Source of the DNA: Halorubrum sp. CBA1229
Lineage (GTDB): Archaea; Halobacteriota; Halobacteria; Halobacteriales; Haloferacaceae
Reading direction: 5' to 3'
Assembly (NCBI RefSeq): GCF_003721435.2
Contig: NZ_CP054585.1
Location: 682,001-746,000 of the forward strand
DNA length: 64,000 nt
Both the position numbers and the translations under genes were made by a program. The first letter of the stretch is position 1. Each line of letters starts with the position of its first letter. Positions 1-64,000 of this stretch are shown here, one piece after another. The notes beneath the pieces are model-generated. The model did no database searches and was not told the DNA's origin. It saw only the letters and a program-made list of their open reading frames with translations.

Positions 1-1197
1 CTCGGAGCCGTGGATCGTCAGGACGTCCGGCTCCTCGGTCGTCTCGGCGCCCATCGCTTCCAGCTCCTCGGCCATCGCGGCGACGCGGTCCGTCTCCTTG
101 TACCGGACGTGCTCGCAGTTGGTGATGCGGGTGTCGCCGTCGGCGACCGCCCCCAGCGCGGCGATGGTGGGGAGCAGGTCGGGCGTGTCGCCCACGTCGA
201 CCTCGACGCCGGAGAGGTCGGAGCGCCGGACGGCGATGACGCCCCCGCGGCGGTCCCACTCGACGTCGGCACCCATGCGCTCCGCGATGTCGACGATCGC
301 GGCGTCGCCCTGCGCGCTCGGGCGGGCGCCCTCGATCCGGACCGCCTCGCCCGGCTCCGCGGCGACCGCCCCGGCCGCGACGAGGTACGAGATGGAGGAG
401 AAGTCGCCGGGGACGGCGTAGCTCCCGCCGGCGGGCGCGTACGACTGGCCGCCCTCGACGACGAACCCCGCCGCGCCCGCGGCGCCGTCGAGCGCCTCGC
501 CGTCGTCGCCCACGGGCGTCGCCTCGACCCCGAAGTCGTCGAGCAGCTCGAGCGTGATGTCGACGTACGGCGCCGACTTGAGCTCGGTCGTCAGGTCGAC
601 CTCGATCCCCCGATCGGTGACCGCGCCGGCCATCAGCAGCGCGGTGACGTACTGCGAGGAGACGTCGCCCGGAATGGCGACCTCGCCGCCCGCGAGGGGG
701 CCGGAGACGACCAGCGGCGCCTGCCCGTTGCCGCGAGTCGACTCCGCGCGGACGCCGAGGTCGGCGAGGGCCGTCAGAAGCGGTCCCTGCGGGCGCGACC
801 GGAGCGACCCGTCGCCCGTCAGCACCGTCGCGCCGTCTGCGAGCGCGGCCGCGGCCGTGACCAGCCGCATCGTCGTGCCGGAGTTCGCGCAGTCGATCAC
901 GTCGTCGGGGACCGCCGGGCGGCCGTCGAAGCCGTCGACGGCGAGCGCCTCGGCGTCGTCGGGGACGAGCGGGTCGGCATCGGCGCCATCGCTCTCGGAC
1001 TGAGGGTCCGGCTCGACCGAACCGCCGAAGGCGGTCACGGCGCGGGCGGTCGCCCGCGTGTCCGCGGAGACGAGCGGGGACCGCACGGTCGCGCCGTCGC
1101 TGTACCCCGCGGCGAGCAGCGCGCGGTGCGTGTAGCTCTTCGAGGGGGGCGCGCGCGTCGCGCCCCGCACGGTCGAGTTGGTGACGTGGACGTCCAT
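1..1197 (-). CDS. aroA: 3-phosphoshikimate 1-carboxyvinyltransferase (EPSP synthase), C-terminus cut by window edge
   Basis: Transfers the enolpyruvyl group of PEP to shikimate 3-phosphate, the sixth step of the shikimate pathway to aromatic amino acids. The minus-strand frame from the ATG at 1197 opens [12 protein letters not shown] and gives the N-terminal substrate-binding signature [15 protein letters not shown], then [12 protein letters not shown] near residue 100 (the NSGTTxR PEP-site loop) and a C-terminal [18 protein letters not shown] stretch, all hallmarks of the family. 399 codons are visible against about 430 expected, so roughly 30-40 residues lie beyond base 1. It is divergent from the aMBF1 gene. 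aroE of the same pathway lies near 35 kb but is not linked. Identity is secure; only the end is missing. Confidence 0.95.
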
Positions 1198-1310
1198 ACC
1201 CCTTCTGCCGACCGCGGCGACAAGTCGGTACCGGACGCGGCACGATTGGGCGGGCGTAACTGTCGCGGACGCGCGGTCGATCGGTCCCGCGATAGCGCCC
1301 CGGCGCACCC

Positions 1311-1318
1311 TTTATACC
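1311..1318 (+). promoter_or_regulatory. TATA box of the aMBF1 gene
   Basis: TTTATACC centred about 27 bases before the ATG at 1341, preceded by a C-rich BRE-like stretch. The spacing predicts a leaderless transcript, common in haloarchaea. Confidence 0.6.
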
Positions 1319-1340
1319 ACCGGGAGCGTTACCGTCGCGT

Positions 1341-1874
1341 ATGCCCCAGTGTGAGATGTGTGGCGCCGACGAGGCCTCGCTGACGACGACGAAGGTCGAA
1401 GGCGCCGAACTGGAGCTGTGTAGCTCGTGTACGGACTTCGGCACCGAGGTCCGCGACGAGTCCACCGGCTCCGGCGGCGGCAAGTACTCCACGAGCTCGA
1501 GCACCGGGAAGTCGTCTTCCTCCGCGTCCGGTTCCTCGGGCGGGTCGTCCGGCTCGTCGGGCAGTTCGACGCGACCGCGCGACATGTTCGACGACATGGA
1601 CGAGATCGCCACCGACTACGACGACCAGATCCGGAACGCCCGCGAGTCCCGCGGGCTCAGCCAGGAGGAGCTGGCCGACCAGCTGAACGAGAAAGCGAGC
1701 CTCATCCGCAAGCTCGAACGCGGCGACACGCTCCCGACCGACGAGGTCCAGCGGAAGCTGGAGCGCGCGCTCGACATCTCCCTCGTCGAGGGCGAGTCCG
1801 TCGAGGACGCCGACTGGGACAGCGGCGACTCGGGAACGATGACGCTCGGCGACGTGGTCAAGCGGAAGGACTGA
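1341..1874 (+). CDS. Archaeal multiprotein-bridging factor aMBF1 (zinc ribbon plus HTH)
   Basis: A 177-residue protein with an N-terminal zinc ribbon (C4, C7, C27, C30), a Ser/Gly-rich linker at about residues 41-77 and a Cro/C1-type helix-turn-helix at about 97-146 (RNARESRGLSQEELADQLN, then SLIRKLERGD). This order is that of archaeal MBF1, a conserved transcription factor related to the eukaryotic TBP-TFIIA/activator bridge; in archaea its role is not fully settled and links to translation have been proposed. A TATA box at 1311 supports the ATG at 1341 as a leaderless start. The linker is longer and more serine-rich than usual but typical for halophiles. The HTH and ribbon make the call firm. 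Confidence 0.93.
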   Translation: MPQCEMCGADEASLTTTKVEGAELELCSSCTDFGTEVRDESTGSGGGKYSTSSSTGKSSSSASGSSGGSSGSSGSSTRPRDMFDDMDEIATDYDDQIRNARESRGLSQEELADQLNEKASLIRKLERGDTLPTDEVQRKLERALDISLVEGESVEDADWDSGDSGTMTLGDVVKRKD

Positions 1875-1903
1875 GCGCGCACGCGGCTGCTGCTCTCCTC
1901 ACC

Positions 1904-2707
1904 TCACTCCCGGTCTTCTCCGGTGTCGTCGGTCGGCTCGATCTCGCCGTTCCCCGTCCCGTACTGCTCCGTCAGGTAGTCGATGATGTAGTCGACGGTC
2001 TCGGGGTCGTAGCTCCAGAAGCCGAAGAACTCGCCGGGCGCGCGCTCCTCGGCGAGCAGCGCGCACTTCGCGTCGTCGTAGCCGCCGCCGTCGTACGCGA
2101 CGAACCAGGTCTCGCGGATTTCGGCGGTCTCCCCGACGTGGACGGTGTAGTGCTCCACGTCCGGCGGGTCGCCCTCGTTCGCGGCGTACGCGTGGACGCT
2201 GAGCCGGTCCTTCTCGCCCAGCAGGTCGTACGTGTCCGTCTCCCCGGTGAGGACGTCGAGGGTCTGGAAGCCGGCGTGGAGCTCACCGTCGCCGACGCGC
2301 CACGCGCGGTCCTCGATCTCCCGGGACGCGGCGACCATGTCGGCGTGGGAGTAGGAGGTGAACATCGTCTCGTCGAGGTGGTCGAGGATCGGCTCGCCGA
2401 CCTGCCCCCGGGCGCCCGCGCCGACCTCCTCCGGCGTCCCCTCCTCGAGCGGCCCGTCGTCGGCCGCTCCGGTCTCGTCGCCGACGCCGGGGAGGAGCTC
2501 GTCGACGGTGACGGCCGTGACGAACTCCCCGTCGCGCGAGAGGACGGCGTACCCCTCGGGCCCCGCGTCGGTCCGTTCCTCGGCGATCCGGACGTTGCGG
2601 TCGGCGAAGTGCTCGCGGAGCTCCTCCGTGACCGCCGAGTCCGCGTTGAAGACGGTCAGCGTGGGCTCGCGGGCCTCCACGCCGGCGATGAGCTCGATGA
2701 GGGACAT
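1904..2707 (-). CDS. DICT sensory domain protein
   Basis: A 267-residue soluble acidic protein starting MSLIELIAGVEAREPTLTVF. The whole length resembles the DICT domain, a small sensory module first noted beside diguanylate cyclases and two-component proteins and widespread as a stand-alone protein in haloarchaea; it often fuses to histidine kinases or HTH regulators. The features that match are the segment around FTSYSHADMVAASREIEDRAWRVGDG and the tryptophan- and tyrosine-rich half ending FFGFWSYDPETVDYIIDYL. There is no output domain, membrane span or metal site. A minus-strand TATA box (CCTTATACC) about 28 bases before the ATG at 2707 supports the start. It is convergent with aMBF1 and divergent from tpiA. 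Ligand and partner are unknown. Confidence 0.78.
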   Translation of the reverse strand: MSLIELIAGVEAREPTLTVFNADSAVTEELREHFADRNVRIAEERTDAGPEGYAVLSRDGEFVTAVTVDELLPGVGDETGAADDGPLEEGTPEEVGAGARGQVGEPILDHLDETMFTSYSHADMVAASREIEDRAWRVGDGELHAGFQTLDVLTGETDTYDLLGEKDRLSVHAYAANEGDPPDVEHYTVHVGETAEIRETWFVAYDGGGYDDAKCALLAEERAPGEFFGFWSYDPETVDYIIDYLTEQYGTGNGEIEPTDDTGEDRE

Positions 2708-2730
2708 GCTCGTTCCGACCCACAGTACCG

Positions 2731-2739
2731 GGGTATAAG
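2731..2739 (-). promoter_or_regulatory. TATA box of the DICT gene
   Basis: On the minus strand this reads CCTTATACC, centred about 28 bases upstream of the ATG at 2707, predicting a leaderless mRNA. Confidence 0.55.
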
Positions 2740-2836
2740 GTCGTTTATGCTCCCGCGAAGGGATCTCGGCCGAAATCGGCGGGGGAGCGTCGCCGGAGCA
2801 TGAAGCTATTTGCGCCCGCGGCCCCCGAGTGCGGGT

Positions 2837-3481
2837 ATGTTCATCCTGGTGAACCTCAAGGCGTACCCGTGCGATCCGATCGAAGTCGCGACCGCCGCCC
2901 GCGACGTGGCCGAGGCGTCCGGCGCCCGCATCGCGGTCTCCCCGCAGGCGGCCGACCTCGCGCGCGTCGCGGACACCGGCGTCGAGACGTGGGCACAGCA
3001 CGTCTCGCCGAACGAGCACGGCTCTCACACCGGGTCGACGCTCGCGGAGGCCGTCGCCGCCAACGGCGCCGAGGGGACGCTCATCAACCACTCCGAGAAC
3101 CGCCTGAAGCTCGCCGACGTCGACGGCTCCGTCCGCGCCGCCGAGCGCGCCGACCTGGAGACGATCGTCTGCGCGAACAACCCCGCGCAGGTCGGGGCGG
3201 CCGCCGCGCTCGGTCCCGACGCGGTCGCCGTCGAGCCGCCGGAGCTCATCGGCGGCGACGTCTCCGTCTCGACGGCCGACCCCGGGATCGTCGAGGACGC
3301 GGTCGCGGCCGCGGAGGCGGTCGACCCCGCGGTCGACGTGTTCTGCGGCGCCGGCGTCTCGACCGGCGAGGACGTGGCCGCCGCGGGCGATCTGGGCGCG
3401 TCCGGGATCCTGCTCGCCTCCGGCGTGGCGAAGGCCGACGACCCGCGGGCGGCGCTGGAAGACCTCGTCTCCGGGCTCTGA
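2837..3481 (+). CDS. tpiA: Triosephosphate isomerase (short archaeal form)
   Basis: Interconverts dihydroxyacetone phosphate and glyceraldehyde 3-phosphate in glycolysis and gluconeogenesis. The 214-residue length is that of archaeal TIMs, about 35 residues shorter than bacterial ones. The catalytic set is visible: N6 and K8 in [10 protein letters not shown]85 in [10 protein letters not shown]133 in AVEPPELIG, and the C-terminal phosphate loop in [11 protein letters not shown] followed by [10 protein letters not shown]. The start ATG at 2837 was chosen over one nine codons upstream because the family begins directly with M-F-I-L-V-N-L-K and a TATA-like GCTATTTGC lies about 27 bases before it. 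It sits between the DICT gene and dnaK, where some haloarchaea carry grpE before dnaK. Confidence 0.96.
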
Positions 3482-3651
3482 GCCCGGCGAGCGCCGTCCG
3501 AGCCGCGCGGTCGGCCTCCCGCCGTCGACCGACGCGCGCTCCTGCGCTTGCGGATCTGTATAAAGACACCGATGCGACCGGTTCACACGATTGCCGAAAC
3601 CGCACGACGTGGGAGGGATCGACTGTCCGTCGAGATCGCGCCGTCTAGTAA

Positions 3652-3659
3652 CCTTTAAC
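3652..3659 (+). promoter_or_regulatory. TATA box of dnaK
   Basis: CTTTAACC about 30 bases before the ATG at 3687. A second AT-rich stretch, TGTATAAAG near 3555, could be an additional upstream promoter, which would fit a heat-inducible gene; this is an inference from position only. Confidence 0.5.
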
Positions 3660-3686
3660 CGACACAAGCCGCTAACTTTGGGCAAG

Positions 3687-5627
3687 ATGGCGAGCAACAA
3701 GATTCTCGGTATCGACCTCGGTACCACCAACTCCGCGTTCGCGGTGATGGAGGGCGACGAGCCCGAGATCATCGCGAACGCGGAGGGCGACCGGACGACG
3801 CCCTCGGTCGTCGCCTTCGCCGACGACGACGAGCGGCTCGTCGGGAAGCCGGCGAAGAACCAGGCCGTCCAGAACCCCGACCGCACGATCCAGTCGATCA
3901 AGCGGCACATGGGCGAGGACGACTACGCGGTCGAGATCGGGGACGACGAGTACACGCCCGAGCAGGTCTCGGCGATGATCCTCCAGAAGATCAAGCGCGA
4001 CGCCGAGGAGTACCTCGGCGACGACGTCGAGAAGGCCGTGATCACGGTCCCCGCGTACTTCAACGACAAGCAGCGGCAGGCGACGAAGGACGCCGGCGAG
4101 ATCGCCGGCTTCGACGTCGAGCGCATCGTCAACGAGCCGACCGCCGCCTCCATGGCGTACGGCCTCGACGACGAGTCCGACCAGACCGTCCTCGTCTACG
4201 ACCTCGGGGGCGGCACGTTCGACGTATCGGTCCTCGACCTGGGCGGCGGCGTCTACGAGGTCGTCGCCACGAACGGCGACAACGACCTCGGCGGCGACGA
4301 CTGGGACGAGGCGCTCATCGACCACATCGCCGACGAGTTCCAGAACGACCACGGGATCGACCTCCGCGAGGACCGGCAGGCGCTCCAGCGGCTGAAAGAC
4401 GCCGCCGAGGAGGCGAAGATCGAGCTGTCGAACAAGAAGGAGACGACGGTCAACCTCCCCTTCATCACCGCGACCGACAGCGGCCCGGTCCACCTCGAGC
4501 AGTCGATCACCCGCGCGACGTTCGAGAACCTCACCTCGGACCTCATCGAGCGCACCGTCGGGCCGACGGAGCAGGCGCTCTCCGACGCCGGCTACGACAA
4601 GGGCGACATCGACGAGGTCATCCTCGTCGGCGGGTCGACCCGGATGCCGCAGGTCCAGGAGCAGGTCGAGGAGCTCATCGGGCAGGAGCCGAAGAAGAAC
4701 GTCAACCCCGACGAGGCGGTCGCGCTCGGCGCGGCGATCCAGGGCGGCGTGCTCTCCGGCGACGTCGACGACATCGTCCTGCTTGACGTCACCCCGCTCT
4801 CGCTCGGGATCGAGGTGAAGGGCGGCCTCTTCGAGCGGCTCATCGAGAAGAACACCACCATCCCGACCGAGGAGTCGAAGGTGTTCACCACCGCCGCCGA
4901 CAACCAGACTTCGGTGAACGTGCGCGTCTTCCAGGGCGAACGCGAGATCGCCGAGGAGAACGAGCTGCTCGGCGCGTTCCAGCTCTCCGGCATCCCGCCG
5001 GCGCCCGCGGGCACCCCGCAGATCGAGGTCTCCTTCAACATCGACGAGAACGGCATCGTCAACGTCGAGGCCGAAGACCAGGGGTCGGGCAACGCCGAGT
5101 CGATCACCATCGAGGGCGGCGTCGGCCTCTCCGACGAGGAGATCGAGGAGATGCAGGAGGAGGCCGAGAAGCACGCCGAGGAGGACGAGGCCCGCCGCGA
5201 GCGGATCGAGGCCCGCAACGAGGCCGAGACGACGATCCAGCGCGCCGAGACCCTCCTCGAGGAGAACGAGGAGGAGCTCGACGACGACGAGCTCGTCGCC
5301 GACATCGAGGCGGCCATCGAGGACGTCGAGGAAGTCCTCGAAGACGAGGACGCCGACACCGACGAGATCGAGTCCGTCACCGAGGCGCTCACGGAGGAGC
5401 TCCAGGAGATCGGCAAGCAAATGTACGAGGGACAGCAGGCCGCGCAGGCCGGTCCGGGCGGCGCCGGCGGCGCGGCCGGCCCCGGCGGCATGGGCGGCGC
5501 AGCCGGCCCCGGCGGTGCGGCCGGTCCGGGCGGTGCAGCCGGTCCGGGCGGCGCGGGCCCCGACGGAGACGACGAGGAGTACGTCGACGCCGACTTCGAG
5601 GACGTTGACGAGAACGACGACGAGTAG
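3687..5627 (+). CDS. dnaK: Molecular chaperone DnaK (Hsp70)
   Basis: ATP-dependent Hsp70 chaperone of 646 residues. The nucleotide-binding domain has DLGTTNS at residues 10-16, [14 protein letters not shown] and GGSTRMP; the hydrophobic interdomain linker is followed by [14 protein letters not shown] of the substrate domain, then a highly acidic helical lid. The C-terminus is a Gly/Ala/Pro-rich run built from repeats of GGAAGP, ending in an acidic tail EDVDENDDE. The ATG at 3687 is preferred over an upstream in-frame start because [16 protein letters not shown] matches the family and a TATA box lies 30 bases upstream. dnaJ follows after 169 bases with its own TATA-like CCTTAACA. No grpE is found on either side, so the nucleotide exchange factor must be encoded elsewhere. 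Confidence 0.98.
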
Positions 5628-5796
5628 TCGTTCTCGTCAGCCAACCGGGACTGCGACGCAGTTCTGGTGACATGGACGACGAAGACGAAGCGTAGCTTTC
5701 CGCGTCGGCCTCGATTCGCCCCGTCTCGGGCCTCCGCCCGCGGACGGACCCCTTAACACGACCCAGCCACGAACGACTCAACAACGAACGTAACGC

Positions 5797-6960
5797 ATGA
5801 GCGAGAACTTTTACGACGTCCTCGGTGTGTCGCGGGACGCCAGCGAGGAGGAGATCAAGAAGGCGTACCGCAAGAAGGCCGCCAAACACCATCCCGACGT
5901 CAGCGACGACGACGACGCCGAGGAGCGGTTCAAGAAGATCCAGAAGGCTAAGGAGGTGCTCACCGACGAACAGAAGCGCCAGCAGTACGACCAGCTCGGC
6001 CACGACCGCTTCACCGAGGCCGACAAGCGCGGCGCGACGGGCGGCGGCGGTCCCGGCGGCGCCGGCGGGCCCTTCGGCGGGGCCGGCGGCGCCGGCGGCG
6101 CCGGCGGCTTCGAGGACATCTTCAACCAGTTCTTTGGCGGGGGCGGCGGCGGCCGCGGCGGTGGCGGCGGCAACCGCCCCCGTCAGGGGCGTGATCTCCG
6201 GACGGGCCTCACGATCGACCTCGAGGAGGCGTTCGAGGGCGCGACCAAGGAGGTCACGCTCACCCGCCCGACGACCTGCGACACCTGCGACGGCGCGGGG
6301 CACCCCCCGGACGCCGACGTGCAGACCTGTTCTCAGTGTAACGGGCGAGGACAGGTCCAGCAGGTCCAGCAGACGCCGCTCGGCCGCGTCCAGCAGACGT
6401 CGACGTGCCCGCGGTGTGAGGGCGAGGGCGAGCTGTACAGCGAGGACTGCCCCGACTGCGGCGGCGACGGCGTCGTCCGCGAGGAGGCGACGCTCTCCGT
6501 GGAGATCCCGGCCGGGATCCGCTCCGGACAGAGCCTCCGGATGGAGCGCGAGGGCGCCCCCGGCGAGAACGGCGGCCCCAACGGCGACCTGCTGATCGAG
6601 GTCGACGTCGACGTCGGCGACCGCTACGAGCGCGACGGCGACGATCTCCGCGTCAGCGAGGCCATCTCCTTCCCGCAGGCCGTCTTCGGCGACACGATCG
6701 AGGTCGAGACGGTCGACGGCAGCGTGGAGATGGATATCCCCGCCGGCACGCAGAGCGGCGAGACGTTCCGGCTCGAAGGGAAGGGGATGCCCCGGCTGCG
6801 GCGGCGCGGCCGCGGCGACCTCTTCGTGCAGGTCGGCGTCGTGATCCCGGACTCGCTCAACGAGGAGCAGCGCGAGGCGCTGGAGGCGTTCGCCGAGGCC
6901 GGCGGCGAGGACATCGACGTCGGCGGCGGCTTCTTCGAGCGGTTGAAGAGCTCCTTCTAG
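5797..6960 (+). CDS. dnaJ: Chaperone DnaJ (type I Hsp40)
   Basis: Co-chaperone that stimulates DnaK ATPase and delivers substrates. The 387 residues show the type I order: J domain (about 1-67) with HPD at 32-34, a Gly/Phe-rich linker (about 80-127, [20 protein letters not shown]), four CxxCxGxG zinc repeats between about 160 and 235 ([36 protein letters not shown]), then the two beta-rich C-terminal domains. It follows dnaK in the same direction with 169 bases between them, long enough for an independent promoter (CCTTAACA at about 5750). Confidence 0.98.
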
Positions 6961-7016
6961 CGCCCCCGGCTTCCCCGACCCGTAGCTTTTCCGGCGCGCG
7001 TCGCGTATCGGAGCGC

Positions 7017-7337
7017 ATGGGCTACGACACCACCGCCTACGACGACGTCGAACCGCGCGCGCCGGGGATGTACTTCCTCCGCGACGCGCTCGACTGCGAG
7101 AAGCTCGGCGTGACCGTCGTGGAGGCCGACGACGGCTGGGAGGGCATGGAACACGACCACGCCGACGCCGGCCACGAGGAGGTGTACGTGCTGCTCCACG
7201 GCGCGGCGACGCTGACCGTCGACGGCGAGGCCGTCGAGCTCGCCCCCGGCGACGCGGTCCGGGTCGACGGCGACGCCACGCGCGACCTCTCCTTCGCCGC
7301 CGACGGCTCGAAGATGGTCATCGCCGGCGCTCCCTGA
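7017..7337 (+). CDS. Cupin-fold protein
   Basis: A 106-residue single-domain cupin. Motif 1 is read in MEHDHADAGHEEVYVLLHG with histidines and a glutamate spaced as for metal binding, and motif 2 in LAPGDAVRVDGDATRDL. Proteins of this size in halophiles are usually annotated only as cupins; the substrate cannot be told. A TATA-like AGCTTTT near 6985 precedes the ATG by about 29 bases. Just after the stop there is an imperfect copy of the gene's last 25 bases, including a second stop codon (see repeat at 7313-7374). Confidence 0.85.
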   Translation: MGYDTTAYDDVEPRAPGMYFLRDALDCEKLGVTVVEADDGWEGMEHDHADAGHEEVYVLLHGAATLTVDGEAVELAPGDAVRVDGDATRDLSFAADGSKMVIAGAP

Positions 7338-7374
7338 CGCCGGTTCGATGATAGTCATCGCCGGCGCGCCCTGA
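7313..7374 (+). repeat. Duplicated 3' end of the cupin gene
   Basis: Two copies of a 25-base segment, 7313-7337 and 7350-7374, differing at 2 positions. The first encodes the terminal M-V-I-A-G-A-P-stop; the second, 37 bases later in another frame, would encode M-I-V-I-A-G-A-P-stop. The duplication therefore carries a stop codon into a new frame. Confidence 0.85.
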
Positions 7375-7404
7375 GAGCGGAGTTCGACGAGCGCCGCACG
7401 CCTC

Positions 7405-7413
7405 GTTTTTAAG
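7405..7413 (+). promoter_or_regulatory. TATA box of the acyl-CoA-ligase-like gene
   Basis: GTTTTTAAG centred about 29 bases before the ATG at 7438; predicts a leaderless transcript. Confidence 0.55.
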
Positions 7414-7437
7414 TCTCGCCCGCTCCGAGCCTCCGGC

Positions 7438-8202
7438 ATGGACGTCGTCGGCGATCTCCTCGCACGCGATCGGCGGAGCCGCGACATCGCGCTCGTCACG
7501 CCCGACGGGCGCGAGCGCACGTATCGCGACCTGATCACGAACGCGTACAAGGCGGCGAACGTGCTCCGCTACCTCGGCGCGCGCGAGGGGTCGACCGTCG
7601 CCGTCGAGCCGGCGCCCGGACTCCACACGACGCTCGCCTTCCTCGGCGCGGCCGGGCTGGGCGCCCCGGTCCGGTTCGACCCCGCGGCGGGGATCGGTCG
7701 CGGCGACCGCGTCGTCCTCGTCGACGTGGCCGACGAGTCGGCGACGGAACCGGCGCCCGGAACCAGCCTCGCCGCCTTCGGCGGCCCGCCGGAGCGGCCC
7801 GAGACGACCCACTGGGAGCAGGAGCTGTGGAGCGAGAACCCCGGCATGCCGCCGAGCGCGGTCGGCCCAGATGACCCCGTCCTGCGGGCGCTGGGAGACG
7901 GCGAGCCGGACGGAACCGGCGACGTCGCTCACCGCGCGCTCCTCGACGCGGCCGCGGCGGTCGTCGACGAACACGGGCTCGAACCGGGCGACAGGGTCGC
8001 GCTCCGCGGCGGACTCGCGGACCCGCGGGCGCTGGCCGCGGGCGTCGTCGCCCCGCTCGCGGCCGGCGCGACGGCCGTCCTCGCGGGCGATAGCGCGGAG
8101 CGCGACGAGCCGACCGCCACGGGTGACGAGCCGACCGTGACCGTAGGGGAAGCGGGGAGCGACCCGCGACCCGTGACGCTCCCGACGGTCGGCGACCGGT
8201 AG
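7438..8202 (+). CDS. Truncated acyl-CoA synthetase-like (AMP-binding) protein
   Basis: 254 residues resembling only the first part of the ANL (acyl-CoA synthetase) superfamily: D-I-A-L-V-T-P-D-G-R-E-R-T-Y-R-D-L at about 17-33 matches the family's N-terminal beta-hairpin and YKAANVLRYLGAREGSTVAV the next helix-strand. The adenylate-forming core motifs (the TSGSTGxPK loop, YGxTE and the C-terminal lysine domain) are absent, so it cannot be a normal ligase. Haloarchaea keep such short proteins, often annotated as acetyl-CoA synthetase, so this may be a conserved family rather than a fresh deletion; the reading frame is intact with its own TATA box. A role as binding or regulatory relative is speculative. 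Confidence 0.7.
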   Translation: MDVVGDLLARDRRSRDIALVTPDGRERTYRDLITNAYKAANVLRYLGAREGSTVAVEPAPGLHTTLAFLGAAGLGAPVRFDPAAGIGRGDRVVLVDVADESATEPAPGTSLAAFGGPPERPETTHWEQELWSENPGMPPSAVGPDDPVLRALGDGEPDGTGDVAHRALLDAAAAVVDEHGLEPGDRVALRGGLADPRALAAGVVAPLAAGATAVLAGDSAERDEPTATGDEPTVTVGEAGSDPRPVTLPTVGDR

Positions 8203-8229
8203 ACGGGAAAAACGGCGACGGCCGCCGAC

Positions 8230-9570
8230 TCAGTCGTCGGCGGGGTTCGGCGGCGCCGAGCGCTCCCGCTCGTGGCGGAGGCACGCCGACTCGTGGTCGG
8301 CCGCGTGACTGGTCCGCTCCGGAACGGTCTCCTCGCAGGGCGTGGTGACTCGCTCGGAGAGCGTCGCCGCCGCCCCCTCGAGGTCGCCGCCCAACGCCTT
8401 GTCGAGCGCCTCGTCGAGCAGCGCCTCGATCTCGGCTGCGGACACCGCCTCCGCGACGTCGAACTCGCGACGGATCTGCCCTTTCACCGCCTCCGGCGTG
8501 GCGTCCGCGTCGCTCCCGGTCCGGAAATTCTCGCGGATCTGGTCGACGTCGACGCTCCCGGCGGCCAGCGCGTCGCGGAGGTTTAAGAGTCCCCGCCAGT
8601 TCGACTGGTCGAGGTCGACGCCGTCCGGCTGGATGACCTTGTGACACCGGGTGTGGAACCGGCAGCCGGAGGGCGGGTCCGTCGGGCTCGGGACGGTCCC
8701 CGTCAGCTCGATCCCCTCGGCGGTCGAGCGCGGGTCGGGCGTCGGGATCGCCGAGAGCAGCGCCTCCGTGTACGGGTGCTGCGGGTCGGCGAAGATCCGG
8801 TCTGTCGGCCCGATCTCGACTATCTCCCCGAGGTACATGACGGCCACCCGGTCGCATATCTCGCGGATGACGGACATGTCGTGGCTGATGAACAAAAGCG
8901 AGAGGTCGAACTCGTCTTGTAGATCGGAGATCAGACTGAGGATCTCCGCCTGAATGGAGACGTCGAGCGCGGAGACCGGCTCGTCGGCGACGATGAGCTC
9001 CGGGTTCAACACGAGGGCGCGCGCCAGCGCGATGCGCTGTTTCTGGCCGCCGGAGAACTCGTGCGGGTACCGGTCGTAATCCTCCGGCGAGAGGCCGACG
9101 CGCTCAAGCAGGTCCTCGACGATCGCCCGCCGTTGGTGGCGGTCCGACATCCCGTGGATCTGGAGCATCTCCGCGACCGCGCTGCCGACCGACATCCGCG
9201 GGTCGAAGCTGGAGGAGGGGTCTTGGAAGATCATCTGGGCGTCCCGGCGGAACGCCTTCAGCTCCCGGTCGTCGAAGCGCGTCACGTCGTTCGGGTGCGT
9301 CCCGTCGGCGTTGCGGGCCGCGCCGGCCCGCCCGCCGCCGTTGAAGATCACCTCGCCGCCCGTCGGGTCCTCCAGTCTGACGATGGAGGTCGCGGCGGTG
9401 GACTTCCCGCAGCCGGACTCGCCGACGAGCCCGAGCGTCTCCCCGGGCGCGATGTCGAAGCTGATCCCGTCGACGGCCCGGGCGGCGCCGACCTGCCGAT
9501 TCAAGAGCCCCTTCCGGATCGGGTAGTGCTTCTCGAGGTCCCGCACCGAGAGGAGCGGCTCCTCAGTCAT
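8230..9570 (-). CDS. Peptide/nickel ABC importer ATP-binding protein, second subunit (DppF/OppF-like) with long C-terminal insertion
   Basis: ATPase subunit of the importer encoded by the five genes from 14738 down to here. Walker [10 protein letters not shown] at about 50-58, signature [15 protein letters not shown] at about 172, Walker B LIVADEP and the switch histidine in FISHDMSV are all intact. The C-terminal oligopeptide-transporter extension carries four cysteines, as in subunits that bind an iron-sulfur cluster, but here C303 and C309 are separated from C412 and C430 by about 95 acidic, helical residues absent from the partner subunit. A second insertion of about 20 residues follows strand T-G-G-E-V-I-F. 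The start overlaps the end of the upstream ATPase gene by 8 bases, so translation is probably coupled. Confidence 0.92.
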
Positions 9571-10603
9571 CGGCGGAGCTCACCCCCTCGCCGTCGGCGC
9601 CCGCGTCCGGGATCCCGTCGCGGACGACCGAGTCGTCGCGCCCGGGGCGGTAGTGGACGCACGAGGCGCGCTGTCCCGGGTTCACCTCGATCTCCTCCGG
9701 CTGGTCGCCGGTCACGCAGGCGTCGACCGCGTGCTCGCACCGCGGGGCGAACCGGCAGCCGTCCGGGGGATCGAGGGGGTCGGGGAGCGTACCGGGAATC
9801 CCTCCCTTCCGTCCCCCGATCTCGGGGAGGCAGTTGAGCAGCCGCTGCGTGTACGGGTGCGCGGGGCGCTCGAAGATGTCGAGCACGTCGCCGCGCTCCA
9901 TCACCTTGCCGGCGTACATCACGACGATGCGGTCGGCGATCTCGGCGACGACGCCGAGATCGTGCGTGACGAACAGGATTCCCATGTCGAACTCCTCTTG
10001 GAGGTCGTCGAGGAGCCGGAGGATCTGCGCCTGCACCGTCACGTCCAGCGCCGTCGTCGGCTCGTCCGCGATCAGCAGGTCCGGGTCGCCGACGAGCGCC
10101 ATGGCGATCATCACGCGCTGCTTCTGTCCGCCGGAGAACTCGTGGGGGTAGTCGTCGAACCGAGAGCTGGCGTTCGCGATGCCGACCTTGTCCAGCAGGT
10201 CGATCGCCTTCGCGCGCGCCTCCTCGTCGGAGACGTCGCGGTGGATCTGCAGCGCCTCGACGATCTGCCACCCGACGGTGTAACAGTGGTTCATCGCCTC
10301 CTGCGGGTTCTGGAAGATGTGCGCGATCTCGTACCCCCGGATCTCGCGGAGCTCGGGCTCGCTCATCTCCAGCAGGTCGCGGCCATTGAACCGAACCGAC
10401 CCCTCGACGCGGCCCGGCGGCTCCTTGACAATCCGCGTCACCGACTCCGTCGCGACCGTCTTCCCGGATCCCGACTCGCCGACGATACAGACGGTCTCGC
10501 CCTCGTTGACCGAGAAGTCGATCCCGTCGACCGCGGTGAGCTCTCCGTTGTCGGTGCCGAACGTCGTCGTGAGGTCGTCGACCTCGAGCAGTGGGGTGGA
10601 CAT
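9563..10603 (-). CDS. Peptide/nickel ABC importer ATP-binding protein, first subunit (DppD/OppD-like)
   Basis: 346-residue ATPase: Walker [11 protein letters not shown], signature [15 protein letters not shown], Walker [13 protein letters not shown], switch region FVTHDLGV. The C-terminal extension has the canonical closely spaced cysteines [14 protein letters not shown]...C, in contrast to the next gene where they are split by an insertion. The start ATG at 10603 shares one base with the stop codon of the permease gene upstream (TAATG arrangement), and the gene's end overlaps the next ATPase by 8 bases, so the set is a tightly coupled operon. Two different ATPases plus two permeases is the standard Dpp/Opp architecture. 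Confidence 0.95.
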
Positions 10604-11787
10604 TATGCGCTCTCCGGCTCCGCTTCGGGGTTCAGGGCGTCCAGCAGCGCGTCGCCGATGAAGTTGAACGCCAGGATGGTCAGGAACAGCACGATACCGG
10701 GCGCCAGCACGATCCACGGCGCGAACGAGAGGTCGCTCCGGCCGGCGGAGATCAGCTGTCCCCACGAGGGGACCGACGAGTCGCCGATCCCGAGGAACGC
10801 GAGCTGCGCCTCCGCGAGCAGGAAGCCGGGGATGAGCAGCGTGAGCTGCGTGATGATGCTGCTCGCCACGTTCGGAACCACGTGTTTCCGCACCACGCGG
10901 TAGGTGCTCGCGCCGCTGATCCGCGTCGCCTTGATGAACTCCTCCTCGGAGACGGACAGCGACTTACTGCGCACGTACCGCGCGGTGCCGCCCCACGCGA
11001 ACGCCGAGAAGACGAGGATGAACATCCCGAGCCCGGCGCCGTAGATGTACAGGATGAGCAGGAACATCAGGAACGTCGGGAACGAGAGGATGATGTCGAC
11101 GAACCGCATCATGAGCTCGTCGACCCACCCGCCCGCGTACGCGCTGACGGTGCCGAACGTGATGCCGATCGCCGCGACGATCGTCGTCGTGATGAAGGCG
11201 ATCTGCATGCTGATCGTCATCCCGTAGACGATGCCGGCGAAGACGTCTTTCCCGCCGCGCGTGGTCCCGAGGGGGTGCTGCCACGTCCCCTGACACCGTC
11301 CGTTCACGACGTCGCCGACGCAGGTCGCGACGTTCGCCTCGTTGATCGAGAGGAACACCGGCGGCTGATGGCCGGTGAGGATGCTCTGTTCCGGCGCGCT
11401 GATCACGAGCGGCCCGAGGAGCCCGCCGACGAACACGACGCCGAGCCAGCCGAGGCTGACGACCGCGGGGCGGTTCCGCCTGAACTCCTTCCAGTAGTAC
11501 CGGGTCATCCGCGGGTTCTGGTACAGCGGTAAGACCAGGTAGAAGAAGAACAGGAACAGCGTGAAAATGAAGAAGTAGTCCAGCGGGTCGAGGTTCCTGC
11601 TGAGGCCGATCGCTTGGAACGTCGCCTCCCGCTCGCCGACGAACAGGTAGTCGTACAGCCAGAGGAGCGCCAGCGGCAGCGTCGCCGCCAGCATCCCGAT
11701 CGAGTTTATCGACAGGTCGAACCGGCTCGACTGGGAGAGCTCGCTCCAGTCGACGCGGTCGAACTGCTCCGGTTTCTTGGTTGCCAT
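10603..11787 (-). CDS. Peptide/nickel ABC importer permease (DppC-like)
   Basis: 394-residue inner-membrane permease. N-terminal part has two or three hydrophobic segments (LAATLPLALLWLYDYLFV, FFIFTLFLFFFYLVLPLY) and an OppC_N-like stretch KEFRRNRPAVVSLGWLG; the C-terminal binding-protein-dependent transport domain has the EAA loop region (EEEFIKATRISGASTYRVVRKHVVPN). It is longer than bacterial DppC (about 300) because of the extra N-terminal membrane portion, usual in haloarchaea. The ATG at 11787 follows the DppB stop by 6 bases. Confidence 0.93.
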   Translation of the reverse strand: MATKKPEQFDRVDWSELSQSSRFDLSINSIGMLAATLPLALLWLYDYLFVGEREATFQAIGLSRNLDPLDYFFIFTLFLFFFYLVLPLYQNPRMTRYYWKEFRRNRPAVVSLGWLGVVFVGGLLGPLVISAPEQSILTGHQPPVFLSINEANVATCVGDVVNGRCQGTWQHPLGTTRGGKDVFAGIVYGMTISMQIAFITTTIVAAIGITFGTVSAYAGGWVDELMMRFVDIILSFPTFLMFLLILYIYGAGLGMFILVFSAFAWGGTARYVRSKSLSVSEEEFIKATRISGASTYRVVRKHVVPNVASSIITQLTLLIPGFLLAEAQLAFLGIGDSSVPSWGQLISAGRSDLSFAPWIVLAPGIVLFLTILAFNFIGDALLDALNPEAEPESA

Positions 11788-11793
11788 GGTGTG

Positions 11794-12768
11794 TTATCTG
11801 TCGTCGTAGTTGATCCGCGGGTCGAGCACGGTGAACACGAGGTCCTCCAACAGGTTACCGACGACGGCGACGAACGTGAACACGAGCGTCGACCCCAACA
11901 CGAGGTTGGTGTCCTGCGAGAGCAGCGCCTCGTACGTCAGTCGGCCGAGCCCGGGGATGCCGAACACGACCTCCACGAGCAGCGACGAGCCGATGAACAG
12001 CGCGAGCAGCTGCCCGACGAGGGTCGTCGACAGCGGCACCATCGTCGGGCGCATCACGTGGTAGGCGTACGCGCGCAGCGGCGAGACGCCCTTCGCCTTC
12101 GCCGTCTTCATGAAGTCCGAGTTCTGGAACTCCGCGGACTCGTTCCGGGAGACGCGCATCGTCGCGCCGATCGAGCCCGTCACGAGTACGAACACGGGCA
12201 GGATCAGCTGTCTGGCGTTTTCGAGGCTGAACACCGCGACGCTCGTGTCGTACGAGATCGGGACGACCTCGAACCAGACCCCGAAGATCAGAAGCAGGAT
12301 GATCCCGAAGAAGAAGTTCGGGATCGCGTACCCGAAGAAGGCGAAGCCGGTCGCCGCGTGGTCGCGCCAGCTGTACATGTTCGCCGCCGAGTAGACGCCG
12401 ACGAGCGGTCCGAGGGTTATCGTGAGGATCGTCCACGGGATCGAGTACTGCGCGGTGTAGTAGAGCGCCTGCCCCAGCGCCTCGATCACCGGCTGGCTGC
12501 GGCTCTGTGACCAGCCCCAGTCGAGCGTGTAGACGCTCCGGATGAAGTCCATATACCGGACGTACAGCGGCTGGTTGAGGCCGCGGAGCTCACGCTCCCG
12601 CTCGACCGCGGCCGACGGGTCGCCGCCCTGCAGCGCGGCCTGCGTCGCCGCCTCGCGGATCGCCGGATTGGGCGCGGCCGCGAGCAGGAGGAACGTGATC
12701 GTGGTGATGATCAGCGAGACGACTACGGCCCACAGCACGCGTGCGCCGACGTACTTTCCGAATCCCAT
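11794..12768 (-). CDS. Peptide/nickel ABC importer permease (DppB-like)
   Basis: 324-residue permease beginning MGFGKYVGARVLWAVVVSLIITTITFLLL, a classic DppB N-terminal helix, followed by the large external loop and five further membrane helices, with the EAA-type cytoplasmic loop at SDFMKTAKAKGVSPLRAYAYHVMRP. I chose the ATG at 12768 over an upstream frame extension to 12825 because the latter would put a charged 19-residue stretch before the first helix. It lies 38 bases after the binding-protein gene. Confidence 0.93.
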   Translation of the reverse strand: MGFGKYVGARVLWAVVVSLIITTITFLLLAAAPNPAIREAATQAALQGGDPSAAVERERELRGLNQPLYVRYMDFIRSVYTLDWGWSQSRSQPVIEALGQALYYTAQYSIPWTILTITLGPLVGVYSAANMYSWRDHAATGFAFFGYAIPNFFFGIILLLIFGVWFEVVPISYDTSVAVFSLENARQLILPVFVLVTGSIGATMRVSRNESAEFQNSDFMKTAKAKGVSPLRAYAYHVMRPTMVPLSTTLVGQLLALFIGSSLLVEVVFGIPGLGRLTYEALLSQDTNLVLGSTLVFTFVAVVGNLLEDLVFTVLDPRINYDDR

Positions 12769-12806
12769 TATGATGGTTGAGGAGGTGTGGTGGAGAGACG
12801 GGGACT

Positions 12807-14738
12807 CTACTGCTCGTATCTCCACGCCGGGAGGTTCCAGCCGTTCGAGAAGTCCTCGACGGGGCCTTCGAGCCCCTCGCGGTAGCCGACCGTGCTGTCG
12901 GGGAACGCGAGCATGATGTACGGCTGCTCCTCCGCGAGGTTGACGAAGATGTCAACGAGCGCGTCGGCCAGTTCCTCCTCGCTCGTCGCCTGTTCGGCGG
13001 TATCGAACAGTTCCCGCGCGTCGAATTCGGGGTAGTAGCCGACCGGATTGTAGGACCCGGTCGGGCCGTCGAAGAAGACGCTGTTGGTGAGCGGGTTCCG
13101 CGGGAACGTGTTCAGTCCGTACACGATCTCCATGTCCCAGTCCTCGTTGCCGGTGATGTTTCGCGGTCCGGGATTCGTCGCTGTCGGGGACGTCCACTCG
13201 ACCTCCTCGCCGTTCACGGTGTCGACGAGTTCGTCCGGGACGTTGGTGACCTCGCCCTCCTCGTTTCGCTCGGGCGTGGGAAAGTCCGTCGTGGTGTAGT
13301 ACTCGGTGTCGAACCGCGTGCCGTCGATGGCCTCGAGGCTCACGTCGATTCCGAGGTTGCTGCCGAGCTCCTGCGCGATGAACTCGCCCATCAGTTGCTC
13401 GGTCTCCTGCCCCGCGCTGTGGTAGAGGCTGAGCTGGACCTGGTTGCCGTCGGGGTCGACCATCGTCTCCCCGTCGAAGCCGTAGTCGTACTCCGACTGC
13501 TCGAACGCCTCCTCCGCGAGGCCGCGGGCGTACTCGCTCCCGTAGTTCTCGCCGACGCCGAACCGGGGGATGTCCTCTTCGGGCGGGTAGAAGTTACTGA
13601 AGCGGGGCTGCCACGTGAAGTGCGTCTCCGCGAAGTCGCGAAAGACGCCCTGGATCAGGCTCTGCTTGTCGATCGCGGCGGCCATCGCCTGCCGGAACGG
13701 GATGTGCCGGAACATGTTTCCCGGTCCCGTCGTCCAGCCGTTATCGCGCATGTTGACCGAGAGCTTCTCGTTGTACGGCTGCGGGACCCGGTTGACGTAG
13801 ATCCCGTCTTTCTCCCGGTACTCCTGAACGCGCTCCGGCGGGATGGCCGCGGAGTCGACCGCGCCGGTCTCCAGCGCGCCGAGCCGGGAGGCCTGTTCGC
13901 CGAGTACCTGGATCTCCGCCTCCTCGAAGTACGGGGCCTCGTTGAACACGTCCGGGAGGTCGTCGGCGTCCTGGAGGTAGTAGTCGTCGTTGCGGCTGTA
14001 CTGGGTACCGCCGTCGCGCTGCCACTCGTCGAGCACGTACGGGCCGAGGTTGCCGGAAAAATGGAGCTCGAGCAGCTCCTCGTCCTGCCGGAGCCCCTCG
14101 GCGTCCTCCTCCTCGACGTACGGTTGGAGGAGGTCCTCCGGGATCGGGTAGAGGAGCGGCTCGTAGCTTTCCGGCCAGAGGAGCGACGGGCTCCCGAGGG
14201 TGGCCTGGAACTCGTACTCGCCGGTCTGTTCGACTTCCACGCCAGTCCAGTACGTCGCGCTGACCGAACTGGCCCATCCCCCCTGGTGGATCTCCTGGAT
14301 CAGGTAGACGAAGTCGCTCGCGGTCACCTCGCCGTACGGGTCGCTGAACTCCAGCCCCTCGCGGACCTCGAACGTCCACACCTCGCCGTCCTCGGTGGAC
14401 ATGTCGTAGAGGAGCGGGACGTACTCGTTGTCCGCGTTGAACGTGTACCCCTGGTCGAGCGCTCGAGCGATCGCGTTACCGGCGCCGTTTTCGTCGTTGT
14501 AGATCGGGTTGAGCGTCGTGAAGGAGGCCGCGGCGGCCGTCGAATACGTGGAACGGTCGGTGCCGCCGTCCGAGCCGTCCGAGCCGTCGGTCTCGTTGCC
14601 GTCGCTTCCATCCCCGCCGTCGCCGCTTCCCGAGCAGCCGGCGAGCGCGGTCGCGCCGCCGACGCCGAGCATGGAGAGCCACTGCCGACGTCCGAGACGC
14701 CGACCGTCGGTACCGCCGTCAGTGTGTCGCCGTGACAT
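12807..14738 (-). CDS. ABC importer extracellular solute-binding lipoprotein (family 5, peptide/nickel type)
   Basis: 643 residues. N-terminal Tat signal with LGRRQWLSMLG and lipobox LAGC (cysteine near residue 35), then a Gly/Ser/Asp-rich tether typical for halophile lipoproteins, then the SBP_bac_5 domain (TLNPIYNDENGAGNAIARAL...; EFSDPYGEVTASDFVYLIQ; MFRHIPFRQAMAAAIDKQSLI). It captures the substrate outside the cell for the permeases DppB/DppC encoded directly downstream. The ATG at 14738 was taken over one four codons upstream because a minus-strand TATA box sits 27 bases before it. Specificity (di/oligopeptide, sugar or metal complex) cannot be read from sequence. Confidence 0.93.
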   Translation of the reverse strand: MSRRHTDGGTDGRRLGRRQWLSMLGVGGATALAGCSGSGDGGDGSDGNETDGSDGSDGGTDRSTYSTAAAASFTTLNPIYNDENGAGNAIARALDQGYTFNADNEYVPLLYDMSTEDGEVWTFEVREGLEFSDPYGEVTASDFVYLIQEIHQGGWASSVSATYWTGVEVEQTGEYEFQATLGSPSLLWPESYEPLLYPIPEDLLQPYVEEEDAEGLRQDEELLELHFSGNLGPYVLDEWQRDGGTQYSRNDDYYLQDADDLPDVFNEAPYFEEAEIQVLGEQASRLGALETGAVDSAAIPPERVQEYREKDGIYVNRVPQPYNEKLSVNMRDNGWTTGPGNMFRHIPFRQAMAAAIDKQSLIQGVFRDFAETHFTWQPRFSNFYPPEEDIPRFGVGENYGSEYARGLAEEAFEQSEYDYGFDGETMVDPDGNQVQLSLYHSAGQETEQLMGEFIAQELGSNLGIDVSLEAIDGTRFDTEYYTTTDFPTPERNEEGEVTNVPDELVDTVNGEEVEWTSPTATNPGPRNITGNEDWDMEIVYGLNTFPRNPLTNSVFFDGPTGSYNPVGYYPEFDARELFDTAEQATSEEELADALVDIFVNLAEEQPYIMLAFPDSTVGYREGLEGPVEDFSNGWNLPAWRYEQ

Positions 14739-14758
14739 ACCACGATCCAACGAGTCTA

Positions 14759-14768
14759 TCTACTAAAA
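14759..14768 (-). promoter_or_regulatory. TATA box of the ABC importer operon
   Basis: Minus strand TTTTTAGTAG, centred about 27 bases upstream of the ATG at 14738. Likely drives all five importer genes. Confidence 0.5.
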
Positions 14769-14848
14769 ACCCCCGATGTCCAGACGGCACCGGGGTTCGT
14801 CCGCCGAGACCGGCCGTATATCGGCTGTAAACCCTCCACTCAAAAAAA

Positions 14849-14858
14849 GTTTATAAAC
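14849..14858. promoter_or_regulatory. Symmetric TATA-like palindrome between the importer operon and the NYN gene
   Basis: GTTTATAAAC is a perfect 10-base palindrome next to an A-run in the 226-base divergent interval. Because it reads the same on both strands it could act as TATA box in either direction; the plus-strand gene at 14965 would then have a leader of about 90 bases. Confidence 0.4.
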
Positions 14859-14964
14859 GGACTCCCACATCGAATCGGAATCACACAACGTTTGGGCAGT
14901 GCGAGTCGATCGGACGACGCTCCGGATCCCAAAGCCCCTAAGCCAGGCCGGTGAACGGGGCGGT

Positions 14965-15462
14965 ATGACCGATATCCATCCCGACCAGCGCGTCGCGGTG
15001 CTCGCCGACTCACAGAACCTGTACCACTCCGCCCAGAGCTTTTACTCGCGGAATATCGACTACTCGGGGCTGCTCGAGGCCGCCGTCAACGACCGGGCGC
15101 TCGTCCGCGCCATCGCGTACGTGATCCGGGCCGACTCGCCGGAGGAGGAGAGCTTCTTCGAGGCGCTCCGCGACATCGGGTTCGAGACGAAGATCAAGGA
15201 GATCAAGACGTTCGCCGACGGCTCGAAGAAGGCCGACTGGGACCTCGGAATGAGCCTCGACGCCGTCTCGCTCGCCAGTCACGTCGACACCGTCGTCCTC
15301 TGTACCGGCGACGGCGACTTCGCCCGCCTCTGCTCGCACCTCCGCCACGAGGGGGTCCGCGTCGAGGCGATGGGGTTCGGGAACTCCGCGGCCGACGAGC
15401 TGATCGAGGCCGCCGACGACTTCGTCGACCTCGCGGACGAAGAGGAGACGTTCCTCTTATAA
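14965..15462 (+). CDS. NYN/LabA-like PIN-fold nuclease domain protein
   Basis: 165 residues forming a single NYN domain, a PIN-like nuclease fold found in RNA-processing proteins. Conserved acidic sites are visible: D in VLADSQNLYHSAQ near the N-terminus, DWDLGMSLDAV in the middle and the LCTGDGDFARLCSHLR motif, the usual metal-binding triad arrangement. The terminal region VEAMGFGNSAADELIEAADDFVDL is typical of the LabA/DUF88 family. The start was placed at the ATG at 14965, where family similarity begins. An RNA target is inferred from the family only. Confidence 0.88.
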   Translation: MTDIHPDQRVAVLADSQNLYHSAQSFYSRNIDYSGLLEAAVNDRALVRAIAYVIRADSPEEESFFEALRDIGFETKIKEIKTFADGSKKADWDLGMSLDAVSLASHVDTVVLCTGDGDFARLCSHLRHEGVRVEAMGFGNSAADELIEAADDFVDLADEEETFLL

Positions 15463-15506
15463 GCGGCGGCGTCGGCCGGACCGGTTTCTCGCCGCTTCCG
15501 GGCTCT

Positions 15507-15572
15507 CTCCCCGCACCCGAATTAGCCCCTCCCCGCAGCCGAATCAGCCCCTCCCCGCACCCGAATCAGCCC
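15507..15572 (-). repeat. Three tandem 22-base repeats over the dapE stop codon
   Basis: Units at 15507-15528, 15529-15550 and 15551-15572 differ by one or two bases. The dapE stop TGA (15566-15568, minus strand) lies in the last unit; the same position holds TGA at 15544-15546 and TAA at 15522-15524. As 22 is not a multiple of 3, the three stops fall in all three frames. Confidence 0.9.
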
Positions 15573-16777
15573 CTCGATGCGGCGTCGCCCAGCAGCTCCG
15601 CGATCGCCCGTTCGACAGTCAGCGCGGCCGCTTCCACCTCTCTGACGCGGACGTACTCACGCTCGGCGTGCGCGACCGCCCCCGCGTCGTCGGCGAGGTC
15701 GCCGGGACCGAAGACGACCGTCGGCGCCGGCGCGAAGTACGACGCCTCCGTCGCCGCCCCGAAGGGCCGCGCGGACCCCCCACGATCGGCGGGGAGCCCG
15801 GTCGCGTCGGCGGCCGCCCGCGCCGCGCCGGCGACCGCCTCGACGAGTTCGTGGTCGGGGGGTGTCGAGAACGCCTCGAAGAAGGGCGACTCCCGGTCGG
15901 TGAGCGCGACGTCGACGCCGACGTCGTCGGGGACCCGCGCCCGCACCGCCGACGCGAGCGACGAGCGGAACCCCACGGCCGTCTCCGGCGGGACGCTCCG
16001 CCGGTCGACGGTGATCTCGCAGTCCGCCGGCACCTGGTTCGTCGCCGCGCCGCCCTCGATGACGGTCGGCGTGAGCTTCGGTGGGCCGAGCTGCGGGTGC
16101 TCGTCGGCGCCGTCGTCGAAGGTCCGGATCGCCGCGAGCGCCCCCTCGGCGGCCGCGACCGCGTTCGCGCCGGCGAACTCCGCGGCGTGGGCGGCGACGC
16201 CCGACAGCTCGACAGTCCCTTGGAACCGCCCCTTCGCGGCGGTGCACGCGTCGAGCCCGGTCGGCTCGCCGACAAGGAACAGGTCGCCGTCGAGCCGGTC
16301 TTCGGTCCCGGGCGAGCGCCCGGTCAGCGCCGCCGCGCCGAGCGACAGCGTCTCCTCGTCCGGCGTGAGCGCGAGCGTGAGCCGGCCGCGTTCCGGGTCG
16401 GCCGCGAGGAAGCCCGACAGGAGCGCCGCGAGCGGCCCCTTCGCGTCGCAGGCGCCGCGGCCGCGGATCACCTCGTCGGGGGCATCGCCCTCTCGCGCGG
16501 CCCCCGGCCGCTCGTCCGCGCGCGCTTCCCCGCGCTCGAACGGGACGTGCGGCGTCACCGTGTCGAGGTGGGTGTTCGCCACGAGGTGCGGCCCCGCGTC
16601 GGGCGCGGGCGAGCGCTTCGTCGCGAGCACGCAGCCGCCGGCGACGACCTCGCTCTCGACGCCGCGTCGGTCCAGCGTCTCGACGACGAGCTCGCGGGTC
16701 TCGTCGACGGACTCGTGTGAGGGCGTCCGGACGGCCGTTTCGAGGAAGGAGACGGGGTCGAACGACCGTCGGCTCAT
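15566..16777 (-). CDS. dapE: Succinyl-diaminopimelate desuccinylase (M20 metallopeptidase family)
   Basis: Hydrolyses N-succinyl-LL-diaminopimelate to LL-diaminopimelate and succinate. 403 residues with the M20 zinc-site motifs: NTHLDTV (HxD), GACDAKG, DEET with the catalytic glutamate and GEPT. The start ATG at 16777 overlaps the dapF stop as ATGA, making it the last gene of the dapD-lysA-dapF-dapE unit. A general acetylornithine/succinyl-DAP peptidase would look similar, but the position within the lysine cluster settles the assignment. The 3' end is embedded in a tandem repeat. Confidence 0.93.
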   Translation of the reverse strand: MSRRSFDPVSFLETAVRTPSHESVDETRELVVETLDRRGVESEVVAGGCVLATKRSPAPDAGPHLVANTHLDTVTPHVPFERGEARADERPGAAREGDAPDEVIRGRGACDAKGPLAALLSGFLAADPERGRLTLALTPDEETLSLGAAALTGRSPGTEDRLDGDLFLVGEPTGLDACTAAKGRFQGTVELSGVAAHAAEFAGANAVAAAEGALAAIRTFDDGADEHPQLGPPKLTPTVIEGGAATNQVPADCEITVDRRSVPPETAVGFRSSLASAVRARVPDDVGVDVALTDRESPFFEAFSTPPDHELVEAVAGAARAAADATGLPADRGGSARPFGAATEASYFAPAPTVVFGPGDLADDAGAVAHAEREYVRVREVEAAALTVERAIAELLGDAASRG

Positions 16778-17712
16778 CGCGGGTCGGCGGGGAGGCTCCC
16801 GGCGAACTCGCGGGCGACGGGGCCCGTCAGCGTCGCGTGGCCCGCGTCGGGAACCGTGATCTCCAGCTCGCCGCCCGGCGGGCGGCTCACGGCCGACTCG
16901 CCCTCGATCAGGCCGAGTCGGCGCGCGGCGGCGACGACCGCCACCGCGCCGGTGCCGCACGAGCGGGTCTCGCCCTCGACGCCGCGCTCGAAGGTGCGCT
17001 GGTCGATGACCGCGGGCCCGTCGCCGCTCCCGTCGTCGACCACCGCGGCGAGGTTCACGTTCGCGCCCTCGGGGAAGACGTCGGCGTGGCGGACCGGCGG
17101 GGCGACGGCGTCGAGGTCGACCGCGTCGATGCCGTCGGGGTCGTCGCGCCCGCTGTCGACGAACGCGACCGCGTGCGGGACGCCGGTGTTGACGGCCGTG
17201 ACGGTGAGCCCCGCGACCGACTCGTCGATCAGGGGCTCGTCACGGGCGACCGGGACCCAGCGGGGATCGAACGTCGGCTCGCCCATCTCGATGGTCGCGG
17301 CGGTCGCGTCCGCGTTCACCGAGGCGCGGCGCGTCCCCGCCTGCGTGTCGATCATGAACTCGCGGTCGCCGGTCCGGTCGTGGGCCCAGCGCGCGACGAC
17401 GCGCGCGCCGTTGCCGCACATCGTCGCCGTCGAGCCGTCGGGCTGGACGAGCGTCATCACGACGCGGGTCGGGTCGAACCGCTCCGAGATACTTAAAAAG
17501 AGGACGCCGTCGGCGCCGCGGCGACCGGCGGACGCGCCGTCTCCCGTTCCGTCTCCGGCGCCGAAGTCCGCCCCGTCGACGCCCGTCTCGCGGTCGCAGT
17601 GGGCGCGCGCGAACGCCGCGCGGTCGCCGACGCTCTCCGCGCTCGCGTCGACGACGAGGAAGTCGTTGCCCGTGCCGTGGTACTTCTCGACCGGGACGGC
17701 GTGGGTGCTCAT
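16774..17712 (-). CDS. dapF: Diaminopimelate epimerase
   Basis: Converts LL- to meso-diaminopimelate by a two-cysteine, cofactor-independent mechanism. 312 residues. GTGNDFLVVD at the N-terminus, the first catalytic cysteine in MCGNGARVVARW and the second in RSCGTGAVAVVAAA are all present. An acidic insertion of about 25 residues near residue 50 (GADFGAGDGTGDGASAGRRG) is longer than in bacterial enzymes. ATGA overlaps join it to lysA upstream and dapE downstream. Confidence 0.96.
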   Translation of the reverse strand: MSTHAVPVEKYHGTGNDFLVVDASAESVGDRAAFARAHCDRETGVDGADFGAGDGTGDGASAGRRGADGVLFLSISERFDPTRVVMTLVQPDGSTATMCGNGARVVARWAHDRTGDREFMIDTQAGTRRASVNADATAATIEMGEPTFDPRWVPVARDEPLIDESVAGLTVTAVNTGVPHAVAFVDSGRDDPDGIDAVDLDAVAPPVRHADVFPEGANVNLAAVVDDGSGDGPAVIDQRTFERGVEGETRSCGTGAVAVVAAARRLGLIEGESAVSRPPGGELEITVPDAGHATLTGPVAREFAGSLPADPR

Positions 17713-19085
17713 CGGTCGCCCCCCGTCGGTCCGGTCGGCGTCTCGGCCTCCCGCTCGACCGCCGTCAGGTCGGCGAGGCGCTCCCGGCGCCGGGCTATCG
17801 TCGCGGTTCCGTCGTCGAGCGCGACCTCCGCCGGTCGCGGTCGTGAGTTGTATTGGCTCGCCATCTCGTATCCGTACGCGCCCGCGACACCGACCGCGAG
17901 GAGGTCCCCGCGTGCCGGGTCGGCGAGCGCTCGGTCTCTACAGAGGGTATCGCCGGTCTCACAGATAGGTCCGGCGACTGTGACAGGGGTTGCCTCCCGC
18001 TCGTCGGGGGCCGGGGCGTCGCCCCCGTCGCCGCCCCGTCCGCCGCCGAGGTTGCGGATCGGGTGGTACGCGTCGTACATCGCCGGCCGGAGCAGGTCCG
18101 TCATGCCGGCATCGGCGCCGACGACCCGCTCCTCCGGAGTCGGTTTCACCGTGTTCACGCGCGTCAGGAGGACGCCCGCGTCGGCGACGACGTACCGGCC
18201 GGGCTCGATCGCGAGGTCGACGCCCGCGGGGAGCGGCGCGACGGCCTCGCGGGTCGCCTCGGCGACCGCCGAGAGGTCGAGCGGCGGCTCGTCCTCTTTA
18301 TAAGGGACGCCGAACCCGCCGCCGACGTCGACGTACTCGAGGTCGAGAGGAGCGGCATCGTCACTCGGGTCGGTCAGTTCGCGCGCCAGCTCGCCCATCC
18401 GAGCGACCATCTCGCGGTGGCTGTCGAGCTGGTCGGGGTCGATACCGGAGCCGGCGTGGGCGTGGATCCCGACGGCGTCGAAGCGCTCGGCGGCCTCGCG
18501 GGCCGCCTCCGCGGCGCGGTCGTACGGGACCCCGAACTTCGCCGCGCCGCCGGTCCGGACCTTCTCGTGGTGGCCCGCGCCGACGCCGGGGTTCACCCGG
18601 AGGCAGACCCGGCCGTCGTAGCCGCGCTCGGCGAGGCGGTCGAGGGTGTCGACCGCGCCGACGGTGACCGTCAGGTCGGGCTCCGCCTCGGTGACGCCGA
18701 CGACGTAGTCGAGGTCGCGGGCGGGCGGGTTGACCGCGGTGTAGTGGAGCCGGTCGCCGCCGAAGCCGGCCGCGAGCGCGCGGTCGACCTCGCCCGCCGA
18801 GGCGCACTCGGCGTCGAGCCCGGCCTCGCGGACCGCTTCGAGGACCGCCCGTCCGGTGTGGGCCTTCACGGCGTACCGGACGTCGGCGTCCGGGAAGGCG
18901 TCGCGCAGGCGCTCGCAGTTCTCGCGCACGCGGTCGAGGTCCTGCACGTAGAGGGGCGTGCCGTGCTCGGCCGCGAGGTCGGCGAGCCGGTCGGCGTCCC
19001 AGTCGCTCACGCGCCGGACCGGGGGGTTGCCGTCGGCGGTGTCGACGCCGGCGTCGGCCGCCGGTCCCGCGTCGCGGTCGCTCAT
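17709..19085 (-). CDS. lysA: Diaminopimelate decarboxylase
   Basis: PLP enzyme that decarboxylates meso-diaminopimelate to L-lysine, the final step. 458 residues: alanine-racemase-type barrel with the PLP lysine in VRYAVKAHTG, glycine-rich HAHAGSGID, EPGRYVVADAG, and the substrate/active-site motif CETGDTLCRDR (near VAGPICETGD). Start taken as the ATG at 19085, which overlaps the dapD stop (ATGA); much longer upstream open frame runs through dapD and is not real. An acidic extension of about 25 residues precedes the barrel. Confidence 0.96.
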   Translation of the reverse strand: MSDRDAGPAADAGVDTADGNPPVRRVSDWDADRLADLAAEHGTPLYVQDLDRVRENCERLRDAFPDADVRYAVKAHTGRAVLEAVREAGLDAECASAGEVDRALAAGFGGDRLHYTAVNPPARDLDYVVGVTEAEPDLTVTVGAVDTLDRLAERGYDGRVCLRVNPGVGAGHHEKVRTGGAAKFGVPYDRAAEAAREAAERFDAVGIHAHAGSGIDPDQLDSHREMVARMGELARELTDPSDDAAPLDLEYVDVGGGFGVPYKEDEPPLDLSAVAEATREAVAPLPAGVDLAIEPGRYVVADAGVLLTRVNTVKPTPEERVVGADAGMTDLLRPAMYDAYHPIRNLGGGRGGDGGDAPAPDEREATPVTVAGPICETGDTLCRDRALADPARGDLLAVGVAGAYGYEMASQYNSRPRPAEVALDDGTATIARRRERLADLTAVEREAETPTGPTGGDR

Positions 19086-19921
19086 TCGCGGAGGGCGTCC
19101 TCGCGCCGCGTCGCCTCCAGCGTGTCCTCCTCGACGTGGGTCGCGACGACCGCGGGCTTGTACGCGCCGCCCTCGAACAGCTCGTGGTCGCCGACGGACG
19201 ACTCCACCATCCGGGTGAACGCCCGGCGGTCGGCCGGGAGGTGGCCGTAGATTATCTCCTCCTCGACGAGGTCGTAGACGGGGATGCGGGGGGTGAGCAG
19301 GGTGTTCTCGCCGACGATCGAGTTCTCGCCGACGCGGAAGCCCGAGGTGACCCGGCAGCCCGCGCCGAGCGAGACGCCGTCCTCGACGACGACCGGCGCG
19401 TCCTCGACGGGTTCGAGGACGCCGCCGATCAACGTGTTGGCGCCGAGCTTGACGTTCTCGCCGAGCTGCGCGCAGGAGCCGACCGTGTCGCAGGAGTCGA
19501 CGAGGGTGCCGTCGCCGACGTGCGCGCCCATGTTGACGAACGAGGGGCTCATCATGATGCAGTCGCTCCCGAGGTACGCGCCGCGGCGGATGACGGTGCC
19601 GTCGGGGGTGTTCCGGGTGCCGCGCTCGCCGAGGTCGGCGGTGTCGCGCAGCGGGAGCACGTCGTAGTAGGTGACGCCGCCGTGCTCGCGGGGCTCGGTC
19701 TCGCGCAGACCGAAGTTCAGCAGGATCCCCCGCTTGACCCACTCGTTGGCCTCCCAGGTGGTCACGTCGTCGCCGGTCTTCTCGGCGGCGCGGACCTCGC
19801 CGGCCTCCAGCGCCGAGAGGAACGACTCGAGGACCTCGGCGTCCTCGGCCGTCGCGTCGGCGGCGGTCAGCCCCTCCTGATAGCGGTCCCACAGGTCGGA
19901 TACGTCGGATTCGAGCGTCAT
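19082..19921 (-). CDS. dapD: 2,3,4,5-tetrahydropyridine-2,6-dicarboxylate N-succinyltransferase
   Basis: Succinylates tetrahydrodipicolinate with succinyl-CoA, committing the pathway to the succinylase branch. 279 residues with a C-terminal left-handed beta-helix of hexapeptide repeats (VNMGAHVGDGTLVDSCDTVGS and following, then ENSIVGENTLLTPRIPVYD). The presence of both DapD and DapE shows that this organism makes lysine through succinylated intermediates rather than the diaminopimelate aminotransferase or aminoadipate routes known in other archaea. A TATA box 29 bases before the ATG suggests that dapD starts its own transcript. The succinyl-DAP aminotransferase is not in the window. Confidence 0.95.
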   Translation of the reverse strand: MTLESDVSDLWDRYQEGLTAADATAEDAEVLESFLSALEAGEVRAAEKTGDDVTTWEANEWVKRGILLNFGLRETEPREHGGVTYYDVLPLRDTADLGERGTRNTPDGTVIRRGAYLGSDCIMMSPSFVNMGAHVGDGTLVDSCDTVGSCAQLGENVKLGANTLIGGVLEPVEDAPVVVEDGVSLGAGCRVTSGFRVGENSIVGENTLLTPRIPVYDLVEEEIIYGHLPADRRAFTRMVESSVGDHELFEGGAYKPAVVATHVEEDTLEATRREDALRE

Positions 19922-19944
19922 TAGGTTGTGTATGGATGAGTGTC

Positions 19945-19955
19945 GGTATTTATTC
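19945..19955 (-). promoter_or_regulatory. TATA box of dapD, inside the dap cluster
   Basis: Minus strand GAATAAATACC centred about 29 bases before the dapD ATG (19921). An 8-base palindrome ATACGTAT at 19962-19969 lies at about -45, a position where archaeal activators or repressors often bind. Splits the lysine genes into two transcription units. Confidence 0.55.
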
Positions 19956-19987
19956 GTCGATATACGTATGTCCGGAGGTTATCGGAG

Positions 19988-20782
19988 CTATTCGCTCCCG
20001 CCGTCCAACACGTCGTCGAACCCGTACCAGCCGGGGTCGCGGCCGGCGAGCCAGTCGGCGGCGTCGAGCGCGCCCTCCGCGAACACCCCGCGGTCGCCCG
20101 CGCGGTGCGTGAGCTCGAGCGTCTCGCGGTTCCCGGCCACGAGCACCTCGTGCTCGCCGGTGACGTCGCCCGCGCGCCGGGCGTGGACCCCGATCTCGCC
20201 GGCCTCGCGAGGCGCGTCGCCCTCGCGGCCGTGGACGCGTCGGTCGAGGTCGTCGCGGACCGACTCCACGTCGTCGAGGATCGACTTCGCGGTGCCGGAG
20301 GGTGCGTCGCGCTTCCCGTTGTGGTGCGTCTCCGTCAGCTCCACGTCGTAGCCGGGGAGCGCGGCCGCGGCCTCGCGGACCGCGCGGCGGAGCGCGGCGA
20401 CGCCACGCGCGAAGTTCGACGCCTTGAGCACCGGTACCGCGTCGCTCGCGGCCCGGAGGCTGTCCAGCTGGGCGTCCGCGAAGCCGGTCGTGCCGGTGAC
20501 CATCGGAACGCCCGCGTCGGCGCAGGCCTCCGCGTACGCGACCGCCGAGGCCGGGCCCGTGAAGTCGACGAGCACGTCGGGAGACTCGGCCGCGAGCAGC
20601 TCTCCGAGCCGGTCGGCGGCGTCGACCGCGACGCCCGCGACGGGCTCGGTCGCGGTGCGGTTGACCGCGACGGCGACGGCGACGGCGTCGCGGTCGGCGG
20701 CGGCCTCGATCACCTCGCGGCCCATCCGGCCGCCGGCGCCGGTGACGGCGATCCGGAGCGGGTCGGTCGCGCCAGCGCTCAT
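19988..20782 (-). CDS. dapB: 4-hydroxy-tetrahydrodipicolinate reductase
   Basis: NAD(P)H-dependent reductase following DapA. 264 residues: Rossmann motif VTGAGGRMGREV near the start, and the catalytic signature ELTETHHNGKRDAPSGTAK with the histidine pair and lysine. The ATG at 20782 overlaps the dapA stop (ATGA), so the two are translationally coupled; dapD follows after 66 bases with a promoter of its own. Confidence 0.96.
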   Translation of the reverse strand: MSAGATDPLRIAVTGAGGRMGREVIEAAADRDAVAVAVAVNRTATEPVAGVAVDAADRLGELLAAESPDVLVDFTGPASAVAYAEACADAGVPMVTGTTGFADAQLDSLRAASDAVPVLKASNFARGVAALRRAVREAAAALPGYDVELTETHHNGKRDAPSGTAKSILDDVESVRDDLDRRVHGREGDAPREAGEIGVHARRAGDVTGEHEVLVAGNRETLELTHRAGDRGVFAEGALDAADWLAGRDPGWYGFDDVLDGGSE

Positions 20783-21792
20783 TCGCCGTCCCCCGCCGCG
20801 GGCCCGACGGTCTCCGGATCGACGGCCGCCGGATCGACGGTGCCGGGCGCGGCCTCGTCGTACTCGGCGAGGAGCTCGCGCAGGACCGCCCGGCGCTCCT
20901 CGGAGAGCCGCGAGAGCGGCGACCGAACCAGCGGACCGCCCCGACCGCGGATGTGCATCGCCTCCTTCACCGGGATCGGGTTCGTCTCGGCGAACAGCTC
21001 GCGGACGAGCGGCGAGAGCTCGTGGTGAAGCGCGCGGGCGCGGTCGTAGTCGCCGGAGAGCGCGGCGCCGACCATCGCGCAGGAGCGCTCGGGCTCGACG
21101 TTGCCGACGACACTGATGGTGCCGGTGCCGCCGATCGAGAGCACCGGGAGGGTGAGCCCGTCGTCGCCGGAGAGCACGGAGAACGCCTCGTCGCGGGTGC
21201 GCTCGATCACCTCGCTGATGAGGTTCAGGTCGCCGGACGCCGCCTTATACCCCTGGATGTTCGGGTGCTCGGCGAGCTCGACGGTGACGTCGACGGGGAT
21301 CGACTGCCCCGTCCGGCTCGGGACGTTGTAGACGATCTGCGGGAGGTCGACCTCGTCGGCGATCGTCCGGTAGTGGTTCAGGAATCCCTGCGGCTCCGGC
21401 TTGTTGTAGTACGGGGAGATGAGGAGCAGACCGTCGGCGCCCGCGTCGGCGGCGCGCCGGGAGAGCGAGAGCGCCTCGGCGGTGTTGTTCGAGCCGGTGC
21501 CGGCGATCACGGGGATGTCGTCGAGCGCGTCGCGGACCGTCTCGATCACGTCGACGTGCTCGTCGTGGGTCATCGTCGCCGACTCGCCGGTGGAGCCGAC
21601 GGGGACGACCCCGTCGACGCCCGCGCGCTCGAGGTAGCGGGCGTTGTCGGCGAGCTGCTCGTGGTCGACCTCGTCGTCCTCGGTGAAGGGAGTCGTCATC
21701 GCGGGATACACCCCCTCGAAGGGCTCGTCGGTCGAGCGTCGGTCCGTCTCGGTCTGTGCTCCGTACGGCGTCGTGGTGGTCGCGTCTGTCAT
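20779..21792 (-). CDS. dapA: 4-hydroxy-tetrahydrodipicolinate synthase
   Basis: Condenses pyruvate with aspartate semialdehyde. 337 residues with GVVPVGSTGESATMTHDEH, the tyrosine in QIVYNVPSRTG and the Schiff-base lysine in IQGYKAASGDL. An extra about 27 acidic residues precede the family's usual start at G-V-Y-P-A-M-T-T-P-F, and the C-terminus carries a 25-residue proline/alanine-rich extension, so both ends are longer than in bacteria. First gene of the cluster, with dapB overlapping. Its predicted leader holds a perfect 16-base palindrome and a 17-base tandem repeat. A paralogue lies at 44129-45034. Confidence 0.95.
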   Translation of the reverse strand: MTDATTTTPYGAQTETDRRSTDEPFEGVYPAMTTPFTEDDEVDHEQLADNARYLERAGVDGVVPVGSTGESATMTHDEHVDVIETVRDALDDIPVIAGTGSNNTAEALSLSRRAADAGADGLLLISPYYNKPEPQGFLNHYRTIADEVDLPQIVYNVPSRTGQSIPVDVTVELAEHPNIQGYKAASGDLNLISEVIERTRDEAFSVLSGDDGLTLPVLSIGGTGTISVVGNVEPERSCAMVGAALSGDYDRARALHHELSPLVRELFAETNPIPVKEAMHIRGRGGPLVRSPLSRLSEERRAVLRELLAEYDEAAPGTVDPAAVDPETVGPAAGDGE

Positions 21793-21804
21793 GGGTGCGC
21801 TGTG

Positions 21805-21838
21805 GGTGTCTGCGGTCGGTCGGTGTCTGCGGTCGGTC
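21805..21838 (-). repeat. Two perfect 17-base tandem repeats just upstream of dapA
   Basis: Minus-strand unit GACCGACCGCAGACACC occurs twice without mismatch at 21838-21822 and 21821-21805, 13 to 46 bases before the dapA ATG. It may be a protein- or ribosome-related leader element, or a recent slip duplication. Confidence 0.85.
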
Positions 21839-21956
21839 CGGAAACGAACGGTGCGCGCGGGTCGGGGGTCGTCCGGGACGGGGTCGCCACTCCCGCCGGC
21901 GGACGGCTCACGCGCGTTTTTTCGAGAAGAGCCGCGTCGCTGACGGCGTCGGCGGG

Positions 21957-21972
21957 CCGCGTCCGGACGCGG
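21957..21972. promoter_or_regulatory. Perfect 16-base palindrome in the predicted dapA leader
   Basis: CCGCGTCCGGACGCGG is its own reverse complement and lies about 10-25 bases downstream of the transcription start predicted from the TATA-like CTTATAAG at 22006-22013. It could be a repressor site or an mRNA hairpin. All-G+C palindromes are not rare here, so the support is positional. Confidence 0.45.
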
Positions 21973-22005
21973 GTCGGTTCACACCCGTACTGGACGCCTG
22001 TACCG

Positions 22006-22013
22006 CTTATAAG
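22006..22013 (-). promoter_or_regulatory. TATA-like element, candidate dapA-dapB promoter
   Basis: Symmetric CTTATAAG, the only AT-rich element upstream of dapA; would start RNA near 21982 and leave a leader of about 190 bases, unusually long for haloarchaea. Confidence 0.4.
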
Positions 22014-22086
22014 TTGTGCCCGTGGTGGTAACTGCCGGTCGACCGAGCGCGCCGACGCGGTCGCCCGCGGGCCGACACGCCACACC

Positions 22087-22096
22087 CTTTTAAATC
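22087..22096 (+). promoter_or_regulatory. TATA box of the HD gene
   Basis: CTTTTAAATC centred about 28 bases before the ATG at 22120; predicts a leaderless transcript. Confidence 0.6.
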
Positions 22097-22119
22097 GCCG
22101 AAGCCTCTTCACGGATCTC

Positions 22120-22974
22120 ATGACCGATCCCGCCGAGTCGCCGGTCGATCCGGACCTCGAGGCCGACACCGACGCCGACCGCCACGAGTACGACCCCGAC
22201 GCCGACCACGCCTTCCCCGACGGCCGCCTCAACGAGGTGCTCGACCGGATCGCGTCGGACGCCGAGATCACCGCGTACCTGGAGGCGCAGAACGTCAATC
22301 CCGTCGACCGGAAGGGGTACAACGACCACGGCGCGAAACACGTCGAGATCGTCCGGGACCGCGCGCTCCGGCTGTACGACCTGCTAAAGGCGGGCGGCGT
22401 CGAGTTCAACGGGGCCCGCCAGCAGGGGCTCGACGAGGCCGACGAGCCGGTGATCATCGCGCTCGCGGCGACCCTCCACGACATCGGCCACGTCGTCCAC
22501 CGCCACGACCACCCGTACTACTCGATCCCGCTCGCCGCCGACCTGCTCGACGAGCTCCTCCCCTCCTTCTACGGCGTCCCCGAGCAGGTGCGCGTGAAGG
22601 CGGAGGTGCTCCACGCCATCCTCTGTCACCACACCGAGGAGCAGCCGCTGACGCTGGAGGCCGGCGTCGTCCGGATCGCCGACGGCCTCGACATGGAACG
22701 CGGGCGCTCGCGGGTCCCCTACGAGGAGGGCGGTCGCGGAATAAACACCGTCTCCTCGCAGGCGATCGAACGCGTCTCGCTGCGGGAGGGCGAGACGACC
22801 CCCGTGCAGGTCGTGATCCGGATGAACAACGCCGCGGGCGTCTACCAAGTGGACTCCCTGCTGAAGGCGAAGATGGAGGAGTCGCTGCTGGAAGACCGGA
22901 TCCAGACGATCGCGATCAACACCCACAGCGACGAGGACGGGACGACGTCGATCGTCGACCGGATCGAGCTGTAG
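22120..22974 (+). CDS. HD-domain metal-dependent phosphohydrolase
   Basis: 284 residues. The HD-type metal site is visible: NDHGAKHVEIVRDRALRLYDLL (first histidine), ATLHDIGHVVHRHDHPYYS (HD pair), ILCHHTEEQPL and the later aspartate in RIADGLDMERGRSRVPYE. The C-terminal part (GINTVSSQAIERVSLREGE...) is typical of archaeal HD proteins annotated as phosphohydrolases. The first about 45 residues are very acidic. The ATG at 22120 is 28 bases from a TATA box. Substrate (nucleotide or cyclic nucleotide) is unknown. Confidence 0.88.
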   Translation: MTDPAESPVDPDLEADTDADRHEYDPDADHAFPDGRLNEVLDRIASDAEITAYLEAQNVNPVDRKGYNDHGAKHVEIVRDRALRLYDLLKAGGVEFNGARQQGLDEADEPVIIALAATLHDIGHVVHRHDHPYYSIPLAADLLDELLPSFYGVPEQVRVKAEVLHAILCHHTEEQPLTLEAGVVRIADGLDMERGRSRVPYEEGGRGINTVSSQAIERVSLREGETTPVQVVIRMNNAAGVYQVDSLLKAKMEESLLEDRIQTIAINTHSDEDGTTSIVDRIEL

Positions 22975-23029
22975 AGGGCCGGACGGCGGGGGCGCGAACG
23001 GGAGCAGCCGAGCGACCGACCCGCCGCCG

Positions 23030-24424
23030 TCAGGGCCCGCGGAGCGTCTCGCCCGCCCCGTCGAGGCGCGGGTCGCGATCGGACGCGGCCGTCACCGACA
23101 CCGTCGTCGTCTCGATCAGGTCGGTCGGAGAGAGCCCGCCGGAGAGCTGGCTCCCGTCGGCGGTCCCGCCGCCGAGGATCGGGGCGAACCGGTACCCGTT
23201 CCGCCGGGTCCCCACCGCCTCCGTCCCCGGCTGGTTGACGACGAGCCGCCCGGGACGGAGCCGCTCGGCGGCCCGCCGCACGCGCCCGTGACGGGTCGTG
23301 TGGACCGCGGCCGCGTGCGGCCCGCCCAGTTCGGCGGCGAGCCGCAGACACGCGCCGAACCCCTCGCGGTCGTGAACCGCGACGGCCGGGATCCCGGGGA
23401 GCGTCGCCAGCGGGTCGTCCTCCCCGTCGAACTCGTCGGCGATCACGAACGCCGCCCGTCCCGCCGCCGGGGGGAGGTCGAGCTCGGCGGCGAACCACCG
23501 GGGCGAGTTGCCGACGATCCGGTCCGGGGGATCCCCCCCGGCGTCGAGCAGGTCGCGGAGCCGCCCGCGCTCGGCCGCGTCGAGGACGTAGCCCCCCTCG
23601 TCCTCCAGCCCGGCGACCAGCTCGTCGACGGCGGCCGTCGGGATCGCGACGGCGGCGTCGGCCGCGGGGTGCGCGCCGAAGTCGTACGTCGCGCCGACCG
23701 CGACGCGGGGCGCGACGGCCGACGGGTCGGCGTCCGCGTCGGCGACGGCGACGAGGCCGTCGGCGCTCGCGCACGCGTTGGGCGTCCCGCAGCGCTGGCC
23801 GGCGGCGACCGTCGCCTCGGAGCCGGCGGCGACGACGCGGTCGACGCGCTCGAACAGCGAGTCGGTCTGCGGCTTCGAGGCGGGCGCGGGGAGCGTCGCG
23901 ACCGCGTCCGGCGGGGCGCCCGCGTCGTCGAGCGCCCGGCGGATCCGCTCGACGACGACGTCGCAGGTCTCGACCGCCGACGGCGACGGCGCGAGGACGA
24001 TCGCGTTCCGGCCGGCGAGGGCGTACAGCGAGACGGCCGCGGGGACGACGACCGGGTGCGTCGCCGGCACCGCCGCCCCGACGACCCCGACCGGGTGCGC
24101 GACGGTCAGCGCGCCGGCGGAATCGTCTCGGTCGACCGCCCCGACGGTCGCCGCCTCCCGCGACGCCGCGAGCGAGCCGTCGAGCGCGGTCGCGACCTTC
24201 TCCGCCTTGCTCCCCGGATGTCCGCGTCCCGTCTCGGTCGCGCCCGCGAGCGCGAGCCGGGCGATCGCCTCGCGCCCGCGCAGCGCCGCTCCCACCGCGT
24301 CGACGATCCGGGCGGTCGCGTTCGCGTCCCGCTCGGCCAGCCGCGACCCGGCCGCGCGGGCGCGCTCGACCGTCGCCGCGATCTCGTCCCGCTCGTCCGT
24401 CCCCGTCGCCGTGCCCCGCTCCAT
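23030..24424 (-). CDS. CoA-acylating-type aldehyde dehydrogenase homologue lacking the catalytic cysteine
   Basis: 464 residues from the ATG at 24424 (an ATG at 24451 is also possible). The layout follows the acetaldehyde-CoA dehydrogenase branch (EutE, AdhE N-terminal half): VAHPVGVVGAAVPATHPVVVPAAVSLYALAGRNAIVLAPSP, a cofactor-binding region, and a C-terminal LVVNQPGTEAVGTRRNGYRFAPILGGGT. At the expected active site, family members read T-[FY]-D-N-G-x-I-C-A-S-E-Q; here it is T-Y-D-F-G-A-H-P-A-A-D-A, so the nucleophilic cysteine is replaced by proline. The gene has an intact frame and normal composition, so it may be a pseudoenzyme with another role rather than decay. It is divergent from the STAND-type regulator with 117 bases between. 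Confidence 0.82.
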   Translation of the reverse strand: MERGTATGTDERDEIAATVERARAAGSRLAERDANATARIVDAVGAALRGREAIARLALAGATETGRGHPGSKAEKVATALDGSLAASREAATVGAVDRDDSAGALTVAHPVGVVGAAVPATHPVVVPAAVSLYALAGRNAIVLAPSPSAVETCDVVVERIRRALDDAGAPPDAVATLPAPASKPQTDSLFERVDRVVAAGSEATVAAGQRCGTPNACASADGLVAVADADADPSAVAPRVAVGATYDFGAHPAADAAVAIPTAAVDELVAGLEDEGGYVLDAAERGRLRDLLDAGGDPPDRIVGNSPRWFAAELDLPPAAGRAAFVIADEFDGEDDPLATLPGIPAVAVHDREGFGACLRLAAELGGPHAAAVHTTRHGRVRRAAERLRPGRLVVNQPGTEAVGTRRNGYRFAPILGGGTADGSQLSGGLSPTDLIETTTVSVTAASDRDPRLDGAGETLRGP

Positions 24425-24508
24425 ACGACGCCGTGTCTCGCCCGGCTTCATATTCTCACCCGGTGACACAGTGTGCCGGCCCGCGACGGGAAGTGTGATC
24501 GAGGAAAC

Positions 24509-24516
24509 AGTTATTC
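24509..24516 (+). promoter_or_regulatory. TATA-like element of the STAND-type gene
   Basis: AGTTATTC centred about 29 bases before the ATG at 24542, in the 117-base divergent interval shared with the aldehyde dehydrogenase homologue. No equally good box was seen for the minus-strand gene. Confidence 0.4.
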
Positions 24517-24541
24517 CGGTGGACCGCAACGACGGGGACGC

Positions 24542-27500
24542 ATGGCGGGGGCGTCAGAACTCGTCGACGTCGTCGAACGCCGGCTCGACTTCCTCGAACG
24601 GCTCCTCGAGGACCCGCTTCGGAAACACGAACTGGTCGACGAGCTCGGCCACTCGCGCTCGACGGTCAACCGGGCGATCGACGAGCTGGAGGCCGCCGGG
24701 CTCGTCGCCGCCGCGACCGACGGCTACCGGGCCACGCTGACCGGCCGGCTGCTCGCCCGCGGGTACCGCCGGTTCCTCACCGTCGCGGACGACGTCGACG
24801 CCGCGAGCGAGGCGCTCGCCCCGCTCGGCCCCGACGCGTCGATCGAGGCGGTCGCGCTGCGGGACGCGGACGTGTTCCGCGCCGCCGCCCCGGACCCGTA
24901 CAGGCCCTTAGAGCGGCTCGACGAGGCGCTGGCCGGCGCCGACGCGGTCGCCGCCGCGCTCCCGGCGCTCCCGTACCCGCGGCTGCTCGACCGCTGCCGC
25001 CGGGCGGCCGCCGGCGGGCGCGTCGACCTCGCGCTGTCCGACTCGACGTACCGGCACGCCAGGGACCGCTACGCCGACACCCTCGCCGGGCTCGCGCGTC
25101 GCGACGCCGCCGTCTCGGTCGTCGACGAGGTCGACGTCGGCGTGCTCGTGGCCGACGACGCCGCGCTCCTGCTGGTGTTCGACGGTGACGGGCGCGTCCA
25201 CGGGGTGATCGAATCGACGGACTCCGCAGCGGTCGCGTGGGCCCGCGACCGGGTCGACCGGCTCGCCGCCGCCGGGCGCGACGTCGGCGAGGAGCTCGCG
25301 GCGATGGAGGCCGTTCGCGACGACTCCGCCGGCGAGGCCGGCGCCTTCGACGGTCGGTTCGGGTCGACCGACGACGGGGGGGACGCGCTCGGCGACCAGG
25401 GGTTCGCGACGCTCGACGACGACCTGCTTGACCGCGAGCCGGACCCGACCGCGCCGCTGCGCGCGACGCCGTCGTTCGCGGAGGTCGACGCCGGCTACGC
25501 GCTCGACAGGACGGCGCCCCGCGACGGGGAGCGGCGGTCGGTCGCCGACGAGCTGATCGAGGGGCTCGCAGCGGGCGAGGACCGCGCCCTCGTCGGCCCG
25601 CCCGGAAGCGGGAAGAGCACGGTCTGCCGGCTCGCGGCCGTGCGCTGGTACCGGTCCGGACGGGGGCCCGTGCTGTACCGCGACGGCGACGGCGGGGAGG
25701 CGTTCACCGCGACCGAGCGGCTCCGCGAGCGGGCGGCGGCGGCCGACGGCCACGCCCTCGTCGTCGCCGAAGACGCGGTCGATCCCGGCGCCGCCGAGGC
25801 GGTGAGCGCCGCCCGGACGCTGGCGGAGCGCGACGACGTCTCCTTCCTGTTCGACGCCCGCGCGGCGGCGTACGACGACCCCGACTCGCTCCCGCTGAGC
25901 CCGGCCGACCTCGGCTACCGGCGGCGGATCGAGACGATTCGGATGCCGCGCCTCGACGAGCGCGAGGCCGAGCGCTTCGCCGAGCACGTGGCCGACCTCG
26001 TCGGCGCGCCGCCGGCTGCCGACCCGGCCGCGCTGCTGGACGGGATCCGCGGGTCGGGTCCCGGTCCGTCGGTCCTCGACGGGGCAGAGGACACCGGGAC
26101 CGGAACCGCGGCGGCGGAGGCGGACCGTCCCGGCGAACTGCTCTGTCTCCTCCACCACCTCGTCCGGGCCGGCGACCGGGCGACCGGAGACGATGCAGTC
26201 CGGAGCGCGGGTCGGAGCGATGACTCCGGGAGAGGGGCCGACCCGGAGAGCGGATCCGGGCCGTCCGGCGTCGCCGAGACGGGGTTCGAGGCGTCCGTGG
26301 AGGCGGCGATCCGCGACCTCGTCGACCGCCCGCCGCCGACCGCGGACGTCGCCGTGCTGGTGAACCTGCTCAACGTCGCCGGCGTCCGGGAGGTGCGCGA
26401 GCTCGCGTACGCGCTCGTCGGCGACGGAGAGGGGGGGCGAGACGCGTCGCCCGAGGCGGTGCGCCGGGCGCTCGGAGGGCTGGAGGGCGCGGTGTTGGTG
26501 CCCGCTCACGGGGAGCCGGACCGGACCGTCCACGAGGAGTGGTCCGTGCTGTTCCTCGAACGGCTCCTCGACCGGGAGCCCGAGCCGGTGGTCGCGCGGC
26601 GGGTCGGCCGCGTCGCGACGCGGCTGCTCTCGCTCGCCGACGACCCGGCGCGCCGCTCGCGGGTCCGGCGCGCGGTCGGCGGCGACGCCCCCGCGATGGG
26701 TCGGATCGAGCGTAACCCGGAGGAGTGGGCGAGCGAGACGACGCGACGCCTGTACGGGGTCGGCCGGCGGTACCCGCGGCTCGCCGGGCTGTACGGGCGG
26801 GTCCGCTACTCGTGGATCGACCTCCCGGACGCCTGCCCGGCGGAGCTCCGCGACCGCGCCCCCGAGTGGGTCGCTCGGATGTACGTCGACGCCGGCGACC
26901 TCGACGGGGCGGTCGAGGCGCTCGACGCGTGGCGCCCGGCGGACGAGGGCGGCGAGGCGGAGCGCCAGCGCGGGCTCGGCGACGTGGCCCGCCGCCGGGG
27001 CGAGCACGACGCGGCGCGCGAGCGGTACGAGCGGGCGACCGAGCTGTTCGAGTCCGCCGGCGACCGGCGGGGGCTCGCGGCCGCGATCCGGGGGTGCGCG
27101 CAGGCGGCCCACTTCGCCGGCGACTACGAGGCGGCCTACGAGGACGCCTCGCAGGCGTACGCCGTCGCCGCCGCGATCGACGACCCGATCGCGACCGCGA
27201 AGGCGCTCATGGACGTCGGCAACGCGCTCGACGCCCTTGACGCGACCGACGCGGTGGTGGACCACTACCGCGTCGCCGGCGACCTCTTCCGGGCGTACGA
27301 CGACCTCCACGGCGAGGCGAACGTGCGGGCGAACCTCGCGGTCGCCCGCCGCCGGCGCGGCGAGCTGACGGCCGCGGAGCGGGCGGCCGAGCGCGCCCTC
27401 GACGGCTACCGGACCGTCGGGGACGAGCACCGCGAGGCGGTCGTCCTCCTGAACCTCGGCGCGATCGCGGAGCAGCGCGGGGAAGTGGACGAGGCGGTGG

Positions 27501-28216
27501 CCCGCGCCCGGGAGGCCCGCGACGTCGCCGAGCGCGTCGGCGCCGACCTCTACCGCGCGCTCGCCGTGAGCAACCTCGGGTCGGCGGCGCAGCTCGCCGG
27601 CGACCTCGACCGCGCGGAGCGGCTCCTCCGCGACGCGCTCGGCTCCTTCGAGGCGCTCGACGCCGACGACCGGTGCGCGATGGCCGCGGCGACGCTCGCC
27701 GACGTCGCCGTCGATCGCGGCGACCTCGAGGCCGCCGAGCGGTGGATCGACCGGGCCGAGGTGGCGCTCGGCGACCGAGCCAATCCGCGCCGTCGGGCGA
27801 TACTGGACCGGGTCCGGGGCGCCGTCGCGCTCCGGCGCGGCGACCCGGAAGCTGCCGAGCGCGCCGTCGCGGACGCGATAGAGCGGGCCCGAGAGGGCGG
27901 GTTCACCGACGTCGAGGCCCGGGCGCTCGCCGACTTCGGGGCGGTCGCGGCCGAGCGCGGGGACGCGGCGGCGGCCGCCGACCGCCTGACCGAGGCGATC
28001 GACCTGGCCCGCGAGGTCGAGTGTGCGCGCGCGCTCGCCGAGGCGGCCGGCGGGATGGCGGACCTGCTGTCGGACCGCGACGCGCGCGCACTCGACCCGA
28101 CCGCGCCCGACCCGGTCCCCGAGGGTTCGGCCGCCGACCCGACGGCGTACCGCGAGCTTGCCGACCGGTGGCGCGCCGACGGGGACGGGGCCGCCGTCGA
28201 GTTCGGAGAGGGGTAG
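24542..28216 (+). CDS. Large HTH/FilR1-like/P-loop NTPase/TPR fusion protein (STAND-type regulator)
   Basis: 1224 residues with four parts. (1) Residues about 1-65: winged helix, LVDELGHSRSTVNRAIDEL. (2) About 65-265: a region like the effector domain of haloarchaeal FilR1-type regulators (PLERLDEALAGADAVAAALP; then VLVADDAALLLVFDGDGRVH and ESTDSAAVAWARDRVDRL). (3) A P-loop ATPase: Walker A GPPGSGKST at 352-360, Walker B VVAED at 407-411, then helical and wing-like segments to about 780. (4) About 781-1190: nine or ten TPR units, e.g. ALMDVGNALDALDATDAVVD and VLLNLGAIAEQRGEVDEAVA. HTH + STAND NTPase + TPR resembles MalT-type ligand-gated activators, but with the DNA-binding domain at the N-terminus. 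Target and ligand are unknown; the divergent aldehyde dehydrogenase homologue is the obvious candidate target. Confidence 0.85.
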   Translation: MAGASELVDVVERRLDFLERLLEDPLRKHELVDELGHSRSTVNRAIDELEAAGLVAAATDGYRATLTGRLLARGYRRFLTVADDVDAASEALAPLGPDASIEAVALRDADVFRAAAPDPYRPLERLDEALAGADAVAAALPALPYPRLLDRCRRAAAGGRVDLALSDSTYRHARDRYADTLAGLARRDAAVSVVDEVDVGVLVADDAALLLVFDGDGRVHGVIESTDSAAVAWARDRVDRLAAAGRDVGEELAAMEAVRDDSAGEAGAFDGRFGSTDDGGDALGDQGFATLDDDLLDREPDPTAPLRATPSFAEVDAGYALDRTAPRDGERRSVADELIEGLAAGEDRALVGPPGSGKSTVCRLAAVRWYRSGRGPVLYRDGDGGEAFTATERLRERAAAADGHALVVAEDAVDPGAAEAVSAARTLAERDDVSFLFDARAAAYDDPDSLPLSPADLGYRRRIETIRMPRLDEREAERFAEHVADLVGAPPAADPAALLDGIRGSGPGPSVLDGAEDTGTGTAAAEADRPGELLCLLHHLVRAGDRATGDDAVRSAGRSDDSGRGADPESGSGPSGVAETGFEASVEAAIRDLVDRPPPTADVAVLVNLLNVAGVREVRELAYALVGDGEGGRDASPEAVRRALGGLEGAVLVPAHGEPDRTVHEEWSVLFLERLLDREPEPVVARRVGRVATRLLSLADDPARRSRVRRAVGGDAPAMGRIERNPEEWASETTRRLYGVGRRYPRLAGLYGRVRYSWIDLPDACPAELRDRAPEWVARMYVDAGDLDGAVEALDAWRPADEGGEAERQRGLGDVARRRGEHDAARERYERATELFESAGDRRGLAAAIRGCAQAAHFAGDYEAAYEDASQAYAVAAAIDDPIATAKALMDVGNALDALDATDAVVDHYRVAGDLFRAYDDLHGEANVRANLAVARRRRGELTAAERAAERALDGYRTVGDEHREAVVLLNLGAIAEQRGEVDEAVARAREARDVAERVGADLYRALAVSNLGSAAQLAGDLDRAERLLRDALGSFEALDADDRCAMAAATLADVAVDRGDLEAAERWIDRAEVALGDRANPRRRAILDRVRGAVALRRGDPEAAERAVADAIERAREGGFTDVEARALADFGAVAAERGDAAAAADRLTEAIDLAREVECARALAEAAGGMADLLSDRDARALDPTAPDPVPEGSAADPTAYRELADRWRADGDGAAVEFGEG

Positions 28217-28315
28217 CGCCGGCGGCTCCCGACGGGGAGCGCCTGACGATACGCTCCGGCCGAGGGCCGCGGCCGCGTTCGTAACGGCTTTGCGCGTGGC
28301 CGGGACAGTGCGGGT

Positions 28316-28822
28316 ATGACCGACGCCGACGCGCTCGCGGACCTGCGGACCGGCGCCGACTACCAGTTCGGCGCCGGCGCGGGCCGCGCCCTCTTCCCCC
28401 CCGACGAGCCGCTGACCCTCCGGCGATCGAGCGGCGGCCGCCCGCGACAGGTGATCGTCGGCGACGTCGACGACACGCCCGGCAGCTCCGAGGGAGACCG
28501 CCTCGTCTCGTACGGCACCGACGGGCGGTTCACGCTCGGCGTCGCCGGCGGCCGGCGGGTGCGCGAGGCGTTCGACCCGCCGCGGCACCGGGTCGTCGTC
28601 GGCGAGGAGAGCGAGCCGTTCGTGCGCGAGGGGCGAAACGCCTTCGCGAAGTTCGTGACCGCGGCCGACGACGGGATTCGCCCCGGCGACGAGGTGCTCG
28701 TCGTCGATGAGACGGACGCGCTGTTCGCTGTCGGCCGCGCGGAGCTCTCCGGCGCGGAGGCCGAGGCGTTCGCGAGCGGCGTCGCCGTCAAGGTGCGGAA
28801 CGGGGTCGGCGACGCGGAGTAG
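28316..28822 (+). CDS. PUA-domain RNA-binding protein
   Basis: 168 residues. The C-terminal half is a PUA domain: RHRVVVGEESEPFVREGRNAFAKFVTAADDGIRPGDEVLVVDETDALFAVGRAELS, with the characteristic PGDEVxVVD turn. The N-terminal half (DYQFGAGAGRALFPPDEPLTLRRSSGGRPRQV) resembles the C-terminal accessory domains of archaeosine tRNA-guanine transglycosylases. It has no catalytic domain, so a role as RNA-binding partner in tRNA or rRNA modification is inferred from the fold. It lies between the STAND-type gene and the riboflavin-pathway gene, same direction. Confidence 0.85.
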   Translation: MTDADALADLRTGADYQFGAGAGRALFPPDEPLTLRRSSGGRPRQVIVGDVDDTPGSSEGDRLVSYGTDGRFTLGVAGGRRVREAFDPPRHRVVVGEESEPFVREGRNAFAKFVTAADDGIRPGDEVLVVDETDALFAVGRAELSGAEAEAFASGVAVKVRNGVGDAE

Positions 28823-28863
28823 TCGACCGAAACGATCATTTCCCGCCCGCGAGACGGGCGCGT

Positions 28864-29553
28864 ATGCACGTCGTCGTCAACGCCGCCCAGAGCGTCGACG
28901 GGAAGCTCGCGACGCGGCGCCGGGAGCAGCTCCGCATCTCGGGCCCGGAGGACTTCGACCGGGTCGACCGCGTCAGGGCCGCCGCGGACGCGGTGCTCGT
29001 GGGCGTCGGGACGGTGCTCGCCGACGACCCGCACCTCACGCTCGACGAGGAGGACCGCCGCGTCCAGCGCCTGCGGAACGGCCGCTCCGGGAATCCCGCC
29101 CGCGTCGTCGTCGACTCGGCGGGGCGGACGCCGACCGACGCCCGGATCCTCGACGACGCGGCGACGACGTATCTGCTCGTCTCGGAAGCGACGACCGCGG
29201 AGCGTCGCGAGGCGCTGACCGCGGCCGGCGCGGAAGTCGTCGCGGTCGAGCGCGGGCCCGACGGGAATCACGTCGACCTCGCCGCCGGGGTCACCGAGCT
29301 GTCCGACCGCGGCGTCGACCGCCTGATGGTCGAGGGGGGCGGCGAGGTGATCTACTCGTGTTTCGCCGCGGGGCTCGTCGACGAACTCCACGTCTACGTC
29401 GGCTCGATGGTGATCGGCGGGCGCGAGGCGCCGACGCTCGCCGACGGCGAGGGGTTCACGGAGGCGTTCCCGCGGCTCGATCTGGTCGACACCGAGCGGC
29501 TCGACGACGGGGTCGTGCTCTCGTACGAGGTCCGCGACGGCGACGCGTCGTGA
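28864..29553 (+). CDS. arfC: 2,5-diamino-6-(ribosylamino)-pyrimidinone 5'-phosphate reductase
   Basis: 229 residues of the RibD C-terminal (dihydrofolate-reductase-like) family: VVVNAAQSVDGKLATRRREQLRISGPEDFDRVDRVRAAADAVLVGVGTVLADDP, VVVDSAGRTPTDARIL, and the NADPH/ribose-phosphate site LMVEGGGEVIYSCFAAGLVDEL. In archaea the stand-alone reductase acts before deamination on the way to riboflavin and F420. A TATA-like GATCATTTC lies 26 bases before the ATG. The 3' end is followed by an imperfect tandem copy of its last 25 bases. Confidence 0.93.
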   Translation: MHVVVNAAQSVDGKLATRRREQLRISGPEDFDRVDRVRAAADAVLVGVGTVLADDPHLTLDEEDRRVQRLRNGRSGNPARVVVDSAGRTPTDARILDDAATTYLLVSEATTAERREALTAAGAEVVAVERGPDGNHVDLAAGVTELSDRGVDRLMVEGGGEVIYSCFAAGLVDELHVYVGSMVIGGREAPTLADGEGFTEAFPRLDLVDTERLDDGVVLSYEVRDGDAS

Positions 29554-29576
29554 GATCCGCGACGGCGACGCGTGAG
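29527..29576 (+). repeat. Tandem duplication across the arfC stop codon
   Basis: Units 29527-29551 and 29552-29576 share TCCGCGACGGCGACGCGT and differ at a few flanking bases. The gene stop is TGA at 29551-29553; the second copy supplies TGA at 29573-29575 in another frame. Confidence 0.85.
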
Positions 29577-29703
29577 AGGCCCTCGGCGACCCCGTCCGAC
29601 TCCCCTGCCGGACGTTTCATAAATGACGAGGGGTGTGTGATCGTTCGCCACGGATCGGCGGGTATACGGCCCGTGCTACCGGGTTACACCCGATTCACCG
29701 AAG

Positions 29704-29712
29704 TCTTTATAT
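29704..29712 (+). promoter_or_regulatory. TATA box upstream of the coiled-coil gene
   Basis: TCTTTATATG, the best TATA match in the interval; would start RNA near 29733, giving a leader of about 120 bases. Confidence 0.55.
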
Positions 29713-29727
29713 GTCGGCTAGTGGTAT

Positions 29728-29743
29728 GTTCTGGTACCAGAAC
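29728..29743. promoter_or_regulatory. Perfect 16-base palindrome over the predicted start of the coiled-coil mRNA
   Basis: GTTCTGGTACCAGAAC is identical to its reverse complement and overlaps the transcription start predicted from the TATA box. Mixed base composition makes a chance match less likely than for an all-G+C palindrome. A dimeric repressor would bind here. Confidence 0.6.
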
Positions 29744-29774
29744 GCCTCCGGCGCTGGTGGGATCGCACGCTGAA

Positions 29775-29852
29775 ATGAACGGGAGCTCTTGTGAACGGCC
29801 CGACGCACGACGGCGAGCGACTGCCACCCCCGGAGCGGTGATGGAGAGATAA
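29775..29852 (+). CDS. Possible 25-residue upstream open reading frame
   Basis: ATG at 29775, stop TAA at 29850-29852, 3 bases before the coiled-coil ATG. Encodes M-N-G-S-S-C-E-R-P-D-A-R-R-R-A-T-A-T-P-G and five more residues ending V-M-E-R region. Its last codons contain GGTGAT (29837-29842), complementary to the 3' end of haloarchaeal 16S rRNA, which probably serves the downstream gene. Arg-rich composition is unlike the acidic proteins around, so it may be untranslated; retained as a possible coupling ORF. Confidence 0.25.
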   Translation: MNGSSCERPDARRRATATPGAVMER

Positions 29853-29855
29853 AAA

Positions 29856-30779
29856 ATGGTAACGAAAGACGAAGTCATCGAGCAGTACGAGATCGAACCG
29901 ATGGACGAGGCGGACAACGTGGACCTTTCCGAGGACGACCTCGAGAACGGGTCGAAGGGACAGCTCATCAAGCGCGCCGGTCAGCTGCGAGACCGACGCA
30001 ACGAGCTGAACCAGATGGCCTCCGAGCGCGCCTCCAAGCGCGACGACCTCAACGCGAAGACGCGGGAGAAGGTCGACGAGGCCCAGGAACACCGCGAGAA
30101 GCGCGACGAGCTCAACGAGCAGGTCCAGGAGCACAAGGACAAGCGCAACGAGCTCAACGCCGAGGCCAACGAGCTGTTCGACGAGGTCGAGGAGCTCAAA
30201 CAGGACATGGAGCTCGGCTCCGGCAAGTCCATCGAGGAGCTCAAAGAGGAGATCGAAGACCTCGAGTTCCGACAGCAGACCGAGGTTCTCGACGCGGAGG
30301 ACGAGCGCGAGCTCATCGAGAAGATCGACGAGAAGCGAGAGAAGCTCGCCGAGAAGAAGGAGAAGGTCGACGACACCAGCGAGCTCGACGAGCTGGTCGA
30401 GGAGGCCGAGGAGGTCCGGTCCGAGGCGTCCCAGCACCACCAGAAGGTGACTGAGCTCGCCGACAAGGCCCAGGAGCACCACAACCAGATGATCGAGGCC
30501 TACCGCGAGGCCGACGACATCCGCGACGAGGCCGACGAGATGCACGAGCTGTTCGTGGAGGCCCAGGAGGCTGCCGACCAGCACCACGAAGACTTCGTGC
30601 GCGTCCAGAAGCGCCTGCGCGAGCTCGACAAGGAGGAGGAGCGCGAGCGCAAGGACGAGCGCGCGGAGAAGCGCGAGGAGGAGAAGGAGGAGGCCGAGGA
30701 GATCTACCAGAAGTTCAAGGAGGGCGAGACGCTCGACACCGAGGACCTGATGAAGCTCCAGAAGACCGGCCTGCTGTAG
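29856..30779 (+). CDS. Long coiled-coil protein (COG1340-like)
   Basis: 307 residues, almost wholly alpha-helical and charged (Glu, Lys, Arg, Asp over half of all residues) with heptad patterning from about residue 38 to 275, e.g. KRDELNEQVQEHKDKRNELN. This matches the conserved euryarchaeal coiled-coil family COG1340; similar halophile proteins are sometimes misannotated as phosphoserine phosphatase, for which no motif exists here. The C-terminus ends in a conserved-looking short segment EIYQKFKEGETLDTEDLMKL. Unusually for this window, it is preceded by a Shine-Dalgarno match (GGTGAT) and a long leader. Structural or ribosome/RNA-associated role unknown. Confidence 0.85.
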   Translation: MVTKDEVIEQYEIEPMDEADNVDLSEDDLENGSKGQLIKRAGQLRDRRNELNQMASERASKRDDLNAKTREKVDEAQEHREKRDELNEQVQEHKDKRNELNAEANELFDEVEELKQDMELGSGKSIEELKEEIEDLEFRQQTEVLDAEDERELIEKIDEKREKLAEKKEKVDDTSELDELVEEAEEVRSEASQHHQKVTELADKAQEHHNQMIEAYREADDIRDEADEMHELFVEAQEAADQHHEDFVRVQKRLRELDKEEERERKDERAEKREEEKEEAEEIYQKFKEGETLDTEDLMKLQKTGLL

Positions 30780-30818
30780 TTCGGTCGAACCGACGTTTCT
30801 GCGGATCTTTCGCGACGC

Positions 30819-30836
30819 GCCGAGCCTCGGCTCGGC
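30819..30836. terminator. Hairpin downstream of the coiled-coil gene
   Basis: 7-base perfect stem GCCGAGC/GCTCGGC with a 4-base loop CTCG, 40 bases after the stop, in the convergent interval with the permease gene. Terminator role is an inference. Confidence 0.35.
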
Positions 30837-30873
30837 ACGAGGCCGACGGTCAGAGACGCCAGTCGCGTATCGC

Positions 30874-30911
30874 GAGCGGGTCGCATCGACTCCCGTTCGA
30901 GAGACCCGCTC
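30874..30911. terminator. 9-base inverted repeat beside the permease stop
   Basis: GAGCGGGTC at 30874-30882 and GACCCGCTC at 30903-30911, perfect complement with a 20-base spacer, 10 bases past the permease stop (minus strand). Possible bidirectional end structure for two convergent genes. Confidence 0.35.
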
Positions 30912-30920
30912 CGAGAGCGC

Positions 30921-32450
30921 TCAGTCGTTGCGGGCCGGTTCCTCCTCGGAGACGAAGCGGTCGTACGCCGACGTGAACTCCGCGTCGGCTTCGGTCGCCT
31001 CCTCCCACGCGGTGAGTCCGCGTTCCGCGGCCGTCCCCGCGATCGAGTTGTCGAGGAGGAACGCGACGAGCCCCCCCACCGCCATGCCCGTCGACCCGAT
31101 GACGTAGATGGTGTTCGCGACGACGTCGGCACCGAGGAGGGGACCGAGCAGGAAGCTGTCGGCCAGTCCCTGTTGCAGGGCGTTCGCGCTCCCGACGCTC
31201 CGCAGGTACTCCGGGACGGCCAGCCCGGAGAAGAGCGCGATCCCGATGATGAAGATGTTACGCGACGAGTCGAGGTCCACGTACTTGAGGTTCGAGAGGC
31301 CGACGCCGACGATCTGGGCGAACATGGCGACGTAGAGGCCGCCGATGATCGGGCTCGGAATAGTGGCGACGAGCTGTCCGAAGTAGCCGACGAACCCGAC
31401 GAGGATCATGAGCGCGGCGCCGATCTGGACGACGTACCGCGAGGCCACGCCGGTGAGGCCGATGGCGCCGACGTTCTCGGAGTACGAGGTCGACCCGCCG
31501 GTGCCCATCACCCCGGAGAAGACGTTCATGAGTCCCTCCATGCCGATGCCGTGGGTCATCCGTTCGCTGCTGGGAGCGCCCATGCCAGAGAGGCGGGCGA
31601 CCGCGTGGTAATCGCCGATGGATTCGACGATGGAGGCGGCGACGCCGGCGAGCATACCGACGACGAACGCGGCCGTCACGTTCGGAACGCCCCACTGGAG
31701 CGGGTAGATGAAGTGGACCGGGTCGGCCGCGGCGACGCTCGCCAGATCGACGTATCCGGGCGTGTCCGGTCCGAAGACGCCGAGGACCGACAGAGCCGCG
31801 GCGAATATCCACGCGACGACGATCCCGAGGAGGACCGGAAACAGCTGGAAGATCTGCGATTTCCCCCCGAGGTACTGCGAGAACAGGACGATCATGAACA
31901 GCGTCAGACCGAGGAGCCACCAGTTCTGCGTCGTCGTGGTGATCTCGGGCGCGTTGAACAGCGACAGGCCGATGAGCACGATGACCGGCACGATGACGAC
32001 CGGCGAGAGGTGCCTTCGCAGCCGGCCGACGAGGCCGAGGTAGCCGATCGCGACCTCGGCGAGCGCGGCGACGATGATCGCGCCTTGGAGTTGGAGCAGC
32101 GCCGCCCGCCAGGCGACGATGCCCTCCGGCGGGTTCGCCGTCACGACGCCGATGACCGCGAGCGCGGGCGCGAGCATCGAGAACGGCGCTCCCTGCACGA
32201 TCGGATAGCGGTTCCCGAACGTCGTCTGCGCGAGCGTCGCGATCCCCGACACGACGAAGAACGTGCCGACGAAACGCGGAATGACCGCGTCGGGCATCCC
32301 CATCGCGCCGGCGAGAAGAAGCGGCACGGCGATGTTCGCGCCCACCATCGTGAGATAATGTTGAGCGCCGAGGAGAAGCGACTTCCCGAGCGGGGGTTTG
32401 TCGTCGATGCCGTACTGAACGAACGCGTCCTCGTCCTCGTTCCCTGCCAT
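30921..32450 (-). CDS. NCS2-family nucleobase permease (uracil/xanthine type)
   Basis: 509 residues with about 12-14 membrane helices: QHYLTMVGANIAVPLLLAGAM at the start, VVIVPVIVLIGLSLF, FVVGMLAGVAASIVESIGDYHAVARLSG carrying the family's conserved glutamate in transmembrane segment 8, and NVFSGVMGTGGSTSYSENVGAIGLTGVASRY around segment 10, the substrate-binding signature. The ATG at 32450 (MAGNEDEDAFVQYGIDDKPP) was chosen; an open frame extending far upstream has no family similarity. Uracil, xanthine or uric acid cannot be distinguished with certainty. Confidence 0.92.
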   Translation of the reverse strand: MAGNEDEDAFVQYGIDDKPPLGKSLLLGAQHYLTMVGANIAVPLLLAGAMGMPDAVIPRFVGTFFVVSGIATLAQTTFGNRYPIVQGAPFSMLAPALAVIGVVTANPPEGIVAWRAALLQLQGAIIVAALAEVAIGYLGLVGRLRRHLSPVVIVPVIVLIGLSLFNAPEITTTTQNWWLLGLTLFMIVLFSQYLGGKSQIFQLFPVLLGIVVAWIFAAALSVLGVFGPDTPGYVDLASVAAADPVHFIYPLQWGVPNVTAAFVVGMLAGVAASIVESIGDYHAVARLSGMGAPSSERMTHGIGMEGLMNVFSGVMGTGGSTSYSENVGAIGLTGVASRYVVQIGAALMILVGFVGYFGQLVATIPSPIIGGLYVAMFAQIVGVGLSNLKYVDLDSSRNIFIIGIALFSGLAVPEYLRSVGSANALQQGLADSFLLGPLLGADVVANTIYVIGSTGMAVGGLVAFLLDNSIAGTAAERGLTAWEEATEADAEFTSAYDRFVSEEEPARND

Positions 32451-32658
32451 CCCTGTGGCGTCAATCAGCGTAAGGCCACAAAAACGCAGCCTTTGGAGGG
32501 CGTCGGACGGCGGAGTTCGGGCGCCCCGTTCCGGGCCGGAGTCGGATCGGGGGAGCGAGCGGTGAGCCGCCTGCGAGTCGAAGCGTTGCGACGGAGTGAC
32601 GGGCGACGGGGTCCCGGCGGCGTGTGCGGTCCATCTGCCGTCGGCGACGGCCGACAGC

Positions 32659-32668
32659 ATATATAAAC
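32659..32668 (+). promoter_or_regulatory. TATA box of the SppA-like gene
   Basis: ATATATAAAC centred about 28 bases before the ATG at 32691. Confidence 0.6.
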
Positions 32669-32690
32669 GGCCGCGCCCCCAACCGGCGGT

Positions 32691-33626
32691 ATGGAGAGCG
32701 ACGCGCGTACGGACGGACGGACCCTCCTCGCGGCCGCCGTGGTCGGCGCGACGGCGACGGTGGCGGGCAAGCGACTCCTCGGCCGACTCACCCGCGGTCG
32801 GTTCGGCGAGACCGAGGAGTACAACGTCGGGAAGGTGACGGTCTCGGGACCGATCACCCGCGACACCGGCCGCCCGTCCCCGCTGTCGGGACCGGGCGGC
32901 ACGACGGCCGACGACGTGGTCGAGCAGATCGAGGCGGCCGACGAGGACGAGGACGTCGAGGCGCTCGTCGTCGAGCTCAACACGCCCGGCGGCGAGGTGC
33001 TCCCGAGCGACGACATCCGGCGCGCGGCGGCCGACTTCGACGGCCCCACGGTCGCGTACGCGACCGACACCTGCGCGTCCGGCGGCTACTGGATCGCGAG
33101 CGGCTGCGACGAGCTGTGGGCGCGCGACGCGAGCCTCGTCGGCTCGATCGGCGTCGTCGGCTCCCGGCCGAACGCGGCCGGGCTCGCGGACAAGCTCGGG
33201 ATCTCCTACGAGCAGTTCACCGCCGGCGAGTACAAGGACGCCGGCGTGCCGCTGCGCGAGATCGAGGAGGACGAGCGGGAGTACCTCCAGGGGATCATCG
33301 ACGGCTACTACGACCAGTTCGTCGAGACCGTCAGCGAGGGGCGCGACATGGATCCGGAGGCGATCCGAGAGACGGAGGCGAGGGTCTACCTCGGCACCGA
33401 CGCGGCCGAGATCGGGCTCGTCGACGAGCTCGGCACCGAGGACGACGTCGAGGACCGGCTCGAACGGCTGATCGGCGCGGAGCCGGAGGTCCGCGAGTTC
33501 ACGCCCGATCGGGGGATCGCGGAGCGGCTCGGCCTCGGCGCGGAGCGCGTCGCGTTCGCCGCCGGCAGCGGCGTCGCGAGCGCCTTCACGAGCGAGGGCG
33601 GCGAGGTCGACGTCGAGCTGCGGTAG
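32691..33626 (+). CDS. sppA: S49-family signal peptide peptidase (SppA-like)
   Basis: 311 residues with one N-terminal hydrophobic segment (TLLAAAVVGATATVAG) anchoring it in the membrane. The serine nucleophile is S130 in DTCASGGYWIASGCDELWA and the general base K182 in FTAGEYKDAGVPLREI; the 52-residue spacing is that of the short SppA enzymes. The LNTPGGEVLPSDDIRRA strand completes the oxyanion region. It degrades remnant signal peptides and perhaps other membrane-proximal peptides. TATA box at 32659 supports the start. Confidence 0.93.
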   Translation: MESDARTDGRTLLAAAVVGATATVAGKRLLGRLTRGRFGETEEYNVGKVTVSGPITRDTGRPSPLSGPGGTTADDVVEQIEAADEDEDVEALVVELNTPGGEVLPSDDIRRAAADFDGPTVAYATDTCASGGYWIASGCDELWARDASLVGSIGVVGSRPNAAGLADKLGISYEQFTAGEYKDAGVPLREIEEDEREYLQGIIDGYYDQFVETVSEGRDMDPEAIRETEARVYLGTDAAEIGLVDELGTEDDVEDRLERLIGAEPEVREFTPDRGIAERLGLGAERVAFAAGSGVASAFTSEGGEVDVELR

Positions 33627-33689
33627 GCGAGGGGCGACATCGGCGACCGGCCGGGGATCGGCCCCGGTGAACCCCTCGCCGACGGGGAG

Positions 33690-33698
33690 CTTTTTATT
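33690..33698 (+). promoter_or_regulatory. TATA box deciding the GTG start of the DUF373 gene
   Basis: CTTTTTATT lies 27 bases before GTG 33721 and downstream of the alternative upstream start, so only the GTG start is compatible with it. Confidence 0.55.
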
Positions 33699-33720
33699 CG
33701 GGCGGAGCGAGAGTCGAGGC

Positions 33721-34848
33721 GTGACGACGCTGGTCATCTGCATCGACCGCTCCGGGGCGATCGGGCGGGCCACGAACGTCCCGATGCCGGTCGCCGGCTG
33801 GGAGGCGGTCCGCTCGCTCGTCACCGACGCCGGGCTCAGCGACCCGGAAGACGCCAGCGTCAACTGTCTGCTCGAGTCGCTGCGGGTCGCCCGCGACCTC
33901 CGCGACGAGCGCGAGGAGGCGGTCGTCGCCGTCGTCTCGGCCGAGAGCGACACCGCCGTCGGCGCCGACCGGTCGATCGCGGCCCAGCTCGACGACCTCG
34001 TGGACCGGTACGACCCCCGCGCCGCGATCGTCGTCGTCGACTCCGCCGAGGACGAGCAGGTGCTCCCGATCGTGGAGTCGCGGATCCCGGTCGACTCCGT
34101 CGACCGCGTCGTCGTCCGGCAGGCCCGCGACATCGAGTCGACCTACTACCTTCTCAAGCAGTTCCTCGCCGACGAGCAGCTCCGGTCGACGATCCTGGTC
34201 CCGTTCGGGGTCGCCCTGCTGCTGCTGCCGGCGCTGTTCTACTGGTTCTCCGCCGCCGAGGCGGTCGCCGGCGTCGCCGGGCTGCTCGGCGCGGCGCTCC
34301 TTTATAAAGGACTCGCGATCGACCGGTTCGTCGCCGGGATGCCCGAGCGGATCCGGGAGGCGCTGTACGCCGGCCAGGTGTCGATCGTCACGTACGTCGT
34401 CGCCGCCGGGCTCGCACTCGTCGGCGGGTTCTTCGGCGTGCTGGCGGCCTCGGATCTCGGGAGCGCGCCCCGCCTCGTGGAGGCGATGGAGTTCACCTAC
34501 ACCGCCGTCCCGTGGTTCGCGGTCGCGGGCGTGACCGCGGCCGTGGGCCGGCTCCTCGACGAGCTGATCCGCGACGAGGGGATCCGGACCCCCTACCTCA
34601 ACCTCCCGTTCGTCATCGTCGCCGTCTCGCTCGTCGTCCGCGGGTTCGCGGGCTACTTCCTCGCGCAGGAGGCGGTGATCGAGCCGTTCGACCCGATCGG
34701 CGTCGGGGTAACCCCCGTCCAGCGGCTCGCGGGGTTCATCGTCGCGGGGATCGTCGTCTCCCTCGTCGGCGTCAAGCTCGCGAGCGACGTGGGGACGGAG
34801 ACGCTGGAGGACGTCATCGACGCGGACCGGGAGACGGACGGGGAGTGA
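33721..34848 (+). CDS. DUF373 membrane protein
   Basis: 375 residues. The soluble N-terminal region, about 1-155 (TTLVICIDRSGAIGRATNVPMPVAGWEAVRSLVTDAGLSDPEDASVNCLLESLRVARDL, then DDLVDRYDPRAAIVVVDSAEDEQVLPIVESRIPVDSVDRVVVRQ), and a following bundle of about six helices are the pattern of archaeal DUF373, a conserved family of unknown function. The start is GTG at 33721: a TATA box (CTTTTTATT) is 27 bases upstream and the family begins at this point. The gene stands alone before aroE. Confidence 0.88.
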   Translation: MTTLVICIDRSGAIGRATNVPMPVAGWEAVRSLVTDAGLSDPEDASVNCLLESLRVARDLRDEREEAVVAVVSAESDTAVGADRSIAAQLDDLVDRYDPRAAIVVVDSAEDEQVLPIVESRIPVDSVDRVVVRQARDIESTYYLLKQFLADEQLRSTILVPFGVALLLLPALFYWFSAAEAVAGVAGLLGAALLYKGLAIDRFVAGMPERIREALYAGQVSIVTYVVAAGLALVGGFFGVLAASDLGSAPRLVEAMEFTYTAVPWFAVAGVTAAVGRLLDELIRDEGIRTPYLNLPFVIVAVSLVVRGFAGYFLAQEAVIEPFDPIGVGVTPVQRLAGFIVAGIVVSLVGVKLASDVGTETLEDVIDADRETDGE

Positions 34849-34890
34849 GCGCAAGGAGCGACGCGGTCTCCCCGCGTCGACCGCGCTCTC

Positions 34891-34953
34891 CCCGTGGTCT
34901 CCTCACGTCGACCACGCCCTGGTCCCGTGGTCTCCTCACGTCGACCACGCCCC
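34891..34953. repeat. 30-base direct repeat, period 33, upstream of aroE
   Basis: 34891-34920 and 34924-34953 share the core CCCGTGGTCTCCTCACGTCG and differ by one base overall; a degenerate partial copy precedes at about 34866. The second copy runs into CCCTTTTGTC, the probable aroE TATA element about 28 bases before the ATG at 34983. The repeat may be part of the aroE promoter or a slip duplication. Confidence 0.85.
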
Positions 34954-34982
34954 TTTTGTCGGTCGCGCCCGCGTGAGCGCTC

Positions 34983-35807
34983 ATGGACGTGTACGGACTG
35001 ATCGGGAACCCCGTCGAGCACTCGCTGTCGCCGCCGCTCCACGAGGCCGGCTACGAGGCGCTCGAGATCGACGCGCGCTACGTCACCTTCGAGCCGGACG
35101 CCGACGCGGCGGCCGCGGCGGTCGCGGGCGCCGCCGACCTCGGCGTGGCCGGGCTCAACGTCACGGTGCCGTTCAAGCGCGACGTCCTCGACGCGGTCGA
35201 CGCCGCCCCCCTCGCGGAGCGCATCGGCGCGGTCAACACGGTCGACTTCGGCCCGGTGCGCGCCGGCGAGGCCGACCGCCCCCGCGGCTACAACACCGAC
35301 GCGGCCGGCGTGAAACGCGCCTTCGCGCGCCACGACGTGGAACTGGACGGCCGGGAGGCGGTCGTCGTTGGCGCCGGCGGCGCGGGGCGGGCCGCGGCGT
35401 TCGCGCTGGCCGACGCCGGCGCGAACGTCCACGTGGCGAACCGCACCGCCGAGCGCGCCGTCTCGCTGGCCGAGGCGGTCCGGGGGGCGACCGGCGGCGG
35501 CCTCGACGACCTCGGCGACCGCATCGCGGGCGCAGATGTGCTGGTCAACGCGACCAGCGTCGGCATGGAGGCGCCCGACGAGACGCCGGTGCCCGCGGAC
35601 CACCTCCACGGCGACCTCGCGGTGCTCGACGCGGTGTACGCGCCGATCGAGACGCGCCTCCTGCGGGAGGCGGCCGACGCGGGCGCGACGACGGTCGACG
35701 GCGCGTGGATGCTGCTGTTCCAGGGCGTCGAGGCGTTCGAGATCTGGACCGGGCGAGAGGCGCCCGTCGACGCGATGAACGCGGCACTGCGGGCGGAGTT
35801 GGAGTAA
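34983..35807 (+). CDS. aroE: Shikimate dehydrogenase
   Basis: NADP-dependent reduction of 3-dehydroshikimate. 274 residues. Shikimate site [20 protein letters not shown] near the start, the catalytic lysine in [16 protein letters not shown] and partner aspartate in [12 protein letters not shown], Rossmann loop [15 protein letters not shown], and the C-terminal motif [23 protein letters not shown]. All conserved residues are present. It is in the same pathway as aroA at the left edge. Confidence 0.96.
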
Positions 35808-35836
35808 GAGCGGACGACCGGTGCGGTTCGGCCTTT

Positions 35837-36295
35837 TTAAATAAGCCCGGGCGTCGCCAGCAGCCCGGCGGTGACGACGAGCGCCACGGAGAGGCCGGCG
35901 GCGGCGTAAAGGAACGGCTTCGCGTCGCGGGCGGGCTCGCGGAGCTTCCCGGCGTCGAGCCCGTCGGTCAGCTTCCCGCTCGCGACCTCGACGAGCCCGG
36001 TGATCAGGAACCAGAGCGCGATCATCGTCAGGACGAGGTGGCCGCGGCCGGTCCCGGTGAGCGACTCGAACGTGTACAGCGTCCCGGCCATGTGGCCGCC
36101 GGAGGCGAGGAAGGCGAGGGCGGCGATCCGCGTGATCCACCGGAGCCGGCCGACGATCGCGCCGAGGGCGTCGCCGTCGACGTCGCCGCGGAGCGCCGAC
36201 GGGAGCACGGCGAGGGTGACGAATAACACGCTGCCGGTCCAGAGGACCGCGAAGCCGACATGGACCGACCACATGACCGGGTTGATGACGTCCAT
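35837..36295 (-). CDS. CopD-like four-helix membrane protein
   Basis: 152 residues with four hydrophobic segments: VHVGFAVLWTGSVLFVTLAVLP, RIAALAFLASGGHMAGTLYTF, LVLTMIALWFLITGLVEVA and FLYAAAGLSVALVVTAGLLATPG. The histidines in the first two helices (VHVGFAVLW and GGHMAG) and overall pattern recall the CopD/DUF2269 group of cytochrome-b-like integral proteins linked to copper resistance or uptake, but no copper partner is nearby. A minus-strand TATA (GTATAAGG) 27 bases before the ATG supports a leaderless start. It is convergent with aroE; the stop codon overlaps a T-run. Confidence 0.75.
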   Translation of the reverse strand: MDVINPVMWSVHVGFAVLWTGSVLFVTLAVLPSALRGDVDGDALGAIVGRLRWITRIAALAFLASGGHMAGTLYTFESLTGTGRGHLVLTMIALWFLITGLVEVASGKLTDGLDAGKLREPARDAKPFLYAAAGLSVALVVTAGLLATPGLI

Positions 36296-36318
36296 ATCCG
36301 TCGAAGGGACTGACGCAC

Positions 36319-36326
36319 CTTATACA
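36319..36326 (-). promoter_or_regulatory. TATA box of the CopD-like gene
   Basis: Minus strand GTATAAGG about 27 bases before the ATG at 36295. Confidence 0.55.
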
Positions 36327-36447
36327 TCGGCGAGACGGAGCCGTCCGGGGATCGGGACGAGAGGAGCGGCGAGGTCGGCCCGCGGCGACCGCGGATACCG
36401 AGTCAGCGGCGACGACAGGGAAAGCGAGAGCGGCCGACGGCGAGGGC

Positions 36448-36457
36448 TTTTAAATAT
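36448..36457 (+). promoter_or_regulatory. TATA box of the helix-hairpin-helix gene
   Basis: TTTTAAATAT centred about 28 bases before the ATG at 36480. Confidence 0.6.
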
Positions 36458-36479
36458 CCCACGGGCGTATACCACGTCG

Positions 36480-37175
36480 ATGGCCCTACTGCAGAAGATC
36501 AAGGAGAAACTCGGGTTCGGGACCGGTTCCGCCGAACGCGACGAAACGGACACGGAAGTGACCGTCGAGAGCGATCCGGCGGCCGACGCGGACGCCGGGA
36601 CCGACGACCGCGAGGAGGCGGAGCCCGCCGCCGCCGGGACCGAGGCGGCGGCCTCGACCGAGTCGCTGGTCGACGAGGAGGGCGCCGACGAGGACCCGGC
36701 CGAGGCGGCCGAGCCGGCGGAGGCCGCGGGGATGGCCCACGAGGAGATGGCGGACGACGACATCGAGACGGGCGCGGGCGAGAAATCCGCCACCGACGAG
36801 GAGTCTCCCGAGGACGAGGAATCCGCCACCGATGAGGAATCCGCCGAGGACGACCCGGCCGCCGCCGAGACCGAGGCGGCGGCCTCGACCGAGTCACTGG
36901 TCGATGACGACGAGGGTGCCGAGGAGCCGTCCGAGGCGGCGGAGCCGGCGGAGGCCGCGGGGATCGCCGACGAGGAGGTCGAGACCGACAGCGAGACGGG
37001 CACGGACGTCGAGGAGCTCAAGGGGATCGGCCCGGCCTACGCCGAGCGGCTCGCCGAGATCGGCATCGGCAGCGTCGAGGACCTCGCGGCCGCCGACCCC
37101 GAGGCGGTCGCTGAGGGCGCCAGCGTCGGCGAGAAGCGCGCCGCGACGTGGATCGACCGAGCGAAGGAGTTCTGA
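36480..37175 (+). CDS. Acidic low-complexity protein with C-terminal helix-hairpin-helix domain
   Basis: 231 residues. A short basic N-terminus ([16 protein letters not shown]) leads into about 160 residues rich in Glu, Asp, Ala, Ser, Thr, then an HhH domain at about 178-231 ([45 protein letters not shown]), as found in DNA-binding proteins and the C-terminus of some topoisomerase/ligase-associated proteins. Inside the acidic region a block of about 40 residues is duplicated 77 codons apart (A-S-T-E-S-L-V-D with [10 protein letters not shown] in both). TATA box 28 bases upstream supports the start. A DNA-structure-binding role is inferred from the HhH alone. Confidence 0.8.
36627..36977 (+). 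repeat. Internal duplication in the helix-hairpin-helix gene
   Basis: Copies at about 36627-36746 and 36858-36977, offset 231 bases (77 codons), both encoding [11 protein letters not shown] and later [10 protein letters not shown]. In frame, so it lengthens the acidic linker. Confidence 0.75.
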
Positions 37176-37222
37176 CACCGCCGACCGCGACCGTTTCTGG
37201 CACCGCCGACCGCAACTGTTTC
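37173..37222 (+). repeat. 25-base tandem duplication starting on the stop codon of the helix-hairpin-helix gene
   Basis: 37173-37197 begins with the TGA stop; 37198-37222 is a copy at 22 of 25 positions, in which TGA has become TGG. The second copy contains the TATA-like AACTGTTTC placed about 28 bases before the pabB ATG (37247). Confidence 0.85.
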
Positions 37223-37246
37223 GTCGCGCCCGCCGAACCGAGTCAC

Positions 37247-39013
37247 ATGCAGCGATCGCCACACACCGACCGGGACCGCTTCCGCGAGGTCGCCGCCGCG
37301 GCGCCCGCTGGGGCCCGCGTCCCGGTCGAGCGCCGTGTGGCCGTCGACGACCCCTTCGCCGCCTACCGCCGGGCCCGCGACGGCCCCGGCGGGTTCTGCT
37401 ACGAGACCACCGGCGGACAGGCCGGCTGGGGCTACTTCGGCGTCGACCCGGTCGAGCGGCTGACCGCCTCGGACGAGGCGGTCGTCGCGGAGCGGGGCGG
37501 AGACGGGTCGGCCGACGGCTCGGACGCCGACGGCGAGAGCCCGACCGGCGACTACCGCCGACCGAGTCCGACGCTCGCGGCACTCCAAGGGCTCCTCGAC
37601 GGGGAGATCCTCGTGCGGGGCGACTGCGAGGTCCCGTATCCCTGCGGCGCGTTCGGCTGGCTTTCCTACGACGTCGCCCGCGAGCTAGAGTCGTTTCCCG
37701 CGACCGCGCCGGCGGGGCCCGGCGCGGTCGACGACCGCGGGCTCCCACGGCTCCAGATCGGCGTCTTCGACCGGATCGCGGCGTGGAAGTGTCCGGTCGA
37801 CGACGGCGGCGACGCCGAGGCCGCGGACGCGGCGCCGCCCGTCACCCTCCGCGTGACCGCTTGCCCCCGCGTCCCCGCGGGGCTCGACGACCCGACCGCC
37901 GACCGCGATGCCCTCGACGCGCTGTTCGACGAAGGGGCGAAGCGAGCCGGCGAGCTGATCGACCGGATCGAAACGGGCGACCCGGCGGTCGGGCCGGCGC
38001 CCGACCCCGAGGCGTCGACGGCGTCCTTCGAGAGCGACGTCGGCCGCGAGGGGTACGCCGAGGCGGTCCGGCGGGTGAAGGGGTACGTCCGCGACGGCGA
38101 CACCTTCCAGGCGAACGTCTCGCAGCGCCTGCGGGCCCCGGCCGCGGTCCACCCGGTCGAGGCGTACGACGCGCTCCGGGGCGTGAACCCGGCGCCGTAC
38201 TCCGGGCTGATCGAGTTCTCGCGAGGGGACGGCGGGGACGGCGGAGTCGGCGGGAGCGTGGGCGCCGGAGGCGGGGACGACGCGTCGAGCGCCCCCGCCG
38301 GCGTCGACCTCGTGAGCGCGAGCCCGGAGCTCCTGTTGGAGCGCGTCCCGACCGACGACCCCGACCGCGGCGCCCGCCTCGTGACCGAGCCCATCGCCGG
38401 GACGCGGCCGCGCGGGGCGACCGCGGAGGACGACGCGACGCTGGAGGCAGAGCTGACCGACGACGCCAAGGAGCGCGCCGAACACGCGATGCTCGTCGAC
38501 TTAGAGCGCAACGACCTCGGGAAGGTCTCCCGGTTCGGCACGGTCGACGTCGCGGAGTACCGCCGCGTGGACCGGTACAGCGAGGTGATGCACCTCGTGA
38601 GCGTCGTCGAGGGTGAGGCGCGCCCGGACGTGGGGGTCGCCGACGCGGTCGCGGCGTGTTTCCCCGGCGGGACCATCACGGGCGCGCCGAAGCCGCGGAC
38701 GATGGAGATCATCGACGAGTTGGAGGAGACGCGTCGCGGCCCGTACACCGGCTCGATGCTCGCCGCCGGCTTCGACGGCCGGGCGACCCTGAACATCGTC
38801 ATCCGGACGCTGGTGCGCCGCGCCGCGGAGTACCACCTGCGCGTCGGCGCCGGGATCGTCCACGACTCCGAGCCCGACGCGGAGTACGAGGAGACGCTCG
38901 CGAAGGCCCGCGCGCTGGTGACGGCCATCGACGAGGCGCTCGCGGCCGGCGAGATGGCGGTGAACGGACACGAGAGCGCGAGCGACCCGGAGGGGGAGGC
39001 GAGCGATGACTGA
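37247..39013 (+). CDS. pabB: Aminodeoxychorismate/anthranilate synthase component I
   Basis: 588 residues of the chorismate-utilising family. The signatures are [73 protein letters not shown] and [31 protein letters not shown]. Alone it could be TrpE, but directly behind lie a glutamine amidotransferase and a class IV aminotransferase, the set for 4-amino-4-deoxychorismate and p-aminobenzoate, needed for folate. The ATG at 37247 was chosen because the family similarity begins soon after and a TATA-like AACTGTTTC lies 28 bases before it. The gene overlaps pabA by 8 bases. Two Gly/Asp-rich inserts make it longer than bacterial PabB. Confidence 0.88.
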
Positions 39014-39656
39014 CTCGTCGTCTCCCTGCGACGACCCCGCCGACGCCGGCTGGCGACCGGGCGTCGGCGATTCGGACGCCCGGGTGCTCGTCGTCGACAA
39101 CTACGACTCGTTCGCGTACAACCTCGTCCAGTACGTGGGGGAGGTCGCCGGCGCGGTCGCGGTCCGCCGCAACGACGCGGTCGACCTCGACGGGATCCGC
39201 GCGCTCGACCCCGACGGCGTCGTCGTCTCGCCGGGGCCGGGCACCCCGGCCGAGGCGGGCGTCTCGACGGCCGCCTTCGACCTCGCGATCCCCGTCCTCG
39301 GGGTGTGTCTCGGCCACCAGGCGTTGTGCGCGAACCGCGGGGGCCGGGTCGGCCACGCCCCGGAGGTCGTCCACGGGAAGCCGTCGACGATCGCCCACGA
39401 CGGGTCGGGCGTGTTCGCCGGGCTCCCGGACCGGCTCCGAGTCGGGCGGTACCACTCGCTGTGCGTCGAGCGAGGCGACCTCCCGGACGATCTCGTCGAG
39501 ACGGCCCGCACCGAGGACGAGCGGGAGGTCGTGATGGGCGTTCGGCACCGCGAGCGGCCGCATATCGGCGTGCAGTTCCACCCCGAGAGCATCCTCACGC
39601 CGCGGGGGAAGGCGATGGTGGCGAACTTCGTGGAGGTGTGCGAGACGCATGAGTGA
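39006..39656 (+). CDS. pabA: Aminodeoxychorismate/anthranilate synthase glutamine amidotransferase
   Basis: 216 residues. Class I glutamine amidotransferase that delivers ammonia to the PabB protein. Catalytic triad: C101 in [11 protein letters not shown], histidine and glutamate in [34 protein letters not shown] opens the domain. An extra about 26 acidic residues precede it, so the real start could be later, but the overlap of ATG 39006 with the pabB stop favours this one. It overlaps pabC by 8 bases. Confidence 0.93.
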
Positions 39657-40554
39657 GGAACTTCGATACCACGTCGACGGCGAGGTCGTGCCCGCCAGCG
39701 AGGCGACCGTCTCGGTCGAGGACCGCGGGTTCGCCTACGGCGACGCCGCCTTCGAGACGATGCGCGCGTACGGCGGCGACGTCTTCCGCTGGGAGGACCA
39801 CGCGGCGCGGCTCGCCGACACCTGCGAGACGCTCGGGCTCGACCACGGGATCGCGGACGAGGCCCTGAAAGGCCGGATCGACGAGACGCTCGCCGCGAAC
39901 GGCCTCGGGGACGCCTACGTGAAGCTCTCGGTCACCCGCGGGGTCCAGCCCGGCACGCTCGACCCGAAACCGGAGGTCGACCCGACCGTCGTCGTCATCG
40001 CCAAGCCGCTCCCGCGGGGCGGCGTCGACTCGGAGCCGGTCCACGACGGGCCGGCCGCGCTCCAGACGACGAAGACCCGAAAGCCGACCTCGCGGGCGCT
40101 CCCGGCCGACGCGAAGACGCACAACTACCTCAACGGGATCCTCGCCCGCCTCGAACTCAGGGTCACCGGCGCCGACGAGGCGCTCATGCTCGACGCCGAC
40201 GGCAACGTGGCCGAGGGCGCGACCGCGAACGTCTTCTTCGCCGACGGGACCGCCCTCAAGACGCCCTCGCTCGACGGCCCGATCCTCCCGGGCGTCACCC
40301 GCCGGACCGTGATCGAGATCGCCGAGGAGGAGGGGATTCCGGTGGAGGAGGGCACGTACGCGCCGGACGCGGTCCGCGAAGCCGACGAGGTGTTCCTCAC
40401 CAACTCGACGTGGGAGGTCCGGCCCGTCGAGACGGTCGACGGCCTCGCGGTCGACGGGGACGGCGACGGCGTCGAGGGGCCCCTGACGACCCTCATCTCC
40501 CGGCTGTTCGACCGGCGCGCGGAGGAGCGGTACTACGACGGCGAGCGGCTGTGA
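39649..40554 (+). CDS. pabC: Class IV aminotransferase, probably aminodeoxychorismate lyase
   Basis: 301 residues, fold type IV PLP enzyme. YHVDGEVVPASEATVSVEDRGFAYGDAAFETMRAYGG at the start, PLP lysine in SRALPADAKTHNYLNGILARLE, glutamate in DADGNVAEGATANVFF, phosphate site PGVTRRTVIEIAEE. Branched-chain and D-amino-acid aminotransferases share these, but the direct coupling to pabB and pabA (8-base overlap with pabA) argues for ADC lyase, which releases p-aminobenzoate. Confidence 0.9.
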   Translation: MSEELRYHVDGEVVPASEATVSVEDRGFAYGDAAFETMRAYGGDVFRWEDHAARLADTCETLGLDHGIADEALKGRIDETLAANGLGDAYVKLSVTRGVQPGTLDPKPEVDPTVVVIAKPLPRGGVDSEPVHDGPAALQTTKTRKPTSRALPADAKTHNYLNGILARLELRVTGADEALMLDADGNVAEGATANVFFADGTALKTPSLDGPILPGVTRRTVIEIAEEEGIPVEEGTYAPDAVREADEVFLTNSTWEVRPVETVDGLAVDGDGDGVEGPLTTLISRLFDRRAEERYYDGERL

Positions 40555-41072
40555 GTCGACGACATTCGTTTATAAATAAAGATGCGGTCGGCGCGCGCCT
40601 CCGAGCGCCCGACAGGGCGCGAGGAGCGCCGCGCGAGGGAGTCGCTGGCTCCCGAAGCGAAGCGGAGGGTGCCAGCGACGAGGCTGGGGAGGCGTGAGGC
40701 GCGGTTGCGGTCCCGCGAGCGAAGCGAGCGGGAGCACGGAAGTCGCAGCCCGCGCAGCGAAGCGAGCAGGAACGTCTTCCGGCGGCGCCGTGCGGGAGGG
40801 ACTCAAAGGGGCAGCCGCGAGGTCGGCGCAGGCGACGCAAGCACCGCAGGGAGCGAACGGAGTGAGCGACTGAGGAGCGCAGCGAGCGTGCGGCGACCTC
40901 GCGGCTGGGGCTTTGGAGGCGTTCGCCGTCGATCCAGTATCAATCATTTATAAGCGATTGGTTGGAGCTTCGGGGGTGCTCTCTGTGGGTCACCGCTCGG
41001 CAACACCCGACGTTCGAGCCCGGTCCCAGCCGCTATCACAGCGTTCAAGCCCGGCGCAGGCCACGAAAATAT
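40555..41072. other. 518-base non-coding spacer with degenerate GCGAAGCGAGC motifs
   Basis: No credible gene. It holds at least four loose copies of GCGAAGCGAGCG-like sequence (about 40654, 40714, 40754 and 40880), a compositional motif common between haloarchaeal genes, then a TATA-type element at 40947 and two copies of CGTTCRAGCCCGG at 41011 and 41042. The open frame at 40582-40953 encodes only Arg/Ser low-complexity sequence and is rejected. Confidence 0.6.
40941..40960 (+). promoter_or_regulatory. TATA box framed by an inverted repeat, upstream of the Rieske gene
   Basis: TTTATAAG (40947-40954) sits between CAATC (40941-40945) and GATTG (40956-40960), a perfect 5-base inverted repeat. 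It predicts RNA starting near 40978 and a leader of about 95 bases before ATG 41073. Confidence 0.4.
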
Positions 41073-41543
41073 ATGAACGCGGACCGTCGGATCGCCGCCG
41101 TCGACGAGATTCCCGAGGACAGCACGCTGCTCGTGACGCTGCGGCCCGTCGACGCCGAGGCGGTCGACGAGGGCGATGGCGACGTGGGCGAGTCCGAGGA
41201 CGGGGCGCCCGAGGCGGAAGCGATCCTCACCCGGGCGGCCGGCGAGGTGCGCGCGTTCCGCAACTACTGCCAGCACTGGACCGACGTGCGCCTCGACAAG
41301 GACGACGGGGCGTTCGTCCGCAACGGCGAGGTGTTCTGCCAGAAGCACGGCGCGACGTTCGAGGCCGACGGCGGCTACTGCAACTTCGGCCCCTGCGAGG
41401 GCGCCGTACTGGAGGGCGTCGACGTGACCGTCGACGGCGACGGCGTCTACCTCGCCGACGACGCCTACGAGTTCGTCCGGCTCGGCCACTCCAACCGCGA
41501 CGGCGACAGCGGCGACTCGCGGATCGACTTCACCGGGAACTGA
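41073..41543 (+). CDS. Rieske-type [2Fe-2S] ferredoxin-like protein
   Basis: 156 residues, single soluble Rieske domain. Cluster ligands C66 and H68 (NYCQHWTD) and C89 and H92 (VFCQKHGATF). The region resembles the small ferredoxins of dioxygenase systems rather than the bc1 Rieske (no membrane anchor, no disulfide cysteines flanking). An acidic loop of about 20 residues (EGDGDVGESEDGAPEAE) is inserted before the domain core. No oxygenase lies alongside. The ATG at 41073 is preferred to an in-frame TTG at 40962, which lies upstream of the predicted transcription start. Confidence 0.87.
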   Translation: MNADRRIAAVDEIPEDSTLLVTLRPVDAEAVDEGDGDVGESEDGAPEAEAILTRAAGEVRAFRNYCQHWTDVRLDKDDGAFVRNGEVFCQKHGATFEADGGYCNFGPCEGAVLEGVDVTVDGDGVYLADDAYEFVRLGHSNRDGDSGDSRIDFTGN

Positions 41544-41610
41544 ACCCGGAGACCAAAACGGCTCTTTGGGTAACGACGGCGCATTTATATAGGGCCGACG
41601 AACGCCGCGT

Positions 41611-42660
41611 ATGACCGATTCGAACCCCTCCCGACGCCGGCTGCTCGCCGGCGGTCTCGTCGCGGCGGCGGGCGCGGTCGCCGGCTGTCTCGACGGATCC
41701 GTAACCGGCGGCCCCGCGGACGACGGCGACGGCGACGACCGCGTCCTGGCGCTCACGCTCGAGGACGCCGGAGAGACGCTCCGAGACACCGCCGTGGTCG
41801 ATCCCGCGGAAGCGGGTCCGCGGTGGGACGCGGCGGCGTTCGCGGCCGCTCGCGACGGGGAGCGGTACACCACACAGTACCGGAAGCCGTTCCCGTCCGC
41901 GACCGACCACCCGACGTACGCCGTCCACGAGGGCACGTACTACCGGCCGGGGTCCGTCGTCGTCGACGAGGCGGAAGCGACTCGCCCCGTGCTCCGGCTG
42001 TTCGAGGTCGACGAGGCCGACAGCGGTGAGGAGACCGGCACCGGGAGCGAGAGCGACGCCGGTGACGGAACCGAGGCCGTCGAGCGGGAGGCGCTCCCCG
42101 GGGGCGACCGCCGCGCCGTCGAGATCGCGCACTTTTCGGCGCGGGCGCGGGGGAACCCGGGGGGCGTTCCGGTCGGCCTGGTGGAGCGCGGCGGCTACGT
42201 CTACCGCGACGAGGAGGCGGTCGACGCGAGCGACCTGCTCGCGGCGGACGGCCCGGACCGCGTCGCGTACCGCGGGACCGTCTACCGAGTCGAGGTCGCC
42301 CGCGAACGGTTCCACGAGCGCGTGTACCGCGCCGTCGCCGAGCCGGTGGCGGAGTCGCCGGAGCGGATGGAGGCGATCCTCCGAGCGCACACGGTCGGCG
42401 CGCGGCTCGGCGACGACGACCTCTCGGCCGACGCGCGAGAGGTTATCGAGGCCGCCAGATACGGCGGATACGAGGAGACGCACCCGTACTCGGACGGGTA
42501 CGCGGAGGTGCTCCGAGCGTTTCACGAGCGGCCGTACCTCGACGGCAACGTTCGGAAGGACGCGGGGTGGTCCGAGTCCGGGTCGGAGCGGATCCGCTAC
42601 GGGAACCGGTACTACGACTATCGGCTCCGATTCAAATCCCCCGACGGCGATGCCCCCTAA
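41611..42660 (+). CDS. Secreted lipoprotein of unknown function
   Basis: 349 residues with a Tat-lipoprotein signal: SRRRLLAGGLVAAAGAVAGC, cysteine C26 being the lipidated residue. Next an acidic stretch, then a mature domain with many Tyr, Arg and Glu residues and repeated blocks such as Y-A-V-H-E-G-T-Y-Y-R-P-G and Y-V-Y-R-D-E-E, V-A-Y-R-G-T-V-Y-R-V; no enzyme motif is recognised. The C-terminal part (DGNVRKDAGWSESGSERIRYGNRYYDYRLRF) looks conserved in style with other halophile surface proteins. A TATA-like ATTTATATAG about 25 bases before the ATG supports the start. Confidence 0.75.
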   Translation: MTDSNPSRRRLLAGGLVAAAGAVAGCLDGSVTGGPADDGDGDDRVLALTLEDAGETLRDTAVVDPAEAGPRWDAAAFAAARDGERYTTQYRKPFPSATDHPTYAVHEGTYYRPGSVVVDEAEATRPVLRLFEVDEADSGEETGTGSESDAGDGTEAVEREALPGGDRRAVEIAHFSARARGNPGGVPVGLVERGGYVYRDEEAVDASDLLAADGPDRVAYRGTVYRVEVARERFHERVYRAVAEPVAESPERMEAILRAHTVGARLGDDDLSADAREVIEAARYGGYEETHPYSDGYAEVLRAFHERPYLDGNVRKDAGWSESGSERIRYGNRYYDYRLRFKSPDGDAP

Positions 42661-42705
42661 CGAGAGTCATCGACTGCCCGGTGCGGCCAGGCGCGACTGC
42701 CCCCG

Positions 42706-43152
42706 TCAGAACCGCGTGCGGCCGCTCGCCCCGCCGGCGTCGTCGCGTCCGAGCGCCTTTTTTAAGAAGCTCATCCAGCGCTTGCGGTCGGCGGCCTTCT
42801 GGCGCTGTGCCTCCGTCTCCGGGTCCGGGGCGTCGAGCCCCTCCAGCGCCTCTAGCGCGCGGTCGATGCCGATGATCGACGCCGCGAGCTCCTCGCCGCG
42901 CTCGTAGCTCACCTCGTTCTCCTCGATGAGTTCGAGCCGCTCGAGCCGCTCCCGGCGGAGGTTCCGCTTCGCCCGCTCGACGCGGTCGCGCTCGCCGGGC
43001 GGGACCGAGTCGCGCCGCTTGATCTCGAAGACGAACGACCGGAGGTCGATCTCCTCCCCCTGGACCTCGATCTCCTCGGGGATGTCCGCGCCCACCGTCG
43101 CACCCTCGCGGCTCACCCGTTCTAAGAGCCCCTTCCGCTCGTACTCCTTCAC
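42706..43152 (-). CDS. DUF5788 family protein
   Basis: 148 residues from GTG 43152 (VKEYERKGLLERVSREGATVGADIPEEIEVQGEEIDL). All-soluble, highly charged helical protein with the conserved-looking blocks FVFEIKRRDSVPPGERDRVERAKRNLRRERL and AADRKRWMSFLKKALG, a haloarchaeal family of unknown function. An ATG at 43209 in the same frame would add 19 residues (LPSAPKERSATAPYVSG), which do not resemble the family; I therefore prefer the GTG, but neither start has a clear TATA box. It is divergent from the cysteine-cluster gene. Confidence 0.75.
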   Translation of the reverse strand: MKEYERKGLLERVSREGATVGADIPEEIEVQGEEIDLRSFVFEIKRRDSVPPGERDRVERAKRNLRRERLERLELIEENEVSYERGEELAASIIGIDRALEALEGLDAPDPETEAQRQKAADRKRWMSFLKKALGRDDAGGASGRTRF

Positions 43153-43289
43153 GCCCGACACGTAGGGGGCGGTCGCACTTCGCTCCTTCGGCGCGGAGGG
43201 GAGTCGCACCCCGTGTCACCCTCCCGCGTCACGCCCCACGCACCCCGCGAAGGGACGAGGTTAACCCGACCGCGCCGCAAGCGACCCCC

Positions 43290-44099
43290 ATGGAACCGCT
43301 CGAAGCCGAGCGCTCGCGGGCCCGCGGGCTCGCCGTCGCCGACCTCGCCGACGCCATCGAGGCGATGGGCTTCGAGTGCACGCGCTGCGGCGGCTGCTGT
43401 ACCGGCTACGCGCCCGACGAACCCGGCGGCGCGCCGGACGGGGAGGGAGTCGGCGAGAGCGACGCCGGCGACGAGAGCGGCGGGGGCGACGAGAGCGACG
43501 CCGGATGTCACGGCGGCGACGCCGACCCCGCAGACCGCGAGCCCCACACGGCCACCGTCTTCCCGGACGAGGTCCGCGAGGTCGCCGCCGCGGCTGAGGA
43601 GCGCTACGGCGAGTCGTACGACTGGCGCGACGTGGCCCGCCCGATGCCGTTCGGGCTCTCCGAGGGCGACGACGGCGAGCCGGCCGGCGAGACGTTCGAG
43701 TGGGCGCTCGCGACCGACGACTGCGGCGACTGCACCTTCTACGAGGAGTCGGACGGGCAGGGGGCCTGCGCGGTCCACGACTCCCGACCGCTCATCTGTC
43801 GGACGTACCCGTTCAGCGTCGCCTTGGAGGGGACGAGCCAGCCGATGGGCGAGGCGGTCGACGAGTCGGGAATCGTCCGCGCCCACGAGTGCGAGGGGCT
43901 CGGCCGCGACATCTCCCGCGAGGACGCCGAGGCGCTCGCCGCGTCGCTCAAGGAGCGCGCGGTCCGCGAGCTGGAGGAGGCGATCGGCGTGCGCGACGGC
44001 TACGACCCGGCGGCCGGCGAGCGCGCCGACGGCGACGTCGTCGTCTTCGACTCGGAGGGGCCGAAGGAGGCCGACGGGACGCCGGTCGACGGGGCCTGA
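43290..44099 (+). CDS. YkgJ-type cysteine-cluster protein
   Basis: 269 residues. Contains CTRCGGCCTGYA near residue 30 and, later, DCGDCTFYEES and ACAVHDSRPLICRTYPFS, the eight-cysteine pattern (CxxCxxCC...C...CxxYP-like) of the YkgJ family (putative zinc or iron-sulfur chelating). Between them lies a long acidic insertion with GDESGGGDESDAG. The central part DEVREVAAAAEERYGESYDWRDVARPMPFGLSE is family-like. Function unknown, perhaps metal or cluster assembly. Confidence 0.85.
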   Translation: MEPLEAERSRARGLAVADLADAIEAMGFECTRCGGCCTGYAPDEPGGAPDGEGVGESDAGDESGGGDESDAGCHGGDADPADREPHTATVFPDEVREVAAAAEERYGESYDWRDVARPMPFGLSEGDDGEPAGETFEWALATDDCGDCTFYEESDGQGACAVHDSRPLICRTYPFSVALEGTSQPMGEAVDESGIVRAHECEGLGRDISREDAEALAASLKERAVRELEEAIGVRDGYDPAAGERADGDVVVFDSEGPKEADGTPVDGA

Positions 44100-44128
44100 G
44101 CGCGGGGCCCGTCGCCGGGCGACCGCCT

Positions 44129-45034
44129 TCAGACGACGTCCAGCGCCGCGTCGACGTCGGCGGCGATCGCCTCGCGCGCCGCCTCGTCCGGGAGCGTGAG
44201 CGGTGGCCGGACCTTCGGATCCGGAATGAACCCACGGTGCGCCGCCGCGACCTTCGCGACGGGCGCGAACCCGTGGTCACCGCACCGGTCGAACAGCGGG
44301 GTGATCGCCCGGCGGTGGAGCGCCAACGCGCGGTCGTCGTCGCCCGCGCGGAGCGCCTCGCCGAGGGCGACGAAGACCTCCGGCAGCACCTGCGAGAGCG
44401 CGTGGATCCCGCCGTCGACGCCGAGCGACGCGCTCGGGTACAGCAAGGCGTCGACGCCCTGGAAGACGGTGAACTCGTCGGGGGTGCGGTCGACGGCGAC
44501 GTCAACCGCCGAGATGTCGGCGCTGGTGTCCTTCAGCCCGACGATCGCCTCGCGCTCGGCCACGGCGGCGAGGACGTCCGGGTCGATGGGCTCGCCGACC
44601 GTCGACGGGATGTCGTAGAGGAAGAGGGGGAGGGGCGTCTCGTCGGCGACCGCGTCGAGGAAGGCCCGCTGTCCCGCCGGCGCCGTCGAGTTGTGGTAGT
44701 ACGGGAGGGTGACCAGCCCCGCGTCCGCGCCGGCCTCGTCCGCGGCCCGGAGCCGGTCGAGGACGCCCGAGACGGTCGTGTCCGCGGCGCCCGCGATCAC
44801 GGGGACTCGGCCGTCGGCCGCCTCGACCGTCGTCTCGACGACGGTCCGCCGCTCCGCGTCGGTGAGGCTGGCGAACTCCCCCGTGGTGCCGCAGGGGACC
44901 ATCCCGTCGAGGCCGGCGTCGACGAGCGTCTCGACGTGGGCAGCGAGCGCCTCGGCGTCGACGTCGCCGTCGGCGTCGAAGGGGGTCACGATCGGGGGCG
45001 AGACGGCTCCGTACTGGAACTCGATATCGCGCAT
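44129..45034 (-). CDS. DapA-family aldolase (dihydrodipicolinate synthase / 2-keto-3-deoxygluconate aldolase type)
   Basis: 301 residues, class I pyruvate-dependent aldolase of the DHDPS/NAL family. GMVPCGTTGEFASLTDAERR (pyruvate carboxylate site), the tyrosine in PLPLFLYDIPSTVG and the Schiff-base lysine in EAIVGLKDTSADI are present. True DapA lies in the lysine cluster (20779-21792); this copy is more distant (YDIPS rather than YNVPS, GLKDTS rather than YKAASG), which fits a sugar-acid aldolase such as KDG aldolase, but the substrate is not proved. Start ATG at 45034 is preferred over 14 codons upstream since family similarity starts with YGAVSPPIVTPFD. Confidence 0.85.
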   Translation of the reverse strand: MRDIEFQYGAVSPPIVTPFDADGDVDAEALAAHVETLVDAGLDGMVPCGTTGEFASLTDAERRTVVETTVEAADGRVPVIAGAADTTVSGVLDRLRAADEAGADAGLVTLPYYHNSTAPAGQRAFLDAVADETPLPLFLYDIPSTVGEPIDPDVLAAVAEREAIVGLKDTSADISAVDVAVDRTPDEFTVFQGVDALLYPSASLGVDGGIHALSQVLPEVFVALGEALRAGDDDRALALHRRAITPLFDRCGDHGFAPVAKVAAAHRGFIPDPKVRPPLTLPDEAAREAIAADVDAALDVV

Positions 45035-45127
45035 GGTCCCCGGTTCGGCGGGGGGCGAGAAAGGTCTTGGTCCCATGGCGTCGGTTGCCGGAAGCGGACG
45101 CGGCGGGACCGTTCCCGAGCACCGGGA

Positions 45128-46225
45128 TCAGTCCGCGCCGACGGCCTCTCGTTCGGAGACCGCTCCGGAGCCGCCTCGGTACCGGTCGCGCACCCCGAGC
45201 GCGAGCGCACCGAGTCCGAGCAGGAGCACGACGAAGTCGACGAGACCGCCGATCCACGGAACGAGGGCGATCACGGCGACGCCGAGGACGCCGAGAAGGA
45301 GCGCGACCCACCGGTTCGGCCGGCCGACCCGCCCCAGGACCCACGACCCGAGGGCGTACCGACCGTACACGGAGGCGACCCAGATCGCGACGACGTACGC
45401 CGCGACCCCGACGAGCGCGAGCGGGATCCCGACGATCGTGACCGCCACGAGGACGAGGAGGATCGGAGTCCCGATCAGCGCGAGCAGCCCCACGCCGCCG
45501 CTGCGGAGCGCGTCGCCGCCGACGCGGTCGGCGACGTCGCGCGAGAAGCGGGGGAAGGCGAGCAGGAGCACGGCGCCCAGCGCGAGGTTGACGGCGACCC
45601 CGTACGCGGATCCGACCCACGACGGCGCGAGGTCGGAGCCGAACGCGACTCCGGTGTCGCCGCCGAGGCTGTCGTCCTCGACGACGCCGCCGGCGACGGT
45701 CGCGTCCGGGCTCTCGGAGAACGTCTCGGCGTCGTACCGGAACTCCCCGCCAACGTCCGCGTTCGGGCCGAGGACGACCGAGTCGGCGGCCGCGCGAACG
45801 TCCCCGCCGACCGCGCCGTCGACGGTTATCGAGCCCGCGCCGACGTCGAGCGAGCCGTCGATCCGACCGGCCTCGGTCAGCTCGAACGCGCCGGCGCCGG
45901 CCTCGACGCTCCCGCCGACCGCGCCGTCGACGACGATCGTCCCGGCGGCCGCACGCACGTCGCCGGCGACGCGACCGGTCTCGGCGATACGGATCGACCC
46001 GGCCGCGCCGGAGAGGTCGCCGTCGACGGTACCGCGGACGACGACCGTTCCGGCGACGCCCTCGATCCCGTCGACCGTCTCCCCTTCGTCAACGACGACC
46101 GTTCCGGAGGCGCCTTGGACCGACTGAGCCGTTGCGACCCCCGTCGCGAGCGGGAAGAGGAGCGCGGCGAACGCGAGGGCGAGGGCGATACGACGACGAC
46201 GAACCGCGTCGGAGGGCGAGTCCAT
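45128..46225 (-). CDS. Bactofilin-like repeat domain with C-terminal membrane helices
   Basis: 365 residues. Signal peptide (RIALALAFAALLFPLATGVATAQ), then an extracytoplasmic beta-repeat domain (residues about 40-170) of repeated V-x-G-x-V-x-G-D and A-G-x-I-x-V-D-G-A-V-G-G units (e.g. GTVVVRGTVDGDLSGAAGSI), the bactofilin-type polymer-forming pattern, followed by four or five membrane helices (VAVNLALGAVLLLAF to GLVDFVVLLLGLGALAL). The ATG at 46225 is 29 bases from a TATA-like AGCTATATG on the minus strand, which rules out the further upstream starts. Function as polymerising or stress-response membrane protein is inferred only. Confidence 0.82.
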   Translation of the reverse strand: MDSPSDAVRRRRIALALAFAALLFPLATGVATAQSVQGASGTVVVDEGETVDGIEGVAGTVVVRGTVDGDLSGAAGSIRIAETGRVAGDVRAAAGTIVVDGAVGGSVEAGAGAFELTEAGRIDGSLDVGAGSITVDGAVGGDVRAAADSVVLGPNADVGGEFRYDAETFSESPDATVAGGVVEDDSLGGDTGVAFGSDLAPSWVGSAYGVAVNLALGAVLLLAFPRFSRDVADRVGGDALRSGGVGLLALIGTPILLVLVAVTIVGIPLALVGVAAYVVAIWVASVYGRYALGSWVLGRVGRPNRWVALLLGVLGVAVIALVPWIGGLVDFVVLLLGLGALALGVRDRYRGGSGAVSEREAVGAD

Positions 46226-46249
46226 GGCGGAAGAACTATCTTTGAATGA

Positions 46250-46258
46250 CATATAGCT
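46250..46258 (-). promoter_or_regulatory. TATA box of the bactofilin-like gene
   Basis: Minus strand AGCTATATG centred 29 bases before the ATG at 46225; settles the start. Confidence 0.5.
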
Positions 46259-46280
46259 ATGTGGTGTTCGGTAGCGAGGG

Positions 46281-47978
46281 TCAGTCCCGAGCCGACGGCG
46301 GGCGAGCGCCGTTTCGAGCGTCGCGATCGGCGCGTCCGTCTCCGTGATCGGCGCGTCCGGCTCCGTGATCGGCGCGTCCGGCTCCGTGATCGGCGCGTCC
46401 GTCTCTGGAGTCGACGCTCCGTGACCCGTCGCCACGCCGGGCGGCCGCGTCCCGCCCCTCTCTCACGTGGACGCGCAGTCGCACCGGGTGCGTCGGTCGC
46501 GTGTTCGCGCTCGCCCGCAGCGACAGCTCCGTCGTCACCGGTTCGAACCGCAGTCGCCGGAGCAGCGTCGCGGTCGCGAGCCGGAGCTCCTGTCTCGCGA
46601 AGCGCATCCCGATACAGTGGCGTGGGCCGCCGCCGAACGGGAAGTAGGCGTACTCGGGGCGGTCGCCGACCGCCGGGCCGGCGCCCTCGTCGCCGCGAAC
46701 GGTCTCAGTAGCGTCGGCCTCGTCGCTGTCACGCCCATCGCTGGCGGCCTCGCCGCCGCCGACCTCCCGGAGCCACCGCTCGGGGCGATACGTTTCGGGG
46801 TCGTCCCACCACCGCTCGTCGCGGTGGACCGCCCACGGCGAGAGCGTGAGCACGACGCCGGCCGGGACGCGGTAGCCGCCGAGGGTCACCGGCTCGGTCG
46901 GCTCTCTGAAGAAGGAGTGGACGGGCGGGTACAGCCGGAGCGCCTCGTCCACCGCCGCGGTCAGCGCCGGGCATTCCCGGACGTCCGCCGGCGTCGGGTC
47001 GGCGTCGAGCGCCGAGACCTCCGCGTGGACCCGCTCTTGGAACTCGGGGCGCCGGGCGAGACAGTAGAGCGTGTACGTCAGTCCGAGCGCGCTCGTCTCG
47101 TGGCCGGCGAACAGGAACGTCACCGCGTTGTCGACGAGCTGGTCGTCGTCGATCGCCCCGAGCTCCGCGGCCGCGACGAGCGTACCGAGGAGGTCGTCCG
47201 CGGCGCCCGGGTCCGCGGGCGGGCCGGCCGCGCGGCGCTCGGCGACGAGGTCGCGGACCGTCTCCCGGAGCGCTCCGAGCCGCCGCCGGTAGCGCCGGTT
47301 CGTCGGGAGCGGGAGCCACGCCGGGAGGAAGGAGGCGATCCGGCCCGTGTCGAACCGCTCCGTGACGCTCTCGGCGGCCACCCGGACGGTGTCGCGCTCG
47401 CGCTCGACGTCGCTCCCGAGCAGGCTCTCGGCGAGGACGGCGAACGCGTAGTCGGTCGCGGCGCCGTGGACGTCGACGACGTCGCCGTCGTCCCACGAGG
47501 CCGCCGTCCGGCGGGCGTGCTCGACCATCGCGTCCCCGTACGCGGCCACCCGTTCGCGGAAGAACGCCGACCGCATCGCCGTCCGCTGCTCGCGCCACGC
47601 CTCCCCCTCGGCGAGGAACAGCCCGTCACCGAGGAGGCCGCCGAGCCGCTCGCGGGGCATCTCTCCTTTCACGAACCGGTCGTGGTCCTCGACGAGGATC
47701 GACGCGATCGCGTCGGGATCGGTCACGAGGTAACTCTCCGTGCCGAACACGTTGTACCGGACGACGCCGCCGTGTTCGGCGGCCCGGCGTTCGTAGAACC
47801 CGAGCGCGTCGCGCGCGAGCTCGTGAACGTTTCCGAGGACCGGGAGCCCGCCGGGGTCGGGAGGCGCGACACCCGTTTCGGCGCCGTCGGTCGCGTCGGT
47901 ACTGTCCGAGGCGTCGCCGGGAGAAGTCGCATCGGTACCGTCCGAGACGTCGCCGGCGGATCGTGTCGTCTCGCCCAT
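46281..47978 (-). CDS. Cytochrome P450 with C-terminal seven-residue repeats
   Basis: 565 residues. P450 motifs: I-helix oxygen-binding FLFAGHETSALGL, ExxR in DEALRLYPPVHSFFREP, and the heme loop FPFGGGPRHCIG with the heme-ligand cysteine C455. It oxidises an unknown substrate; no ferredoxin or reductase is next to it. A long acidic insert (about 395-435) precedes the heme loop. After the last P450 helix the chain ends with four tandem copies of G-R-A-D-H-G-A-like units encoded by 21-base DNA repeats, an unusual tail. The ATG at 47978 was preferred over GTG 48017, which would lie in the putative operator. Confidence 0.9.
   Translation of the reverse strand: MGETTRSAGDVSDGTDATSPGDASDSTDATDGAETGVAPPDPGGLPVLGNVHELARDALGFYERRAAEHGGVVRYNVFGTESYLVTDPDAIASILVEDHDRFVKGEMPRERLGGLLGDGLFLAEGEAWREQRTAMRSAFFRERVAAYGDAMVEHARRTAASWDDGDVVDVHGAATDYAFAVLAESLLGSDVERERDTVRVAAESVTERFDTGRIASFLPAWLPLPTNRRYRRRLGALRETVRDLVAERRAAGPPADPGAADDLLGTLVAAAELGAIDDDQLVDNAVTFLFAGHETSALGLTYTLYCLARRPEFQERVHAEVSALDADPTPADVRECPALTAAVDEALRLYPPVHSFFREPTEPVTLGGYRVPAGVVLTLSPWAVHRDERWWDDPETYRPERWLREVGGGEAASDGRDSDEADATETVRGDEGAGPAVGDRPEYAYFPFGGGPRHCIGMRFARQELRLATATLLRRLRFEPVTTELSLRASANTRPTHPVRLRVHVREGRDAAARRGDGSRSVDSRDGRADHGAGRADHGAGRADHGDGRADRDARNGARPPSARD
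46325..46408 (-). repeat. Four tandem 21-base repeats encoding the P450 tail
   Basis: Units begin at 46325, 46346, 46367 and 46388 with a shared plus-strand core GATCGGCGCGTCCG. On the coding strand each unit gives one heptapeptide (Gly-Arg-Ala-Asp-His-Gly-Ala or variant). In frame, so variable copy number would only change tail length. Confidence 0.9.
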
Positions 47979-48014
47979 ACGGATCGATCGACGCGGCGAA
48001 CCGCTGACGTTTCG

Positions 48015-48030
48015 CACGGATTCATCCGTG
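48015..48030. promoter_or_regulatory. Perfect 16-base palindrome in the P450/HTH divergent promoter
   Basis: CACGGATTCATCCGTG (7-base arms, 2-base centre) directly abuts the shared TATA-type sequence at 48031-48042. For the regulator gene (+ strand) it lies upstream of the TATA box; for the P450 gene (- strand) it covers the region of the predicted transcription start. Such placement suits a single regulator that acts on both. Confidence 0.65.
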
Positions 48031-48042
48031 TATTTTTAAATG
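48031..48042. promoter_or_regulatory. Shared TATA element of the P450 and HTH genes
   Basis: TATTTTTAAATG, near-symmetric AT-rich stretch; about 35 bases before ATG 48072 on the plus strand, and on the minus strand upstream of the P450. Confidence 0.55.
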
Positions 48043-48071
48043 TCAAGCGGTCGGACGTCGTGATAACTACC

Positions 48072-48722
48072 ATGCGATACGTTCGCGTGCAGTTCGCGTT
48101 TCCGCCGTCGGTCCGGCATCCGATGCACGGGTACCTCGACGAGGGGGACGGCTGGCGGACAGAGCTGTTGACGTGGCGGCGGCTCCCCGACGAGACGCTC
48201 GTCACGCTGTTCCGCGTCCTCGCACCCCGAGAGCCGTATCTCGACCGGCTCCGGGAGGTCGACTCCATCGATCGGTTCGAGACGGCCCCGGGCGACGGCG
48301 CCTTCTACCTCAAGGCGTACGAACGGCTCGGTGGACCGCTGGAGGCGTTCCTCGGCGCGTTCGTCGACACGGAGTTCCTCTCCGTGCCGCCGATCGTGTA
48401 CCGGTCCGGGGGCCGACTGTCGTTCGGGCTGATCGGCCCGCCAGACCAACTGCGGGACGTCTTCGCCGCCGTGCCGGACCCGATCGACGTCGATATCGAC
48501 CGGATCGGCTCGTACGGCGGCGGTCGGCGGCTGGCCGGCGTCGAGCTCACGGAGCGCCAGCGAGAGGCCCTCCGCGCCGCGCGCCGCGTCGGGTACTACG
48601 ACGTGCCTCGGACGGGATCGGTGGCCGACGTCGCCGAGGCGCTCGGCTGTTCCTCGTCGACGGCGGGAGCGCACTTGCGCAAGGCCGAGGCGGCGCTGGT
48701 CGAGGCGCTACTCGACGGGTGA
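48072..48722 (+). CDS. Bat-type helix-turn-helix regulator (HTH-10 family)
   Basis: 216 residues. The C-terminus is the bacterio-opsin-activator HTH: LTERQREALRAARRVGYYDVPRTGSVADVAEALGCSSSTAGAHLRKAEAALVEALL. The N-terminal about 150 residues (MRYVRVQFAFPPSVRHPMHGYLDEGDGWRTELLTWRR...) form the sensory half usual in these proteins. Such factors are numerous in haloarchaea and mostly of unknown target. The gene is divergent from the P450 gene, with a palindrome in between that it may bind; this is a hypothesis. Confidence 0.9.
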   Translation: MRYVRVQFAFPPSVRHPMHGYLDEGDGWRTELLTWRRLPDETLVTLFRVLAPREPYLDRLREVDSIDRFETAPGDGAFYLKAYERLGGPLEAFLGAFVDTEFLSVPPIVYRSGGRLSFGLIGPPDQLRDVFAAVPDPIDVDIDRIGSYGGGRRLAGVELTERQREALRAARRVGYYDVPRTGSVADVAEALGCSSSTAGAHLRKAEAALVEALLDG

Positions 48723-48823
48723 GTCCCCGGCTCCACGGGGCGCTCCGCGAGCGCCGTCCCGCCCGACGAGGAGGCGGCGGTACAACTATACTGGTCCGTC
48801 GCCACTTACCGGTGAACTCTACT

Positions 48824-49240
48824 ATGGAGATCTCAGAGAAGCTCCTCTGTCTGTTCAGCACCGACGTTCGCGAGGAGGACGGCGAGTACGTCGTCGACGT
48901 CCCGGGCCGCGAGATCGAGACCGGATCGCTGGAGCCCGGCGAGACGTATCGGGTCGCGCTCATCTCCCGCTCGGCGGCCGAGGCCGACGACGAGGCCGGG
49001 GGCGACACCGACGTCTCCGCGTCCCGCGCCGACGACGGGCCCCAGCCACCGGTCGAGCCGGGCGAGATGCGATACGTCGAGATCGAGGACCTCGGCAAGC
49101 AGGGCGACGGGATCGCCCGCGTCGAGCGCGGCTACGTGATCATCGTCCCCGACACGGAGGTCGGCGAGCGCGTGAAGATCGAGATCACGGAGGTCAAGTC
49201 CAACTTCGCGGTCGGCGAGGTCGTCGAGGAGTCGGCGTGA
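48824..49240 (+). CDS. TRAM-domain RNA-binding protein
   Basis: 138 residues. The C-terminal TRAM domain (MRYVEIEDLGKQGDGIARVERGYVIIVPDTEVGERVKIEITEVKSNFAVGEVVE) is a small beta-barrel found in RNA-modifying enzymes and as stand-alone chaperone-like proteins in archaea. The N-terminal half is acidic and lacks motif, and includes a disordered stretch (SASRADDGPQPPVEPGE). Upstream ends about 100 bases before with the HTH gene; a TATA-like ACAACTATACT is about 38 bases before the ATG. Confidence 0.92.
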   Translation: MEISEKLLCLFSTDVREEDGEYVVDVPGREIETGSLEPGETYRVALISRSAAEADDEAGGDTDVSASRADDGPQPPVEPGEMRYVEIEDLGKQGDGIARVERGYVIIVPDTEVGERVKIEITEVKSNFAVGEVVEESA

Positions 49241-49316
49241 CGACGAGACGAAACGGCGGTTGACGACGCACGGCCCGTCGCGGATTCTCTCGCGTGTCGT
49301 CGTGGCTTCTTAGTGC

Positions 49317-49335
49317 GATCCGCGCGTAGCGGATC
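49317..49335. repeat. Inverted repeat between TRAM and ATPase genes
   Basis: GATCCGC (49317-49323) and GCGGATC (49329-49335), perfect 7-base arms with GCGTA loop. It ends 46 bases before the ATPase ATG; may be an end hairpin for the TRAM mRNA. Confidence 0.45.
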
Positions 49336-49381
49336 CCATGGAGTCGACGAGCGTCGCCGACGAGCGGATTCCCCCACGACC

Positions 49382-51469
49382 ATGCCCCACATGAGCGTTC
49401 GACTGCCGGTCGCGAACGCCCCCGAGTCGGTCGGTGACCGCCGGGTCGGGCTCTCCGCGTCGGTGCTTTCCGACCTCGGCGTCGACCCCGGCGAGACCGT
49501 GAGCGTCCGGGGCGGCCGGACGACCGTCGCGGTCGCGGCGCGGGTCGACGGCGACCCCGGCGGGGCCTGCCTCCCCGAGCCGATCCGCCGGAATGCGGAC
49601 GCCGAGCTCGGCGACTCGGTGACGGTCGAGCCCGCCGACGCCGTCCCGGCGTCGGCCGTCACCCTGCGGCTCGACGAGTCGATGGACCTCGCCCGCGCGG
49701 CGGCCGCCCTGCGGCGGCGCCTCGACGGGACCGCCGTCTCCGTCGACGACGCGGTGGAGGCGACCCTGCTCGGCGGCGCGCTGACGCTCACGTTCGTCGT
49801 CGAGGACGTGGCGCCGTCCTCGCCCGGGATCGTCGGGGAGGGGACCGAGATCGACGTCACGACCGACGAGGGGACCGGGGCGGTGGTGAGCGAGCCTGAC
49901 CTCCCCGACGGCGACAGCGTCGTGCCCGCGGCGACGTTCCGCGAGCTCCGCGAGGCGGCCGCGACCCGGCTCGACGGCCGGGAGTCGTTCGCGGCGGCCG
50001 GCCGGCCGACGACGCTCGGGCTCCTCCTTCGGGGGCCGCGCGGGGCCGGCAAGACGACGCTCGTCGAGGCCGTCGCGGCCGCGGTCGACGCGACCCTCGT
50101 CACGGCCTCGGCCGCGCGGCTGCGCGGCGAGAGCGCCGGCGACCGCGAGCGGCGGCTCGACCGCGTCGTCGAGGCCGCGAGCGACGCCGACCGGGCGGTG
50201 GTCCTGCTCGACGACCTCGAGGTGCTCGGCGACGACGGCGCCGCCGCGACGCTCGGCGACCGGCTCCGCGAGACGCTCGACGAGCTGCGGGCCGCGGACG
50301 GGACCGTCGTCGTCGGGGTGACGACGGACGCCGAGCGCGTCCCCGAGGCGCTGCGGCGCGGCGGGCGGTTCGATCGCGAAGTCGAGCTCGCACCGCTGAG
50401 CGTTGAGGACCGGGAGGCGGCGTTAGAGAGCGTCGCGCGCGACGTCCCGCTCGCGATGGACGTCGACTTCGCGGAGACGGCGACCCGGATAAACGGATTC
50501 GTCCTCGCCGACATCGCCGTGCTCGTCGACGCCGCGTTGGAGCGGGCGGTGCGCCGCGAGGGCCGGACCGCGGTCCGGCAGGCCGACCTCGACCGAGCGA
50601 TGGAGTCGATCGACCCCGGCGGGCTCCGGGACGTCGCCGTCGAGTTCCCGTCCGTCTCGTGGGACGAGGTCGGCGGGCTGGAGGCGGCGAAACGCGAGAT
50701 CGTGCGGGCGGTGTACTGGCCCTTAGAGTACGCCGACCGCTTCGAGCGCGCCGGCATCGAGCCGCCCTCGGGCGTGCTGCTGTACGGTCCGCCCGGCACC
50801 GGGAAGACCCTGCTCGCGCGGGCCGCCGCCAGCCTCAGCGACGCGAACTTCATCTCGGTGAACGGTCCGGAGCTGTTGAACCGGTACGTCGGCGCGAGCG
50901 AGCGGGCGGTGCGGGACCTGTTCGCGACGGCGCGAGAGAACGCCCCCGCGGTCGTCTTCTTCGACGAGGTCGACGCCATCTCCCCGAAGCGGAGCGGCGA
51001 CGACACGGGCGCCGGCGAGCGCGTCGTCTCCCAGCTGCTGACGGAGCTCGACGGGCTCGAACCCCTGACCGACGTGGTCGTCGTCGCGGCGACCAACCGC
51101 CCCGACTCGATCGACGAGGCGCTGTTGCGCCCGGGTCGGATCGAGAAGGCCGTCGAGACGCCGCTGCCGGACGAGGCGGCCCGGCGGGAGATCCTCGCGA
51201 TCCACACGCGGAACACGCCGACGACCGCGGCGGTCGACCTCGACGCGTTGGCGGCGCGGACCGCGGGCTACAGCGGCGGCGACATCGCCGCCCTGGTGCG
51301 CGAGGCCGCGATGCTCGCCATCGAGGAGACGATCGTCGACGAGGGCGGCGGCGCCGACGGGCCGAGCGAGGCGATCGCGGTCGGCGTCGACCACTTCGAG
51401 CGCGCGCTCGCCGAGACCGCGCCCTCGGTGAAAGAGCGCGGGGAACGGCCACCCACGCCACAGGACTGA
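49382..51469 (+). CDS. Cdc48/VAT-like AAA ATPase with degenerate first ATPase domain
   Basis: 695 residues (an ATG at 49391 is also possible). Order: N-terminal double-psi beta-barrel-like region (SVRLPVANAPESVGDRRVGLSASVLSDLGVDPGETVSV), an AAA domain D1 with Walker A GPRGAGKTT and Walker B VLLDDLE, where the usual DE is DD, and a canonical D2 with GPPGTGKT, Walker B VVFFDEVDAI, SRH NRPDSIDEALLRPGRIE and VSQLLTELDGLEP. It is thus a Cdc48 paralogue with D1 probably impaired for hydrolysis. Such proteins unfold and segregate proteins for the proteasome. It follows the TRAM gene in the same direction. Confidence 0.9.
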   Translation: MPHMSVRLPVANAPESVGDRRVGLSASVLSDLGVDPGETVSVRGGRTTVAVAARVDGDPGGACLPEPIRRNADAELGDSVTVEPADAVPASAVTLRLDESMDLARAAAALRRRLDGTAVSVDDAVEATLLGGALTLTFVVEDVAPSSPGIVGEGTEIDVTTDEGTGAVVSEPDLPDGDSVVPAATFRELREAAATRLDGRESFAAAGRPTTLGLLLRGPRGAGKTTLVEAVAAAVDATLVTASAARLRGESAGDRERRLDRVVEAASDADRAVVLLDDLEVLGDDGAAATLGDRLRETLDELRAADGTVVVGVTTDAERVPEALRRGGRFDREVELAPLSVEDREAALESVARDVPLAMDVDFAETATRINGFVLADIAVLVDAALERAVRREGRTAVRQADLDRAMESIDPGGLRDVAVEFPSVSWDEVGGLEAAKREIVRAVYWPLEYADRFERAGIEPPSGVLLYGPPGTGKTLLARAAASLSDANFISVNGPELLNRYVGASERAVRDLFATARENAPAVVFFDEVDAISPKRSGDDTGAGERVVSQLLTELDGLEPLTDVVVVAATNRPDSIDEALLRPGRIEKAVETPLPDEAARREILAIHTRNTPTTAAVDLDALAARTAGYSGGDIAALVREAAMLAIEETIVDEGGGADGPSEAIAVGVDHFERALAETAPSVKERGERPPTPQD

Positions 51470-51505
51470 GGCGCCGCCATTAGGGGACGGCGCTCCGAGA
51501 CCGGG

Positions 51506-51730
51506 CTACCCGCGCTCCTCGTGGAGGTTGAGCACGAAGTAGGCGATCCCGAGCGCCGTGACCAGCTCGACCGCGGAGACGATCCAGAAGGCGGTGTCGA
51601 AGCTGACCCCGCGGGACTGCACCGTCGGCAGCGCGAACAGCGCGGCGACGGCGAGGACGAAACAGACGGCGATCCCAACGACCGACGTGGTGTTCAGTAC
51701 GGCGACAGTTTCGGTTGATTCGTCGGACAT
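51506..51730 (-). CDS. Small two-helix membrane protein downstream of archaerhodopsin
   Basis: 74 residues from the ATG at 51730: MSDESTETVAVLNTTSVVGI.., with helices at about 14-35 (TSVVGIAVCFVLAVAALFALP) and 46-68 (FWIVSAVELVTALGIAYFVLN). It begins 65 bases after the archaerhodopsin stop on the same strand, and no separate TATA box is evident, so it may be co-transcribed with it. I recognise no family; an assembly or accessory role for the pump is a guess from linkage. Confidence 0.65.
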   Translation of the reverse strand: MSDESTETVAVLNTTSVVGIAVCFVLAVAALFALPTVQSRGVSFDTAFWIVSAVELVTALGIAYFVLNLHEERG

Positions 51731-51794
51731 GGATAGTATGAGTGTGAAAAGTGGTACGGCGATTCGACAGTCGGTGCGAGGGGTCGGGGGTGCC

Positions 51795-52568
51795 TCAGTC
51801 GGCGGCCGACGCCTCGCCGGCCGACGGCTCCGGTGCCTCGGTGTCACCGATGATGGCGCGGCTGCGCAGGAGGATGAACCCGAACCCGACCTTCGCGGTC
51901 ACGTCGAGCACCATGAACAGGAGGGTCTCGACGCCGAGGCCGACGACGCCGGCGCCCTCGGTACCGACAATCCACAGGATCGGGTAGGCGGTCCAGAGGA
52001 CCAGCACCAGCGCGGTCAGCGTGTTGAACGTGCTCGCGACCTCGGGGCCGCGCTCCTTGGCCGCGCTACGGAGGCTCGTGGCGAGGAAGTACAGCACGAC
52101 GATCATGCAGATCGTGCTGAACAGCCACCAGGAGTACCGCGCGAGCGGCGTGTGCGAGAGCGCGCCGATGAGGCCGGTGACGATCATCAGCGCGTCGACG
52201 CCGATCAGCGTGCCGATGCTGACCCGGTCGACCTTCGCGAGCAGCGCGAGGTCGAGCAGGAGCAGCGGCGTGGTGAACAGCCAGTCGGCGTACCGGGCGT
52301 AGTAGATGTCGAGCACTTCGCCCGCGACTTCGACTTCGGTCAGGCCGATGCCGAAGAACATCGACAGGTACGCGGCCGACGCGATGCCCGGCACGAGGAT
52401 CGTGATCGCGTAGTACTCACGGGCCTCCTTGTCCGTGACCCCCCAACCTTTCACGATGAAGTAGAAGGTCCCGATGAGCATGAATAACGTCCCGATACCT
52501 AGCCACAGCGTTTCGGGCCGACCGTCCCCGAGGACGTCGAACCCTGCCTGCAGTACTGTCGGATCCAT
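51795..52568 (-). CDS. bop: Archaerhodopsin (light-driven outward proton pump)
   Basis: 257-residue seven-helix retinal protein nearly identical in style to Halorubrum archaerhodopsins. The proton path is complete: R92, D95 (acceptor) and D106 (donor) in [21 protein letters not shown]125 in GVDALMIV, E204 and E214 (release group), D222 and the retinal Schiff-base K226 in [17 protein letters not shown]. The start ATG at 52568 gives [10 protein letters not shown], the short propeptide-like N-terminus expected, with Q7 possibly the mature end. A TTG two codons upstream is not used. Candidate activator site lies at about -42 to -56. No retinal-synthesis, brp or bat gene is present within the window. 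Confidence 0.97.
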
Positions 52569-52609
52569 ACGCAACTACACGTACCGTCTATGGAACAATC
52601 AACTTCGAC

Positions 52610-52624
52610 ACAGCATAGTTAGGT
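52610..52624 (-). promoter_or_regulatory. Candidate UAS of the archaerhodopsin gene
   Basis: Minus strand ACCTAACTATGCTGT begins with ACCNNACTA, the first half of the Bat-binding sequence known from the Halobacterium bop promoter, and lies 42-56 bases before the ATG, the expected distance. The second half is poorly conserved. Confidence 0.4.
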
Positions 52625-52815
52625 ATCCGCTACCGGCCTGTCGAGGCGGGTTTTTCTATCAGTCTTAAATATGCGAAACGAATTGCGGTTCGACGGGTTC
52701 TGTGGCCGTCGGCGTGCCGAGCGACGGCGGTTTCGATCCGGTATCGGCCGCCGTTGACTGAACGGACCTTACTGGTGACCCAAAACGACACTACTCTGGC
52801 GACCGTACTGCCCGT

Positions 52816-53193
52816 ATGGCGAACGAGGAGACCGAGACGGAGACCGAAACGACCGACGAGGCCGAAGCGACGACGGAGCGAGAGACGGAGGCGGAGGCGA
52901 CGGCCCTCGATATGGAGGCGCTCGACACGTACGAGGACCGCGTCGAGGAGCTCTCGTCGGCGCTGGAGGAGCGAGAAGAGACGATCGAGGAGCTCGAGTC
53001 CGTGGTCGAGGCCCAGTCCGAACAGATCGAGAAGCTGGAGAACCGGTTCTTGGATCTGTCCGCGCGCGTCGCGGACGGGCGCAACCTCGGTGTCTGCCCG
53101 GAGTGTAACGGGCCGACGGAGAAGAAAGAGCGGCTGTTCCGAAGCGACACGATCGAGTGCCTGCGGTGCGGTGAGATCATCCACACGTACTGA
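52816..53193 (+). CDS. Acidic coiled-coil protein with C-terminal zinc ribbon
   Basis: 125 residues. Residues 1-35 are Glu/Thr-rich (TETETETTDEAEATTERETE), about 38-85 form a coiled coil (EDRVEELSSALEEREETIEELESVVEAQSEQIEKLENRFLDL), and the end is a zinc ribbon with CPEC and CLRC (GVCPECNGPTEKKERLFRSDTIECLRCGEIIH). No family name is recalled. It is divergent from the archaerhodopsin gene, with 247 bases between starts; a TATA-like CTTAAATATG at 52664 would give a leader of about 120 bases. Nothing ties it to the pump besides position. Confidence 0.8.
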   Translation: MANEETETETETTDEAEATTERETEAEATALDMEALDTYEDRVEELSSALEEREETIEELESVVEAQSEQIEKLENRFLDLSARVADGRNLGVCPECNGPTEKKERLFRSDTIECLRCGEIIHTY

Positions 53194-53274
53194 TTCGCGC
53201 ACGTTAGCGCGCGACGATTCCGAAACCGGCGAGTGGCATCGCCGGATGGACGGGAGACGCAGCCGCGGAACGGT

Positions 53275-53322
53275 GCGGTCGACGAGGAACGCGGTCGATG
53301 AGGAACGCGGTCGACGAGGGAG
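53275..53322. repeat. Three tandem 16-base repeats after the methyltransferase stop
   Basis: Units 53275-53290, 53291-53306, 53307-53322 share GCGGTCGAYGAGG. They end 3 bases before the methyltransferase stop codon (minus strand, 53326-53328). Confidence 0.85.
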
Positions 53323-53325
53323 TCG

Positions 53326-54042
53326 TCAGTCGTCGGCGACGCGGGCGTCCCAGTAGGAGACGGAGGCCACGTAGTCGCCCGGGACCGTGTTCCCGACGAG
53401 CTCGTCGAGGACGCGGAAGGGGTTCGCAACGGGGCCGGGGAGCTCGCGGTAGAAGCCGTACGGCAGCACGAAGTCGTGCTCCTCGCCGGCGAGCGTGAGG
53501 TCCGCCGCGCGGAGCATGTCGACGACCTGCCGCTCGGAGTAAAGTCGGGACCCCATCGGGAGCAGCCAGGTGTACAGCGTCCGGAGGCTGCGGCTGTTGA
53601 ACGTGTCGAAGAACACCTGGTCGGCGCTGACGCGGCGCAGCTCGCGGGCGAACGGCACCGGGTCGTCCATCAGGTGGAAAAAGCGCATCGCGACCACCGT
53701 GTCGAAGTGGTCGTCCGGGAACGGGAGCCGGGAGGCGTCGCCGCGCACGAACTCGACGGTGTCGGACAGCCCCGCCTCGGCCGCCTTCTCGCGGCCCTGT
53801 TCGAGCATCTCCCGAGAGATGTCGAGCCCGACGATATCGGCGCCCTGATCCGCCAGCATGGTCGTGAACCGGCCGGTGCCGCAGGCGACCTCCAGCACGC
53901 GGTGGCCCTCCTCCATCGGTCCGAGCGCCGAGAGGACCGCCTCCTTCTCGCGCCGATCGATGAGCTCCCCGCCGCCCGAGAACCGGACGTCCTCGTACTC
54001 TTCCGCGACCTCGTCGGCCTGGTACCAGTCCTGTCCCTTCAC
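53326..54042 (-). CDS. SAM-dependent methyltransferase (class I)
   Basis: 238 residues from GTG 54042. Motif I VLEVACGTGRFTTMLADQG, motif II LDISREMLEQGREKA, then GDASRLPFPDDHFDTVVAMRFFHLMDD. This is the UbiE/COQ5-like group of methyltransferases acting on small molecules. The start is a GTG preceded by no clear TATA; an in-frame ATG is absent near by. Specificity unknown. Confidence 0.87.
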   Translation of the reverse strand: MKGQDWYQADEVAEEYEDVRFSGGGELIDRREKEAVLSALGPMEEGHRVLEVACGTGRFTTMLADQGADIVGLDISREMLEQGREKAAEAGLSDTVEFVRGDASRLPFPDDHFDTVVAMRFFHLMDDPVPFARELRRVSADQVFFDTFNSRSLRTLYTWLLPMGSRLYSERQVVDMLRAADLTLAGEEHDFVLPYGFYRELPGPVANPFRVLDELVGNTVPGDYVASVSYWDARVADD

Positions 54043-54118
54043 GTTGTCCGTACTGCACGCCCGACCGACAAAACCGTACTGGATGCGGTCGGGGACAACG
54101 CCGGGACGGGTGGCGTCC

Positions 54119-54511
54119 CTACCCGCTCGTCGAAACCGTCTCGGTCGAGATCCTGACGATGACCCGCGGCCCGGACTCCTCGCCGTGGTGCGGGTACTCG
54201 TCGACGTCGAAGTACCGCCGCGCGAGCTCGTCGATGTGTTCGTTCGCGCCCTCCTCGGTCAGTTCCGCCTCGCCGCGGACCGAGACGTAGCGGTAGGGGT
54301 CGTCCGGGTCGAGCACGCTGACGCCGACCTTCGGATTCCGCCGAATGTTCCGCTCCTTTCGCCGCCCGCGAGCCGTGTTAACGAGGACGTACTCGCGGTC
54401 CTCGTGGTCGACCCACACCGGCGTGACGTGCGGGGTACCGTCGGGCGTCACGGTCGCGAGGTGAGCGAACGATTCGCGCTCGAAGACGTCGACGTGGGAC
54501 TCGGGGATCAC
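54119..54511 (-). CDS. PNPOx-fold flavin/F420-dependent oxidoreductase
   Basis: 130 residues from GTG 54511. Split-barrel protein: HLATVTPDGTPHVTPVWVDHEDREYVLVNTARGRRKERNIRRNPKVGVSVLDPDDPYRYVSVRGEAEL, the pattern of PPOX-class F420-dependent enzymes of archaea and actinobacteria. It may bind F420 or FMN; substrate unknown. Located just after the methyltransferase gene on the same strand. Confidence 0.87.
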   Translation of the reverse strand: MIPESHVDVFERESFAHLATVTPDGTPHVTPVWVDHEDREYVLVNTARGRRKERNIRRNPKVGVSVLDPDDPYRYVSVRGEAELTEEGANEHIDELARRYFDVDEYPHHGEESGPRVIVRISTETVSTSG

Positions 54512-54544
54512 GCCGACTCGTATGGACGGGACGGGCGTAAACCC

Positions 54545-54640
54545 ACACGATCGATCGAGATAATTATACGCCGAGACGTGATATTAACACATTATATTAT
54601 CCCAATCGGATTCCCCAATATGTAGCTAACCTTTACCAAT
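54545..54640. other. AT-rich island upstream of the wHTH gene
   Basis: Almost 60-70 percent A+T, with ATAATTATACG, GTGATATTAACAC, ATTATATTATCCC in series, a strong contrast to surrounding DNA. It probably carries the promoter of the wHTH gene and perhaps operator sites. CCTTTACC near 54629 is the best TATA candidate (about -31). Confidence 0.5.
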
Positions 54641-54662
54641 AGGCAGAGGGTTCGAAGGTAGT

Positions 54663-54935
54663 ATGAGTACCAGTCCAGCGGAGACCGCCGACCAGGACCG
54701 CCTCTCAGAGAGCGAGTACCGCGATCGCTTACGCGAACTTCCCCCCAGCGCCAAGCTCGTCGCGAAGGTACTGGAGGGCGACTCGCCCCTCTCGCAGGGC
54801 GGGCTCGCCGATGAGTCGCTCCTGCCCGACCGGACCGTCCGCTACGCGCTCAACCGCTTAGAGGAGGAGGGGCTCGTCGACTCCCGCTACAGCTTCAAGG
54901 ACGCGCGCAAGCAGGTGTACTACCTGACTATTTAA
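54663..54935 (+). CDS. Small winged-helix DNA-binding protein
   Basis: 90 residues: LPPSAKLVAKVLEGDSPLSQGGLADESLLPDRTVRYALNRLEEEGLVDSRYSFKDARKQVYYLTI, a MarR/TrmB-like winged helix with recognition helix near DRTVRYALNRLEEEG and the beta wing RYSFKDARKQVYY. No effector domain, as in many archaeal regulators. The AT-rich upstream region may hold an autoregulatory site. Ligand unknown. Confidence 0.88.
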   Translation: MSTSPAETADQDRLSESEYRDRLRELPPSAKLVAKVLEGDSPLSQGGLADESLLPDRTVRYALNRLEEEGLVDSRYSFKDARKQVYYLTI

Positions 54936-54985
54936 ACGGACGCCTGACAGCTTAAACAGAACAGTCGTCGACGCCGCACGGAGTC

Positions 54986-54995
54986 CTTTTTAATC
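54986..54995 (+). promoter_or_regulatory. TATA box of the glycosyltransferase gene
   Basis: CTTTTTAATC centred about 28 bases before the ATG at 55018. Confidence 0.6.
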
Positions 54996-55017
54996 CCTCG
55001 CCCCGATACTCGGGTGT

Positions 55018-56019
55018 ATGGAGCTCTCGGTCGTCGTGCCGACCCTCAACGGGCGAGACCGACTGGCCGCCTGCCTCGACGCGCTGGCGGCGCACGCCCC
55101 CGAGGCGGAGGTGGTCGTCGCCAACGGCCCCTCCGCGGACGGGACGACCGGGATGGTTCGCGACCGCGACGACGTCGACGTGCTCGTGGAGATCTCCGAC
55201 CGCACGGTCAACGTCGCCCGCAACGCCGGCATCGAGGTCGCGACCGGCGACGCGGTCGCGCTGGTCGACTACGACAACCGGATCGGCGAGGGCTGGCTCG
55301 ACGCCGTCCGGGCCGGGCTCGCCGACGCCGACGCGGTGACGGGCCCGGTGACGCCGATCGAGCCGTCCCGCGGGACGGAGGCGGCCCCGGACGGGTCGGC
55401 CGCGGTGAACTCCGACGCCGACGAGAGCGACGACGCCGACGCGGACGACACCTCGGCGGGCCCCGAACGCCGGACGATCAGGGGCCGCGACGTGACCTAC
55501 TTCGCGGGCGGAAACGTCGCTTTCCGGCGGGAGACGCTCCGGGACCTCGACGGCTTCGACGAGTACCTCCGGACCGGCGGCGCGCGCGACGCGGCCCACC
55601 GGCTCGCGCGGATGGACCGCGAGGTCGCGTGGCGCGACGACCTCGCGGTGACCAAGGAACTGCCGAGCCCGACCGCCGCCGACGGCGGACGCAGCGCCCG
55701 CGAGTGGGGCTGGAAGTACCGGGCGCTCGCGTACCGCCTTTTAAAAAACTACGGCGTCCGGCCGGAGCTGGTGGCGCGGATCGGCTCGCACGCCGCGACG
55801 GACGCGGTCGGGGCGGCCGCCGACGTGGTCCGCGGCGAGTCGACGCCCTCGCGGTGGGCCGCGACCGGTCGCGACGTGCTCGTCGGCCTCGCCGGCGGGG
55901 GGTCGGACGGGCTCGTCGCCCGCGGCCGCGACCGGAGCCCGGCGCGGAACCCGAACGGGCTCTCGGAGCGCGCCGACCGCGCCGTCGCGAAGTACGACCG
56001 ACGCGAGCGGGAGGAGTGA
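55018..56019 (+). CDS. Family 2 glycosyltransferase
   Basis: 333 residues, GT-A fold. ELSVVVPTLNGRDRLAACLDAL at the start, VVVANGPSADGTTGMV, NVARNAGIEVATGDAVALVDYDN with the DxD-like D-Y-D metal site, and TYFAGGNVAFRRETLRDLDGFDE. It has an acidic insertion (SDADESDDADADDTSAGP). Transfers a sugar from a nucleotide donor to an unknown acceptor, likely for surface glycans or glycolipids. Next to hisF but no other glycosylation gene. Confidence 0.92.
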   Translation: MELSVVVPTLNGRDRLAACLDALAAHAPEAEVVVANGPSADGTTGMVRDRDDVDVLVEISDRTVNVARNAGIEVATGDAVALVDYDNRIGEGWLDAVRAGLADADAVTGPVTPIEPSRGTEAAPDGSAAVNSDADESDDADADDTSAGPERRTIRGRDVTYFAGGNVAFRRETLRDLDGFDEYLRTGGARDAAHRLARMDREVAWRDDLAVTKELPSPTAADGGRSAREWGWKYRALAYRLLKNYGVRPELVARIGSHAATDAVGAAADVVRGESTPSRWAATGRDVLVGLAGGGSDGLVARGRDRSPARNPNGLSERADRAVAKYDRREREE

Positions 56020-56027
56020 CCCCGCGC

Positions 56028-56036
56028 CTTTTAACC
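56028..56036 (+). promoter_or_regulatory. TATA box of hisF
   Basis: CTTTTAACC about 32 bases before the ATG at 56064. Confidence 0.5.
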
Positions 56037-56063
56037 TCCGCCGTCGTCTACGGTCGGTAACGA

Positions 56064-56882
56064 ATGGGACTCACGAAGCGGATCATCCCCTGTATCGACG
56101 TCGACCTCGACGACGACGGGGACGCGGCGGTGTACACGGGCGTCAACTTCGAGAACCTGGAGTACACCGGCGACCCGGTCGAGCTGGCGAAAAAGTACAA
56201 CGCCGCGGGCGCCGACGAGTTCGTCTTCCTCGACATCACCGCGAGCGCGGAGGGACGCGAGACGATGCTCGACGTGGTGAACGCGGTCGCCGACGAGTGT
56301 TTCATCCCGCTCACCGTCGGCGGCGGCATCCGCACGAAGGCGGACATCAAGGAGACGCTCCGCGCGGGGGCGGACAAGGTGTCGATCACGACCGGCGCCC
56401 TGGAGCGTCCCGAGCTCATCGAGGAGGGCGCCGCGGCGTTCGGCAGCCAGTGTATCGTCATCTCCGTCGACGCGCGCCGGCGGCACGACGACGCGGGCGA
56501 GCACTTCTACGAGGACGACGACGGCAAGACGGTGTGGTTCGAGTGCACCAAGAAGGGCGGCCGCGAGGGCACCGGCATCGACGCCGTCTCGTGGGCGAAG
56601 GAGGCCGAGGAGCGCGGCGCCGGCGAGCTGTTCGTCAACTCCATCGACATGGACGGGACGAAGGACGGCTACGACATCCCGCTGATGAAAGCGGTGTGCG
56701 ACGCCGTCTCGACCCCCGTCATCGCCTCCTCCGGCTGCGGGAGCCCCGAGGACATGTACGAGGTGTTCACCGAGGCGAACGCCGACGCGGGGCTCGCCGC
56801 CTCCATCTTCCACTTCGGCGACTACTCCATCGAGGAGACGAAGAAGTACCTCGACGAGCGCGGCGTTCCCGTCCGATTGTAG
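56064..56882 (+). CDS. hisF: Imidazole glycerol phosphate synthase, cyclase subunit
   Basis: Makes imidazole-glycerol phosphate and AICAR in histidine synthesis together with HisH (not in window). 272 residues, a (beta/alpha)8 barrel: [11 protein letters not shown] with the catalytic D11, [52 protein letters not shown] with the second catalytic aspartate and [15 protein letters not shown]. It is longer than bacterial HisF (about 255) because of an insertion ([23 protein letters not shown]), usual in haloarchaea. Confidence 0.97.
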
Positions 56883-56970
56883 GCGAACGGACGCCGATCC
56901 TACTCGGATATGAAATAATGTGCGTTCACAACTGCCGTAGTTTCCAATAGTAGCGATCGAAACCAACAAT

Positions 56971-56979
56971 TATTATATG
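56971..56979 (+). promoter_or_regulatory. TATA box of the DUF7511 gene
   Basis: TATTATATG centred about 26 bases before the ATG at 57001, in an AT-rich patch; predicts leaderless RNA. Confidence 0.6.
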
Positions 56980-57000
56980 ATGGCGGTCGAATCGTGACGT

Positions 57001-57183
57001 ATGTCCACGTCATCGACGCGTGTCCGTGCCGAGCGCCCGGAGCTCGTCTGCAAACGGACCGACGACGGCTCGGGAGACGGGGAGGTGACGTTCTTCGAGC
57101 GGGAGCGGGACCCCGACGAGCGGACGACGCGGTGGATCACGGTCCGCGAGGCGGACTGCGTGCCGCGCGACGAGTGGCGGTAG
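57001..57183 (+). CDS. Small DUF7511-like haloarchaeal protein
   Basis: 60 residues: ERPELVCKRTDDGSGDGEVTFFERERDPDERTTRWITVREADCVPRDEWR after a short N-terminus. Small halophile family of unknown function with the recognisable ending T-x-W-I-T/x-D-x-W-R. Leaderless TATA box 26 bases upstream confirms that this short gene is real. Confidence 0.7.
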   Translation: MSTSSTRVRAERPELVCKRTDDGSGDGEVTFFERERDPDERTTRWITVREADCVPRDEWR

Positions 57184-57335
57184 GGGACCCGGAGCGGTGC
57201 AGGCGGCCCCTTTTTACGACTCCGTGAGTCCGGGGCGGGAGTACGGGAAACGAAACGCGGGTATCGCGGACGGCCGCCAGCGACGCGGTTCCTGAGCCGG
57301 CCACGCGGTGGCTGAAGGGACGAGCGGTCACCACC

Positions 57336-57345
57336 GATTTATTAC
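57336..57345 (+). promoter_or_regulatory. TATA box of the BASS-like gene
   Basis: GATTTATTAC; predicts RNA start about 17 bases before the ATG at 57385. Confidence 0.45.
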
Positions 57346-57384
57346 CCCCCGTCGGCAACCCCTCACCCTGCGTCGGATCCACAG

Positions 57385-58284
57385 ATGACACGGGCCCTCG
57401 TCGCGCGGTTCTCGAACCTGCTCCTCGTGCTCGGGGCCGTCGCCGTCGGCGTTCTCGTTCCGGGGCCGTCGCCGTATCTCGATCCGCTGATCACGCCGCT
57501 CGTCGTGTTCCTCGTGTTCACGTCGCTCCGAGGGGCCCGGTTCGCGGCGATCGACTACTCGTCGTACGCCGCGGTGGTCGCCCTCTCGCTCTGTCTCTCG
57601 TACGTCGTGTTGCCGCTCGGGGGGATACGCCTCGTCGAGTTCGCGTTCGCGGACGCGGCCGGAACCGGGGCCGTCCTCGGGTTCGCGATCGCGCTCTCGG
57701 TGCCGACGACCGCGGGAAGCGCGATAATCTGGACGCGGCTCGCGCGCGGCGACGTGCAACTGGCGACGGTCAGTTCGATCGCGTCGCTGCTCCTCGCGCC
57801 CGCGGCGACGCCCCTCGTGCTCACGCGGCTCGTCGGCTCGCGGATCGCCGTCCCCACCGCGTCGATCCTCACGGATCTGGCCGTGATCGTGGGCGGCGGA
57901 GCCCTGCTCACGGCCGCCGTTCCGACCGACGCGCTGTCGACCGACGCGGTCGAACGGGGGTCGACGCTCGCGATACTCCTCCTGATCTACACGGCCGTCG
58001 CCGGCGCGGGCGTCGTCGGGATCGACGCCGCGACGCTGCTCGCCGTCGTCGGCGTCGCGGGCTGCCTCTTCGGCGTCGGCGCGGCGCTCAGCGCGTGCTG
58101 TCAGCGCGCGTTCGGAATCGAACGAGACCGGGCGTTCGCCCTGTTTTTCACCACGAATCTGAAAAATCTCGGAATCGCGCTGCTCGTCTCGCTCCCGTTC
58201 GCCGACCCGCTGGTCACCGTCTCGATAATCGTCTACTACGTCGTCCAGCAGACCGGGGGCGCCGCGCTCGCGGACGCGACGTGA
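57385..58284 (+). CDS. BASS/arsenical-resistance-like ten-helix transporter
   Basis: 299 residues with about 9-10 hydrophobic helices (LVARFSNLLLVLGAVAVGVLVPG, DPLITPLVVFLVFTSLRG, AAVVALSLCLSYVVLPLG and so on) and the two inverted-repeat crossover motifs typical of the bile acid:sodium symporter superfamily: GFAIALSVPTTAGSAIIWTRL and FFTTNLKNLGIALLVSLPF. Substrate unknown (organic anion). It is not similar to Acr3. It lies between the DUF7511 gene and the convergent glucoamylase gene; stops are 21 bases apart. Confidence 0.78.
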   Translation: MTRALVARFSNLLLVLGAVAVGVLVPGPSPYLDPLITPLVVFLVFTSLRGARFAAIDYSSYAAVVALSLCLSYVVLPLGGIRLVEFAFADAAGTGAVLGFAIALSVPTTAGSAIIWTRLARGDVQLATVSSIASLLLAPAATPLVLTRLVGSRIAVPTASILTDLAVIVGGGALLTAAVPTDALSTDAVERGSTLAILLLIYTAVAGAGVVGIDAATLLAVVGVAGCLFGVGAALSACCQRAFGIERDRAFALFFTTNLKNLGIALLVSLPFADPLVTVSIIVYYVVQQTGGAALADAT

Positions 58285-58304
58285 GGGAGACAGACCCCTC
58301 CCGG

Positions 58305-60434
58305 TCAGTCGTCGACCGCGACGGGATCGGGCGTCGGCAGGTCGCGGTCGTGTAACAGCGCGACCGTCGCCAGTCGGATGGCGTGCGGCCAGCCGAGCGG
58401 GGTGGCGCTGTCGGGCGTCCCGTCGTCGAAGAACTGCTCGGGGAGGTAGCTCGTCGACTCGCACAGCGTTCCGCCGGGCGAGACGTGCGCGAGGAGCTCG
58501 CGGGCGCGCTCCGCCAGCCGGTCGGCCCGCGGGTCGTCGTGAGCCGCGAGCAGGGCCGCGAGCTCGGCGCAGGCGTTCGCGCCCCACGCCGTCGAGACGG
58601 TCCACACCTTCTCCGAGAGCTGGCCGGCCTGCCGCCACGCGTCGCCCTCGTAGCGGATCAGCCCCGCGATCTCGTCGCTCTCGTGGGCGAGCCCGTCGAC
58701 GACCGTCTCCACGTGCGAGACGAGCCGGTCGAGCCGCTCCGCGTCGACGGCTCCGTCGTCACCCTCGCCGTCAGCGCCGCTCTCGCCGAGGGCGTCGAAC
58801 GACCGGTGCGCGCTCGCCAGCGACAGCGTCGAGGAGTCGAGCCGGTCGTCGATCGCCCCCTCGGGCGTCTCTCGGAGGGCGTAACAGCCGCGTTCGGGCA
58901 CCCAGAGGTCGTCGAGCGCCTCGTATACGCGGGTCGCCTGATCGCTGGCGTGGCCGGCGAGGTCGTCCGGGAGGGCGGCGGCGTCGAGGTCGGCGGCGTT
59001 GAGGTCGCCGGCGTCGAGCCCGTCGCCGTGGAGCGCGAGCTCGCTGTACGCCTCCAGGAACGTCGCCGCGGTGTGGGCGAACCGCCCGGCGCTGTCCTCC
59101 CACGCGTTCTGACAGACGACGGGGCGGCCGTCGTCCTCCAGCGTCTCGTCGAGCCCGGCGAGCGCGGCGACGAGAGTCGCGTCGAGGTCGGCGACGTCCA
59201 CGCCGGCCTCACGCGCCTGCGCGAGGTAGGCGATGACGCTGCCGGTCTGGTCGGCCTGGTAGTCCACGTCGGGGCCGTCCTCGATGCGGGCGTTCGCCCA
59301 GCCGGGCGCGAGCGCGCCGTTCCGCGGCCACACGCGGTGGGGCCACGAGCCGTCCGAGCGCTGGGTGGCGACGTACATCTCGGCCGAGCGGGCGTGCCAG
59401 TCGCCGAGCCCGAGCCCGAGCCGGTCGTCGGCGCCGAGCAGGAACGCCGATATCTCCGCGTCGTCGCGGAACCAGGTGTAGCCGTAGCCGCCGGAGGTCG
59501 CGTAGAAGGGGTCGAAGTCGGGGCCGGCGATCCGGAGCCCGGACTCGGCCGAGAGCAGGGAGAGCACGCGGAGGTCGGCGATCACCGACTCGCGGGCCGG
59601 CGCCGACTCGGGGACCGAGGGCGTCGTCTCGCCGGCGGCCGCGGCGAGCGCGTCCACGGAATCGAGATCGGCGAACAGCTCGTCGAGCCGGGCGCGGGCC
59701 GCCTCGCGCGTCGTCTCGGCGCGGTCGGTCAGGAGCGAGGCGACCGCGGCGACGCCGTCCTCGAAGGGGACGTCGGCGATGACCTCGCCGGAGAGCCGCT
59801 CCTCCTCGTAGCGGTCGCCGTCGCGGTCGCGGGGGAGGTCCGTCGGCGTCTCCTCGAGGAGCTCCGGGAACGTCGCCGGGAGCTGGCCGCGCAGGTCCGA
59901 GAACCCGGTGTCGCTCGCGAGGAAGTCGTGCTCGTCGGCGTGGTACACTTCGACCGCGTCGTCGTACCGGAGCTGGCCGACGCGGTCGTCGCGGCCGTCG
60001 GGCGCGAACCGGGCGTAGACGACGAGCGAGAGCGCCTCGGGGTCGACGTTCGCGTGCCCGTCCTCCCCAACGTCGACCGTCGCGCGGGTGAGGTGCGCGT
60101 CGCCGAGCGTGACGTCGTGGCGGGTCACGGTCGCGGCGTCCGCCTCGTGGACCGTCTCGATCACCGTCGTGTCGCCGACGTACCGCTGGGCGGTGTCGAC
60201 CTCGTCGAGCCAGGTGACGTCGCCGCCGACGGCGAGTCCGAGCCGCGATCGGACCAGCCCGGTCCGGCCGGTCAGCGGGTAGCCGAAGTCGCGGAGCTCG
60301 CCGTCCTCGTCGACGTGGACTAACCGCCCCTCGCCGCCGGAGAACCGCCCGGTAACGGTCCGGCGCTCACCGGGGAACCGGGTGGCGTGTCCGGTGTTGC
60401 GCTTGTAGTCGTCGAGCGCGTCGCGGAGTTGCAT
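58305..60434 (-). CDS. GH15 glucan 1,4-alpha-glucosidase (glucoamylase)
   Basis: 709 residues. Removes glucose from the non-reducing ends of maltodextrins and starch, inverting mechanism. N-terminal beta-supersandwich (about 1-250), linker, then an (alpha/alpha)6 barrel with GYGYTWFRDDAEISAFLL, WANARIEDGPDVDYQADQTG, the likely catalytic acid E446 in QNAWEDSAGRF and likely base E666 in SYLPEQFFDDG. It has no signal peptide, so it is cytoplasmic, acting on imported or stored maltodextrin. It is divergent from the GH13 gene over 103 bases containing an inverted repeat. Confidence 0.92.
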   Translation of the reverse strand: MQLRDALDDYKRNTGHATRFPGERRTVTGRFSGGEGRLVHVDEDGELRDFGYPLTGRTGLVRSRLGLAVGGDVTWLDEVDTAQRYVGDTTVIETVHEADAATVTRHDVTLGDAHLTRATVDVGEDGHANVDPEALSLVVYARFAPDGRDDRVGQLRYDDAVEVYHADEHDFLASDTGFSDLRGQLPATFPELLEETPTDLPRDRDGDRYEEERLSGEVIADVPFEDGVAAVASLLTDRAETTREAARARLDELFADLDSVDALAAAAGETTPSVPESAPARESVIADLRVLSLLSAESGLRIAGPDFDPFYATSGGYGYTWFRDDAEISAFLLGADDRLGLGLGDWHARSAEMYVATQRSDGSWPHRVWPRNGALAPGWANARIEDGPDVDYQADQTGSVIAYLAQAREAGVDVADLDATLVAALAGLDETLEDDGRPVVCQNAWEDSAGRFAHTAATFLEAYSELALHGDGLDAGDLNAADLDAAALPDDLAGHASDQATRVYEALDDLWVPERGCYALRETPEGAIDDRLDSSTLSLASAHRSFDALGESGADGEGDDGAVDAERLDRLVSHVETVVDGLAHESDEIAGLIRYEGDAWRQAGQLSEKVWTVSTAWGANACAELAALLAAHDDPRADRLAERARELLAHVSPGGTLCESTSYLPEQFFDDGTPDSATPLGWPHAIRLATVALLHDRDLPTPDPVAVDD

Positions 60435-60460
60435 TACGCTGGTAAACGCCCCCTCCGTGT

Positions 60461-60484
60461 ATGAAGTTTTGGTGTAATCTTCAT
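60461..60484. promoter_or_regulatory. Inverted repeat ATGAAG-N12-CTTCAT in the glucoamylase/amylase promoter
   Basis: ATGAAG at 60461-60466 and CTTCAT at 60479-60484, exact inverse complements, centre-to-centre 18 bases. On the minus strand the left arm overlaps the probable TATA region about 28 bases before the glucoamylase ATG. An AT-rich spacer (TTTTGGTGTAAT) supports a common regulatory role. Candidate site for the TrmB-family protein encoded 2.4 kb downstream. Confidence 0.55.
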
Positions 60485-60537
60485 TCGTATCTTTGGAGAA
60501 CGGAAACGCTCAAGCCGGGGGACGCCCGGGTACCGGC

Positions 60538-62772
60538 ATGCACGAACCCGGGCCCCCGCGGACGACGAGCGTCGGCGAATCGGTCGAGCTGGCGCCGCGC
60601 TCCCCGGATCCGGACGGGACATACGAGTGGACGGTCCGCGACGCGCCCGACGGGAGCGCCGTCGGCGCCGGCGACGGGCCTGAAAAAGGTGGATCGGAGG
60701 CCGAACGGCGGGAGCCGGTCCTCCGCCGCGGCGAGACGAGCCGATCGGACGCGCCGGTCGTCCACCTCCGGCCCGACGCGCCGGGGACCTACGTCCTGAC
60801 GCTCGACGCGCCCGACGGGACGCACCGCCAGCGGGTGCGCGCCTTCCCGGACGAACGCCGGGAGGCGGAGCTGCGCGTGCCCGCTGCGGACCTCCCGGTG
60901 GACGACGCCGACGTCGACCGCGTCTCGCTGATGTGGGCGCACAACGAGCGCCTCCTCGCCCGCGACCGCCCCGAGCGCGACGGCGACGACTGGGTGGTCG
61001 AGGCCCGCGTGCCGCCCGGGCGTCACGGGTTCAGCTTCGTCGCCAACGACGACCCGAGCAACGAGCACGGCGACGTCGTCGAGGTCTCCGGACCGGGCCG
61101 CCCCCGCCTCTCGCTCGACGCGTGCGTGGAGGAGAGCGAAGGCGGCGGAGGATATGGCTCGACGGTCGTTCTGACGGCCGACGTCGACGCCCCGCCGAGG
61201 CTGGGCGACGGCGACGCGTCGGACGAGCCCCGCGTCGACGTCGAGTTCCTCGTCGACGACCGCGACGCGGATCCCGAGACGGTCGCGCGGATCGAGTCAC
61301 TCGCGGACGGTGCCACGCTCGCGGTTCCGCTCGATGAAATCCCCGACGAGGCCCTCGGCGGCGACGGCATCCGGGTCCACGCGGTCCCGCGCGCGGAGCG
61401 GTACGGGGCCGCCGAGACGGTGCGGATCGGGCCCGACGACGACGAACGGACCGCCGAAGACGGCGGCGACGACGCGTCGCTCACGGTGAGCGACCCCCAC
61501 GCGCCGCCCGAGTGGACCGACTCGCCGACGATATACGAGGTCTTCGTCCGGTCGTTCGCGGGCGACACCCTGCCGACCACGTTCCGCGAGATCGAGCGCC
61601 GCGTGCCGTACTTGGAGAGCCTGCGCGTCGACGCGCTCTGGCTGACGCCCGTGCTGGCCTCGCCGACGGAGCACGGCTACCACGTCACCGACTACTACGA
61701 GACGGCGAGCGACCTCGGCTCTCGGGAGGCGTTCGAGTCGCTGGTCGAGACCTGCCACGACGCCGGCATTCGGGTGGTCTTCGACCTCGTCATCAACCAC
61801 ACCTCCCGCGATCATCCCGCCTTCCAGCTGCACGCTGCCGGCGTCGACGAGTACGCCGACCACTACCGGCGGGCCGACGGCGCGTTCGACGTGACCGGCA
61901 CCGACTGGGCGGAGCTCGCTCCCGGCGACATGCCGGAGTACTACTTCAACTGGCGGCGGATCCCCAACCTCAACTTCGACAGCCCGACGGTCCGCGCGTG
62001 GCTGCTGGACGTGGTCGACGAGTGGGCCGCCGTCGTCGACGGCTTCCGCGCCGACGTGGCGTGGGGGGTCCCGCACGGCTTCTGGAAGGAGGTCGCCGAC
62101 CGCGTCCCCGACGACGTACTCCTCCTCGACGAGACGCTCCCGCACGACCCCTTCTACGGCGAGGGGGAGTTCGACCTCCACTACGACACCTCCCTGTACG
62201 AGGTCCTCTGCGACGCCGGCGCGGGCGAGGCGCCCGCGGACGCGGTCGCCGACGCGTTCGACCGCGCCGCGTGGCTCGGCTTCGACGACCCGGCCGCGCA
62301 GCTGCGCTACGTCGAGAACCACGACGAGGAGCGGTACCTCGCCGAGTACGGCCGGGACGCGCTGAAGGCCGCCGCCGCGACCGTCTTCGCGCTCCCCGGC
62401 GCGCCGATGATCTACGCCGGGCAGGAGCGCGGCAACGAGACGTACCGGGGCCCGATCCGGTGGCACGACGGCGACAACAACCTCACCGACTTCCACCGCG
62501 ACCTCGCCGCGCTCCGCGAGCGCGAGCCGGTCCTCCGCGAGGGCGCCGTCGACTTCGAGGCCGCCGACGTGCGCGTCGTCGACGGCGACCCCGAGCGGGT
62601 GACTGCGTGGGTCCGCGCCGCGGAGAATCGAGACGACCCTCTCCTCGTCGTCGTCAACTTCGCGAGCGAGCCGGCGACCGTCGCGGTGCCGGAGCGAGTC
62701 GAGACCGACCTGTTCGCGGACCGGGCGGTCGGTGCCGAAGTCGACGTCGAAGCCGTCGCGGTTTTTAAATAA
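60538..62772 (+). CDS. GH13 alpha-amylase-type glycosidase
   Basis: 744 residues. A long N-terminal part (1-about 330) of beta-domains is followed by a catalytic (beta/alpha)8 barrel with the four GH13 regions: DLVINH beginning at D416, GFRADVAWG with nucleophile D506, LLLDETLP with acid/base E532, and VENHDEERY with D596. No signal peptide, so it is intracellular; probably hydrolyses or transfers maltodextrins (maltogenic or cyclomaltodextrinase group). The ATG at 60538 was preferred to one 15 codons upstream because of the family's end of similarity. It is directly followed by the regulator with its own TATA box. Confidence 0.92.
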   Translation: MHEPGPPRTTSVGESVELAPRSPDPDGTYEWTVRDAPDGSAVGAGDGPEKGGSEAERREPVLRRGETSRSDAPVVHLRPDAPGTYVLTLDAPDGTHRQRVRAFPDERREAELRVPAADLPVDDADVDRVSLMWAHNERLLARDRPERDGDDWVVEARVPPGRHGFSFVANDDPSNEHGDVVEVSGPGRPRLSLDACVEESEGGGGYGSTVVLTADVDAPPRLGDGDASDEPRVDVEFLVDDRDADPETVARIESLADGATLAVPLDEIPDEALGGDGIRVHAVPRAERYGAAETVRIGPDDDERTAEDGGDDASLTVSDPHAPPEWTDSPTIYEVFVRSFAGDTLPTTFREIERRVPYLESLRVDALWLTPVLASPTEHGYHVTDYYETASDLGSREAFESLVETCHDAGIRVVFDLVINHTSRDHPAFQLHAAGVDEYADHYRRADGAFDVTGTDWAELAPGDMPEYYFNWRRIPNLNFDSPTVRAWLLDVVDEWAAVVDGFRADVAWGVPHGFWKEVADRVPDDVLLLDETLPHDPFYGEGEFDLHYDTSLYEVLCDAGAGEAPADAVADAFDRAAWLGFDDPAAQLRYVENHDEERYLAEYGRDALKAAAATVFALPGAPMIYAGQERGNETYRGPIRWHDGDNNLTDFHRDLAALREREPVLREGAVDFEAADVRVVDGDPERVTAWVRAAENRDDPLLVVVNFASEPATVAVPERVETDLFADRAVGAEVDVEAVAVFK

Positions 62773-62820
62773 TCGGCCGCGGCGTCGACCGAGCGGCCGG
62801 CGCGGGTTGCGGTCTCCGGC

Positions 62821-62830
62821 GTTTATAAGT
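62821..62830 (+). promoter_or_regulatory. TATA box of the TrmB-family gene
   Basis: GTTTATAAGT centred about 27 bases before the ATG at 62853; predicts a leaderless transcript. Confidence 0.6.
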
Positions 62831-62852
62831 GGGCGCCTCGTCCTCTTCCCGT

Positions 62853-63953
62853 ATGGACGACCGGACGCTGAACGACCTCCTCCGCCGGTTCGGGCTCTCG
62901 GACAAGGAGATCGACACGTATCTCAGTCTCTTGGAGCACGGCGAGGCGAAGGCGAGCACGATCGCGGACGCCGCCGGCGTGTCGAAGCGCTACGTCTACA
63001 GCGTGAGCGAGTCGCTCGCGGACCGCGGGTTCGTCGAGGTGAACGACCACGTCGTGCCGACGACGATCCGCGCGAACCCGCCCGACGAGGTGATAAACCG
63101 GCTCCGCTCCGACGTCGACGCGATCCGGCCCGGGCTGGAGGAGCGCTTCTCGCGGGTGGAGCGGTCCGTCGAGCAGTTCGAGGTGATCAAGTCCCGCGTC
63201 ACCGTCATCAAGCGGATCCGCTCGCTGCTCGGCGACGCCGAGTCGGAGGCGGCGCTGTCGATCACGGCCGACCACCTCCCCGAGATCCGCGAGTCGCTCT
63301 CGGACGCGGTCGACCGGGGCGTCCTCGTGCTCCTCGTCGTCTCGGACGCCGAGGACGACCTCGCCGAGGAGGACCTCGACGTCGACGCGTTCGAGGGCGT
63401 CGCCAGCGTCGTCCGGACGTGGAGCGAGGCGATGCCCACGCTGCTCACCGTCGACTCCGCGGCCGGCGTCGTCGCCCCGCCCGAGCTCCTCCGCCGGTCC
63501 GACACCGACCGACAGGCGATCCACTTCTCGCAGGAGCAGCTCGCGCCCGTCATCGTCGGCTCCTTCCTCGGGAACTACTGGCCGGCCGCGACCGAGGCCG
63601 CGACCGCGCCGCCGGCGCCGCTGCCGGCGGAGTACGCGAACTTCCGGCACACCGTCCTGCAGGCGACCCTGCGCCTCCGCGCCGGACAGCTCCCGCGCGT
63701 GACCGTCGGCGGGCGGTGGACGGAGAGCGACGAGCCGGTCGAGCTCGACGGCCGCGTCGTCGAGGCGAAACAGGGGATGGTCGAGCCGACGAACAACGAG
63801 TTCCCGGTCCAACACTCACTCGTCGTGGAGACCGACGACGGCACCGTCACCGTGGGCGGCAAGGGCGCGTTCGTCGAGGACGTCGAGGCCGACCTCGTGC
63901 GGATCGAGGCCGGCGACGACGACGAGTCCGGCGGCACCGCCGACGCCGAGTAG
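62853..63953 (+). CDS. TrmB-family sugar-responsive transcription regulator
   Basis: 366 residues. N-terminal winged helix at about 8-75 (FGLSDKEIDTYLSLLEHGEAKASTIADAAGVSKRYVYSVSESLADRGFVEVND), a coiled-coil linker about 90-125, and a C-terminal effector region (LLGDAESEAALSITADHLPEIRESLSD...; PAEYANFRHTVLQATLRLRAGQLPRVTVGGR; HSLVVETDDGTVTVGGKGAFVEDVEADLVRIEAG) as in TrmB regulators that sense maltose, glucose or other sugars. Follows the GH13 gene on the same strand; it is the likely regulator of the two hydrolase genes. The last bases of the window follow it. Confidence 0.92.
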   Translation: MDDRTLNDLLRRFGLSDKEIDTYLSLLEHGEAKASTIADAAGVSKRYVYSVSESLADRGFVEVNDHVVPTTIRANPPDEVINRLRSDVDAIRPGLEERFSRVERSVEQFEVIKSRVTVIKRIRSLLGDAESEAALSITADHLPEIRESLSDAVDRGVLVLLVVSDAEDDLAEEDLDVDAFEGVASVVRTWSEAMPTLLTVDSAAGVVAPPELLRRSDTDRQAIHFSQEQLAPVIVGSFLGNYWPAATEAATAPPAPLPAEYANFRHTVLQATLRLRAGQLPRVTVGGRWTESDEPVELDGRVVEAKQGMVEPTNNEFPVQHSLVVETDDGTVTVGGKGAFVEDVEADLVRIEAGDDDESGGTADAE

Positions 63954-64000
63954 GTCCGCCCCGAGTGGATCGACGCCGCGCGGGTCGACGCCGACCTACC

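Follow-up and report, generated by a model that had tools for sequence, protein, structure and literature searches.

What is kept, and for what use, when the catalytic cysteine of an aldehyde dehydrogenase (ALDH) homologue has given way to proline? The question is raised by a gene in a 64,000-nt stretch of the Halorubrum sp. CBA1229 genome (contig NZ_CP054585.1, positions 682,001 to 746,000; referred to below as the window). The initial annotation, made from the letters of the window alone, took the product to be a maintained pseudoenzyme and possibly a partner of the regulator encoded next to it. The gene is as follows.

23030..24424, minus strand: predicted ALDH-fold pseudoenzyme (P0001), 464 aa, assigned from the open frame, Pfam, NCBIfam and an AF2 model

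The ORF runs through 464 codons with zero stops and zero frameshifts, in agreement with the annotation's statement that the frame has no decay. Against Pfam Aldedh the product scores 48 bits. Its best curated models are SauS, then the AdhE and EutE types; the score with the NCBIfam SauS model NF047625, 231 bits, is far under the 600-bit equivalog cut-off, and the haloarchaeal relative L110 reaches 671 bits on the same model. The closest solved structure identified by phmmer is SucD (8cei). An AF2 model made with 21 close orthologues was poor (pLDDT 52.8) and was superseded by a model built on 38 diverse rows (pLDDT 88.8), for which the top match in PDB was again SucD 8cei, with TM 0.87/0.90 over 434 columns. 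As modelled, the product has the full-length fold of the CoA-acylating aldehyde dehydrogenases.

The state of the active site was read at four codons.

23666..23668, minus strand: Pro253 codon, aligned with the catalytic Cys (Pro in 25/25 loci versus Cys in 23/23 distant relatives)
24056..24058, minus strand: His123 codon, aligned with the oxyanion Asn (His in all orthologues)
23399..23401, minus strand: Leu342 codon, in place of the conserved Glu (E357 of Cphy1178; family alignment)
23315..23317, minus strand: His370 codon, the retained Cys-activating His (H387 of Cphy1178; family alignment)

That proline occupies the site of the catalytic cysteine, as the annotation had claimed, follows from two alignments. 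In the ungapped alignment to haloarchaeal relatives P253 stands opposite the catalytic Cys (TYDFGAHPAADA versus, e.g., TFDYATSCSSDN), and in the phmmer alignment to SucD 8cei it stands opposite the nucleophilic Cys (GATYDFGAHPAAD versus GRKYDNGIICSSE), YDNGIICSSE of SucD corresponding to YDFGAHPAAD. The annotation had called the rest of the protein intact; this part did not survive the comparison. In a structural study of an acylating ALDH the catalytic Cys acts as the nucleophile, N138 forms the oxyanion site, E357 activates CoA and H387 activates the Cys (PMC4762007); the number C269 for the catalytic Cys of Cphy1178 comes from the title of the PDB entry for its C269A mutant. C269, N138, E357 and H387 correspond to P253, H123, L342 and H370 (equivalences read via the SucD alignment and family motifs, not by direct alignment to Cphy1178); thus three of the four residues expected of a CoA-acylating enzyme (Cys, oxyanion Asn and CoA-activating Glu) are lost and only the Cys-activating His is kept. 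Position 342 is Leu in 15/15 aligned orthologues versus Glu in 23/23 relatives, and position 370 is His in both sets (15/15 and 23/23). In addition, the GN of the GxGN motif has become DG222-223. The likely general-base position carries no Glu, being Ala219 or Thr in the clade and Val in the relatives; here the equivalence to A235 of Cphy1178 is by motif only.

The oxyanion position is Asn in 20/23 relatives and His in 3/23, and these three retain the Cys. They are the SauS-like proteins L114, L133 and L134 (from genomes G073, G268 and G173), with THP for TNP; the Asn is thus already His in relatives that are apparently active. Because the nucleophilic Cys is Pro, an acyl-thioester could not form by the usual route, and canonical catalysis by this product is, on its residues, very unlikely. 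The pseudoenzyme reading is stronger than the annotation had it, since catalytic positions beyond the Cys are also replaced.

Another cysteine might serve instead, an alternative that the annotation had itself raised. The product would then be a working acylating ALDH with Cys212, in GQRCGTPN, as its nucleophile, and Cys212 is indeed invariant among the orthologues. It aligns, however, to Ser in 20/23 of the relatives that keep the catalytic Cys, and one relative with Cys at position 212 also retains the normal nucleophile. In the AF2 model Cys212 comes after helix 203-211 and before strand 216-220, which leads to the site; it lies where that strand begins, at a distance from the catalytic loop. 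The Glu and Asn required for acylating chemistry are also absent. We therefore rejected Cys212, whose role as nucleophile is extremely improbable.

Orthologues were found in 23 of the 52 Halorubrum genomes searched, at 58-71% identity; their hosts include H. kocurii, H. coriense, H. ezzemoulense, H. californiense and H. trapanicum. Beyond Halorubrum there are solely distant relatives, 23 proteins from other haloarchaeal genera with 26-35% identity. In the tree the Halorubrum copies make one group (100/100 support) on a long stem (1.78 changes per site). The annotation had suggested looking for the same substitution in other Halorubrum; no orthologue had Cys at the site, and position 253 was Pro in 25/25 alignable orthologous loci (including two second records of the same genomes), and positions 252 and 123 were His in all 25. 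Since every alignable Halorubrum copy has Pro, P253 is not confined to one strain. The codon is CCC in all 25, so comparing codons at this position is uninformative. A family-alignment search of this genome for an active EutE/SauS-type copy returned the 23030-24424 product as its sole match. One orthologue, L024 (G010), has several tandem 8-residue units (ETKPDGRN) within its variable acidic N-terminal extension; such an extension is present in one orthologue clade, and the window copy is without it.

If the enzyme is dead, is the gene decaying? Pairwise dN/dS against the window copy is ∼0.45, below 1, and the dap and HD neighbours have lower values of 0.16-0.22 (dapA 0.16, HD 0.19), all of these being rough as absolute values because GC3 is extreme (97%). 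Conservation within the protein was counted at the former catalytic loop.

23651..23689, minus strand: former catalytic loop T246-A258 (TYDFGAHPAADAA), defined by invariance count

In this loop 11/13 residues are invariant versus 154/464 overall (hypergeometric p 1.7e-4), and H252, together with H123 and H370, never varies among the aligned orthologues that are intact. Purifying selection acts on the gene, and few stretches of it are as conserved as the dead loop.

A decaying remnant of a once useful enzyme, heading for loss, would account for the faster evolution of the ALDH relative to its dap and HD neighbours, for its repeated absence and for the damaged copies: a relic in G036, one in G038 with a disrupted C-terminus, and one in G033 that is rearranged. 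Against decay, the frame is open in at least 21 species, and the 154 invariant residues include nearly the whole ex-catalytic loop. Moreover, the Cys was lost before the Halorubrum copies diverged from one another, and the gene has therefore been retained long past inactivation. We regard decay as improbable. As to the copy in G033, a metagenome-assembled genome (L012 / L036), its frame is broken and an extra copy of the segment of residues ∼134-236 is inserted, which may be a real rearrangement or an assembly error.

With catalytic residues lost, the fold kept and purifying selection acting across species, the product is very probably a maintained pseudoenzyme derived from a CoA-acylating ALDH, in which loss of the nucleophilic Cys would make the acyl-thioester impossible and the Asn and the Glu are missing as well. 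On this central point the annotation is well supported: the losses are fixed genus-wide, the dN/dS ratio lies well under 1, and conservation of the dead loop is unusually high. Predicted structure plus conservation indicate that the protein has retained both the ALDH fold and a conserved pocket.

The same conservation could be read as the mark of a repurposed enzyme, in which the old pocket would host a different chemistry or a metal through the invariant H123, H252 and H370. The extreme conservation of the former catalytic loop agrees with this, as does the location of H387 (the equivalent of H370), which was reported within 2.5 A of the Cys position (PMC4762007). The H123 equivalent is, however, also His in three Cys-keeping relatives, so H123 need not signal new chemistry. 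Judged from these residues, repurposing seems distinctly unlikely, and we retain the maintained pseudoenzyme as the preferred reading.

What, then, would a maintained pseudoenzyme do? Its genomic setting consists of a divergent gene and two flanking genes.

24542..28216, plus strand: divergent regulator, 1224 aa, with HVO_A0261_N HTH, FilR1_middle, STAND-type NTPase and TPR (domain search)
22120..22974, plus strand: left flanking gene at the module edge, HD-type phosphohydrolase-like by eye, syntenic in all
28316..28822, plus strand: right flanking gene at the module edge, TGT_C2 + PUA (domains, synteny)

As the annotation had noted, 117 nt separate the starts of the two genes, the ATG of the ALDH lying at 24424 and that of the regulator at 24542. 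Its Walker A motif, GPPGSGKST at residue 352, is intact. Orthologues of the regulator are confined to the same 23 of 52 Halorubrum genomes as the ALDH, and in every genome read the two adjoin each other between the HD and PUA genes in strict synteny; some copies in the regulator alignment end at contig ends, which affects the TPR part. The dN values of the two genes are nearly equal (ALDH 0.247, regulator 0.244). Among the 29 genomes without the pair, the gap between HD and PUA genes is at most 205 bp in 16, the site is filled by some 1.4-1.5 kb of different sequence in nine (G001, G005, G007, G012, G013, G023, G030, G034 and G043), and the HD and PUA genes are not adjacent in four. A trace of joint loss is seen in G036, where a C-terminal ALDH fragment (L108, G036:C11:409771-410027) lies beside the PUA gene and the regulator is gone. 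In G017 the regulator is internally deleted (L092, 6479-7699), so that ∼300 aa from the N-terminus and a short stretch of the C-terminus are left; the ALDH is intact. Within the flanks examined, no similar regulator was found near the distant SauS-like genes.

On the marker tree the presence or absence of the module requires 7-8 changes; only four independent contrasts are well supported (sign test p 0.125), and for this reason the co-occurrence statistics alone are not significant. We also considered a defence system; a PADLOC search gave no match for the ALDH and only generic TPR and HTH matches for the regulator, and this reading was dropped.

Between the two genes lie elements that both could use.

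24425..24541, no strand: shared promoter region between the divergent genes, 117 nt, with conserved blocks in 22 genomes
24462..24479, no strand: imperfect palindrome, operator-like, GGTGACACAGTGTGCCGG, conserved in 22 orthologous intergenic regions

The blocks conserved in the 22 genomes are TATA-like, TTATTCTCA for the minus-strand gene and GAAACAGTTAT for the plus-strand gene. The palindrome has the genus consensus GTGA-ACACTGTGTCACC; across the 3.58-Mb genome there is one exact copy and one other site at 3 mismatches, and a search of the Halorubrum genomes for a palindrome regulon gave just scattered sites with 2-3 mismatches. We infer that the palindrome is the operator of the regulator. 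The 17-mer GTGAGAGACTGTGTCAC recurs outside this locus in several Halorubrum genomes (G004:C9:54322, G014:C76:515, G014:C79:19667, G017:C1:86424 and G042:C1:2866187) and is possibly part of a mobile element.

Taken together, comparative genomics suggests a two-gene module in which the ALDH probably shares its control with the divergent HTH-FilR1-STAND-TPR regulator. The putative partnership proposed by the annotation has circumstantial support (the same 23 genomes, one unit, a shared palindrome and an equal rate). By analogy, the pseudoenzyme would bind a small ligand in its old active-site or cofactor pocket and would bind or release the STAND/TPR regulator, thereby deciding if the latter forms oligomers and works on the palindrome that both genes share. 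A precedent for such a step is MalY, an enzyme-fold protein acting on the STAND activator MalT of E. coli. The partner role, the ligand and the direction of regulation are all inferred. To the reading as a whole, a maintained pseudoenzyme acting with the divergent regulator in a MalY-MalT-like manner, we give an even chance. Its more specific form, in which the dead acylating ALDH would be a dedicated ligand sensor of the STAND regulator, detecting acyl-CoA, NAD or an aldehyde in the old active site, is tentative and somewhat doubtful.

Several observations weigh against the joint action of pseudoenzyme and regulator. Linked genes go together in single deletions anyway, so that joint loss is favoured by the physical linkage of the ALDH and the regulator; in G017 the ALDH has outlived the deletion within the regulator; the neighbouring HD and dap genes are far more conserved, which makes the module dispensable and fast-evolving; and MalT-MalY is an analogy only. 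The pseudoenzyme could instead serve a purpose that has nothing to do with the regulator, such as that of a structural or regulatory subunit of one of the cell's catalytic ALDHs; the regulator would then only control its expression. The genome encodes four full-length classical ALDHs that are possible partners, and both ALDH16A1 and the second AldDH of GRM1 loci are considered scaffolds or regulators. These classical ALDHs, however, align weakly to the 23030-24424 product, an active paralogue of EutE/SauS type is absent from this genome as judged by the family-alignment search, and the strict pairing is with the regulator. We consider such a separate job unlikely and keep to the pseudoenzyme that would act with the divergent regulator.

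The product resembles the CoA-acylating ALDHs (SauS, SucD, the N-domain of AdhE and EutE/PduP) in fold, in full-length alignment with 24-35% identity, and in keeping the GS, RxxxNQ, NG and GxG positions and the Cys-activating His370. It differs from them in that the catalytic Cys, the oxyanion Asn, the CoA-activating Glu and the GN of GxGN are replaced and in scores far under the NCBIfam cut-offs.

Dead ALDHs as such are already known. In the second AldDH of GRM1 microcompartment loci the catalytic Cys is changed to Ser or Pro, and a scaffold or regulatory role was suggested (Axen et al. 2014, PMC4207490); ALDH16A1 is an ALDH pseudoenzyme without catalytic residues, thought to work via protein binding (PMC10650815). 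The GRM1 protein is bacterial, and its gene sits in a microcompartment locus next to that of an active AldDH, whereas the protein described here is archaeal, has no active homologue and is encoded next to a STAND regulator; ALDH16A1, unlike the Halorubrum product, is a human/animal protein of a different ALDH branch. No archaeal ALDH pseudoenzyme was found in the literature searched, in which subscription journals were thinly covered. ALDH pseudoenzymes are rare, and understanding of them is poor. The one in Halorubrum has a long history, occurs genus-wide and is linked to just one regulator; therefore a genetically usable Halorubrum strain could test directly the idea of a dead enzyme as a sensor.

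For the regulatory pair, the parallel is with E. coli. MalY is a PLP enzyme, and the HTH of MalT is at the C-terminus. Unlike in MalT, the HTH of the Halorubrum regulator is N-terminal and is followed by FilR1_middle, and its interaction with the ALDH product is putative. In E. coli the enzyme-fold protein MalY keeps MalT, a STAND/TPR transcription regulator, inactive (PMC10427625). With its N-terminal HTH plus FilR1_middle the Halorubrum regulator is like the archaeal regulators of the FilR1 / HVO_A0261 type; unlike most other FilR1-type matches in the genus, which are open frames of ∼260-320 aa, it is a fusion with a STAND NTPase and TPR that extends to 1224 aa.

Follow-up and report, generated by a model that had tools for sequence, protein, structure and literature searches.

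A conserved palindrome between divergent cytochrome P450 and HVO_0513_N/HTH_10 regulator genes of Halorubrum as a probable shared upstream activating site

In the window, i.e. the whole 64-kb stretch of DNA that was analysed, a cytochrome P450 gene and a regulator gene are transcribed divergently, and the region between them carries a palindrome flanked by promoter-like elements. The features are, in window positions:

46281..47978, minus strand: cytochrome P450 gene, 565 aa, haem motif FGGGPRHCIG (PF00067, 244 bits), start ATG 47978
47987..47988, minus strand: AT dinucleotide at -10/-9 of the P450 ATG, candidate -10 WW element (A/T at -10 in 23/31 remote loci)
48004..48007, no strand assigned: CTGA block at -29..-26 of the P450 (columns -11/-10 invariant in 22 orthologs, columns -9/-8 at 0.91)
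48010..48014, minus strand: CGAAA, BRE-like element of the P450 promoter, -36..-32 from the ATG, at the A/T peak at -34/-33 (a CGAAA motif is described in passages of PMC4983044)
48011..48040, plus strand: whole conserved element TTCG-CACGGATTCATCCGTG-TA-TTTTTAAA, in the register of the family-wide motif (PWM score 32.2)
48015..48030, no strand assigned: dyad CACGGATTCATCCGTG, arms CACGGAT and ATCCGTG about TC, candidate operator core, conserved in 22/22 ortholog promoters
48033..48040, plus strand: regulator TATA box TTTTTAAA, assigned from its sequence and from the A/T-rich zone in remote regulators
48072..48722, plus strand: regulator gene, 216 aa, HVO_0513_N plus C-terminal HTH_10 (PF24278, PF04967), ATG 48072, stop 48722

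The regulator, which could alternatively start from an in-frame GTG at 48060, carries HVO_0513_N as its N-terminal domain (60.5 bits versus 29.8, residues 16-148) and HTH_10 at residues 159-210 (63 bits versus a cut-off of 23.1). The domain profile search detected no PAS or GAF domain and, besides these two domains, only a sub-threshold Sigma70_r4_2. The protein is a member of the HTH_10 and HVO_0513_N families and not Bat proper; the term "Bat-type" used in a preliminary description of this DNA is correct for the C-terminal HTH_10 domain and fails for the rest, HVO_0513_N being present and PAS/GAF absent. An AlphaFold2 model (28 sequences) had a mean pLDDT of 85.6, and in it we read the N-terminal alpha/beta part as two ACT- or ferredoxin-like units, a domain that may bind a ligand. 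When the model was used in a fold search, the N-terminal part matched Ta1207 (TM 0.40) and the HTH matched sigma region 4, both only weakly. On the other side of the promoter region, the P450 ends in a low-complexity tail with GRADHGA repeats beyond the P450 domain (46281-46420, minus strand), and the ORF neighbouring the P450 opens with a PITEPDA repeat. A bacteriorhodopsin-like (bop) gene lies at 51795-52568 on the minus strand, about 3.1 kb from the regulator; a link to bop as a general feature of the pair was discarded, a bop homologue being nearby in only 1 (L091) of the best 80 P450 loci described below. In a search of open-access papers aimed at the pair and at the regulator family, we found no publication describing this P450/regulator pair and no paper on 'HVO_0513'.

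Read on the plus strand, CACGGATTCATCCGTG has perfect 7-bp arms and a TC centre, and TATTTTTAAATG at 48031-48042 abuts its end, which confirms the palindrome and adjacent stretch first described at 48015-48042. The palindrome had also been said to cover the P450 start region; it lies instead 37-52 nt upstream of the conserved ATG 47978, at a nearly invariant distance, except if GTG 48017 were used. No second copy of the dyad was detected in the window with up to 3 mismatches, the matches on both strands being one place. Since 21 perfect dyads with 7-bp arms and a 2-nt gap occur in the 64-kb window, the dyad is unremarkable when its conservation is set aside. Searching for the 16-mer elsewhere in the genome, as had been suggested, we obtained a single exact match of CACGGATNNATCCGTG in 3.58 Mb and 13 places with at most 2 mismatches. 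A wider regulon in the same genome was rejected: the conserved spacing to a clear TATA is absent from all 12 other places. The nearest to that spacing (L011) has TTTCTAA directly after the site, and around the sole place with 1 mismatch (L002) there is no recognisable promoter.

We analyzed the conservation of the pair in the genus, taken as 52 genomes, mainly Halorubrum. A close ortholog of the regulator occurred in 19/52 genomes and the P450 ortholog in those same 19, the two genes being divergent neighbours in 19/19. Together with two pairs of another genus in the family (170 genomes searched) and L098, this gave 22 ortholog promoters, and in 22/22 the dyad occupied the same place, with CG and A invariant in the left arm and TCCG in the right arm. 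Mean pairwise identity reached 0.96 in the 8 inner arm columns, whereas the left and right flanks averaged 0.53 and 0.33, respectively. Among 17 distinct 16-mers, 101/119 arm positions matched, compared with 94.8 ± 2.5 in shuffles (244 of 20,000 shuffles reached the observed value); this excess is modest evidence for symmetry, as the statistic ignores descent. Left of the dyad, the CTGA block and a TT were likewise conserved among orthologs, and the CTGA block was not seen in the remote families. Two orthologs, L028 and L031, have a weak TATA only, 3' of the dyad. A genus-wide search with CACGGANNNNTCCGTGNNTTTTNAA at up to 2 mismatches, a pattern that misses 8/19 pair promoters, matched in 12/52 genomes, 11 of the matches being pair promoters and one (G036:C8) lying elsewhere; the reversed-pattern control for this search is an unfair null for a dyad. 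At one locus (G046:C85:22895-24318; L062, L063) the P450 was matched in two pieces and may be broken, and regulator and operator are still kept there (L022). Another (L069; G062:C1:2058377-2059420) holds a 74%-identical P450 stretch from which residues 1-150 are missing, and gave no regulator match.

To look beyond close relatives, GTDB species genomes (84,980 species) were scanned with a P450 alignment and the best 80 loci were retained. A divergent HTH_10 regulator passed our filter in 40 of them, comprising 16 repeats of the above orthologs, 1 further ortholog (L098) and 23 remote pairs, in which the P450 is 37-50% identical. De novo motif search in the upstream regions of the 23 remote regulators yielded TTCnGtCGgA-N(12)-TTTATA in 23/23, scoring 582 versus 222-247 in 8 shuffled sets, and its register matches TT, CG, A and TATA of the window. 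In the TATA zone, at least 5/6 bases were A/T upstream of 22/23 remote regulators. The right half of the motif varied across the remote pairs (TCCG-like, CTAG, CTGAAC), CTAG-centred right halves occurring in some of them and not in the window element. The 23 remote pairs served to train a PWM, and their own scores are therefore not independent, in contrast to those of the 22 orthologs, of 11 nuoCD pairs and of 40 loci in which no divergent partner was detected; its background was drawn from the same loci with true elements included, which makes the tail fractions conservative. Two remote pairs, L147 and L161, scored low (7.4 and 10.7, respectively).

A related element precedes 11/11 pairs of regulator and nuoCD formed by paralogs in the genus, where a divergent CAT stands at the same distance as the P450 start. 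Of six other family genes that are not beside a P450 match, four carry a related element and two (L139:5857 and L156) do not. In the nuoCD-type loci (L033-L043, at ~1498 in locus orientation) the HVO_0513_N/HTH_10 paralog is divergent to an NADH dehydrogenase (nuoCD-like) gene and has its own conserved element, TTCTGCCGG..CGGGTATTTATAA; only in L033, L037 and L041 was this nuoCD-like gene itself read, and the printed frame of L035 did not show nuoCD. The genus also contains a second, diverged P450/regulator pair (L064, G005:C3:29720-31563, and L115), with a P450 45-48% identical to the first and the operator GTTCTGTCGGACAAGTCC ahead of a T-run.

The other 40 of the best 80 loci had no divergent regulator passing the filter, and 10 of these carried the element at a score above 14. 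One of the ten, L132, does have a regulator, which leaves nine P450s that keep the element without a detected divergent regulator, indicating that the element belongs to the P450 too. L139, one of the nine, has a family gene farther away; within 3.5 kb of the other eight we found no family regulator. Six P450s without adjacent regulator, mostly from Haloarcula (L123, L126, L128, L130, L131, L151), share a conserved upstream stretch, GAGTGAGAGGGCCTTTGTACG, which may be another control site.

The distance between the P450 ATG (the first in-frame ATG in range) and the T-run of the regulator was then measured in 48 element-bearing loci. It was 57 nt in 37 loci, 56-58 nt in 45 and 60-61 nt in 3. 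Given that the stretch from -32 to -12 of the P450 had only 30% pairwise identity among 31 remote loci, this fixed spacing does not reflect recent common ancestry of the sequence. These 31 loci are those scoring above 14, namely 21/23 remote pairs (L147 and L161 dropped) and 10/40 of the others. Relative to the P450 ATG, A/T was found in 27 of the 31 at -34, 25 at -33, 24 at -27, 20 at -26, 22 at -11 and 23 at -10, on a background of 36%. A TATA-like stretch (at least 5/6 A/T between -34 and -22) was present in 1/31 remote and 0/17 ortholog P450 promoters with the element; the same criterion was satisfied by 12/21 P450 promoters without the element and by 22/23 remote regulators. The set without element comprised the 22 loci scoring at most 6, one of which (L164) gave no ATG, and loci scoring 6-14 were in neither set. 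Passages of PMC4983044 describe CGAAA (BRE), TTWT (TATA) and WW at -10 as haloarchaeal promoter elements and report that 72% of the mapped protein-coding transcripts of Haloferax volcanii are leaderless. The BRE-like AA at -34/-33 and the WW at -11/-10 would fit a leaderless, TATA-less P450 transcript. On the regulator side, the start lies 25-30 nt from its own TATA in 20/23 remote loci, as in leaderless genes. In Halorubrum the distance between regulator ATG and regulator TATA is mostly 35-37 nt and reaches 79 nt in some orthologs, showing that the regulator start is less fixed than the P450 start.

We consider it probable that the dyad serves the neighbouring HVO_0513_N/HTH_10 regulator as its operator and forms a single upstream activating site for two back-to-back promoters, through which the P450 would be switched on. 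This model is built on conservation, fixed spacing, gene co-occurrence and the missing TATA box, each of which is read directly from the DNA. The regulator probably binds the dyad, presumably as a dimer. On its own side the dyad stands directly upstream of a good TATA box, and the regulator would thereby control its own gene. On the P450 side the dyad is at -52..-37, directly upstream of the BRE-like CGAAA and a promoter without TATA, where the bound regulator could recruit TFB/TBP and turn the P450 on; the dyad would then stand in for the P450 TATA box, with the transcript most likely beginning at the ATG. Less in keeping with this model are the variable regulator start in Halorubrum, the weak TATA of L028 and L031, the low scores of L147 and L161 and the modest excess of matching arm positions. 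The preliminary description had proposed a palindromic operator of the divergent pair, to be abandoned if no palindrome were conserved beside orthologous pairs, and the element was found in 22/22 ortholog and 23/23 remote promoters, as is expected of an operator shared by a divergent pair. Its further proposals, an upstream-activating-site placement for the regulator and an autoregulated switch of the P450 by its neighbour, gain support as well: autoregulation is likely because the conserved operator adjoins the regulator TATA in activator position.

The T-run is the sole TATA-like stretch upstream of the P450, and if it acted as a bidirectional TATA the dyad would lie between the P450 TATA and the P450 start, i.e. 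in a repressor position, so that the bound regulator would block TFB or RNA polymerase and repress the P450, while perhaps activating or limiting its own gene. Passages of PMC4158304 on TrmB-family regulators agree with such a geometry, describing repression from sites downstream of BRE/TATA and activation from upstream sites. Repression would, however, require the 5' leader to have the same length throughout, the ATG being 56-58 nt away from the T-run in 45/48 loci, and would leave the A/T peaks at -34/-33 and -11/-10 unexplained. We regard it as rather unlikely and rank it second because of the fixed 57-nt spacing and the missing TATA at -27.

It is also conceivable, if improbable, that the element is a core-promoter site or the site of another factor, such as a global HTH_10 paralogue or another regulator, and not of the neighbour. 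The nine P450s that keep it without a detected divergent regulator speak for this explanation. So do the partial correlations (28/56 entries used). Between operator and recognition helix, with the N-terminal domain controlled for, the value was 0.23 (reached in 0/5000 permutations, which ignore phylogeny), no stronger than the 0.37 between operator and N-terminal domain with the helix controlled for; co-inheritance could therefore account for the match to the neighbour, and a recognition-helix code is not claimed. Against another factor, the element follows the regulator family into the nuoCD pairs and most of the other family genes, and the search with CACGGANNNNTCCGTGNNTTTTNAA at up to 2 mismatches did not find it in the 33 genus genomes without the pair. 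That the dyad arose by chance, or forms an RNA hairpin within a 5' leader, we hold to be very improbable: similar dyads are frequent in the window, but the positional conservation across genera contradicts chance, and the dyad lies outside the regulator transcript on either start-site model and outside the P450 transcript if the latter is leaderless.

If the shared activating site is correct, it may be an instance of a more general arrangement. We tentatively suggest, while thinking it somewhat less probable than the site itself, that HVO_0513_N/HTH_10 proteins across Halobacteria share one rigid promoter device: a dyad with a nearly fixed left half (CGgA) and a regulator-dependent right half (TCCG, CTAG, CTGAAC, CGGG), an ordinary TATA promoter on the regulator side, and a replaced TATA on the side of a leaderless target whose ATG is 57 nt from the opposite TATA. 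Such a rule, if true, would allow targets to be predicted from sequence alone for many archaeal regulators that are uncharacterised. Archaeal activators with a defined site and geometry are few, and many HTH_10 genes of haloarchaeal genomes have no known target. A conserved operator whose distance to a TATA-less and probably leaderless promoter is fixed provides a simple, testable rule that ties a regulator family to its targets; it opens a route to studying how an activator might replace a TATA box, and it puts a haloarchaeal P450 under a named, predicted local regulator.

The window P450 and CYP174A1 of Halobacterium salinarum are both haloarchaeal P450s. The criterion for the CYP174A subfamily is >55% identity to CYP174A1. 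Deletion of CYP174A1 raised bacterioruberin and abolished the purple membrane (PMC6212597), and the passages of that paper name no neighbouring regulator or operator. TrmB-family regulators also use palindromic sites, and whether they activate or repress depends on the position of the site relative to BRE/TATA (passages of PMC4158304), but their protein family is unrelated to the window regulator. Bat shares the HTH_10 DNA-binding domain with the window regulator. Unlike the latter it has PAS/GAF domains, and the operator sequences differ. For bop of Halobacterium salinarum, part of a review places the activating site of Bat 5' to the gene and reports the promoter as being without a TFB recognition element. 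NarO and DmsR resemble the window regulator in being HTH_10 proteins without PAS/GAF, and passages of PMC11218638 and PMC10062603 describe them as activators of respiration genes. According to the same passages, a 12-bp semi-palindrome, CGAAYATDKTYG, is located 66-79 nt before the ATG in three denitrification promoters of Haloferax mediterranei, and the nor and nos promoters require it to be fully active. The CGAAYATDKTYG system differs in site sequence and regulon from the window, where a single divergent pair has one site common to its two promoters.
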